In this document: positions 1 through 38,344 of the stretch, piece after piece
Position numbering within the stretch: position 1 is the stretch's first letter
Layout: every line of letters starts with the position of its first letter
Source of the DNA: Endozoicomonas ascidiicola
GTDB lineage: Bacteria > Pseudomonadota > Gammaproteobacteria > Pseudomonadales > Endozoicomonadaceae
Assembly (NCBI RefSeq): GCF_001646945.1
Contig: NZ_LUTV01000001.1
Span: forward strand, 341,240 to 379,583
DNA length: 38,344 nucleotides
Reading direction: 5' to 3'
Notes under the pieces: generated by a model
Database searches by the model: none
Told to the model about the DNA's origin: nothing
The model's input: the letters and a program-made list of their open reading frames with translations, nothing else
Position numbers and translations under genes: made by a program

Positions 1-87
1 TAAAATTCTGGAAGAGTTCAGATTGCATATCACTCCCCTACCACGTTGATTTTATAGGAGTTTAGCTGATTCAACCATTAACGGTAA

Positions 88-369
88 CTTAGCCCAAGAA
101 CCTACTTTAAGAACAACTGGAAAAAGATGGTCTATCCGGAAGCCCTGAGCGCCCATTTACCAATCGGCTCTGGGGTTACTGAAGCGGCCTGTAAAATATT
201 GGTGAAACAGAGGATGTGCAGATCAGGTATGCGCTGGAAAGAAGAAGGTGCCTCAATGCTGTTAACACTCCGAGCGATCATATGTTCAACAGGACATTGG
301 TCATCTTTTTGGAAAAAAATGAATCAATACGGTTTTCCAATTACTCATAACCTTCAGACAGGACATTGA
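88..369 (+). pseudogene. ISKra4-family transposase, C-terminal remnant
   Basis: The frame reads a typical ISKra4 transposase C-terminus: TYFKNN, then LPIGSGVTEAACK, LVKQRM, SGMRWKEEGA and a WKKMNQYGF ending. The frame is open only from about position 88; upstream of that it is interrupted by several stops, so most of the roughly 400-500-residue transposase is missing. No transposase N-terminus and no convincing terminal repeat are visible. The remnant ends 20 bases before the likely ATG of the aldehyde dehydrogenase gene, so the old insertion may have fixed the left border of the catabolic region. The family is recognised from the GSGVTEAACK/GMRW motifs; that it is a dead fragment is inferred. 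Confidence 0.85.
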
Positions 370-389
370 TCAGGCTGAGCACCCTCATT

Positions 390-1877
390 ATGCAGGCTAC
401 ACAGACAGAATCCGCTGCTGTAATAAAATCAGAAAAACGGGCAGACCTCGGATCAATTGAACAAAAGTTGATGCATTTGCTGAATAAACAACGCCTTGCT
501 CATTCAGGTATTCCCTACCCGGATCTGGATACAAGAATTGATCGCTTGAACCGTTGTATTGATTTATTGGTCACGTATCAGAATGAGATATGTGCAGCGG
601 TTGAAGCTGACTTTGGTTGTCGATCCGATAATGTCACTCGGGTCTCTGAGCTGTTTACTTCAATTCAGTCCCTGAAGTTTGTCCGTAAAAAACTGAAAAA
701 ATGGATGAGGGTTGAACAACGCAGCGCTCCTTTCCCGATGAATGTCACTGGCTCGCGCAGTGAAATTCATTATCAGCCTAAAGGTGTTGTGGGGATCATG
801 ACGCCATGGAATGTGCCTGTGAATGCCATTTTTGCTCAGCTGGCCGATGTGCTTGGCGCTGGTAATCGGGCAATGATCAAACCTTCTGAATTTACCCCGT
901 GCACGTCAGAATTACTTGAAAAACTGATTTCGGAATATTTCTTTGATGATGAGATTGCTGTTATTAATGGTGATGCTGACACCGGAGCTGCCTTCAGTCG
1001 ATTGCCGTTTGATCATTTGATTTTTACCGGTGCAGGCTCAGTGGGCAGTAAAGTGATGGCAGCCGCAGCGCCAAATCTGACACCTGTCACTTTGGAGTTG
1101 GGTGGGAAATCTCCGGTGATTATTGCAGAAGACTATGATCTGGATGATGCAGCGGACAAACTAATGGCTACCAAAGCCATGAATAGTGGCCAGATTTGTG
1201 TCAGTCCGGATTATTGTTTTGTGCCTGAAGCTGCTCTGGATGCTTTTGTTGAAAAGTGTCGTTCAGTGATCGCGGAGCTTTATCCCATGGTGCAGGATAA
1301 CCCAGACTTTGTTTCAGTGATTAATGAGCGACACTTTGAACGTATTTTGTCTTATCTTGATGATGCTCGGATAAAAGGTGCTCAAGTGATTTCGCTGGAT
1401 ACTGTTCAGGCGGACTGGAGTGACAGGGCTAACCATAAAATCCCCCTGCATTTGGTCATTAACCCGACCAATGACATGCTGGTGATGCAGGAAGAAATCT
1501 TTGGTCCCATACTGTCCATAAGAACCTATCAGTCATTCGACATGTGTCTTTTGGATATCAATAGTCGCCCAAACCCTTTGGCGCTGTATCTTTTCAGTAA
1601 GGATAAAAAGGTACAAAAAAAAGTTATTGATAATACGATGGCGGGGGCAATGACTATTAATGATATCGCCGTTCACTATGCCTGCGACGACTTGCCTTTT
1701 GGTGGTGTTGGTGCCAGTGGTATGGGGCAGATTCATGGTATCGAAGGTTTCAAAACGTTTAGTCATTCCAAGTCTGTATTCAAACAGGGTTGGATCAACC
1801 TGCCGAAATTGAGCGGTATGCTGCCGCCTTATGGCGAGAAATTTGAGAAAATGTCACGGGGGTTGGTGAAGAAATAA
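390..1877 (+). CDS. Coniferyl-aldehyde-type NAD(P)+ aldehyde dehydrogenase
   Basis: A 495-residue aldehyde dehydrogenase that oxidises an aldehyde to its acid with NAD(P)+. Visible are the PWN motif (TPWNVPVNA), the general-base Glu in TLELGGKSP (about E236) and the catalytic Cys in NSGQICVSP (about C270). The overall pattern, with FACDDLPFGG-like and GxGQIHG motifs near the C-terminus, resembles coniferyl aldehyde dehydrogenases of the CalB type. I start at ATG 390. The frame extends to TTG 366, but that would overlap the transposase stop and has poorly placed Shine-Dalgarno bases. It lies convergent to the flavoenzyme gene and shares a bidirectional terminator with it. The substrate is unknown; a role in side-chain or ring-fragment aldehyde oxidation for the neighbouring pathway is an inference. 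Confidence 0.9.
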   Translation: MQATQTESAAVIKSEKRADLGSIEQKLMHLLNKQRLAHSGIPYPDLDTRIDRLNRCIDLLVTYQNEICAAVEADFGCRSDNVTRVSELFTSIQSLKFVRKKLKKWMRVEQRSAPFPMNVTGSRSEIHYQPKGVVGIMTPWNVPVNAIFAQLADVLGAGNRAMIKPSEFTPCTSELLEKLISEYFFDDEIAVINGDADTGAAFSRLPFDHLIFTGAGSVGSKVMAAAAPNLTPVTLELGGKSPVIIAEDYDLDDAADKLMATKAMNSGQICVSPDYCFVPEAALDAFVEKCRSVIAELYPMVQDNPDFVSVINERHFERILSYLDDARIKGAQVISLDTVQADWSDRANHKIPLHLVINPTNDMLVMQEEIFGPILSIRTYQSFDMCLLDINSRPNPLALYLFSKDKKVQKKVIDNTMAGAMTINDIAVHYACDDLPFGGVGASGMGQIHGIEGFKTFSHSKSVFKQGWINLPKLSGMLPPYGEKFEKMSRGLVKK

Positions 1878-1902
1878 CAGGACATTCAGCCCTGTTATTT
1901 TA
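1873..1902. terminator. Bidirectional rho-independent terminator
   Basis: A 9-bp perfect stem, AATAACAGG / CCTGTTATT, with a 9-base loop is followed on the plus strand by TTTATTA. It overlaps the aldehyde dehydrogenase stop codon and lies just beyond the flavoenzyme stop, so it can serve both convergent genes. Confidence 0.8.
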
Positions 1903-1917
1903 TTACTAAGGGTCTGA

Positions 1918-4038
1918 CTAACAGTTTATCCCTGCTTGTAGGCCGGATTGAATCGCACCTTCAATATAAGCGACATCGGAGCTGTCACCGATGTTCGTAA
2001 CATTAAACCCTGCTTCAGCCAATTGACTGGCAAAGCCATGATCCGGTTCAGCACCAACGGCCAGAACAACAGATTCTGCAGGCAGTTGGTGCTCTACGCC
2101 GTCTTTATCTTGATAGTAAACCACTGACTTATCAATCTTAGTGACGTTGGCAAACGTAACGGTATCGACATTATGGGTTTTCAGGTTGTGAAGTACCCGC
2201 CAGCGGCGAACAATGCTTAATTCGGTACCGAGGTCTCTTTCTGGTTCCAGAACCGTAACTGACCGACCGCGCTCCACCAGAAATTCTGCCAGCTCCAGTC
2301 CAACAAGACCACCGCCAACAATGACGACCTGCTTACCAAGTGGCATCCAAAGTTTTGACAGTTGCTGAATGGCTTCTGTGCTGTTGGTGGCTCCGATCAT
2401 TGAACCGGATTTCATCATCATTCGTTGAGCGACATTGAGTTTCTTTTTGGCGATATCGTCACCGTCACCCGTCATCAGGCGACGAAGTTCATCTCCGGAC
2501 CAAACATGTTTGTGCTCAGCGCCAGGGATATTGGGAGCATTACGCAGAGCACCCGTGGCAACAATGACTTCATCGGGTTTCAGTTCGTTTAAAAGAGCTT
2601 CATTAGCTTCAGTATTCAATCGAACATCAATAGGAAGCTGCTTTACTTGATTCACCAGATAATCCAGCAAAGGACCATTCTCCGGATAAGCGAGGGAGGC
2701 AAAAAACAAGGTTCCCCCTAATCGTTGACTGCGTTCAATTAAAGTGACTCGATGCCCGCGAGTGGCAGCGACTCTGGCAGCTTCCATGCCCCCAGGGCCT
2801 CCACCAATGACGACAATGTGCTTCTGGTGATCGGTTGCGATCAATTGAATTTTTGATTCATGCCCGGTCATGGGGTTCACAGCACACTTTACACGTTCAT
2901 TGACGAATATTTGGCTGACACAAACATAACAGTAAATGCAGGGGCGAATATCTTGTGGACGGTTTTCAATGACCTTTCTTGGAAATTCAGGGTCGGCAAG
3001 CAGCTTTCGAGCCAGGGCAATGTAGTCGCACTTGCCATCTGCAATGGCTTTGTCTGCCACCTCTGGCTCCAGTCGCCCTACGGCAATCACCGGAATCTTG
3101 ATGTGCTTTTTAACTTCTGCCGTCCAATCCAGAAAGCCTGCTGGCTTTTGAACTAATGGTGCTTCGGTAAACGCATCGCCACTGTTAGTATTGGCGTAGG
3201 CAGAGATATGCACGGCATCCAGCCCTGCGGCTTCGACCATTTTGGCGACGGCAATGCAGTCATCTACAGTAATGCCGCCTTCCATTCTGAGTTCCTGAGC
3301 ATCCAGCCGGAGCCAGATCGGAAACTCTTCACCTACTCGCTCACGAACCGCGGCAATCACTTCCATTAAAAAACGAGCACGGTTTTCTAATGATCCACCG
3401 TATTCATCATCACGCACATTGGAATAGGCAGAAAGGAATCCTGCAATAATGTAGGTATGGGCTGCATGTAATTCAATACCATCAAAGCCGGCTTTTACGG
3501 CACGCTCTGCTGCTGATGCAAACCATTCAACCATTTGATTAATGTCGTTTTTATCCATCACCCGAATGGTGGGTTTGGTACCTGCCTTTGGACGAATAAA
3601 TGAACCAAGCTCTGTGAGAGTGAGGGAGCTCATCATATCGGTCTTTTGAGGCTTGGGCAGTGAAGGCACCCATAACTCTCGACCTTCAGCCAGATCCCTT
3701 ACCGCAGTCTTACCTGCATGCTGAAGCTGAATAGCAATTTTGGCATCGTGCTTGTGCACTCTGTCGGTTAGCTGTTTCAGTCCGGGAATAAACTGATCAT
3801 CAGAAATACCCACCTGATAAGGCTCGGCTGTGCCGTGGGGGTATGCCACAGAACAGACGCCCATGGTCAGCAATGATGCTCCACCTTTGGCACGCTCTTC
3901 GTAATAGGCTTGAATGCGTTCACCGCAGTGACCATCCGCTTCAGCGAAGTTTGAGCCCATAGGCGCCATAATCATGCGGTTTTTCAGATCCAGAGAACCA
4001 ATTCGACCCGGTTTAGACAGATGTTCGAAAGTAGACAT
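1918..4038 (-). CDS. FMN/FAD/[4Fe-4S] NADH:flavin oxidoreductase (Old Yellow Enzyme / dienoyl-CoA reductase type)
   Basis: A 706-residue two-part flavoenzyme. Residues 1-360 form an Old Yellow Enzyme TIM barrel with HAAHTYIIAGFLS and RDDEYGGSLENRARF motifs. A Cys cluster follows at C367, C370, C373 and C385, the C-x2-C-x2-C-x11-C pattern nearer to trimethylamine-dehydrogenase/BaiCD-like members than to E. coli FadH, whose second spacing is x3. The C-terminal half has two dinucleotide folds, VVIGGGPGGMEAA (about 409) and VVIVGGGLVGLELA (about 571), for FAD and NAD(P)H. Family members reduce C=C bonds of enoates, dienoyl-CoAs and steroid enones. It follows the hydrolase gene by 17 bases and is surely cotranscribed. 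A role in reducing an unsaturated steroid-like ring or CoA ester is inferred. Confidence 0.9.
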   Translation of the reverse strand: MSTFEHLSKPGRIGSLDLKNRMIMAPMGSNFAEADGHCGERIQAYYEERAKGGASLLTMGVCSVAYPHGTAEPYQVGISDDQFIPGLKQLTDRVHKHDAKIAIQLQHAGKTAVRDLAEGRELWVPSLPKPQKTDMMSSLTLTELGSFIRPKAGTKPTIRVMDKNDINQMVEWFASAAERAVKAGFDGIELHAAHTYIIAGFLSAYSNVRDDEYGGSLENRARFLMEVIAAVRERVGEEFPIWLRLDAQELRMEGGITVDDCIAVAKMVEAAGLDAVHISAYANTNSGDAFTEAPLVQKPAGFLDWTAEVKKHIKIPVIAVGRLEPEVADKAIADGKCDYIALARKLLADPEFPRKVIENRPQDIRPCIYCYVCVSQIFVNERVKCAVNPMTGHESKIQLIATDHQKHIVVIGGGPGGMEAARVAATRGHRVTLIERSQRLGGTLFFASLAYPENGPLLDYLVNQVKQLPIDVRLNTEANEALLNELKPDEVIVATGALRNAPNIPGAEHKHVWSGDELRRLMTGDGDDIAKKKLNVAQRMMMKSGSMIGATNSTEAIQQLSKLWMPLGKQVVIVGGGLVGLELAEFLVERGRSVTVLEPERDLGTELSIVRRWRVLHNLKTHNVDTVTFANVTKIDKSVVYYQDKDGVEHQLPAESVVLAVGAEPDHGFASQLAEAGFNVTNIGDSSDVAYIEGAIQSGLQAGINC

Positions 4039-4055
4039 ACAACGACTCTCTGGTA

Positions 4056-4886
4056 TTAATTATTTTTCAGGAAATCGATACAGGTGCGGTTAAACAGTTT
4101 TTCGTGTTCCACCTGCACCCAGTGTCCGCACTGATTGAGCATCAGGAAACGGCACTCTTTGGCGTTATGGAGGAACTTGAACATGCCCTCTGGTGGGTTA
4201 AACAGGTCATTAGTGCCCCAGAAACCTAGAATCGGGCAGTCCAGTTCATGGAGCCGTTCGGTCATGTTTGGCACCATCATGGTGGAGAACAGATTGGCCG
4301 GCTGAGTCTTGGCAACGGCAGCACGTTCCTCCAGTAATGCATCAGAAAGCCGGGAAGAATCAAACAGTTGCAGCTGCATGACCTGACGCATTTCATCCAC
4401 ACCCATTGGGCCAGATTGATACACCTCAACCATACGTCGAATGCCTTCCATCTGGAAGTAGGTTTCGCGCTCTTCAACCCCTCCGGGTGCCATTAACAGC
4501 AGTTTGCTTACGGTGCTCGGATGTTTCAGTGCCTGACCGAGGGCAATGGCGCCACCAAGAGAATTGCCGAGCAAAATGCAATTGGTGAGTTCTAGTTGGG
4601 TGATAAACAGGTTCAGGGTTTCAACAAAAAAATCCAGGTTGTACTGAATGTCGTCTGGCTTATCGGAACGGCCAAAACCGGGAAGGTCGAGAATAATATT
4701 GCGATAGCCAGCTTCAATAAAAGAAGGGAAGTTGCCTTTAAAGTTGCTGTAGCCACTGGCGCCAGGACCACTGCCGTGTAGCCAGATAATAGTCTCTCCC
4801 TGTCCTTCATCTAAATAATGCAGAGTGATGCCATTATCAAGCTTGGCAAACTCACCGGTTGGCAGCGGCAGGTCATTCTGAGACAT
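4056..4886 (-). CDS. Meta-cleavage product C-C hydrolase (HsaD/BphD-like alpha/beta hydrolase)
   Basis: A 276-residue alpha/beta hydrolase. The oxyanion segment LHGSGPGASGYSNF is the hallmark of meta-cleavage-product hydrolases (BphD, MhpC, HsaD, TesD). The triad is visible as S109 in LLGNSLGG, D227 in GTNDLFNP and H255 in QCGHWVQVE. Such enzymes hydrolyse the C-C bond of the vinylogous 1,5-diketone produced by an extradiol dioxygenase, and an extradiol dioxygenase of the HsaC type is encoded 3.5 kb away in the divergent operon. Pairing of the two is therefore well supported; the exact substrate (steroid seco-acid, biphenyl or other) is not. It leads the leftward operon with the flavoenzyme. 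The leader contains AATAATAAAGAAGGG ahead of the ATG. Confidence 0.92.
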   Translation of the reverse strand: MSQNDLPLPTGEFAKLDNGITLHYLDEGQGETIIWLHGSGPGASGYSNFKGNFPSFIEAGYRNIILDLPGFGRSDKPDDIQYNLDFFVETLNLFITQLELTNCILLGNSLGGAIALGQALKHPSTVSKLLLMAPGGVEERETYFQMEGIRRMVEVYQSGPMGVDEMRQVMQLQLFDSSRLSDALLEERAAVAKTQPANLFSTMMVPNMTERLHELDCPILGFWGTNDLFNPPEGMFKFLHNAKECRFLMLNQCGHWVQVEHEKLFNRTCIDFLKNN

Positions 4887-4916
4887 GTTAATACCCTTCT
4901 TTATTATTGTTTTAGC

Positions 4917-4942
4917 GTTCTGTCATGGGTCGCAGACAGAAC
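4917..4942. promoter_or_regulatory. Inverted repeat in divergent catabolic promoter region
   Basis: A perfect 8-bp inverted repeat, GTTCTGTC-N10-GACAGAAC, lies 31 bases upstream of the hydrolase ATG in the 194-base region between the two divergent operons. Size and placement fit an operator for a dimeric repressor or activator. No regulator gene is present in the window, and no promoter hexamers were assigned with confidence. Confidence 0.4.
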
Positions 4943-5080
4943 AAATGGCAAATTCCTGACTGCCAAATATCAAGGTTCACCACCATTTACAGCATCGTCC
5001 ATTCAGACCAGTCTCGGGCATATCAAAACCGTTAATGTGATTTGCGTTGATCAGAAAAATAATAAGAGAAGACTGAAGTC

Positions 5081-5812
5081 ATGAAGCATAAGAATAAAGT
5101 CGTTTTTGTGACCGGCGCCGCTCAGGGTATGGGTCTGGCGGTGGTTAAAAAGTTTGTTGCAGAAGGTGCACGGGTTGCTGCTGTCGATCTTAATCAAGAA
5201 ACCGTCGCCAATGCCACCAGTGATCTGGGAGACAGTGTGCTACCAGTTGGCTGTGACATCTCCAATGCAGAATCCGTTCGGGCTGCCATGGCAAAGGTTG
5301 AAGAGCGTTTTGGTCAACTGGATGTGGTCGTTAATAACGCCGGTGTTGGTTCTGTGGATGCGTTTTTGGATACCCCCGATGCCCATTGGCAGAAAGTCAT
5401 TGGTGTTAACTTGACCGGTACATTCTATTGCTGTCGTGAAGGTGCCCGCCTGATGGAGAAAAACGGCGGTGGTAGCATTATTAATATCTCCAGCACCGCT
5501 GCTGTTTCTGGTGAAGGCCCAAGCCATTATTGCGCTGCCAAAGCTGGCGTGATGGGTTTGACCCGCAGTATTGCACGGGAACTGGCGCCTAATGGTATTC
5601 GTGTAAACACCATTGTGCCTGGCCCGACAAATACGCCAATGATGGCGGATATTCCGGATGAGTGGACCAATCAAATGATTGCAGGCATTCCGCTGGGGCG
5701 TATGGGTGAGCCAGAAGAAATTGCCAGCGTTGCCTCTTTTCTGGCCTCCGATGAGTCGTCATTCATCACCGGACAAAACATTGCTGCCAACGGTGGCATG
5801 GCATTTATCTAA
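5081..5812 (+). CDS. Short-chain dehydrogenase/reductase
   Basis: A 243-residue classical SDR using NAD(P)(H) to oxidise an alcohol or reduce a ketone. The nucleotide-binding TGAAQGMG is at residues 11-18, NNAG near 85, a conserved Asn near N110, catalytic Ser in INISS (S137/S138), and the active-site Y150-x3-K154 in SHYCAAKAG. The acidic residue after strand 2 (AAVDLN) favours NAD(H) over NADP(H). The C-terminus has the FITGQNIAANGG motif of the FabG-like group. The ATG follows AGAGAAGACTGAAGTC with an AATAATAAG leader. It is the first gene of the rightward catabolic operon. A hydroxysteroid dehydrogenase or beta-hydroxyacyl-CoA dehydrogenase role is plausible but not provable from sequence alone. 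Confidence 0.9.
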   Translation: MKHKNKVVFVTGAAQGMGLAVVKKFVAEGARVAAVDLNQETVANATSDLGDSVLPVGCDISNAESVRAAMAKVEERFGQLDVVVNNAGVGSVDAFLDTPDAHWQKVIGVNLTGTFYCCREGARLMEKNGGGSIINISSTAAVSGEGPSHYCAAKAGVMGLTRSIARELAPNGIRVNTIVPGPTNTPMMADIPDEWTNQMIAGIPLGRMGEPEEIASVASFLASDESSFITGQNIAANGGMAFI

Positions 5813-5864
5813 CAACAGCCCTGAGCATAATAACAGCCATGAGCATAACAACAGCCATGAGCGG
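5811..5864 (+). repeat. Three 18-bp tandem repeats
   Basis: Three consecutive 18-base units of the form AAYAACAGCCMTGAGCRK begin inside the SDR stop codon and fill the gap before the SnoaL-like gene. The first unit has CCTGAGC where the other two have CCATGAGC; other differences are single bases. The array separates the two genes and could affect translational spacing. Confidence 0.85.
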
Positions 5865-5884
5865 CAAATAAAGTGGACGTCGAT

Positions 5885-6523
5885 ATGCCTGAGTCATCGC
5901 TCTCATCGTTAGCACAACGGATTGACCGTCTGGAATCAACGGAAGAAATTCGACAGCTTGCCGGTAAATATTCTCTCTCGCTGGATATGCGGGATCTGGA
6001 TGCCCATGTAGGCTTGTTTGCGCCAGATGTGCGGGTAGGTCGAGGTAAAACCGGCAGAGAGCATCTGAAACAGTGGGTTGACTCAACACTTCGGGATCAG
6101 TTTACCGGCACCTCTCATCATCTTGGTCAGCATATTATTGAGTTTGTGGATGCAGATCATGCTATTGGTGTCGTTTACTCAAAAAACGAACATGAAACTG
6201 GCCCGGAATGGGTAACCATGCAGATGCTGTATTGGGACGATTATGAACGCATTGATGGGCGTTGGTATTTTCGTCGTCGTTTGCCTTGTTACTGGTACGC
6301 TTCAGATCTGAATAAGCAGCCTATTGGTGATCTAAAGATGCGGTGGCCAGGTCGTGAGCCTTATGAAGGTACTTTTCATGACCTGTTTCCCTCCTGGAAA
6401 GAATTCTGGGCCAACCGGCCAGTTGATGATCAGCTACCGGAGGTTGCTGAGCCTGCACCTTTAGGGCAGTTTCTGCTGAGTATGCGTAAAGATACGCCTG
6501 CTCCGAAAATCCGGGTGCGTTGA
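5885..6523 (+). CDS. SnoaL/NTF2-like domain protein
   Basis: A 212-residue protein of the NTF2-like SnoaL group, a cone-shaped fold used by ketosteroid isomerases, polyketide cyclases and dioxygenase beta subunits. Recognisable features are the N-terminal helix with IRQLAGKYSLSLDMRD, the LDAHVGLFAPDVRV segment and the central GTSHHLGQHIIEF strand, followed by YYWDDYERIDGRWYFRRR-like sheet residues. I prefer ATG 5885, which has AAGTGGA seven bases upstream, over GTG 5873. It lies between the SDR and the acyl-CoA synthetase in one operon. A ligase, isomerase or dehydratase role on a ring ketone is possible; the catalytic residues cannot be assigned from the sequence. The C-terminal 60 residues extend beyond the minimal fold. 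Confidence 0.8.
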   Translation: MPESSLSSLAQRIDRLESTEEIRQLAGKYSLSLDMRDLDAHVGLFAPDVRVGRGKTGREHLKQWVDSTLRDQFTGTSHHLGQHIIEFVDADHAIGVVYSKNEHETGPEWVTMQMLYWDDYERIDGRWYFRRRLPCYWYASDLNKQPIGDLKMRWPGREPYEGTFHDLFPSWKEFWANRPVDDQLPEVAEPAPLGQFLLSMRKDTPAPKIRVR

Positions 6524-6529
6524 TTTGTG

Positions 6530-8356
6530 ATGAAAGACACTGGGCAAGTAATCATTCCCAAGCGAGCAGAGACTCAGGCCAAAATGGATGAGAGATCTGC
6601 TGTTGCTAATCGTGTTTGTCCTGATGCTGCCTATACGATTGCTGATCGTTGGCAAGAAAGGGTGGATAAGCACGGAAATCATCCCTTTCTGCTCTATGGT
6701 GACCAGTCTCATTCGTACCGCGATGTGGATTGCAGAGCAAATCAAGTAGCCCGTGCGGCTTTGGCTATGGGGCTTACTGCCGGTGACGTTTGTGCGATGG
6801 CTCTGGAGAATCGGCCAGACTTTTATCATGTATGGTTTGGTTTGGTGAAAGTGGGTGTGGTGATCGCCTTCCTGAACACACAGGTGAGTGGGAACGCGTT
6901 GAAGCATGCTATTTCTGCCTCTGGTGCTCGTGCTGTGATTGTGGGTGAGGAGTGTGCTCATCATTTTTCAGCCGCAGAAGGTTTACAGGGGTTACAGTTA
7001 TGGTTGTTACCTGATGAGGAGAAACCTGCCAACAGCACCGACCTTGAGTGTTTGGACGAAGCATTTTATCAGGCTATAAATACCGCATCTGCTGAACCTG
7101 TTGATGCTCAGCTGAGAGCATCGATAACGGCTGAATCCCCAGCCATTTTGATATACACCTCCGGTACCACAGGCTTACCGAAAGCCGCCATCTACAGTCA
7201 TATGCGTTGGTTGTCGTCTGGTGATGTGATGGAAGTCAGCATCAAGGCGGATCAGAGAGATGTGTTTTATTGTTTTTTACCGCTATATCACGGTGCGGCA
7301 GCAACCTCTGTTACCTCTACTGCGCTGTCGGCAGGGGCGACCATTGTACTCCGGCGAAAATTCAGTGTTCGACGATTCTGGGATGATGTTTGCGATTATC
7401 AGATCACGGTTTGTCAGTACATTGGGGAGATTTGCCGCTATCTCCTGAACTTCTACGACAATGCGCCTATGCACAGTCTGCGCTGCATTGTTGGTGCTGG
7501 CTTGAACGAGCATACATGGCAGCAATGGATCACCAAGTTTGGACAGATGGATATCTATGAAGGTTGGGGAGCTACCGAAGCGAACACCAATCTTCTGAAC
7601 ATGGATAACTATCCGGGCTCCTGTGGTCGAATTCCTGATTGGAGTAAAACCAATCTCAGGCTGGTTCGGTTTGATCTGGAACGCAATGAATACCTTCGTG
7701 ATGAACAGGGTTATCTGATTCCCTGTGAGGCAGGTGAAATCGGTGAGGCTCTGGGTTACATCATCAGCAGCCCTGATATGGGCGGCGGCCGCTTTGAAGG
7801 TTATACCAGCGCAGAAGCAACAGAGCAGAAAATACTTCGTAACGTATTCCAGCAAGGGGACAGTTTCTGGCGTTCCGGTGATCTTCTGAAATTTGACGAC
7901 AATGGCTACTTTTATTTTGTTGATCGTTTAGGGGACACCTTTCGTTGGAAAAGTGAGAATGTTTCTACTCAGGAAGTGGCTATCGCTCTTGGTGATGCTG
8001 AGGGTATAGAGCTGATTAATGTCTATGGTGTTCAGGTTCCGGGGCATGAGGGCCGGGCGGGCATGGCTGCGATTGTTATGCAGAAGGGGTGCGGATTTGA
8101 TCCTGAGGCATTTTATACTTTAACTGCAAAAAAGTTACCCGACTATGCAGCGCCACAGTTTCTACGATTATGTCAGTCTGCTGATCTGACCAGCACCTTC
8201 AAATTGAGAAAAATAGACCTGCAAAAGCAGGGGTATGATCCTGAGTTATGCCAGGAGCCCATTTACATCAGGGACAGTCGGGCAAAAAGCTATCTTCCCT
8301 ACGATGAGTTGCTTTTACAGGCGCTTGGATTGTCAGCCATTGAGGCTGACGCATAA
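6530..8356 (+). CDS. FATP/ACSVL-type acyl-CoA synthetase (very-long-chain or steroid-acid CoA ligase)
   Basis: A 608-residue adenylate-forming enzyme that converts a carboxylic acid, ATP and CoA to the acyl-CoA. The P-loop is IYTSGTTGLPKAA (about 209-221), the adenine-binding motif EGWGATEAN follows, and the ATP/hinge region is WRSGDLLKFDDNGYFYFVDR. The segment GDTFRWKSENVSTQEV is diagnostic of the fatty-acid-transport-protein/very-long-chain subfamily, which also includes actinobacterial FadD17/FadD19 and bile-acid CoA ligases. It starts six bases after the SnoaL-like stop; ATG 6530 is preferred over the adjacent GTG 6527. Translation is probably coupled because no strong ribosome site is seen. 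In this neighbourhood, activation of a steroid side chain or ring-degradation acid is the favoured inference. Confidence 0.9.
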   Translation: MKDTGQVIIPKRAETQAKMDERSAVANRVCPDAAYTIADRWQERVDKHGNHPFLLYGDQSHSYRDVDCRANQVARAALAMGLTAGDVCAMALENRPDFYHVWFGLVKVGVVIAFLNTQVSGNALKHAISASGARAVIVGEECAHHFSAAEGLQGLQLWLLPDEEKPANSTDLECLDEAFYQAINTASAEPVDAQLRASITAESPAILIYTSGTTGLPKAAIYSHMRWLSSGDVMEVSIKADQRDVFYCFLPLYHGAAATSVTSTALSAGATIVLRRKFSVRRFWDDVCDYQITVCQYIGEICRYLLNFYDNAPMHSLRCIVGAGLNEHTWQQWITKFGQMDIYEGWGATEANTNLLNMDNYPGSCGRIPDWSKTNLRLVRFDLERNEYLRDEQGYLIPCEAGEIGEALGYIISSPDMGGGRFEGYTSAEATEQKILRNVFQQGDSFWRSGDLLKFDDNGYFYFVDRLGDTFRWKSENVSTQEVAIALGDAEGIELINVYGVQVPGHEGRAGMAAIVMQKGCGFDPEAFYTLTAKKLPDYAAPQFLRLCQSADLTSTFKLRKIDLQKQGYDPELCQEPIYIRDSRAKSYLPYDELLLQALGLSAIEADA

Positions 8357-8401
8357 AAAGAAAACGACGTTATCAAATTATAATAAGAAGAGGATGAACT
8401 C

Positions 8402-9298
8402 ATGATGGATATTCGCTCCCTCGGCTACTTTGTTGCTCAGACGGATAACTTGCCGGAATGGCAAGCCTATGCAGAAAATGTGCTGGGTATGATGACGTCT
8501 GAAGCTCCGAATGGTGGTCTTTATCTTAAAATGGATGACCGCCCATTCAGAATGTTAATTGTTGAAGGTGATGATAAACGATATTTGTCGTCAGGGTGGG
8601 AGTTGGGATCTCTCGAAGCATTTAATAATGCTACAGAGCTTCTCGATGAAAAAGGCATTGCCTGGGAAAAAGGCGACAGTACGATGTGTCAGCAGCGCGG
8701 CGTTCAGGATATTGCTCTGGTTCGCGACCCTTCCGGTAATCTTCATGAGCTCTATTGGGGCTACTGTTCAGACTGCCAACCATTTATTTCACCTCAAGGT
8801 GTGCCAAAGTTTGTCACTGGTGATATGGGGTTGGGGCATACCGTACTGCCAGCGCCGAACTTTGATGAAACACTGAGTTTTTTGAAAGAGGTTCTGGGCT
8901 TTGCCGTGTCTGATATGTTCAATTTCAAGCCGGCGCCTGATGCTGATCCGCTGCCAATCTATTTTCTGCATTGCAGTAATCCACGTCATCACAGTCTGGC
9001 TATCTGCGCATTTCCTGTTCCTTCTGGCTGTGTGCATGCCATGGTGGAAGTGGAAAACATGACGGAGGTTGGGCGTGCTCATGATCGTCATCAAGCTCAT
9101 GGTGTGAAACTGTCGGCGACTATCGGTCAGCATTTAAACGATAAAATGACTTCTTTTTATATGAAAACACCGTCAGGTTTTGATATGGAGTTTGGTTATG
9201 GCGGCCTGCAGGTGGATTGGCAAGAGCACAGCGCGTTTGAGTTCACCAGAGTAAGTATGTGGGGACATGATTTCTCGGTGGGGCAGTCTGCTGAATAA
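8402..9298 (+). CDS. Extradiol ring-cleavage dioxygenase, HsaC/BphC-like (two VOC domains)
   Basis: A 298-residue type I extradiol dioxygenase with two vicinal-oxygen-chelate domains. It inserts both atoms of O2 next to a catechol, forming a meta-cleavage product. Fe(II) ligands are visible as H146 (MGLGHTVLP), H197 (NPRHHSLAI) and E263 (FDMEFGYGG). Segments such as IRSLGYF, NPRHHSLA, SFYMKTPSGFDMEFG, QVDW and SMWGHDFSVG closely resemble HsaC/TesB steroid dioxygenases. These are my recollection of the family, not a database result. An AGAGGA ribosome site precedes tandem ATGs at 8402/8405; either may be used. It is the last gene of the operon and precedes a terminator. Cleavage of a steroid-derived A-ring catechol (3,4-DHSA-like) is likely but unproven. 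Confidence 0.92.
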   Translation: MMDIRSLGYFVAQTDNLPEWQAYAENVLGMMTSEAPNGGLYLKMDDRPFRMLIVEGDDKRYLSSGWELGSLEAFNNATELLDEKGIAWEKGDSTMCQQRGVQDIALVRDPSGNLHELYWGYCSDCQPFISPQGVPKFVTGDMGLGHTVLPAPNFDETLSFLKEVLGFAVSDMFNFKPAPDADPLPIYFLHCSNPRHHSLAICAFPVPSGCVHAMVEVENMTEVGRAHDRHQAHGVKLSATIGQHLNDKMTSFYMKTPSGFDMEFGYGGLQVDWQEHSAFEFTRVSMWGHDFSVGQSAE

Positions 9299-9324
9299 CC
9301 AGTAGGCTCTACTTTTCTATTTCC

Positions 9325-9354
9325 AACTTCCATGCGTAAGCGTGGGAGTTTTTT
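9325..9354 (+). terminator. Rho-independent terminator after dioxygenase gene
   Basis: AACTTCCATGC-GTAA-GCGTGGGAGTT forms an 11-bp stem (with G-U pairs) and tetraloop followed by a T run. It closes the SDR-to-dioxygenase operon. Confidence 0.85.
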
Positions 9355-9513
9355 GTTGTCTGCGATAAAATAACCCTGTTTTTAATATGGCTATAACCCT
9401 CGTGGTTACTGGTGTCTGGTGAAAATTTGGCCTAGTCCGTAAGGACGATTCACGCCCTTGTGTAATTGCAAAAAATGATCCCGGGATAAGAAAAATAATA
9501 AACCAACCGTGTT

Positions 9514-9548
9514 AGATATTCAGATGTATTAATACATGCTGAATATCT
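9514..9548 (+). promoter_or_regulatory. Long hairpin in the leader of the DUF1329 gene
   Basis: AGATATTCAG, then palindromic ATGTATTAATACAT, one unpaired G and CTGAATATCT form a stem of about 15 bp with a TTAA loop. It ends five bases before the GGGAG ribosome site of the gene at 9569. No T run follows, so it is not an intrinsic terminator. It could be an operator in DNA, or a stabilising or translation-controlling leader hairpin in RNA. Confidence 0.6.
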
Positions 9549-9568
9549 TCCCAGGGAGAATAATAAGA

Positions 9569-10954
9569 ATGCAAATTAACCGGCTAGTGACGCCCATAAT
9601 GACGGCACTGCTGCTCTCCGGTAGTGGCTTCGCTCTGGCAAAAGCATCACCTGAAGATATCGCCAAGCTTGGAAATGAACTGACGTGTACCGGTGCGATA
9701 GCCGCTGGCAACGCAGATGGCACGATTCCTCCTTTTTCCGGCAAATGGCTCGGAACACCTCCAGGCATTGAATACACGCCAAATGTTGGCCAGCATCCAA
9801 TTGATCCGTATCAAGACGACAAGCCTCGTTTGATCATTACCGGCGCTAACTGGCAGGAACATAAGGAAAACCTGACCGTTGGTCAGCAGGCTATGTTTGA
9901 GCGTTTTCCTGAGACCTTTGAAATTCCGGTATATGCAGGGCGTCGTGATTTCCGTTATCCCGATGTGGTTTGTGACGTAGTGAAAAGGAATGCTGCAGAC
10001 TCAGAATTGACCGATGAAGGTTTTGGTTTTACCGGTTATATGGGTGGGGTTCCATTTCCAATTCCTGATGCTGACCAGCCTATGCAGATTCTGGCAAACC
10101 ATAACTTTCCGTTTCGTGCGTTTACCTATCAGACAGATCGTGATGTTGCAGACGTAAGTTCAACGGGCAAGATAAGTTGGGGAGCACAGAAGAACAAAGG
10201 TCTGAGCCTGGTGAATCATCCGGATTATATTGGCCAGCCCATGCTGGACATTATGGCCTACGGCATCACTGCCACCACCAAACCGATCCGGAGCAAAGGC
10301 AGCGCGACGGTATCAATTGAACCGGTGAACTTTGCCCAGGGTAAACGACTGGCATGGAATTATAACCCGGGCACTCGTCGTGTAAGACAGTTGCCGGAGT
10401 ACGGTTTTGATACACCGCTGGCTTCTACAGCGGGCAAGTTGACACTGGATTCAGATCGTTTGATGAACGGTTCACCAGAACGCTATACCTGGCACTCTCT
10501 GGGTAAAAAAGAGATTTATATTCCGGCAAATGCTTACAAAGTTCATGGTAGCGATGTGAAGTATGATGAGCTGCTTCAGACAGGCCACGCTAATCCGGAT
10601 TTCATGCGCTACGAGCTTCGTCGTGTATGGGTGCTTGAAGGTCGTTTGAAAGACGACTATCGCCATAAGTATGGTCGACGCACAATGTACATTGACGAAG
10701 ATACCTGGCATGGCGTGGTGTCGGATTTTTACGACACTCGTGATGAGCTGGTACAACACGCTTACATCAATTACTACTACGCCTACGATATGCAGGCATG
10801 GCAGGCGGGCAGCAGCTTTTACCACGATCTGACCTCTGGCGGCTATGTCGGTTACAACCTGTTCCAGGAAAAGGCTAAAGGCCCAATTCTTAATGCCGGC
10901 AACATGACCAAAGATATGTACACGCCAGCGGCGCTTCGTCGTTTAAGCCATTAA
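9569..10954 (+). CDS. DUF1329 family secreted protein
   Basis: A 461-residue exported protein of the DUF1329 family, marked by GISWGxxxN-like text, the SATVSIEPVNF and RRVRQLPEYGFDTP segments, and the YTWHSLGKKEIYIPANAYK and RRVWVLEGRLKDDYRHKYGRR blocks. The N-terminus is a signal peptide (basic start, TALLLSGSGFALAKA). I start at ATG 9569 because it places the signal peptide correctly and has GGGAG at 9553; ATG 9536 lies inside the leader hairpin. DUF1329 genes usually sit beside DUF1302 and often near RND permeases in steroid, terpene and aromatic degraders, where a lipid/hydrophobe uptake role has been proposed. Only the DUF1302 partner is present here. Biochemical function is unknown. Confidence 0.88.
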   Translation: MQINRLVTPIMTALLLSGSGFALAKASPEDIAKLGNELTCTGAIAAGNADGTIPPFSGKWLGTPPGIEYTPNVGQHPIDPYQDDKPRLIITGANWQEHKENLTVGQQAMFERFPETFEIPVYAGRRDFRYPDVVCDVVKRNAADSELTDEGFGFTGYMGGVPFPIPDADQPMQILANHNFPFRAFTYQTDRDVADVSSTGKISWGAQKNKGLSLVNHPDYIGQPMLDIMAYGITATTKPIRSKGSATVSIEPVNFAQGKRLAWNYNPGTRRVRQLPEYGFDTPLASTAGKLTLDSDRLMNGSPERYTWHSLGKKEIYIPANAYKVHGSDVKYDELLQTGHANPDFMRYELRRVWVLEGRLKDDYRHKYGRRTMYIDEDTWHGVVSDFYDTRDELVQHAYINYYYAYDMQAWQAGSSFYHDLTSGGYVGYNLFQEKAKGPILNAGNMTKDMYTPAALRRLSH

Positions 10955-10970
10955 TTAATTGTTTTGAATG

Positions 10971-11024
10971 CCACAGCTCGTCCGTCGGCAATCCTGAATG
11001 GATTGCCGATCAAAATTGCTGTGG
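10971..11024 (+). promoter_or_regulatory. Nested hairpin between DUF1329 and DUF1302 genes
   Basis: An outer stem CCACAGC/GCTGTGG encloses a perfect 10-bp inner stem TCGGCAATCC-TGAAT-GGATTGCCGA. A weaker GGCAACC/GGTTACC hairpin follows at about 11031-11052, before the ribosome site. The absence of a T run argues against simple termination. It may trim or stabilise the mRNA and set the relative output of the two genes. Confidence 0.55.
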
Positions 11025-11072
11025 TGGTGTCGGCAACCTGACGGTTACCGGCCTACAAGGAATAATAAGAAA

Positions 11073-12566
11073 ATGCACACATTCAAGAAAAGCAAACTGG
11101 CCATGGCTGTGTTGAGCCTTGGTCTTGCCGGTAACACGTTGGCTGGCGAAACCATTGAGCTGGGAAATGACGTCACCCTGGACTGGAAAGGCACGCTGAC
11201 GTATTCGGCAGCACAACGGCTGGACGACCAGAATAAAGAGTTAACCAGCAGTGGTAACACCAATTTTGATAAAGGTGATTTGGTTAATAATGGCCTTTCA
11301 TTATTAATGGAAAGCCATTTGCGATTTGGTAATAGTGGTCTGGTGTTGTCTGGTAGCACTTTTTACGACGGCGTTTACCACGATGATAAGTTTACTGATG
11401 ATGCTGAACGCTATCATGGTGGTTACACCCGTCTCCTGGATGCTTATGTTTACACTGCGTTTCCTTTTGGTGAAAGTGGTTATGCCGATTTTCGTTTAGG
11501 TAGCCATGTAGTGGCATGGGGCGAGGCTCTGTTTTTCCCAAGCATGTCTCTGGCGCAGGGGCCTTCTGATGCGATTAAATCCGGTATACCGGGCACAGAA
11601 GTGAAAGATATCTTGTTGCCAGAAGAGCAGGTTTCCATGCAGTTGGAAATTACACCTGATCTTTCTCTCTTGGCTCATTATCAGTATGACTGGCATGAGA
11701 CTGTGGTATCGGAACCCGGCTCTTATCTTAGCACCAGTGAGGCGGTGGGTAATGGCGCTGTTTGTTTGATACCCAGTGCGCTGGCACCCGATGGGTGCGA
11801 TTTTGGACAACGCAAGGCAGATATTACACCTGATCATGATCAGTGGGGAGTCGGTGCTCGTTATCGTGTGAGTGATTTAACCGAGCTTGGTTTGTACTAC
11901 CTAAGCTATAACTCTCGTATTCCAACACCTGTAACCACAATGACTAGTCAGAGTTCAGCTACGTATCAGGTCAAATATATGGATGACATTGACTTGTATG
12001 GTTTAACGTTTACGACGAGTGCGGGGATAGCCTCAATCGCAGGTGAGGTGACTTATAAGAAAGGTGCGCCTGTACTGGCTGGAGCATTGTCTAATCCAAC
12101 TCGAGGCGATGTGCTGCAGACGAACCTGAATGCGATAGTGAACTTTGGTAGCTCACCGATTTCTGATAGTGCGACACTTACTACGGAAGTCGCTTATGTT
12201 GATATTCAGAGTGTTGAAGATGAGCCCGTAATTGGAAGTGATGAACTTGCATGGACTAGCTATGGTTTAGCAGCATCCGCGTCCTTAAATCTCGCTTATC
12301 CGGGGATCACTGAATCCTGGGATATGGGCGTTCCTGTAAGCTATTCACGCCAGGTGAAAGGTCGAACTATGACCGGTGGTGTTGGAGGTGAAGGTGATCA
12401 CCGTTTCAGTATCGGTGCAGACTTTACCCATCACCGTTCGGGTGTGCAGGTAGGGGTCAAGTATCTCGCTTATATGGGAGATCATGATGCTGATACAGAA
12501 GCTTACAAAGAAAAGAAACTCACCGACCGGGATAACGTTTCCCTGACGGTGAAGTACGCCTTCTAA
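11073..12566 (+). CDS. DUF1302 family outer-membrane protein
   Basis: A 497-residue protein with a signal peptide (MHTFKKSKLAMAVLSLG..LAGE). Alternating hydrophobic strands end in an aromatic C-terminal residue (VKYAF), the signature of an outer-membrane beta-barrel. The DUF1302 family is recognised from FRLGSHVVAWGEALFFPS, PGTEVKDILLPEEQVSMQLE and the terminal YSRQVKGRTMTGG and RFSIGADF segments. ATG 11073, preceded by AAGGAATAATAAG, is chosen; the upstream open frame starts within the intergenic hairpin and would bury the signal peptide. DUF1302 proteins accompany DUF1329 in hydrophobic-substrate catabolic clusters and are thought to act in outer-membrane uptake. That role is inference here. 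Confidence 0.88.
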   Translation: MHTFKKSKLAMAVLSLGLAGNTLAGETIELGNDVTLDWKGTLTYSAAQRLDDQNKELTSSGNTNFDKGDLVNNGLSLLMESHLRFGNSGLVLSGSTFYDGVYHDDKFTDDAERYHGGYTRLLDAYVYTAFPFGESGYADFRLGSHVVAWGEALFFPSMSLAQGPSDAIKSGIPGTEVKDILLPEEQVSMQLEITPDLSLLAHYQYDWHETVVSEPGSYLSTSEAVGNGAVCLIPSALAPDGCDFGQRKADITPDHDQWGVGARYRVSDLTELGLYYLSYNSRIPTPVTTMTSQSSATYQVKYMDDIDLYGLTFTTSAGIASIAGEVTYKKGAPVLAGALSNPTRGDVLQTNLNAIVNFGSSPISDSATLTTEVAYVDIQSVEDEPVIGSDELAWTSYGLAASASLNLAYPGITESWDMGVPVSYSRQVKGRTMTGGVGGEGDHRFSIGADFTHHRSGVQVGVKYLAYMGDHDADTEAYKEKKLTDRDNVSLTVKYAF

Positions 12567-12579
12567 AACTTTGCCTTAT

Positions 12580-12613
12580 AACAGCCGGGGTTGTGGTGGC
12601 CCTGGCTGTTTTT
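12580..12613. terminator. Terminator between DUF1302 gene and oppF
   Basis: AACAGCCGGGG and CCCTGGCTGTT form an 11-bp stem around a 9-base loop, followed by a short T run on the plus strand. Convergent placement suggests it also helps end the opp operon on the minus strand. Confidence 0.8.
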
Positions 12614-12674
12614 CTATTTCCGTTTTGCGACAACCTTGAAACATGGAACGAGATGGGCAGCCCTGTTGGCTACC

Positions 12675-13685
12675 TTACTCATTAATCACCGTGACCTTGT
12701 GGCAAGAAACCTGATGGTTTTCACCTGACGTTGAATGACCCATATTGATTAACTCTGGCTTTGTTTGCGCGCATTGCTCATCTGCATAAAGGCAGCGAGT
12801 TCTGAATACGCAACCTGAAGGCGGGTTAATAGGCGACGGAAGATCACCTTTCAGTACTACCCGTTTCTTCCTTGCTTCCGGATCCGGCACTGGAACCGCT
12901 GAAATCAATGCCTGAGTATAAGGATGCTGTGGTGAGTTGTAGAGATCATCTTTATCCGCAACCTCCATCACATTCCCTAAATACAGAACCATGACTCGAT
13001 GGCTGATGTGTCGTACGATTGAAAGATCATGACTGATAAACAACAATGACAGACCAAACTTCTTCTGCAGTTCGCCCAGCAGGTTAATGATCTGTGCCTG
13101 AATGGACACATCCAGTGCGGATACGGGTTCATCACAGACAATCACTTTGGGTTGCAGAATCATCGCCCGGGCAATACCAATGCGCTGACACTGTCCTCCA
13201 GAAAACTCGTGAGGGTAACGGTTAATCATTCTTGGCAGCAGGCCAACGATATCCATCATTTCACGAACACGGTCTTTTACGGCATCCTTCGATAATTTCG
13301 GGTGATGGGTGACCAGCGGTTCTGCAATAATTTCGCCAATGGTCATGCGTGGATCAAGACTGGCCAGTGGATCCTGGAAAATGATCTGCATATCTTTACG
13401 CAGAGGGCGCATCTCTTTCACTGAGTTGCCCGTGATGTTTTGGCCCATCCAGACCACTTGTCCGTCGGTGTTGTGCAATAACTGCAGCACAGCTCGGCCC
13501 AGAGTGGATTTTCCACAGCCTGACTCGCCCACGACTGCCAGTGTTTCCCCTTCATAGAGTTGAAAGCTTACGCCATCAACGGCTTTCAGGGTTTTCTTAC
13601 GTGTGAAAATAGTGCCGACATCCACAGGGAAGTGAACCTTAAGGTTATCGACGGTCAGGATGGGGGCTTTTTCAACAGTATTCAT
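12675..13685 (-). CDS. oppF: Oligopeptide ABC transporter ATP-binding protein OppF
   Basis: A 336-residue ABC ATPase of the peptide-transport (OppF/DppF) subgroup. It has Walker A GESGCGKST, Q-loop QDPLASLDPRM, signature FSGGQCQRIGIARA, Walker B KVIVCDEPVSALD and switch His in ISHDLS. The C-terminal oligopeptide/dipeptide domain contains HPYTQALISAVPVPDP and a Cys-rich GCVFRTRCLYADEQC segment, which in such proteins can bind an Fe-S cluster. The start at 13685 overlaps the oppD stop by four bases (ATGA), so translation is coupled. The longer frame lies inside oppD and is rejected. It is the last gene of a complete oppABCDF operon. Confidence 0.93.
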   Translation of the reverse strand: MNTVEKAPILTVDNLKVHFPVDVGTIFTRKKTLKAVDGVSFQLYEGETLAVVGESGCGKSTLGRAVLQLLHNTDGQVVWMGQNITGNSVKEMRPLRKDMQIIFQDPLASLDPRMTIGEIIAEPLVTHHPKLSKDAVKDRVREMMDIVGLLPRMINRYPHEFSGGQCQRIGIARAMILQPKVIVCDEPVSALDVSIQAQIINLLGELQKKFGLSLLFISHDLSIVRHISHRVMVLYLGNVMEVADKDDLYNSPQHPYTQALISAVPVPDPEARKKRVVLKGDLPSPINPPSGCVFRTRCLYADEQCAQTKPELINMGHSTSGENHQVSCHKVTVINE

Positions 13686-14698
13686 AGGGCGCCCTCTACA
13701 ACATTCATCGGGTGACAGGCGGTGACCGCGTTTAACTGATGGCACGATGCCGTACGATTCTCATCGATGTAGGTAGTCGTTGGTTGTTCCTGATGGCATC
13801 GCTCTGTCGCATATTGGCAACGAGGCTGAAAGGCACAGCCTTTAGGTAAGGCCTGAAGGTTAGGAGGCTGGCCTGGGATCGCATACAGGTCTTCATTATG
13901 ATTGCCATCAATCCTTGGCATAGATTTCAGCAGTCCCTGTGTATAAGGGTGCCTGGCATCAGTAAAGAGTGAGCTAACGGAGCCGGTTTCAATCACTCGG
14001 CCACCGTACATTACCATTACGTGGTCGCACATATTGGCGATGACACCGAGGTCGTGGGTGATCATCACAATGGACATGCCCAGCTTTTCTTTCAGATCTT
14101 GAAGTAAGTCGAGAATCTGCGCCTGAATGGTCACGTCCAGAGCGGTAGTTGGTTCATCGGCAATCAACAGGTCCGGTTCGCAGAGCAGGGCGATGGCAAT
14201 CATGACTCGTTGTCGCATACCGCCGGAGAACTCGTGAGGGTACATATGCACCCGCTTGCGCGCTTCTGGAATACCGACCAGCTCCAGCATATCGATGGAT
14301 TTTTCCAGTGCTGCTTTTTTGTTCATTCCCTGATGCTCAATCAGAACTTCCGTCATCTGTCGTGAGACTTTCAGATAGGGATTCAATGATGTCATTGGGT
14401 CCTGAAAAATCATGGACAGGGAAACGCCACGAACCTTATTTAGCTCGGCAACGGGCAGTCCAAGAATGTTCTGTCCTTTAAAAATGGCCTTGCCTGTGGT
14501 TTTGCCGTTCTTTGCCAGCAAGCCCATCAGTGCCATAAATATCTGGGTTTTTCCGGACCCGGATTCCCCGACGACACCGAGGCTTTCCCCTTTTTTCAAA
14601 GAGAAGTTGATCTCGCTGGCTGCAGATACTTCGCCATCCGGCGTATCGAAACGAGTGTTGAGGTTTTTGATCTCAAGAATGATGTTGTTCTCGTTCAT
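13682..14698 (-). CDS. oppD: Oligopeptide ABC transporter ATP-binding protein OppD
   Basis: A 338-residue ABC ATPase, OppD/DppD type. It has Walker [11 protein letters not shown]-loop [11 protein letters not shown], signature [15 protein letters not shown], Walker [14 protein letters not shown] and switch His in ITHDLG. The C-terminal peptide-transporter extension has [31 protein letters not shown] and a C-x6-C/C-x6-C type pattern ([14 protein letters not shown]). It lies two bases after oppC and overlaps oppF by four bases. With OppF it should form the nucleotide-binding heterodimer that powers import through OppBC. Confidence 0.94.
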
Positions 14699-14700
14699 AG

Positions 14701-15612
14701 TTATCGATCCTTGGGGTCCAGCGCATCACGCAGACCGTCACCAATGAAGTTGAAACAGAACAGGGTGAGAGCCAGGAAGGTGGCAGGGAATGCCAGCATC
14801 CAGGGAGCAGATTCCATTACTTTGGAGCCTTCGGAAATCAATACGCCCCAACTGGTTAACGGTTCCTGTACACCAAGACCAAGGAAGGAAAGAAAGCTTT
14901 CCGTGAGAATGACCTGGGGAATCGTCAACGTCATATAGACGATCACCGGTCCAAGAATATTGGGAATAATATGGCGGAAGATAATCTTCGTAGTGGATAC
15001 ACCGCTGGCATGGGCCGCCTCAATAAACTCTTTTTTCTTAACCGCCAGTGTCTGACCGCGTACGATTCGCGCCATGGTTAGCCATTCAACGGCACCGAGT
15101 GCGACAAAGATCAGATAAATGTTCCGGCCAAAAATCACCATCAGGATAATGACGAAAAACATAAACGGCAGTGAATAAAGGATATCCACAAAGCGCATCA
15201 TGAGGTTGTCGACACGCCCGCCCATATAACCGGCGACAGCTCCATAAACGACACCGATCACCAGCGACACCGTGGTCGCCACAAGGCCAACCATTAACGA
15301 CACTCTGGCGCCATATAGGGTGCGGACGAACAGGTCTCGGCCATTTTCATCGGTACCAAACCAGAAGCCTTCTGCAAAGTTTGGCGGCACTTGAATAAAG
15401 TCCCAGTAGACTTCATCAAAAGGGTGGGATGATAGCCAGGGCGCTAAGATCGCCATTAAAGTAATGATGGAGAGAATCACCATCGAAACGACAGCTGCCT
15501 TGTTTCGCATTAAGCGAATACGGGCATCCTGCCAGAGCGAGCGGCCAGCGACTTCTGAATAGTCATCATTAAAAGACGCCAGCTTGTCGTTCATGTTCAA
15601 TGCATTGCTCAT
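14701..15612 (-). CDS. oppC: Oligopeptide ABC transporter permease OppC
   Basis: A 303-residue inner-membrane permease. A cytoplasmic N-terminus (SLWQDARIRLMRNKAAVVSM) is followed by about six hydrophobic segments. The EAA loop EFIEAAHASGVSTTKIIFRHIIPN contacts the ATPases. The C-terminus FIGDGLRDALDPKDR is typical of OppC/DppC. Its start overlaps the end of oppB by four bases. It pairs with OppB to form the transmembrane pore. Confidence 0.94.
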   Translation of the reverse strand: MSNALNMNDKLASFNDDYSEVAGRSLWQDARIRLMRNKAAVVSMVILSIITLMAILAPWLSSHPFDEVYWDFIQVPPNFAEGFWFGTDENGRDLFVRTLYGARVSLMVGLVATTVSLVIGVVYGAVAGYMGGRVDNLMMRFVDILYSLPFMFFVIILMVIFGRNIYLIFVALGAVEWLTMARIVRGQTLAVKKKEFIEAAHASGVSTTKIIFRHIIPNILGPVIVYMTLTIPQVILTESFLSFLGLGVQEPLTSWGVLISEGSKVMESAPWMLAFPATFLALTLFCFNFIGDGLRDALDPKDR

Positions 15613-16535
15613 GCGCCAACCCTCAGTTTCGGATCCAGGAAGCTGTAAATCACGTCCACGATCAGGTTCATCATGAGAATCAAGGTTGCGTAGAAAATCA
15701 CCACACCCATGACCAGAGGGTAATCACGGTTCAGCGCAGCATTCACAAAATAACGACCAACGCCGGGTATATCGTAAATGGATTCAATTACCACCGAGCC
15801 AGTGGTCACGGCAGCCACCGCCGGGCCTAAATAAGAGACAACCGGCAACAAAGCACCTTTGATACCATGACGCACCACCACCAATCTTTCACGAATGCCT
15901 TTGGCTCTGGCGGTTCGGATGTAGTTGGAATGCAGAACCTCAATCATCGAGCCTCTTGTCAGTCGGGCGATGTAGGCGATTTGTGGTAATGCCAGAGAGA
16001 TCACGGGCAGGACAAGGTTTCTGGCAGCACCATCACCCCAACCTGCGACGGGCAACCAGGCAAGATAGACACCAAACACCAGGGAAAGAATGGGGGCTGC
16101 AACAAAGTTTGGAATGGCAATGCCAGTCATGGCAACGCCCATAATGGCGTAATCGGTTTTCTGGTTTTGATAGAGTGCTGCCAGCGTTCCCAGCCCAATG
16201 CCAATAAACGTCGCGAGCAGAATAGCCAGGCCACCGATTTGAAAACTGGCAGGCAAGCCGGAAAGAATCAGTTCAGTAACTGAGAAATCCCTGAATTTGT
16301 AAGAGGGCCCAAAATCAAACTGAAGCAGTTTGCTGATGTAGATGAAATACTGCTCGTAGACCGGTTTATCCAGATCATAGGCTTTGAGAATATTGGCTTC
16401 AATTTCCGGCGGCAGCTGTCGTTCCTGATCGAACGGGCCTCCGGGGGCAATGCGCATCATGAAAAATGCGATTGTAATGATGATAAACAGCGTCGGAATC
16501 GCCGTTAGCAACCGCTTGAGTATGTAGGCAAACAT
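15609..16535 (-). CDS. oppB: Oligopeptide ABC transporter permease OppB
   Basis: A 308-residue permease with the characteristic N-terminus MFAYILKRLLTAIPTLFIII. A periplasmic segment with RIAPGGPFDQERQLPPE precedes the remaining membrane spans. The EAA-type loop NYIRTARAKGIRERLVVVRHGIKGALLP and the FYATLILMMNLIVDVIYSFLDPKLR end fit OppB/DppB. It is the second gene of the operon, separated from oppA by 116 bases that hold a hairpin. Confidence 0.94.
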   Translation of the reverse strand: MFAYILKRLLTAIPTLFIIITIAFFMMRIAPGGPFDQERQLPPEIEANILKAYDLDKPVYEQYFIYISKLLQFDFGPSYKFRDFSVTELILSGLPASFQIGGLAILLATFIGIGLGTLAALYQNQKTDYAIMGVAMTGIAIPNFVAAPILSLVFGVYLAWLPVAGWGDGAARNLVLPVISLALPQIAYIARLTRGSMIEVLHSNYIRTARAKGIRERLVVVRHGIKGALLPVVSYLGPAVAAVTTGSVVIESIYDIPGVGRYFVNAALNRDYPLVMGVVIFYATLILMMNLIVDVIYSFLDPKLRVGA

Positions 16536-16618
16536 GGAATTATTCGCTCTTTCCTTTGGAGATCCCTCTTCGTTTTATTTTTCATGGCCATCCATGGCGC
16601 ACGACAGCGTTGAGCATA

Positions 16619-16637
16619 CTCCTGCTGTGGGCAGGAG
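16619..16637 (-). promoter_or_regulatory. Hairpin between oppA and oppB
   Basis: A perfect 7-bp stem CTCCTGC-TGTGG-GCAGGAG lies 15 bases beyond the oppA stop with no adequate T run. In opp operons a hairpin here commonly protects or partly terminates the abundant oppA message. That function is inferred from position. Confidence 0.5.
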
Positions 16638-16651
16638 CGTATTCCGTTTGA

Positions 16652-18265
16652 TTACTCTTTGATAGACAGGTAACGAGCCAAGTGGATGTCGGATGCGTTA
16701 TCAACCCAGCCTTCAACCTTTGGATTTACCAGGTTCTTGGATACGTAGTGGTAGATAGGAATGTTTGGCATGGCCTTCAGTGCAATAACCTCAGCCTGAC
16801 GCATGAGTTCATTACGTTTAACCGGACCGGATTCCAGCTCTGCAGCCCTCATCAGTTCGTTATACTGGTTGTCATTAAAGTCAGAGTAGTTCTGGGAAGA
16901 GTTACGACTTTCCATCAGACTCAAGAAGTTCTGTGGGTCGTTGTAGTCTGCAATCCAGCCCGCACGGCCAGCCTGAAAGGTTCTTGTTTTCAGGTTGTCG
17001 TAGTGAACTTTGACTTCGGTGTTAAACAGTTCGGTTTTAACGCCCAGCGCCTTCTTCCACATTGCCGCTACGGCGATAGCGATTTTCTTGTGGTTTTCAG
17101 AGGTGTTGTAGCTCAACTGAATCGTAGGTGCATTATCCTTGTCGTATCCAGCCTCTTTCATCAGACGCTTAGCCTCGGCTACCCGTTCTTTCTGAGACAT
17201 GGTTTTCCAGCTTACTTCCGGTGATTGACCATAGTCGCCAGTACCTGGTGGTACAAAGCTGTATGCTGCTACTTCTCCGGTTTTAAGGACTTTTTCCGTA
17301 AGAATTTTACGATCAATGGTCATGGCCAGCGCTTCACGAACTCGAGTGTCTTTCAGCACTTCATCGTTAAGGTTGAGCGGGTAGTAGTAAACGCCGAGAT
17401 ATGGCGCGATACGCACATAATCAGGCATGTTGGCCTCCAGCCACTTCAGGTCGGAAGACGCAAAGTCTGTTTGTATGTCAATTTCGCCAGCCCGCACGCG
17501 CTTCAGAACCGCTGAACGGTCTTCCTGTGGATAGAACACCAGCTCATCAAGAGATACATTTTCAGCGTCGTAGAAATTCGGGTTTTTTTCCAAACGGATT
17601 TCTGAGTTTGGAGTCCACTGGCTAAGGGTGAAAGCACCGTTACTGACCATTCTGTCGTCTTTTGCCCAATCTCTGCCCAGCTCTTTAATTTTGTGAGCAG
17701 GTACAGGGTAAGCAGTGTAGTGGGCCAGCTGTGCAATGAAGTAAGGGGCTGGTCCGGACAGTGTGATCTCCAGTGTTTTATCGTCAATTACCTCAACACC
17801 GAGCGCTTCCGGGCCTGCTTTACCCGTATTTACCAGTTCAGCACCTTTGATGGTGTACAGAAGCGAGGCATAGCCGGCTGCAGTTTCAGGTCTCAGAATA
17901 CGCTGCAGAGCCAGTTTGAAATCCTCAGCAACGACTGGCTGGCCATCCGACCATGTATGATCGCGCAGGGTAAAAGTGTATACCAGACCATCGTCGGACA
18001 CTGACCAGCTTTCTGCTGCGCCGGGAATGATGGATCCATCGGCGGCTTCGGTGGTTAACCCTAAGAACATGTTACCAACGATGCGGCTTTCCCAAACACC
18101 AGAGGTGTAGTGAGGATCAAGTGAGGCGGGTTCACCCATGTTACCAATCCGCAGAGTACCGGCGGCATAGGCATCGTTATCTGTAGTGGTGAGTAAAACG
18201 CCCGAAAGGGCCACAGAGACAGCCAGAAGGCTGGCCTTCAGGTTTTTTAGCTGCTTGATTTTCAC
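16652..18265 (-). CDS. oppA: Oligopeptide-binding periplasmic protein OppA
   Basis: A 537-residue family-5 extracellular solute-binding protein that captures peptides in the periplasm for OppBCDF. A basic N-terminus and hydrophobic stretch (SLLAVSVALSGVLLTTT) ending near AYAA form the signal peptide. No lipobox Cys is seen. Family blocks include EPASLDPHYTSG, AESWSVSDDGLVYTFTLRD, TWSDGQPVVAEDF and RTFQAGRAGWIADYNDPQNFL. I choose GTG 18265 because GAGGA lies at a proper distance; the upstream GTG 18274 is only two bases from the same GAGGA. First gene of the opp operon, divergent from livH. Confidence 0.93.
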   Translation of the reverse strand: MKIKQLKNLKASLLAVSVALSGVLLTTTDNDAYAAGTLRIGNMGEPASLDPHYTSGVWESRIVGNMFLGLTTEAADGSIIPGAAESWSVSDDGLVYTFTLRDHTWSDGQPVVAEDFKLALQRILRPETAAGYASLLYTIKGAELVNTGKAGPEALGVEVIDDKTLEITLSGPAPYFIAQLAHYTAYPVPAHKIKELGRDWAKDDRMVSNGAFTLSQWTPNSEIRLEKNPNFYDAENVSLDELVFYPQEDRSAVLKRVRAGEIDIQTDFASSDLKWLEANMPDYVRIAPYLGVYYYPLNLNDEVLKDTRVREALAMTIDRKILTEKVLKTGEVAAYSFVPPGTGDYGQSPEVSWKTMSQKERVAEAKRLMKEAGYDKDNAPTIQLSYNTSENHKKIAIAVAAMWKKALGVKTELFNTEVKVHYDNLKTRTFQAGRAGWIADYNDPQNFLSLMESRNSSQNYSDFNDNQYNELMRAAELESGPVKRNELMRQAEVIALKAMPNIPIYHYVSKNLVNPKVEGWVDNASDIHLARYLSIKE

Positions 18266-18375
18266 AGTCGTCACTTCCTCTTTTTATGGTCTTCTTCTGT
18301 TATAAGGACTGTCAAACTACTTAAGTGTGGATGGTATCCGTACCTGACATCGTAGTTTTTATTAGAAGCAAAATA

Positions 18376-18390
18376 TCGCCTGATAGGCGA
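18376..18390. promoter_or_regulatory. Short inverted repeat upstream of oppA
   Basis: TCGCC-TGATA-GGCGA, a 5-bp perfect inverted repeat, lies about 110 bases upstream of oppA in the 426-base oppA-livH intergenic region. It may be an operator half-site pair or a leader hairpin. Support is limited to its symmetry and place. Confidence 0.3.
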
Positions 18391-18423
18391 ACGTGGGCTA
18401 ATAAAACCAGATTTAAAATGTTT

Positions 18424-18443
18424 ATGCAAACGTGTGTTTGCAT
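18424..18443. promoter_or_regulatory. Palindromic operator candidate between oppA and livH
   Basis: ATGCAAAC-GTGT-GTTTGCAT is a perfect 8-bp inverted repeat with a 4-base spacer, near the middle of the divergent region. Such a compact, perfect palindrome is typical of a dimeric repressor site. Both operons import amino-acid or peptide nutrients, so shared control is possible. Confidence 0.45.
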
Positions 18444-18635
18444 CTGGCGTAAGGCATAAATCAGGTTGGTGAATGATAGATGAACAGGTGTGCCTGCAAA
18501 GAAAATTTCAAATTTCAACAGTTAGAAACATTTTACTTTCGAAAACTTCGGCTTTTATTTAGGATGGGGGCACATTTTACAGGGAATTTAGCTTTCCTGT
18601 TTTGGCTTATAGGACAGTGACTGTTTATTAGCCAA

Positions 18636-18649
18636 GGGTTAGATAACCC
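18636..18649. promoter_or_regulatory. Palindrome just upstream of livH
   Basis: GGGTTA-GA-TAACCC is a perfect 14-base palindrome 43 bases before the livH ATG. Its position overlaps or lies downstream of where a livH promoter would be, as expected of a repressor site. The remainder of this intergenic region shows only a weak CAGGGAA/TTTCCTG hairpin near 18580. Confidence 0.45.
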
Positions 18650-18691
18650 GGAAGAACAAACTAAAAGAATAAACATAATAAGGTGTACATT

Positions 18692-19618
18692 ATGGGGGAA
18701 GCTGGGTTTTATTTTATACAGCAGTTGCTGAACGGGCTGACTGTAGGCAGTACATATGCCCTCATCGCCATAGGCTATACGATGGTCTATGGCATCATTG
18801 GAATGATCAACTTCGCACACGGCGAAATTTACATGATTGGCAGCTACGTTGCCTTCGCCGTGCTGGCTGCTCTTGCCTTGATGGGCATTGATAGTGTCAC
18901 TCTGATGCTGTCAGCCGCATTTATCATCAGCATTATTATCACCAGTACTTATGGGTTTACTATTGAACGGGTGGCTTATCGGCCATTACGCAACAGTAAT
19001 CGTCTGATAGCGCTGATCTCTGCTATTGGTATGTCTATTTTCCTCCAAAACTATGTGCGTATTGCCCAAGGCTCTCGGGATATCGCCATGCCGAGTTTGA
19101 TTTCTGGCGGGTGGAGTTTTGGGCCTGAAGACGGATTTAATATTACGTTGTCGTATATGCAGGTGGTAATTTTCATTATTACCTTCATCACCATGACATT
19201 GTTAACCCTGTTTATTTCCCGTTCACGTATGGGCAGAGCTTGTCGGGCTTGCGCTGAAGATTTGGGAATGACCCGTCTTCTGGGCATTAATACCAATCAG
19301 GTAATTTCCCTGACCTTTGTGATTGGTGCTGCGCTAGCCGCCGTTGCGGGTGTTCTGCTTGGTCTCTATTACGGTGTAATCAATCCCTATATTGGTTTTC
19401 TGGCTGGGCTAAAAGCCTTTACTGCTGCGGTGCTTGGCGGCATCGGAAGTATTCCTGGTGCGGTGTTGGGTGGATTAATTCTTGGTGTTACTGAAGCATT
19501 CACAGCAGGCTATTTCAGTACAGAATATAAAGATGTTGTCGCCTTTAGTCTTCTGGTGCTGATTCTTCTGTTCCGCCCGACAGGCATTCTGGGTAAGCCG
19601 GAGGTAGAAAAAGTATGA
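18692..19618 (+). CDS. livH: Branched-chain amino acid ABC permease LivH
   Basis: A 308-residue permease, the same length as E. coli LivH. Conserved segments include [40 protein letters not shown] and [16 protein letters not shown] (the EAA-like loop). The C-terminus [21 protein letters not shown] is typical. ATG 18692 has AAGG eight bases upstream; GTG 18683 would overlap it. The last four bases overlap livM. It is the first gene of livHMGF. No binding-protein gene (LivJ/LivK) precedes it, unlike the E. coli arrangement. Confidence 0.95.
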
Positions 19619-20952
19619 ATAACTATAACGCTACAGCCAGCTTGCGTTGGTTTCCGGCATTTATGGCCGCGGGCGTCCTTTTGTTACTGGCCGTGTTGAT
19701 GCTGGGTGTTCAGCTCACAACAGAAAATACTCGGCTGGTGGTTAATTTTGCAGCCAGTGAACGCTGGGCATGGATTGTGTCTGGTGCTGTTTTTGTTTTT
19801 CTTGTGCAGCTCTTTCGTGATCCTTTAACGGCTTTATGGAGTGGCGTTAAGGTTAAGGGGCATAACGCGGTTCCAAAAATCAGTATTCCCTCATTGGACG
19901 ACAATAAGCCGCTGAAACGCTTGCTGATCAGTTTTGCCATTGCGGGTTTGCTGATCTGGCCATTTTTTGTTTCCCGTGGTGCTGTAGATCTAGCAACACT
20001 GGCATTGATTTATGTGATGCTGGGGCTGGGATTGAATGTAGTGGTTGGTTTGGCAGGGCTGCTTGATCTTGGCTACGTTGGTTTCTACGCCGTTGGTGCC
20101 TACAGTTATGCATTGCTGAATCAGTATTTTGGTCTGGATTTCTGGAGTTGTTTGCTGATTGGCGGTGCGATGGCGGCACTGTTTGGCTTTGTTCTTGGCT
20201 TTCCGGTGTTAAGGCTTCGTGGGGATTATCTCGCCATTGTCACCTTGGGCTTTGGTGAAATTATACGAATCCTGTTGAATAACTGGACGGCGATTACCGG
20301 TGGCCCTAACGGCATTAGTCAGATTCCAAAACCGACTTTATTTGGTTTGGAGTTTACTCGCCGGGCAAAAGAAGAAGGCAATGTGCCGTTCCATGAATTC
20401 TTTGGTATCGACTACAGCAGTGGCTACAAAGTTATCTTCCTGTACATTCTGGCGGTGTTACTAGTGCTGGTCACTTTGTACGTCATTAATCGTCTACTCA
20501 GAATGCCCATTGGCCGTGCCTGGGAAGCACTCCGTGAAGACGATATTGCCTGTCGTTCTCTTGGTTTGAATCCAACAGCCATCAAACTCTCTGCCTTTAC
20601 CATTGGTGCTGCTTTTGCTGGTTTTGCCGGCACCTTCTTTGCTGCACGACAAGGGTTTATTAGCCCGGAGTCGTTCACCTTTATTGAGTCTGCCATCATT
20701 CTCGCCATTGTGGTGTTGGGTGGGATGGGTTCTCAGATGGGTGTGATTTTGGCTGCGGTGATTATGACCGTGTTACCAGAATTTGCCCGGGAATTTCAGG
20801 AATATCGGATGCTGATGTTTGGCTTGATGATGGTGCTGATGATGATCTGGCGTCCGGAAGGGTTGATGCCAATGAAGCGTCCGCATTTAAGCCTGAATGA
20901 CGATCAGGAATCCGAATCAGTCAGCGGTCAGCCTGCGGCTGGAAGCGTGTAA
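19615..20952 (+). CDS. livM: Branched-chain amino acid ABC permease LivM
   Basis: A 445-residue permease, close to E. coli LivM but about 20 residues longer. Strong matches in memory include [79 protein letters not shown] and [13 protein letters not shown]. The extra N-terminal membrane segments and the 19810-19900 linker are the E. coli LivM type rather than the shorter generic permease. The C-terminal tail is hydrophilic and Glu/Ser-rich. It overlaps livH by four bases and precedes livG by 17 bases. Confidence 0.95.
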
Positions 20953-20969
20953 ATGGGAGGAGTTGTAAG

Positions 20970-21734
20970 ATGAGTCAATGTTTGCTTGAAGCATCGGATC
21001 TCAGTATGCGCTTTGGTGGTCTGCTGGCAGTGGATCAAATGGCGCTGAATATCCGCAAGGGTGAAATTGTTTCCATGATTGGCCCGAATGGCGCCGGAAA
21101 AACGACAGTGTTTAACTGTTTGACCGGTTTCTATCAGCCAACCGGTGGCAAGATTCTTTTTAAAGAGCAGGCCGTCGAAAAGCTGCCCGGTTTCAAAATT
21201 GCCCGCCTGGGTGTGGTGAGAACGTTTCAGAATGTTCGTCTGTTCAAGGCGATGACCGTTTTGGAAAACCTGCTAGTGGCACAACATCGTCACTTGAATA
21301 CCGGATTATTGGCTGGACTGTTTAAAACACCGTCTTTCAGGAAAAGTGAAAAAGCGGCCACAGAGCGTGCAGCGTTCTGGCTGGATAAGGTTGGGCTGAC
21401 CGAGTTTGCCAACCGTGAGGCAGGAAACCTTGCCTATGGGCAGCAGCGCCGGTTGGAAATCGCTCGTTGTATGGTGACTGATCCAGAGCTTTTGATGTTG
21501 GATGAACCTGCCGCAGGTTTGAACCCCAATGAAACTCGTGAACTGGATGAGTTGATTTCCGATTTGAGAAAGTCCCACGGCGTATCGGTGCTATTGATCG
21601 AGCATGATATGAAACTGGTGATGGACATCTCTGATCGTATATATGTGATTAATCAGGGGCGTCCTCTGGCTTCCGGTACACCGGAAGAGGTTCGCAATAA
21701 CCCTGAAGTGATTAAAGCCTATCTTGGCGAATAG
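20970..21734 (+). CDS. livG: Branched-chain amino acid ABC ATPase LivG
   Basis: A 254-residue ABC ATPase. Walker A is GPNGAGKTT, the Q-loop region is VRTFQNVRLFKAMTVLENL, the signature is LAYGQQRRLEIARCM, Walker B is LLMLDEPAAGLNP and the switch is LLIEHDM. AAGLNP plus the short C-terminal GTPEEVRNNPEVIKAYLGE tail distinguish LivG from LivF. The ATG follows a strong GGGAGGAG ribosome site. Forms the nucleotide-binding pair with LivF. Confidence 0.95.
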   Translation: MSQCLLEASDLSMRFGGLLAVDQMALNIRKGEIVSMIGPNGAGKTTVFNCLTGFYQPTGGKILFKEQAVEKLPGFKIARLGVVRTFQNVRLFKAMTVLENLLVAQHRHLNTGLLAGLFKTPSFRKSEKAATERAAFWLDKVGLTEFANREAGNLAYGQQRRLEIARCMVTDPELLMLDEPAAGLNPNETRELDELISDLRKSHGVSVLLIEHDMKLVMDISDRIYVINQGRPLASGTPEEVRNNPEVIKAYLGE

Positions 21735-21747
21735 TGGGAGAGGACGT

Positions 21748-22467
21748 ATGAGCAATCAGAATTCACTATTAAGCCTTGAGAATGTCTCTACTTTTTATGG
21801 GCAGGTACAGGCGCTGGATTCCGTTAGCGTTGAGATCAATGCGGGTGAAATTGTCACTCTGATTGGTGCCAACGGTGCAGGTAAAACCTCATTGCTGATG
21901 ACGTTGTGTGGTGATCCAAGAGCCAGCAGTGGCCGAATTTTTTACGAAGGTCGTGAGATCACTCGGGAAGATACGGCGGATATCATGCGTACAGGGATTG
22001 CGCTAGTACCGGAAGGTCGTCGTGTGTTTTCACGACTGACCGTGGAAGAAAACCTGAGCATGGGTGGGTTCTTCACGAACGAAAAGGATTACGAGAAAAT
22101 TTATCAGCATGTGCTTGAGCTATTTCCACGCTTGGAAGAGCGACTTAACCAACGGGCTGGTACGATGTCTGGTGGTGAACAGCAAATGTTGGCCATTGCC
22201 CGGGCGTTGATGAGTAAACCTAAACTGCTGTTGTTGGATGAACCATCCCTTGGGCTTGCCCCGATTATTATTCAGCAGATTTTTGACATTATTGCCAAGC
22301 TGCGTGATGAAGGCATGACGATCTTTCTAGTAGAGCAGAATGCCAATCAGGCTCTGAAACTGGCTGACCGGGGTTATGTTCTGGAGAATGGCAAGATTGT
22401 TCTTCAGGACACTGGGCAGGCGTTGTTGGTTAATGAGTCTGTCCGGGAAGCTTATCTTGGCGGTTAA
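21748..22467 (+). CDS. livF: Branched-chain amino acid ABC ATPase LivF
   Basis: A 239-residue ABC ATPase. It has Walker A GANGAGKTS, Q-loop, LVPEGRRVFSRLTVEENLSMGG, signature MSGGEQQMLAIARALMS, Walker B LLLDEPSLGLAP and switch LVEQNANQAL, the last three diagnostic of LivF. ATG 21748 with GGGAGAGG upstream is preferred over a longer frame that starts inside livG. Last gene of the operon; a strong terminator follows at 22495. Confidence 0.95.
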   Translation: MSNQNSLLSLENVSTFYGQVQALDSVSVEINAGEIVTLIGANGAGKTSLLMTLCGDPRASSGRIFYEGREITREDTADIMRTGIALVPEGRRVFSRLTVEENLSMGGFFTNEKDYEKIYQHVLELFPRLEERLNQRAGTMSGGEQQMLAIARALMSKPKLLLLDEPSLGLAPIIIQQIFDIIAKLRDEGMTIFLVEQNANQALKLADRGYVLENGKIVLQDTGQALLVNESVREAYLGG

Positions 22468-22494
22468 TCACTTATATTAATCGAGAACGAATTG

Positions 22495-22526
22495 AAAACT
22501 CCCATGTGATGCATGGGAGTTTTTAT
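22495..22526. terminator. Bidirectional terminator between livF and cytochrome/CBM2 gene
   Basis: AAAACTCCCATG-TGATG-CATGGGAGTTTT is a 12-bp perfect stem with T runs on both strands. It terminates livF on the plus strand and the convergent CBM2-cytochrome gene on the minus strand. Confidence 0.9.
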
Positions 22527-22544
22527 CATCATTCAGACGTGAAA

Positions 22545-25500
22545 CTATTCTGTTTCACACACGCTACCATTCAAACTAAAACTGTCTGGTATGATCATTG
22601 CACCGGACTTATTTCCCTGGAATCCAAAAGAAACACTTCCGCCAGCCGCAATGTTACCATTCCAATGTCCAGCCGGATTAGTCGCAGTGATCTGCTGTCC
22701 GCTTGAAGTTAGGGTGGCATTCCAGCCACTGGTAATAACCTGCCCGTTACCCAGTAGGAAGTTCAGGTCAAAACCTCTGACCACTTCACTGCCGGTGTTA
22801 TGGATAGACACATCCACTTGAAACCCAGACCCCCAGTCCTGCATGACACGGTAATCAATACGGCAGTTGCCGTTGGCTCCAATTTCGACTGTTGCCTCCG
22901 GTGATAGAGACGCAGTAAGGCCTTGGTTATGCAATGCTTTTACCTGCAGACGATATACACCAGGTTCATCTGGCGTCCAGCTGACTTCGTAGGGCTTTGT
23001 GCTGGATACGCCAGCAAGTTGTCCATCCACAAAGTACTCTACAGCGCTAACCGCAGATAAGTTTGATTCCAACTCAAGAGTGACACTGTCAGACTTGATC
23101 GTTGTACCGTTCTCGATACCTTTCAGCCCTAATTGAATAGTACTTTCAGGCGCATCAGGACTACTGCCGTCTATCTGCAAGAGATAAGCTGTGAGTTGGT
23201 TAACCTCGGTCGCCGACAAGTCTGCTGTTTTACCGTGAGCATTATTGAAACCGAACAGTTCACTTACGGTTTCTGCAGAACCATCATGGAGATAAGGCGC
23301 TGTGTGGGATAGATCCCTCAATGTCGGTGTGTCCAACCCGGAAAGTACACTGCTTAGCCGCTGACCGGAGGCTGAGCTCAGAGTGCCTACGTCGTGCATC
23401 AGCCCTTTTGGACTGTCGGTGTAACCGGTACCGCTATGGCAACTGGCACAGTTGGCCTGATCGAATAACACTTTGCCGGCCTGCGCATCGGCGGTGAGAT
23501 CACCACTCTCTGTGCGATTAGAGCTAGGATCAAAGTCTTTTAAGGACGCGACATATGCAGCCAGGGCGTCGAGTTCGGAAGAGAGCCCTGTTTTGAGCGT
23601 GCCCAGTGGATGGTTTACACCTTCCAGGTTGAAACTGGCATTGGACATCAGGCCAGTACCTGCTGCAGGTCCACGAATGTCATGCTCGAAGTCCTGAATC
23701 TCATCAAAGTTGGCGCTCCAGTGAACACGACCATGATCTGTACCACCACGGCCTTTTAACGAGATGGTGTTACGCAGACCTTCGCCGCGATTTGTGAAAT
23801 CCCATACACGGCCATCTTGTTCACCATCAAGATGGCAGGTAGCACAGGTGAGATAGCCATCCATGGTCATACGGGTATCAGCAGCGTTATAGAAAATCTG
23901 TTTACCGCGCAGTACTTCGGCATCCAGTGCTTCATTACCGACCGTTGAAATAGTAGCCATCAGATTGACTCTGTCGGTGCCATTCGTTAGTAGTTCGGAA
24001 AGGTCAACAACGGATACGGAGCGCCCCATGAAATTTTTTACATATAGGCGCTGACCCGATTGATCCAGAAGTAATGCCTGAGGTGCAAGACCAACATCGA
24101 TACGTGCAATTTCCTGACCACTGTTGGGATTCAAGACAATCACTCGATTACTGCCTTGCATTGCGACAAACAGATAGCTGCCGTATTGATCATAAGTGAC
24201 CGCCGATGGCTGGGAGTGGTTATCAATATCAACCCTCTGGTTTGTTGATTCTTCACTTGCGTTGATATTGAGGGAAGCGACCAGGCTTCTGACCGTGGTT
24301 TCAAAAGACGGTACTTGGCCATCTTTGAATAACCCTCGCAGTACATTGTCTTTTTTACCGACCACCCGAGCACTTTGACCATCAGGGTGTAAGGCTAAAC
24401 CCGTAAGGTAGTTGGGGATGCCTCGACCACCGGTGCTGGTATCCAGTGTCGTAGTATCCATCGGTAATGGTATTTGCGTTTGCAGGCTTAATGTCCCCGG
24501 ATTTAAGTTCCAGACTTCGCCTTGATCCTGCGATGAAATAAAGCGGCTGACCAGCAGGGTATTGCCATCCAGCGATTGCCCAAGTGCTCGCGGGGTACTG
24601 CCAACAGAGACACGGTTAATCAGACTGTGATCAGCGCTATTAAATTGCGATACGGAACCTGAGCCCATTTCAGATACATAGACAGAATGCTGGTCAACGC
24701 TTGCCATTATCGCTATTGGTTTGGCACCGTAAGGCAATGGCAAGGTATCAACAATGTTGCCGCTGCTTGTATTGATGACCATGACTTCACTGCTATCACG
24801 ACAGGCTACCCAGAAGTTGTCGTTTGCCCGGGTGATAGATACCGGATCATCACAGACAGAAATTTCCTGCATTACGGTGAGAGTGTCTGTATTGATCAAA
24901 GCAAGACTGTTGTTGTCTGGATTGACTGCTGCGAGCGTACTCAACTCATTGTGCATTGCCAGCTGTGAAGACTGTGCCGGCATACCCTCGTACAATTCTT
25001 CAACAACGACAACCCGTAGAGTCTGGCTGATGATATTGCCGCCGGGGTCTCGCACCTGAAGGCTGACAGTGTGTAATCCCGGTGTCGTAAAGGCATAGGT
25101 GATATCGGGTGAATTGGACCAGCTATTGCTGCCATTGCCAAAGTCCCATCGGTATTCCAGTGTGTCGCCCTGTTCATCAGAAGCCCGGGCTGAGATAGCA
25201 ATGGTTTCATCCTGAAGTATGGGGCCTTCAACGCTTAGATCAATGCCTTCAAAGATAGGTGCCGGGTCGTCATTGACTTCAGAGCCGGTGGAAAAGAGAA
25301 AACTGAACTCTTCAAAACCATTTCCGGCAACATCTTTAACGCCATTATTAATAAACGTCACCCGATAGGTGCTATCAGGGTTCAGCAGTTGTTGTGGGGT
25401 AAAGTTCACTGTCTGATAGCTGGTGCTGACAATATCGCCGGGGATTAAGTCCGGCGTACCTACTTTCCGAAGTTGAATATTGGTATCCGTCAGTGTGCGT

Positions 25501-26678
25501 TCATCCAATATTTCACTAATGGAGAAACCAACGACGGTGGTCAAAGGCTGGCCAGTGGCATTGGCAAACGGATGGTGAAAACCTACTTCTGGTGGTCGTG
25601 TATCAAGACCATCCTGGTGGGAATAAAAGAAGGTTTTGCCATCGCCACCGTTTGATCCGCTGATGGCCAGAAGATTACCAAGAGGCATCCACTGGAAATC
25701 AAGGAAGGTATCCGGCCATGGTCCGGGTGCTTCGATTTTCTGTTCAACTTTCAGTGTTTCCAGGTTGATTTTAACCCCGTAGCTATCGCTGCCGGCAAAA
25801 CCGTATTCATCCTGGAAGTACATGTAACGACCTGGTGAATCCGAAAATGGGACGCCACCGGCATATTTGAGATCGGTGGGATCGGAGAAATCAATCATTA
25901 CCAGATTGTTTTTATCTTCATTGGCGTCGTTACCATTCAGAAATACGACTTTGTCGCGCCATACATGGTAAGTGGTTGTGTACTGATTAAAATTACCCAC
26001 CAGAGAGTCAAGCAGGCGGATATTATCGGGATCACCAATATCAAATACTGCCAGACCATTGCCCTGTACAAACATCAGGTTACCAATACGAAAACGCAGG
26101 CTGCTGTTGATGCCTGCATTGTCCATAGAAAACGTAGAGGTAATGGTGTTTGGGTTCTGGTCCGGATTAGCAAAACGTAAATCGTGGACATTGCTGCCAC
26201 TGGTGCCAGTGGGGAATGTTTCCAGTACCTGCCACTTTTCCAGCTGGCCAGACTTGTTGATGGGAACGGGGACGTTAGGGGCTGTCCAGGGTTTGAGGTC
26301 AAGCATATCGGACAGGTTAAGGAAATTGTAATGACTGTCACCCAGTTCAGGCATGGAGTATTCCCGCCAGAAGAGGTCCGTATTGAGTTTGTACCAGCGA
26401 TGACCATTATCTCCGTACTTGTTTTCGTGAACCATCACCGGGGAGATAGGGTCAGATACATCCCATAAGCTGGTGCTGCCCTGACCCATCAGGTATAAGT
26501 ATCCTCGATGGAAGGTGACCATACGACCACCGTAGGGTACATGGCTGAGGTATTCACCGGCACTGTAGCCAGTTTGAGGGACACCGGGGCCGTTGCTGCC
26601 ATCGTAGTTGGCATTGGCTGCCGACAGTGCCGATGACAGAAGCAACGTCACGGCGCTTCTGAAGGGATTGATTCGCAT
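22545..26678 (-). CDS. Secreted CBM2-tagged diheme cytochrome with beta-propeller, PKD and Ig-like domains
   Basis: A 1377-residue exported protein. A signal peptide (1-23) is followed by a LVIVD/propeller-like region (about 40-350; repeated VFDIGDPDNI and MIDFSDPTDL motifs). Then come an SbsA-type Ig-like domain (about 360-465), a PKD domain (about 475-560, WDFGNGS), and a YncE/YVTN-like beta-propeller (about 570-900). A MauG/CCP-like diheme domain has CATCH at 945-949 and CASCH at 1077-1081. An Ig-like linker domain (about 1180-1268) and a C-terminal CBM2 (about 1272-1374, conserved Trp and paired Cys) complete it. Propeller-plus-diheme proteins are known as redox or surface proteins; fusion to a cellulose-binding module beside GH6 and GH5 genes suggests electron transfer at cellulose. 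That role is inferred; no electron acceptor is encoded in the window. Confidence 0.85.
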   Translation of the reverse strand: MRINPFRSAVTLLLSSALSAANANYDGSNGPGVPQTGYSAGEYLSHVPYGGRMVTFHRGYLYLMGQGSTSLWDVSDPISPVMVHENKYGDNGHRWYKLNTDLFWREYSMPELGDSHYNFLNLSDMLDLKPWTAPNVPVPINKSGQLEKWQVLETFPTGTSGSNVHDLRFANPDQNPNTITSTFSMDNAGINSSLRFRIGNLMFVQGNGLAVFDIGDPDNIRLLDSLVGNFNQYTTTYHVWRDKVVFLNGNDANEDKNNLVMIDFSDPTDLKYAGGVPFSDSPGRYMYFQDEYGFAGSDSYGVKINLETLKVEQKIEAPGPWPDTFLDFQWMPLGNLLAISGSNGGDGKTFFYSHQDGLDTRPPEVGFHHPFANATGQPLTTVVGFSISEILDERTLTDTNIQLRKVGTPDLIPGDIVSTSYQTVNFTPQQLLNPDSTYRVTFINNGVKDVAGNGFEEFSFLFSTGSEVNDDPAPIFEGIDLSVEGPILQDETIAISARASDEQGDTLEYRWDFGNGSNSWSNSPDITYAFTTPGLHTVSLQVRDPGGNIISQTLRVVVVEELYEGMPAQSSQLAMHNELSTLAAVNPDNNSLALINTDTLTVMQEISVCDDPVSITRANDNFWVACRDSSEVMVINTSSGNIVDTLPLPYGAKPIAIMASVDQHSVYVSEMGSGSVSQFNSADHSLINRVSVGSTPRALGQSLDGNTLLVSRFISSQDQGEVWNLNPGTLSLQTQIPLPMDTTTLDTSTGGRGIPNYLTGLALHPDGQSARVVGKKDNVLRGLFKDGQVPSFETTVRSLVASLNINASEESTNQRVDIDNHSQPSAVTYDQYGSYLFVAMQGSNRVIVLNPNSGQEIARIDVGLAPQALLLDQSGQRLYVKNFMGRSVSVVDLSELLTNGTDRVNLMATISTVGNEALDAEVLRGKQIFYNAADTRMTMDGYLTCATCHLDGEQDGRVWDFTNRGEGLRNTISLKGRGGTDHGRVHWSANFDEIQDFEHDIRGPAAGTGLMSNASFNLEGVNHPLGTLKTGLSSELDALAAYVASLKDFDPSSNRTESGDLTADAQAGKVLFDQANCASCHSGTGYTDSPKGLMHDVGTLSSASGQRLSSVLSGLDTPTLRDLSHTAPYLHDGSAETVSELFGFNNAHGKTADLSATEVNQLTAYLLQIDGSSPDAPESTIQLGLKGIENGTTIKSDSVTLELESNLSAVSAVEYFVDGQLAGVSSTKPYEVSWTPDEPGVYRLQVKALHNQGLTASLSPEATVEIGANGNCRIDYRVMQDWGSGFQVDVSIHNTGSEVVRGFDLNFLLGNGQVITSGWNATLTSSGQQITATNPAGHWNGNIAAGGSVSFGFQGNKSGAMIIPDSFSLNGSVCETE

Positions 26679-26727
26679 TGGATTAGTCCTGTTTTATTAT
26701 TTTTCTGGACAGCATTAAGCGACAACT

Positions 26728-26762
26728 AAGAGCGGCATATCATGGATAGATACGCCGCTCTT
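26728..26762 (-). terminator. Hairpin terminator after GH5 gene
   Basis: AAGAGCGGCATATC and GATACGCCGCTCTT form a 14-bp stem (one G-U) with a 7-base loop, 10 bases beyond the GH5 stop. T content after the stem on the minus strand is weak (TTAGTTG), so it may only partly terminate and let some transcription reach the cytochrome gene. Confidence 0.65.
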
Positions 26763-26771
26763 TATCAGGTG

Positions 26772-28880
26772 TTAATTAACGACACATTCCGGAGACGCAA
26801 AGCTGCCACCATGTCCACCTTGCATACCAAAGCTATGACTTGAGCCAGGCTGCAATGTTGAATAGGACGGAGATGTAGCTTTCAGACGGTTTGGTGCAAC
26901 CTGCTCCAAAGTGGCGTTCCAGCCATTGACCAGAGTGACATCCTGAGGGAAGACCAGTTCTACGCTCCAGCTCTTGATCTCCTTGCTGGTGGTGTTAGTG
27001 ACCTGGACATTGTTCAGAACAAATCCGCTATTCCAGATGTTTTCAGTGCCACTGCTGCAGCTAAGGCTTAATGCAACCACATCAATACTGGTTGTGGCTA
27101 TTGCCCCAAGTGGTTGCTGCTGTGCATCCACCGCCGAAATGGTGATTGGATAGCTACCTAACTGAATAGGAGCGGTAAACACGGTACTGGTTTGATCCAT
27201 GACAACCGTCGTTTGACCTTCGAACTCTGCTTGATACCCCGCCGCATTTTCAACAACAACATCAATGGAGAAATCTTTACCGGATTCAACAGTATCTGGA
27301 GCGCTGATTGTTATCGTGGCTGGAAGTGAATCCAGTGCCTGCAGAGCGATGCTGTCGGTGATATCTAGCTCAGTACCGTTTGCACTGGTGCCTTTTAACG
27401 TGACAGTAAAGTTTTGTTCCGTGGTTGGAGCGGTCAGTGATAGGGTGGTGTCAGCGCTTGAAGCTACAAAGGCTCCATTAATGTAAGCGTTTACACCGGC
27501 TACTTTATTTCGACTCAGTCGTACGTCAAAGGGCTGCCCCGTCAATACAACAGTGCCCGCCTCTGGTGACTTAATGCCTACCGATGGCGACAGTGACGCG
27601 TAGTAATCAGTCACTGTCGTACCGACGGTTGCATTACCCAGAGGAACCTGATGGTCCAGTCCAATGAACTTGCCATTGGGTGCTCGCCAGAGGGAGGGCT
27701 CAAACAGAGCGTATTTGGCTTCATCCCAGGTGGTCCAGTCATTGTTCAGAAGACCGCCGGTGTCACCGGAGTTGGGGTTGATGCACCAAAAGGTGTGGTG
27801 AAGTTTATTTTCGATGATCAAATCACGAATAGCGACCATCCACTTTTCGTTATCGCCGCCATCCATGAAACCGCCCCACTCACCAATCAGCAGTGGCGCA
27901 ATCTCTTCTTCGTGGATGAACATCCAGTTGTCTTTCCAGACATCTTCATAAAGCGTTTGCTTGTTGAATCCTTCGTAGAACCAGGGTTGTTGATAAACAA
28001 GAGGACCATAGTCGTGTGGTGAGTAAACCAGTTGATCCTGGTTGTCGCCAAGATCGATAGGAAAGTCGCGAACACCCTGAAGGTTTCCGCCCCACCAGTT
28101 GTTGTGATAGTCGTCTTCTGTCTGGGCAGTCCAGGTAATACCATCAATAGGATAGGACTCGATACCTTCACAGAGCACCAGCATATTGGGGTTAATGGCC
28201 AGAATACGATTGGAGGCCGTTTCGCAGGCGTATTTCCAGTTGTTTATGTCAGTAGAGTCATCCCACTTGGCAAATTCCGGGTCAGCCCAGGGTTTACCAT
28301 GTGGCTCGTTTTCGATATCCATCGCCAGAATGGTGTCGTCGTTTACATAGCGGGCAGTGACCCATTCCCAGGTGCTGTAGAAAATTTCCGGGGTGATCTG
28401 GCCTTTGTACCACATGGTGTAAACGTGACCAGAGTTGTCTGCTTCAGCACTGTGGACATCCAACATCACTTTGACGCCGTATTGTTTCGCCACGGCGAGA
28501 AAATGATCAAAGATTTCCAGATCGGTTTTGTCCACCAGATTGGGGTTGGTTGATGTGTTTACATTGGGGACGGAGGCTTGCCCCTGACTCCACTCATAGA
28601 GCAGTTCCGTCGAAATGGGCACTCTTAACAGGTTGATACCGCGTTCAGCAATAGACTGAACCGTGGTTTCCAGATTCACTGACCAGAGACCGTGGAAGGT
28701 TCGTTCAGTGGCATTAAAACCAAACCAGTTGGCGCCGGTCAGCCAGACGGGTTGGCCATCTATGTCGACGATCTGGTTACCTTCCACATGGAGCCAATCG
28801 TCATCCGGCAGCGGTGCCGAGTGAGCAAGTGACGAGTACATGAAACCTGCAAGAGCGCAGGAGAGTAGCTTTCTTTTCAT
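26772..28880 (-). CDS. Secreted GH5-family beta-glycosidase (probable cellulase) with C-terminal CBM2
   Basis: A 702-residue enzyme. A signal peptide (about 1-21) is followed by a GH5 barrel (about 25-410) with catalytic acid/base E192 in DIENEPHG and nucleophile E334 in LIGEWGG. The motifs LTGANWFGF, MLDVHSAEAD and YSPHDYGP are also family-typical. Two Ig-like domains (about 430-515 and 515-600) lead to a CBM2 (about 605-702, WNSGFVLNNVQVTN, GWNATLEQ, Cys pair at the ends). It should cleave beta-1,4-glucan, though GH5 also includes mannanases and the subfamily cannot be fixed from this reading. I start at ATG 28880 with GGAAG upstream; the longer frame adds 18 residues ahead of the signal peptide. 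It lies 88 bases after the GH6 gene. Confidence 0.88.
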   Translation of the reverse strand: MKRKLLSCALAGFMYSSLAHSAPLPDDDWLHVEGNQIVDIDGQPVWLTGANWFGFNATERTFHGLWSVNLETTVQSIAERGINLLRVPISTELLYEWSQGQASVPNVNTSTNPNLVDKTDLEIFDHFLAVAKQYGVKVMLDVHSAEADNSGHVYTMWYKGQITPEIFYSTWEWVTARYVNDDTILAMDIENEPHGKPWADPEFAKWDDSTDINNWKYACETASNRILAINPNMLVLCEGIESYPIDGITWTAQTEDDYHNNWWGGNLQGVRDFPIDLGDNQDQLVYSPHDYGPLVYQQPWFYEGFNKQTLYEDVWKDNWMFIHEEEIAPLLIGEWGGFMDGGDNEKWMVAIRDLIIENKLHHTFWCINPNSGDTGGLLNNDWTTWDEAKYALFEPSLWRAPNGKFIGLDHQVPLGNATVGTTVTDYYASLSPSVGIKSPEAGTVVLTGQPFDVRLSRNKVAGVNAYINGAFVASSADTTLSLTAPTTEQNFTVTLKGTSANGTELDITDSIALQALDSLPATITISAPDTVESGKDFSIDVVVENAAGYQAEFEGQTTVVMDQTSTVFTAPIQLGSYPITISAVDAQQQPLGAIATTSIDVVALSLSCSSGTENIWNSGFVLNNVQVTNTTSKEIKSWSVELVFPQDVTLVNGWNATLEQVAPNRLKATSPSYSTLQPGSSHSFGMQGGHGGSFASPECVVN

Positions 28881-28917
28881 TATTAGTGCTTCCTTTTTTA
28901 GTGGCTCTTCCTCGATA

Positions 28918-28952
28918 TAAACGACAACTATCAAAGTGAGAGTTGTCGTTTA
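28918..28952 (-). terminator. Hairpin between GH6 and GH5 genes
   Basis: TAAACGACAACT and AGTTGTCGTTTA form a perfect 12-bp stem with an 11-base loop, 16 bases after the GH6 stop and 38 bases before the GH5 start. On the minus strand the stem is followed by TATCGAGG, not a T run. It may attenuate or stabilise the GH6 message, giving unequal GH6/GH5 output. Confidence 0.6.
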
Positions 28953-28968
28953 TCAAACAATTAGAGGG

Positions 28969-31176
28969 TTAAAGAGCCGGATAGGCATTCTTGACCAGCA
29001 TACGGAACTGTTCATGGAACCAGGCTCCGGCGGAAGGCGCGTTATCCATGGCGCCTGTCAGTACACCGCCAGAAGTGGTGTATGAAGGGCTGCACATGTG
29101 ATCAAAGCTTTTGCCTTCATCGTCCGGCGTCGTTTGAGTGGAATCACTGGTACCGTCGGACTCGCCGGGAGGCTTGATCCAGACATAGGCTTCAACCACG
29201 CTGTCCGTACCAAAAGGCAGAACCTTGGGCCTTTCCCCGATACCAGCACCGCTGACATTACACCAGTTACCCCTGTGGGCGCGGCGATCCAGCTTGCTAT
29301 CGATAACGTATTGGTCTTCAGACGCCGCATCTTCATTGGCAGAAGCCGGGCGATTTGAACCACCCCAACCATTACGGGAGGTGTCAATGAGCATGGCTAC
29401 ATCCTGTGGGAAGCCATTAGCGACAAAGGCACTGTGCAGTTGTTCGGCAAAATCTTTCTCATCGAATACAGGGTTCCATTCGTAATAACTGCTAGACATG
29501 ACGCCCATGTAATTACCATCAAAATCAAACTCTGGGTCATCCAGATAGATTTCTTCGGTTGGGGTGTAGTTAGAGACGTTGGAAATAAAACCGTCCAGCA
29601 CACTCATATCGCCACCGGCAGCACCACGTACGACATCGGTATACAAACTGATGGCGCCACGCAGGTTAGATTCCCAGCCAAGCCAGCCGGAATGGGCGAT
29701 GTCCAGATAGGTATAGACATTATCCAGTTCAGCGAATGCGCCGATCGCGTGTTGTATGCCTTTGACGTAGGTGCCATCACTCTTCACCTGACCACACTTC
29801 AGTACAGTGGTGTTGGTGACCAGATTGGGCAGAGAATCTGGCTCCAGTACGGCAACAATCCGCAGATCTTTAAATCGTGCATCGCCGGCGATATCCGCAA
29901 TTACATCAATGTAGTCCCGTTTGTAGATATTCAAACCATCCTGCTTGGAATGCAGAGTGCCATTGGAAGCCAGTGCGGCGCAGTCTCGATCAGGCAGGTT
30001 ATAAACGACAATGGTTACCGTCATGGGTACGCCGTGTTCTTTTTGCAGTAATGCCTGCTCGAAATGTTGCTCAAGGCTCAGGCGATTACTGTTGTTTGCG
30101 CCCCCGTAAATCGCTTCAATGCGATCCAGCCAGACAGCAGTTGGGACGTCTCGCATTTTCTCCATTTTGGCTTTTAGGGTTGGGTTGGTTTCCTGTGCAA
30201 TAGAACGATCCACAAGATTGGCATAATCAGGGTTGATATAAGCGGTTGCGCCAAGAAACGGGTTATTGACATGCGCGATCTCACTTGGTGCAGTTATGAC
30301 CACCTGACGTGTAATGCTTGAGGTGTTTTTGCCGTCACTGACGACCAGAGATACAGTGAATTGCCCAGCACTGGTGTAATCATGTCTGACAAGACTGTCT
30401 TGTGCGGTATTACCGTCACCAAGATCCCAGCTAAATGACAATGTGTCATTTTCTGCGTCCGAGCTTCTAGCGGCATCAAGGGTGACGCTGTAGCCGTTCA
30501 TATAGACGTCAATACTGGCTACCGGAGGTGTGTTTACGGTGAGAGTATCAACGGTCACTACCTGATTGAACGTATGACTGAGTTCACCGTCGTGAACGAT
30601 CAGAGTGACCGTGTATTGACCAGTTTGAGCGTAGTTATGTTCAGGAGAAATACCTTGAGCCTGAGTGTTATCGCCGAAGTCCCAGGTGTAGGTAAGTTCG
30701 TCACCATCAGGGTCAGAGCTGTCAGCCGCATTGAACACAACTTCGGAATTGTTTTGTGCCAGAGTAAAGCTGGCGACAGGTGCCTGATTATCAACGCCAA
30801 GCCCGCAATGATCGCCATTAATCTCTGGGATTTTGGCGGGGCTGTTCGCCGATCCTTTATTACCTTGTACACCAAAAGAAACGGTTTGACCGGGCGCAAT
30901 AGAGCCGTTCCAACCAAGGTTGGAGGCGTTATAGGTTCCGGTGCCTGATACGGTGGCATTCCAGTGAGAGGTGATGACCGAGCCATCAGCATACTGCCAG
31001 TTTACATTCCATCCATTAATTGGCTCGGCTTTTGCGTTGGTTATTGCAATGGTGCCAACGAACCCTGTATTCCATTCGTTAGCAATTTGGTATGAACAGT
31101 CTGCGGAGGCTATTTCTGGCATACAACTAAATAGCAATGCTAAAGCAGCGCCTTTTGCTGAGAGGGTATTTTTCAT
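28969..31176 (-). CDS. Secreted GH6 cellulase (cellobiohydrolase-like) with CBM2 and two PKD domains
   Basis: A 735-residue enzyme. A signal peptide (about 1-25) precedes a CBM2 (about 26-124), PKD1 (about 131-212, TWDFGDN), PKD2 (about 215-297, SWDLGDG) and a GH6 catalytic domain (about 300-735). GH6 residues visible are the catalytic acid D398 in PDRDC, D447 in LEPDSL, D674 in ESDGTSD, and the Cys pairs C399/C461 and C639/C695. GH6 enzymes attack cellulose with inversion, from the non-reducing end when exo-acting; exo or endo mode is not settled here. ATG 31176 has AGGA eight bases upstream; ATG 31185 overlaps that site. First of three minus-strand CBM2 genes. Confidence 0.93.
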   Translation of the reverse strand: MKNTLSAKGAALALLFSCMPEIASADCSYQIANEWNTGFVGTIAITNAKAEPINGWNVNWQYADGSVITSHWNATVSGTGTYNASNLGWNGSIAPGQTVSFGVQGNKGSANSPAKIPEINGDHCGLGVDNQAPVASFTLAQNNSEVVFNAADSSDPDGDELTYTWDFGDNTQAQGISPEHNYAQTGQYTVTLIVHDGELSHTFNQVVTVDTLTVNTPPVASIDVYMNGYSVTLDAARSSDAENDTLSFSWDLGDGNTAQDSLVRHDYTSAGQFTVSLVVSDGKNTSSITRQVVITAPSEIAHVNNPFLGATAYINPDYANLVDRSIAQETNPTLKAKMEKMRDVPTAVWLDRIEAIYGGANNSNRLSLEQHFEQALLQKEHGVPMTVTIVVYNLPDRDCAALASNGTLHSKQDGLNIYKRDYIDVIADIAGDARFKDLRIVAVLEPDSLPNLVTNTTVLKCGQVKSDGTYVKGIQHAIGAFAELDNVYTYLDIAHSGWLGWESNLRGAISLYTDVVRGAAGGDMSVLDGFISNVSNYTPTEEIYLDDPEFDFDGNYMGVMSSSYYEWNPVFDEKDFAEQLHSAFVANGFPQDVAMLIDTSRNGWGGSNRPASANEDAASEDQYVIDSKLDRRAHRGNWCNVSGAGIGERPKVLPFGTDSVVEAYVWIKPPGESDGTSDSTQTTPDDEGKSFDHMCSPSYTTSGGVLTGAMDNAPSAGAWFHEQFRMLVKNAYPAL

Positions 31177-31722
31177 TATTGTCATCCTGGTTTGATTGAT
31201 TGTTGTTTTTAATAACCAGTGTTGCGTTATTTATCTTTTGCAAAGATTTTTTATTGTTCACCTTGCTGAAAGTTTGAAAAAACAATTAATCGTGCACTGT
31301 CTTTTAACTTAATTAACTTTCTTTGCATCATATTGGTGATGAACGGTACTTATACGATATCCCCATAATCTAATGCTGGTGGCAATAAGTGGTTTTGAAA
31401 AAGGTGAAGTAGGTCTTAGTTGCGATTTTCTAATTGTTTTTTTGGGTTTTTGTTTGTTTTTATATGAGTGGTGTTGAATTTTTTTGTTTGTAAATATAAA
31501 CGACTTTTATAGTTTATTGGCTTCTTTTATTAGAAAGTGACAGTTTCTCGGCTTTGTTATTTTCTTAAATCTGAATAAGCTTCATTTTTATGGTGATGGG
31601 TTTAGCCATCAAGGTTTGACAAATAAATGACAATTAAGCATTTTCATAAGGTAAATCCTATTTTTTCAATGAGTTAAGTCGTATTGATGCAAGATTAATA
31701 AGAGAGCTCTAACCACTGGAGC

Positions 31723-31728
31723 TATAAT
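31723..31728 (+). promoter_or_regulatory. -10 hexamer ahead of the small ORF
   Basis: A consensus TATAAT lies 37 bases before the small ORF's ATG. No good -35 hexamer is seen at the usual spacing, so support is partial. The rest of 31196-31720 is AT-rich and holds no other feature I can support apart from a TTGACA at 31617 without a matching -10. Confidence 0.4.
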
Positions 31729-31759
31729 TCTGTAAGTTGTATCAGTACAGGAAAGCAGT

Positions 31760-31867
31760 ATGAAGTCTGAATACGATAAATTAAGTCGAATGGAAGTAGT
31801 TATGCTGGCTGGCTCCTTGAGCGTTCTTGCCAGCACACTGATGGCACTGGGTGCACTTATCCAATAG
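31760..31867 (+). CDS. Possible 35-residue single-span membrane protein
   Basis: A 36-codon frame encodes a short charged N-terminus (MKSEYDKLSRMEVV) followed by about 20 uncharged, mostly hydrophobic residues (from MLAGSLSVLA to ALGALIQ). This pattern fits a single transmembrane helix. ACAGGAAAG is positioned about eight bases upstream and TATAAT 37 bases upstream, and a hairpin with a T-rich tail follows at 31889. The combination of promoter, ribosome site, frame and terminator-like structure argues for a real gene, but such a short frame could also arise by chance. No family is recognised and no function is proposed. Confidence 0.5.
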   Translation: MKSEYDKLSRMEVVMLAGSLSVLASTLMALGALIQ

Positions 31868-31888
31868 TTTGTCAGCTTCTTTTAGAAA

Positions 31889-31932
31889 AGCCCTTCTCAT
31901 TGATGTTTTGTCAAAAAAAGGGCTCGTTTCTA
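31889..31932 (+). terminator. Weak hairpin downstream of small ORF
   Basis: AGCCCTT and AAGGGCT form a 7-bp stem with a 22-base loop, followed by CGTTTCT. The large loop lowers confidence. It would close the small-ORF transcript. Confidence 0.4.
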
Positions 31933-32047
31933 CCTCTCCCCAAGTGTGGCAATGGCTGCAGCATCGACCTCGCCAAGCGCTATATTCATATATGTAAACG
32001 ATCTAGCTGTTTAATTTATTATTCTTTTTACGCTGATAGTATTCTAC

Positions 32048-32215
32048 CTAGGAGCCTGTCGGACTTAGCCGACCGTAGCGAGAAAAAGTCCGGTTTGAGT
32101 CAGTTTTTATTCTCATTTGAGGCGAATAGCGAGCTATTCAACGAAAAGGAGCATAAAAAATGGCCAAATCCGGCTTTTTCGCAGTAGGTCAGTGGTAAGT
32201 CCGACAGGCTCCTAG
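32048..32215. mobile_element. 168-bp palindromic MITE next to cysD
   Basis: The ends are a perfect 20-base inverted repeat: CTAGGAGCCTGTCGGACTTA at the left, its complement at the right. The inner arms also match each other imperfectly (GCGAGAAAAAGTCCGG against GCGAAAAAGCCGG), and the centre is GAATAGC-GA-GCTATTC, so the whole element could fold as one hairpin. It encodes nothing. Both ends abut CTAG, which could be target sequence. It lies 31 bases from the cysD ATG and probably sits within cysD's promoter region. The first bases resemble the IS1182 end at 37812, suggesting mobilisation by an IS1182-type transposase. Confidence 0.85.
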
Positions 32216-32246
32216 AGAACAATAATTTCGCTTTGGGTTGCCATGC

Positions 32247-33167
32247 ATGTCAGATCTCGATCAAAACCACAGCCTTAACCACCTGAAACAGTTGGAAGCT
32301 GAGAGCATTCACATCATTCGTGAAGTCGCGGCCGAGTTTGAAAACCCGGTGATGCTTTACTCCATTGGTAAAGACTCGGCGGTCATGCTCCATCTGGCGA
32401 TGAAAGCGTTCTATCCGGGTAAACCACCTTTCCCACTTCTTCATGTAGATACCACCTGGAAATTCCGGGAGATGATTGAGTTCCGTGACAATCACGTAAA
32501 AAACCTTGGGCTTGAGTTGCTGGTGCATACAAATCCGGATGGATTGGCGCAAGGTGTTGGCCCTTTCACCCACGGCAGCGCAAAACATACGGATGTCATG
32601 AAAACTCAGGCTCTTAAGCAGGCATTGGACAAGTACGGTTTTGATGCTGCTTTTGGTGGTGCTCGCCGAGATGAAGAACGCTCCCGAGCGAAAGAACGAG
32701 TGTATTCCTTCAGGGATAAAAACCACCGCTGGGATCCAAAGAATCAACGACCAGAGTTGTGGAATATCTACAACAGCCAAGTCGAGAAAGGCGAGAGTAT
32801 TCGTGTATTCCCATTGTCTAACTGGACTGAGCTGGATATCTGGCAGTACATTCACCTTGAACAGATTCCGATAGTGCCTCTTTATCTGTCTAAGGAGCGC
32901 CCTGTGGTAGAGCGGGACGGCAATTTGATAATGGTGGACGATGATCGTCTTCCACTGAATGAAGGTGAAGTGCCGGAGATGCGCAAGGTTCGCTTCAGGA
33001 CGTTGGGATGCTATCCACTCACCGGTGCTGTTGAATCCGAAGCGGATACATTGACCGATGTGATTCAGGAAATGCTGCTGACCAGAACATCGGAACGACA
33101 GGGGCGGGTCATTGATCATGACAGCGCGGGCTCCATGGAAAAGAAAAAGCAGGAAGGGTATTTCTGA
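32247..33167 (+). CDS. cysD: Sulfate adenylyltransferase small subunit CysD
   Basis: A 306-residue PAPS-reductase-like nucleotidyltransferase. With CysN it makes adenosine 5'-phosphosulfate from ATP and sulfate. The PP-loop-like [45 protein letters not shown] and [15 protein letters not shown] segments, and the [12 protein letters not shown] and KKKQEGYF ends, match CysD. I use ATG 32247; the frame continues to TTG 32238, but neither has a good ribosome site. The nearby MITE may have displaced the native leader. The stop overlaps the cysN start as TGATG. Confidence 0.96.
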
Positions 33168-34771
33168 TGTCACATCAATCTGAATTAATTGCCACGGATA
33201 TCGACGAATACCTGAGCCGCCATGAGCGCAAAGAGATGATGCGCTTCCTAACCTGCGGCAGTGTTGATGACGGAAAAAGCACACTGATTGGCCGCCTGTT
33301 GCACGACAACAGTATGGTGTATGAAGATCAACTTGCCGCAGTGGAAAACGACAGTAAACGTGTAGGTACTCAAGGCGAGAAGATTGATCTGGCCTTGCTG
33401 GTGGATGGTCTTCAGGCAGAGCGTGAACAGGGCATCACGATTGATGTGGCCTACCGTTACTTTTCTACAGAAAAACGTAAATACATTATTGCGGATACGC
33501 CGGGTCACGAACAGTACACCCGAAATATGGCAACGGGGGCTTCAAACTGTGATCTGGCGATTATTCTGATTGATGCTCGCCAAGGTGTCCTGACTCAAAC
33601 CCGTCGGCACACGTATATTGCGAATCTACTGGGTATCAAGCACCTTGTCGTCGCCATCAATAAGATGGATCTGGTGGATTACAGTCGTGAGCGTTTTGAT
33701 GAAATTCGCCGGCAGTATCTGGATTTTGCCGAGTCGCTGAAACTCAGTGATGTGCAGTTTGTTCCTATCTCTGCATTGGATGGCGACAATGTGGTGCACA
33801 GAAGCCAGCACATGAGTTGGTATCGGGACAGCTCTCTGATGGTGATTCTGGAAAACGTTGAGCTAAGCCGAAGCAGCAACCTGGATGATTTTCGCTTTCC
33901 GGTTCAGTATGTGAATCGACCGAATCTGGATTTCCGTGGATTCTCCGGAACCATTGCTTCTGGCACTGTTCGCCCGGGTGATGAGGTTAAGGTATTGCCT
34001 TCTGGACAGACGTCTACTGTCGAACGCATTGTGACCTGGGATGGCGACTTGCCTCAGGGTATTGCCAGTCAGGCTGTGACATTGACGTTAACAGATGAAA
34101 TTGATATCAGCCGTGGCGATATGCTAATACACAACAGTGGTGATGTAACGGTGTCATCCACTCTGGATACCGATGTGGTCTGGATGGCAGAGGAGCCGCT
34201 TTCTTTGGGAAGGCAGTATCTGATCAAGTTTGCCGGTAGCCAGATTTCGGGCGCTTTTTCTGATATTTCATACCGTGTGGATATTAATTCATTAAGCGAG
34301 CATGAAGCGGATAAATTGCAGCTTAATGAAATTGGTCAGTGCCAATTGCAATTGACTAAAGATATTCCAGCGGATCGTTATCAGGATAATCGCCAGACCG
34401 GCGCTTTTATTGTGATTGATCGCTTGAGTAATGCGACGGTTGCTGCAGGCATGGTGCGCGGAGCCAGCAAGCAGGGTTCTGACATTAAACCGGTGAGCCA
34501 GCGGGAACGTCAGCAGAGATTAGGGCAAAAGGGCGGCGTTTTTGAGGTGCCCGGCCAGTACGCTGTTTCTGTTGAACGTTTGTTGTTCAATCGTGGCTTC
34601 TTCCCTGTTGTGATCAATAACAATGATGAGTTTCTTGAGCTTAAGCTTGAAATGTTATCCAACACTGAAACGGTAATTCTATTAGCAAGTGATGATTTAT
34701 CACAATCAGAGCCGCTGGATTTGGTACGTCTTACTGATCAAATTGCCCAATCCATTTCATTGGTTGAGTAG
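33167..34771 (+). CDS. cysN: Sulfate adenylyltransferase large subunit CysN (GTPase)
   Basis: A 534-residue GTPase related to EF-Tu. GTP-binding motifs are [15 protein letters not shown] (P-loop, about 31), [12 protein letters not shown] (G3) and NKMDL (G4). Domains 2 and 3 include [18 protein letters not shown] and [21 protein letters not shown] hydrolysis drives ATP sulfurylase activity of CysD. The length ends at about residue 534 with no APS-kinase domain, so this is CysN and not the CysNC fusion. No cysC is present in the window. It is translated from the cysD TGATG overlap. Confidence 0.96.
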
Positions 34772-34782
34772 CTCTATTAAGG

Positions 34783-34806
34783 CACTCTCGGCGAGAGTGT
34801 TTTCTT
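34783..34806 (+). terminator. Rho-independent terminator after cysN
   Basis: CACTCTC-GGC-GAGAGTG forms a perfect 7-bp stem followed by TTTTCTTT. It separates cysDN from kbl-tdh. Confidence 0.85.
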
Positions 34807-34948
34807 TACCTCCTTTCTATTTCTTTTATTCCTTCTGTTCTTCTAAGGCAGCGCGCCTAAAATACGTACAAATGCCTGTTCAATGGCGTGCCATACTGAT
34901 TCACTATTAGCTGTTAATGATTTTAACCACCCTCTATCAGGAGCCACA

Positions 34949-36145
34949 ATGAAGGCTGATTTTTACGGTCGCCTGCGCGATCAGCTGGAAGAACTGAAAA
35001 GCGAAGGCCTTTATAAAAGTGAGCGGGTAATCAGCTCTCAGCAGCAGGCCGAAATTAAGGTAAGCACAGGCGAAGAAGTACTGAACTTTTGCGCTAATAA
35101 CTATCTGGGGCTGGCAAATTCGCCGGAGCTGATTGAAGCCGGAAAACACGGCCTTGCTGAGTTTGGCTTTGGTATGGCGTCCGTGCGCTTTATTTGCGGT
35201 ACTCAAACCGTGCATAAAGAGCTGGAGGCGAAAATTTCGGCCTTCCTGGATATGGAAGACACCATTCTTTATCCTTCCTGTTTCGATGCCAATGGCGGCT
35301 TGTTTGAAACCATTCTCGACCCAGAAGATGCCATTATCAGTGACTCTTTAAACCACGCCAGTATTATTGATGGTGTGCGTTTGTCCAAGGCTAAGCGTTT
35401 CCGTTACGCCAATAACGATATGGCGGATCTGGAAGCCCAGCTGAAAGCCGCCGACGAAGCCGGTGCCAGAACCAAACTGATCGCCACTGATGGTGTATTC
35501 TCCATGGATGGCGTGATTGCCAACCTGAAAGGTGTCTGCGATCTGGCGGATAAATACGGTGCTCTGGTGATGGTGGATGACTGTCACGCGACAGGCTTTA
35601 TCGGTGAAAATGGTGCCGGTACACCGGAATACTGCGATGTTATGGGTCGAATTGATATTCTGACCGGTACGCTCGGGAAAGCATTGGGTGGTGCTTCCGG
35701 CGGTTACACTTCGGGTAAAAAAGAAGTGATCGACTGGCTGCGTAACCGCTCCCGTCCTTACCTGTTCTCCAACACCTTGGCGCCAAGTATTGCGGCGGCC
35801 TCTCTGAAAGTGTTTGAGATGATGGCAGAAGGAGGCGAGTTGCGCGAGAAAGTACGTGGCAATGCCGAATACTTTCGTTCAGAAATGACCAAGCTGGGCT
35901 TTACCCTGGCCGGTGCCGATCATCCGATTGTGCCCGTTATGTTGGGTGATGCGTCGTTGGCAGGCAAGTTTGCGGAACGAATGCTCGAAGAAGGCATCTA
36001 TGTAGTAGGGTTCTCTTTCCCGGTAGTGCCAAAAGGTCAGGCCAGAATTCGTACTCAGATGTCCGCTGCCCATAGTCGTGAGCACCTGGATAGAGCCATT
36101 ACAGCTTTTGCCAAAATTGGCCGAGAGCTGGGCGTCATTAATTAA
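34949..36145 (+). CDS. kbl: 2-amino-3-ketobutyrate CoA ligase (glycine C-acetyltransferase)
   Basis: A 398-residue PLP enzyme, the same length as E. coli Kbl. It converts 2-amino-3-oxobutyrate and CoA to glycine and acetyl-CoA. Motifs are [57 protein letters not shown] and the PLP-lysine region [20 protein letters not shown] 34949 follows CAGGAG; an upstream frame from 34883 is longer but lacks a ribosome site and does not match the family length. It leads a two-gene operon with tdh, 32 bases away. Confidence 0.97.
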
Positions 36146-36177
36146 GACGTGTCGAGATAGTTGAGATAAAGAATACT

Positions 36178-37203
36178 GTGAAAACATTAGCAAAATTAAA
36201 AGCAGAACCTGGCATTTGGATGGCTGATCGCCCAATGCCAGAAGTGGGCTATAACGATGTGCTGATCAAAATCCGCAAGACCGCTATTTGTGGTACGGAT
36301 ATGCACATCTATCACTGGGATGAATGGTCACAGAAGACCATCCCGGTAGGCATGCACGTCGGCCACGAATTTGTGGGTGAAATCATTGAGATGGGCGATG
36401 GGGTTCGTGGCTTTGAGAAAGGTCAGCGGGTTTCCGGTGAAGGTCATATCACTTGCGGCCATTGTCGTAATTGTCGGGCCGGTCGTCGTCACCTGTGTAA
36501 CTTCACTGTGGGTGTGGGTGTGAACCGTGATGGTGCCTTTGCTGAGTATTTGGTCATCCCAGCGGAGAATGCATTCCCGATTCCTGATGATATCAGCGAT
36601 GAGCTGGCTTCTATCTTTGATCCATTTGGTAATGCAGTACACACAGCGCTCTCCTTTGATCTGGTGGGTGAAGATGTTCTGATTACTGGCGCCGGCCCCA
36701 TCGGTATTATGGCGGTGGCGATTTGTAAGCACGTAGGTGCTCGCAATGTGGTGATCACAGATGTGAATGAATACCGTCTGGATCTTGCTCGTAAAATGGG
36801 TGCAACCCGTGCCGTGAATGTTGCCAACACTGAGCTGAGCGACGTGATGGCAGAGCTTGGCATGAAAGAAGGCTTTGATGTGGGGCTGGAAATGTCCGGC
36901 AATGGTCGAGCATTTGAGCAGATGCTGGAAAACATGAACCACGGTGGCAAGATAGCTTTATTGGGCATTCCTGCCAGCGATACGGTGATTGATTGGAATC
37001 AGGTGATTTTCAAAGGCTTGGTGATCAAAGGGATTTATGGTCGTGAGATGTATGAAACCTGGTATAAAATGACCAGTATGCTGCAGTCCGGTTTGGATAT
37101 TTCTCCAATCATTACTCACCGCTTTGCAGTGGATGATTTTGAGCAAGGGTTTGAAATTATGGGTTCCGGACAATCCGGCAAAGTGATTCTAGACTGGAAC
37201 TAA
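36178..37203 (+). CDS. tdh: L-threonine 3-dehydrogenase
   Basis: A 341-residue zinc-dependent medium-chain dehydrogenase, the same length as E. coli Tdh. It oxidises L-threonine to 2-amino-3-oxobutyrate with NAD+, feeding Kbl. Catalytic Zn ligands lie in AICGTD and GHEFVGE; structural Zn Cys residues are in [15 protein letters not shown]. The Rossmann motif is GAGPIGIMA. The start is GTG 36178, since [14 protein letters not shown] aligns with the E. coli N-terminus and no ATG fits. A weak ribosome site (GAGATAAAG) precedes it. Confidence 0.97.
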
Positions 37204-37221
37204 TTAATCAAATTACTGCCC

Positions 37222-37247
37222 AAAAGCCAGCTTTGCTGGCTTTTTTA
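37222..37247 (+). terminator. Rho-independent terminator after tdh
   Basis: AAAAGCCAGC-TTT-GCTGGCTTTT is a 10-bp stem followed by TT, a strong intrinsic terminator closing the kbl-tdh operon. Confidence 0.92.
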
Positions 37248-37320
37248 TGAAAAAAACGTGCAGCGTATTGGTTATGAGCTACACATTACTATGGATGCTA
37301 TTTCCAATAGTGGAAGGTCT

Positions 37321-37501
37321 TATACCAATTCTGCTTTTAAATTGTGGGCTGCGCAGCCATTTTAACCGACTGGATCAGCGTTGAAGTTCCTCGCCATAGC
37401 TAATGCTATGACTCGTCTCTTCGCCTTTATGCCCTGTGGGTATTGCCCAGTTGCCCAAAATAACTTGCTCACTCCATAATTTAAAAGCGCCATTGGTATT
37501 A
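37321..37501. repeat. Palindromic gammaproteobacterial repeat (MITE-like)
   Basis: The ends are imperfect inverted repeats: TATACCAATTCTGCTTTTAA at the left and its approximate complement ending ATTGGTATTA at the right. The middle holds palindromes (GCTGCGCAGC; a CATAGC/GCTATG hairpin near 37400) and the block GAAGTTCCTCGCCATAGC. The type, with a TATACCAAT end and a CATAGC/GCTATG core, is one I associate with repeats in Vibrio, Shewanella and relatives. It encodes no protein. Confidence 0.7.
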
Positions 37502-37548
37502 TTCTGTAATGTGTTGATTGGTGGTTATACGTGAGGATTGGTAAGTTC

Positions 37549-37815
37549 TTTTTTTTTTCTGTTTTTTTCTGATAAGTCTTAATGCTTTTGGTGGTGGTTT
37601 TGTAGCGGCTTCTGGTGTAGAAGAATTTCTTGGTCAGCATAGAATCGATACTTTACAACGAGCAAGGAATGGAGGTTATCGAGTCAGTATTCTTTCTGGC
37701 AATGTCTCAGGTATTGATAGAGTCGCAGTCATTGTTGGCGAAGATGCTTTAAAAAACTACTCGTCTGCAGGAACTGGGGAAAAGCTGGCATCGTTATTTA
37801 CTTTTCGAGGGCTAG
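37549..37815 (+). pseudogene. Decayed coding fragment truncated by IS1182 insertion
   Basis: From about 37549 the plus frame reads a plausible protein segment: FGGGFVAASGVEEFLGQHR, then IDTLQRARNGGYRVSILSGN, SGIDRVAVIVGEDALKN and SAGTGEKLASLFTFRG. It then runs into the CTAG junction of the IS element and stops at 37820-37822. There is no in-frame ATG, and an oligo-T tract precedes it. I infer the 5' end was lost near the palindromic repeat and the 3' end by IS insertion. No family is recognised. Confidence 0.4.
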
Positions 37816-38344
37816 GAGGCTGACCGAGAATAGCCCGGTTAGCTCTCCTAAAACCAGCTCAACCTGAAAGCGCTCAAATAATGATCAGCATTTAGACCTT
37901 AATTTTCCACTTTACTCATATTCAGGCCTTTTTAAGGCATTTATGCTGCATTTTTAACCTTTTTCAAATCATCAAGACGGATTAACCCCGTTGATGCTAC
38001 TTTCACCATTTTTTTCATGTTATGCGCCGAACATACCAGCGAAAACTCTGCCGCTACTTTCTCTTTACCTCTCAGACTAAAGCTCTTGAAACCAGAATTT
38101 TTTATCTGACCAAACGGTGGCTCAGCGATGACTTTACGATGTGCGTATATTGCCTTTGCTTCAGTGGTTTCCATTTTCTTGTTCATGGCTTGGCGTATGG
38201 CCTCGAACTTATCCGTACGGATAACTCTGCCCGCCTCCTTTTTTGAACCACTGCACCTCGAGCGGTAAGAGCACTCCCTGCAGACATCTTTACTGGCTCG
38301 ATAACTTTTTCGTTTGGCTTTGCTGTTCGGGTTCGTTATTAACT
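37812..38344 (-). mobile_element. IS1182-type insertion sequence, one end plus partial transposase
   Basis: CTAGGAGGCTGACCGAGAAT at 37812 is the probable terminal sequence; the transposase frame starts beyond the window and ends at 37941. CTAG at 37812-37815 may be the target site. The other end is outside the window, so a second repeat cannot be checked. Confidence 0.6.
37941..38344 (-). CDS. IS1182-family transposase, C-terminal part (5' end outside window)
   Basis: The frame is open from the window edge to a stop at 37941, about 133 codons. It starts with an SKAKRKSYRASKDVCRECSY segment and a CxxCxYRSRC-like pattern. GRVIRTDKFEAIR, RKVIAEPPFGQIKNSGF, FSLRGKEKVAAEFSLVCSAHN and the final KKM region follow. 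These match the DDE-domain C-terminus of IS1182 transposases (the conserved Glu in VEPVFGQIK, here IAEPPFGQIK). The N-terminal DNA-binding half is not in the window. An internal ATG at 38186 is not the true start. Confidence 0.88.
   Translation of the reverse strand, partial: LITNPNSKAKRKSYRASKDVCRECSYRSRCSGSKKEAGRVIRTDKFEAIRQAMNKKMETTEAKAIYAHRKVIAEPPFGQIKNSGFKSFSLRGKEKVAAEFSLVCSAHNMKKMVKVASTGLIRLDDLKKVKNAA

What the first reader, a model, noticed from the sequence alone, without database searches (positions are those of the whole stretch)
22545..31176. Three-gene set of CBM2 proteins joining cellulases to a diheme cytochrome
Three adjacent minus-strand genes each carry CBM2: GH6 (CBM2 at the N-terminus), GH5 and a 1377-residue redox protein (CBM2 at the C-terminus). 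The last combines two propeller-like regions, PKD and Ig domains and two CxxCH haem sites. Cellulose-bound cytochromes that feed electrons to polysaccharide oxygenases are known in Cellvibrio (Cbp2D/E), but I do not know this architecture as a described cellulose redox component. It may be an electron conduit, or a peroxidase-like protein, at the cellulose surface.
Basis: partly seen in the sequence, partly recalled or inferred. Interest (0 to 1): 0.8.

Follow-up and report, generated by a model that had tools for sequence, protein, structure and literature searches.

The report
Cellulose-bound di-haem protein beside cellulases
A bacterium carries, next to its two cellulose-cutting enzymes, a large secreted protein that looks built to hold two haem groups and stick to cellulose; relatives in distant bacteria also sit beside cellulases, which hints at an oxidative step in cellulose breakdown.

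Summary
Three adjacent minus-strand genes (GH6, GH5, a 1377-residue redox protein) each carry a CBM2, the only CBM2 found in the 6.1 Mb genome. The redox protein is signal peptide, propeller, Ig-like, PKD, YncE-type propeller, two-haem domain, Ig-like, CBM2.

The core is a wide family; I kept the best 80 relatives of one scan. In 94 mapped loci, members with their own CBM2 or CBM3 have a cellulase gene nearby in 23 of 28; the others in 1 of 66. Exilibacterium has the CBM2 set; Aquimarina and Tenacibaculum have a CBM3 version among GH5, GH9 and GH48. The cellulose link thus spans two phyla.

The haem domain is nearest hydrazine synthase gamma (4e-30), then cytochrome c peroxidases, but lacks their distal residues at the usual spacing and has a near-invariant HWxxNFDExQDFE stretch. 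Best reading: a cellulose-anchored di-haem oxidoreductase of the cellulase set, probably peroxide-activating. Haem content, chemistry and substrate are inferred.

The parts
28969..31185 (-). GH6 cellulase gene, 738 aa: CBM2 (30805-31101), two PKD, GH6 catalytic domain (about 29128-30207)
26772..28934 (-). GH5 cellulase gene, 720 aa as an ORF from TTG; likely start is the ATG at 28880 (by eye). GH5 domain 27768-28769, weak Big_7, CBM2 26775-27053
22545..26678 (-). 1377-aa cellulose-binding di-haem protein
26610..26678 (-). signal peptide, residues 1-23 (read by eye, AxA-type end)
   Evidence: sequence; no predictor run
25608..26609 (-). N-terminal propeller, residues about 24-357
   Evidence: model of residues 22-480, pLDDT 89; generic propeller matches only
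25287..25604 (-). Big_5 Ig-like domain, residues 359-464
   Evidence: E 5e-13
25020..25226 (-). PKD domain, residues 485-553
   Evidence: E 3e-13
23997..24986 (-). YncE-type propeller, residues about 565-894
   Evidence: model of residues 564-1180 with pLDDT 91 matches hydrazine synthase beta, TMt 0.77
23151..23927 (-). di-haem domain, residues about 918-1176
23832..23846 (-). haem I site CATCH, residues 945-949
   Evidence: C945, C948, H949 in 92 of 92
23685..23723 (-). residues 986-998: H986, W987, F991, D992, E993, D996, F997, E998 in 92 of 92; predicted inter-haem Trp and haem I pocket
23436..23450 (-). haem II site CASCH, residues 1077-1081
   Evidence: C1077, C1080, H1081 in 92 of 92
23235..23237 (-). 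His1148, predicted second ligand of haem II (aligns with the His of MHGRT in hydrazine synthase gamma)
   Evidence: 29 of 29 CBM2/CBM3-bearing rows, 31 of 63 others
22941..23111 (-). Big_7 Ig-like domain, residues 1190-1246
   Evidence: E 6e-9
22557..22865 (-). C-terminal CBM2, residues 1272-1374; three Trp line up with those of 1exg
28881..28968 (-). GH6-GH5 gap with a hairpin
   Evidence: z -3.5
26679..26771 (-). GH5-redox gap with a strong hairpin
   Evidence: z -5.9

Best explanation
The 1377-residue protein is a secreted, cellulose-anchored di-haem oxidoreductase of the cytochrome c peroxidase/MauG superfamily that works as the redox member of a small cellulase set. CBM2 holds it on cellulose beside the GH6 and GH5 enzymes; the two propellers and Ig domains form a platform. 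Haem I (945-949) is the likely reaction site and haem II (1077-1081, predicted bis-His) the electron-transfer site, coupled through Trp987. I think it most likely activates peroxide (or O2) at haem I and carries out or relays oxidation at the cellulose surface. Shown by sequence: architecture, haem motifs, cellulose modules, conserved cellulase neighbourhood. Inferred: secretion, haem occupancy, ligands, peroxide use, substrate, and that it aids hydrolysis.
For: Domains and motifs. Relatives with CBM2 or CBM3 have a cellulase ORF in the flank in 23 of 28 loci, others in 1 of 66 (0 of 66 with the narrower seeds). In 18 of the 28 a cellulase ORF lies directly upstream on the same strand within 500 bp. 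The CBM2-type set occurs in Exilibacterium (L049, L051) and a CBM3 version in Aquimarina and Tenacibaculum among GH5, GH9 and GH48; T9SS sorting tails were seen in the two Aquimarina members whose tails were scanned by Pfam (L088, L058). Quick tree: the window protein and both Exilibacterium proteins group together (SH-aLRT 96) inside a 36-row group (99) that holds all 26 CBM3 and all 3 CBM2 rows. Di-haem profile against PDB: hydrazine synthase gamma 4e-30, CcP 6e-21, 6e1c 'di-heme enzyme' 4e-14, MauG 4e-6. Over the same relatives the di-haem part is the best kept: mean identity to the window protein 56% (78 rows), against 39% for the YncE part (78) and 33% for the N-terminal propeller (75). 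In this genome the three genes hold all CBM2 found and the only full-length GH5 match, and there is no GH9 or AA10 match.
Against: No biochemistry exists. The core family is much wider than cellulose: 66 of 94 mapped members carry no CBM2/CBM3 match and 65 of these no cellulase neighbour, so the core chemistry may have nothing to do with cellulose itself. Five CBM3 members have no cellulase in the flank held (L052, L058, L066, L071, L072). The distal Gln/Pro/Glu set shared by CcP, MauG and BthA is not seen at its usual spacing, so peroxidase activity cannot be assumed. The 23 are not independent: 18 are Aquimarina, 3 Tenacibaculum, 2 Exilibacterium.
Confidence: 0.55

Rival explanations
1. Electron conduit to a copper LPMO (AA10), as proposed for Cbp2D.
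For: 14 of 18 relatives' genomes searched have AA10; LPMOs of the L049, L051 and L075 hosts carry CBM2.
Against: No AA10 match in the window's genome nor in the genomes of L054, L066, L072 and L079. No LPMO among the ORFs of the 96 loci, by phmmer with nine LPMO seeds.
Confidence: 0.12
2. Peroxidase that removes H2O2 at the cellulose surface and so protects cellulases and cells.
For: CcP-type homology of the haem domain; cellulose anchoring would place it where peroxide arises.
Against: The distal Glu shared by CcP, MauG and BthA has no counterpart at the expected spacing. No AA10 in this genome as a peroxide source.
Confidence: 0.2
3. MauG/MbnH-like enzyme that oxidises a residue of a partner protein, for example a cellulase.
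For: Relation to MbnH and MauG families; Trp at the inter-haem spacing in 92 of 92.
Against: No obvious partner: the largest neighbour cluster (25 loci, 67 ORFs) is mostly cellulases; clusters of 9 and 8 loci gave kinases in the members scanned. Two clusters of 6 Aquimarina loci each are not cellulase-seeded; one member (L074) is a beta-helix/ricin-lectin protein, the other was not scanned. MauG's Tyr ligand is not evident.
Confidence: 0.08
4. Haem-bearing adhesin or scaffold with no catalytic role.
For: Much of the protein is propellers, Ig-like, PKD and a CBM.
Against: The haem domain is the best kept part (56% against 33-42% for the other four domains measured), with invariant acidic residues next to W987.
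Confidence: 0.05

Closest known systems
Hydrazine synthase beta and gamma subunits (NCBIfam holds a beta-gamma fusion model, NF052342)
   Same: Same order, YncE-type propeller then di-haem domain; best PDB profile match (4e-30); a His lines up with the His of MHGRT, near the bis-His haem gammaII
   Different: Third haem-binding Cys of gammaI absent (four Cys only); CBM2 and cellulase setting; an alpha subunit was not searched for
Bacterial di-haem cytochrome c peroxidases, MauG, MbnH, BthA
   Same: Two c haems, alignable C-terminal half, Trp at +38 from the first haem His (+39 in 1iqc, letters)
   Different: Distal Gln/Pro/Glu not at their spacing; a near-invariant HWxxNFDExQDFE stretch instead; joined to propellers and a CBM
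Cbp2D/Cbp2E of Cellvibrio and the X183/X122 proteins of Teredinibacter
   Same: CBM-bearing (Cbp2D/E, TERTU_3803), c-type haem motifs (Cbp2D and the Teredinibacter proteins), linked to cellulose use
   Different: They use YceI-like X158, X183, X132 (DUF1587 in Cbp2D) or X122 domains (PMC8981238 passages; PMC10916295 one section); no YceI or DUF1587 found in this protein
RoxA rubber oxygenase
   Same: Di-haem enzyme acting on a polymer outside the cell (recalled); Pfam RoxA-like_Cyt-c fits several family members
   Different: Profile match to 4b2n (recalled as RoxA) only E 0.028

Membership tests
CcP/MauG di-haem superfamily | Two CxxCH in one alignable di-haem domain | tested here: met
CcP/MauG di-haem superfamily | Trp midway between the haems | tested here: met
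   W987 92 of 92, +38 from H949; 1iqc +39. By spacing, not by superposition
CcP/MauG di-haem superfamily | Distal Gln, Pro, Glu of the peroxide site | tested here: inconclusive
   BthA numbering puts them at +10, +14, +20 from the Trp position; not conserved there, E993 and E998 are candidates. No coordinates were available
MauG | Tyr as second ligand of haem II | tested here: inconclusive
   His1148 favoured; the loop aligns poorly
Hydrazine synthase | Third Cys on haem gammaI | tested here: not met
   Cys 945, 948, 1077, 1080 only; feature
Hydrazine synthase | Alpha subunit in the genome | not tested
   No search made
Cbp2D/E type | CBM2 on a redox protein | tested here: met
Cbp2D/E type | YceI (X158) and, in Cbp2D, X183 and X132/DUF1587 domains | tested here: not met
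   No YceI or PSD3/DUF1587 in the protein at E up to 1; no PSD3 match in the genome. X183 was not tested with a model of its own, and YceI was not searched genome-wide
LPMO redox partner | AA10 in the same genome | tested here: not met
   14 of 18 relatives' genomes positive
RoxA-type polymer oxygenase | Sequence match to RoxA | tested here: inconclusive
   E 0.028
Any of the above | Haem content and activity | not testable with these tools
   needs the protein

The most novel reading that the evidence does not exclude
A copper-free, haem-based oxidative enzyme that acts directly on cellulose (chain cleavage or end oxidation) and takes the place of LPMO plus Cbp2D in this genome, with a distal pocket (HWxxNFDExQDFE) unlike known CcP or MauG sites.
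Probability: 0.2. Interest if true: 0.92.

Novelty: new variant of a known kind. Interest (0 to 1): 0.72.

Why it matters
Oxidative help for bacterial cellulases is mostly credited to AA10 LPMOs (general knowledge), and how Cbp2D/E act is open; the 2025 Cellvibrio paper proposes that they do more than pass electrons to LPMO (PMC12542752, abstract and one section read). Here is a different kind of cellulose-binding haem protein, set among cellulase genes in two phyla with two different cellulose-binding modules, and present in a genome with no AA10 match. That makes a question testable: is there an LPMO-independent redox step in bacterial cellulose breakdown?

Tried and rejected
LPMO donor role as the main reading for this genome: rejected. 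Membership in Cbp2D/E: rejected on the domains tested. Hydrazine synthase proper: rejected, third Cys absent. A conserved non-cellulase partner gene: none of note, though two Aquimarina clusters were not followed. N-terminal fold: only generic propellers. Foldseek of the propeller-haem model was dominated by propellers and says nothing about the haem fold. Keyword searches, seen as listings, showed no description of this architecture; only open-licence PMC papers are held, one search was too broad to be of use, and such searches can miss it.

Limits of the counts. One search found 321 candidate stretches that encode something related and kept 80; I did not see the other 241. Of 96 loci, L075 (two overlapping frames, two CBM2, no cellulase match in its flank) could not be mapped and L081 (contig ends inside the gene; GH48 and GH9 upstream) was left out of the table, so 94 were counted. 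First count, seeds by phmmer: 23 of 28 against 0 of 66. While checking, Pfam showed a GH5 beside L079 that the seeds had missed; with iterated profiles, one GH5 seed being L079's own, it is 23 of 28 against 1 of 66. L079 has a CBM6 tail and lies in the same 36-row group. Three of the 66 (L036, L078, L102) run off their contig, so a CBM could be cut off. 49 of the 66 have at least 8 kb of flank. Fisher p 4e-16 ignores kinship. L086 holds a second copy that was not counted. In the tree L011, L038, L041, L046 and L081 were left out, and L075 was never in. The AA10 search covered 18 relatives' genomes of 19 asked for (L062's not held), chosen by me out of the 80; 9 of 20 LPMO places were scanned for domains.
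Full report
What is there. The three minus-strand ORFs are as described. Pfam gives CBM2-PKD-PKD-GH6, GH5-(weak Big_7)-CBM2, and for the 1377-residue protein Big_5, PKD, a lactonase/cytochrome-d1-like propeller, cytochrome c with CCP_MauG below its cut-off, Big_7 and CBM2. In NCBIfam the propeller-haem part matches a yvtn propeller repeat above its cut-off and, below their cut-offs, a PQQ-associated propeller, the hydrazine synthase beta-gamma fusion, MbnH and MauG. The gaps are 88 bp (from the likely GH5 ATG at 28880) and 93 bp, so one transcript is plausible; each gap holds a hairpin more stable than all 200 shuffles (z -3.5 and -5.9). The flanks look ordinary: a branched-chain amino acid permease on one side, a PAPS-reductase-type protein and an EF-Tu-type GTPase on the other. 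G+C of the genes is like the rest of the window.

The genome. CBM2: three places in 6.13 Mb, all here. AA10: none. GH9: none. GH5: this gene and a partial match in a 178-residue open frame elsewhere. The di-haem profile finds only this gene. PSD3/DUF1587, named for Cbp2D in PMC8981238 (passages), gives no match here and at least one in each of 8 other genomes searched; PSD3 is not specific to Cbp2D, and the eight were chosen because they have CBM2 or a relative of this gene. GH48 and other cellulase families were not searched genome-wide. The 11 other genomes of the genus gave no match, or in two of them only weak ones (E 2e-5 and 7e-5).

The family. One scan found 321 related stretches; the best 80 were kept. 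Most of the 80 align from the first 60 residues to 1141-1265 or beyond; they come from Bacteroidota, Gammaproteobacteria, Verrucomicrobiota, Acidobacteriota, Chloroflexi, KSB1 and others. In drawn genomes a match at E up to 1e-100 occurs in 18 of 390 of the order and 5 of 369 of the class, the own genome included; in those match tables only the own genome is covered to the CBM2 end. Tails scanned: CBM2 (window, L049, L051 by alignment; L075), CBM3 (L052, L058, L066, L071, L072, L088), CBM6 (L077, L079), ricin-type (L037, L039, L042), PA14 (L070), PKD (L073), TSP3 (L035).

The cellulose link. Exilibacterium L049 and L051 carry CBM2-GH5 on one side and CBM2-GH6 on the other side of the redox gene; L049 also has GH48-CBM2 and an AraC-type regulator. 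In Aquimarina L088 the order is GH9-CBM3-PKD-GH48, GH5-PKD, redox protein with CBM3 and T9SS tail, GH5-CBM3. Over 94 mapped loci, members with CBM2 or CBM3 have a cellulase ORF in the flank in 23 of 28, the others in 1 of 66. The 23 are 18 Aquimarina, 3 Tenacibaculum and 2 Exilibacterium, so kinship inflates the figure. Yet the pattern holds in two phyla with two different cellulose-binding families. On a quick tree the three CBM2 rows group (96) inside a 36-row group (99) with all 26 CBM3 rows and 7 rows with neither; the root is a midpoint guess. One origin of the cellulose link with a later module swap is possible but not shown.

The haem domain. Of 92 aligned sequences all keep both CxxCH, H986, W987, F991, D992, E993, D996, F997, E998, H1131 and G1133; N990 is kept in 89 and Q995 in 90. 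The profile matches hydrazine synthase gamma best (4e-30), then CcP (6e-21), 6e1c (4e-14) and MauG (4e-6); 4b2n only 0.028. W987 lies 38 residues after the first haem His; in the CcP 1iqc the Trp of FWDGR lies 39 after (letters), so it is probably the inter-haem Trp. The distal Gln, Pro and Glu shared by BthA, MauG and CcP (PMC6405878, passages) have no conserved counterpart at their spacing. Two His (982, in 76 of 92; 986, in all) sit just before W987, so I do not claim an open haem I. His1148 lines up with the His of MHGRT in hydrazine synthase gamma, whose gammaII is bis-His (PMC12607021, passages); it is kept in 29 of 29 CBM2/CBM3-bearing rows, the window's included, but only 31 of 63 others. 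The third haem Cys of hydrazine synthase is absent.

Models. Residues 564-1180: pLDDT 91, pTM 0.93; Foldseek's top matches are propellers, hydrazine synthase beta second (TMt 0.77). Residues 22-480: pLDDT 89, pTM 0.90, generic propeller matches. No coordinates were available, so no haem geometry was measured.

LPMO. 14 of 18 relatives' genomes searched hold AA10; those of L054, L066, L072 and L079 gave none, nor did the own genome. Of nine LPMOs scanned, three (hosts of L049, L051, L075) carry CBM2, two (hosts of L080 and L068) carry CBM5/12, four neither. No LPMO lies in the 96 loci. An LPMO role is thus possible in some hosts, but the gene is kept where no AA10 is found.

Reading. That the protein belongs to the cellulase set I hold at about 0.9; that it activates peroxide or O2 at haem I at about 0.55; that it attacks cellulose itself at about 0.2.

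Noticed in passing
window 26679-26771 and 28881-28968, minus strand: Strong hairpins between the three genes (z -5.9 and -3.5); they could tune the relative amounts of the three proteins.
   Followed up: partly
L047:9293-14239: A relative joins kelch repeats, a weak glyoxal-oxidase match and a GO-like E-set domain to the same propeller and di-haem core: perhaps a copper-radical oxidase, which would make H2O2, joined to the haem core.
   Followed up: no
L075:9338-14795: A gammaproteobacterial relative (KatS3mg121) with two C-terminal CBM2, read in two overlapping frames; no cellulase match in its flank.
   Followed up: partly
L088:583-7206: A 2207-aa Aquimarina protein joins GH9, CBM3, PKDs and GH48 with a T9SS tail.
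   Followed up: no
L039 and L042: Relatives of the window's order end in ricin-type lectins and carry LamG or F5/8 inserts, as if the core were aimed at different glycans by swapped modules.
   Followed up: no
L079:5195-8857: Flexithrix relative with a CBM6 tail has a GH5-CBM6 gene just upstream, missed by the first seed scan.
   Followed up: partly
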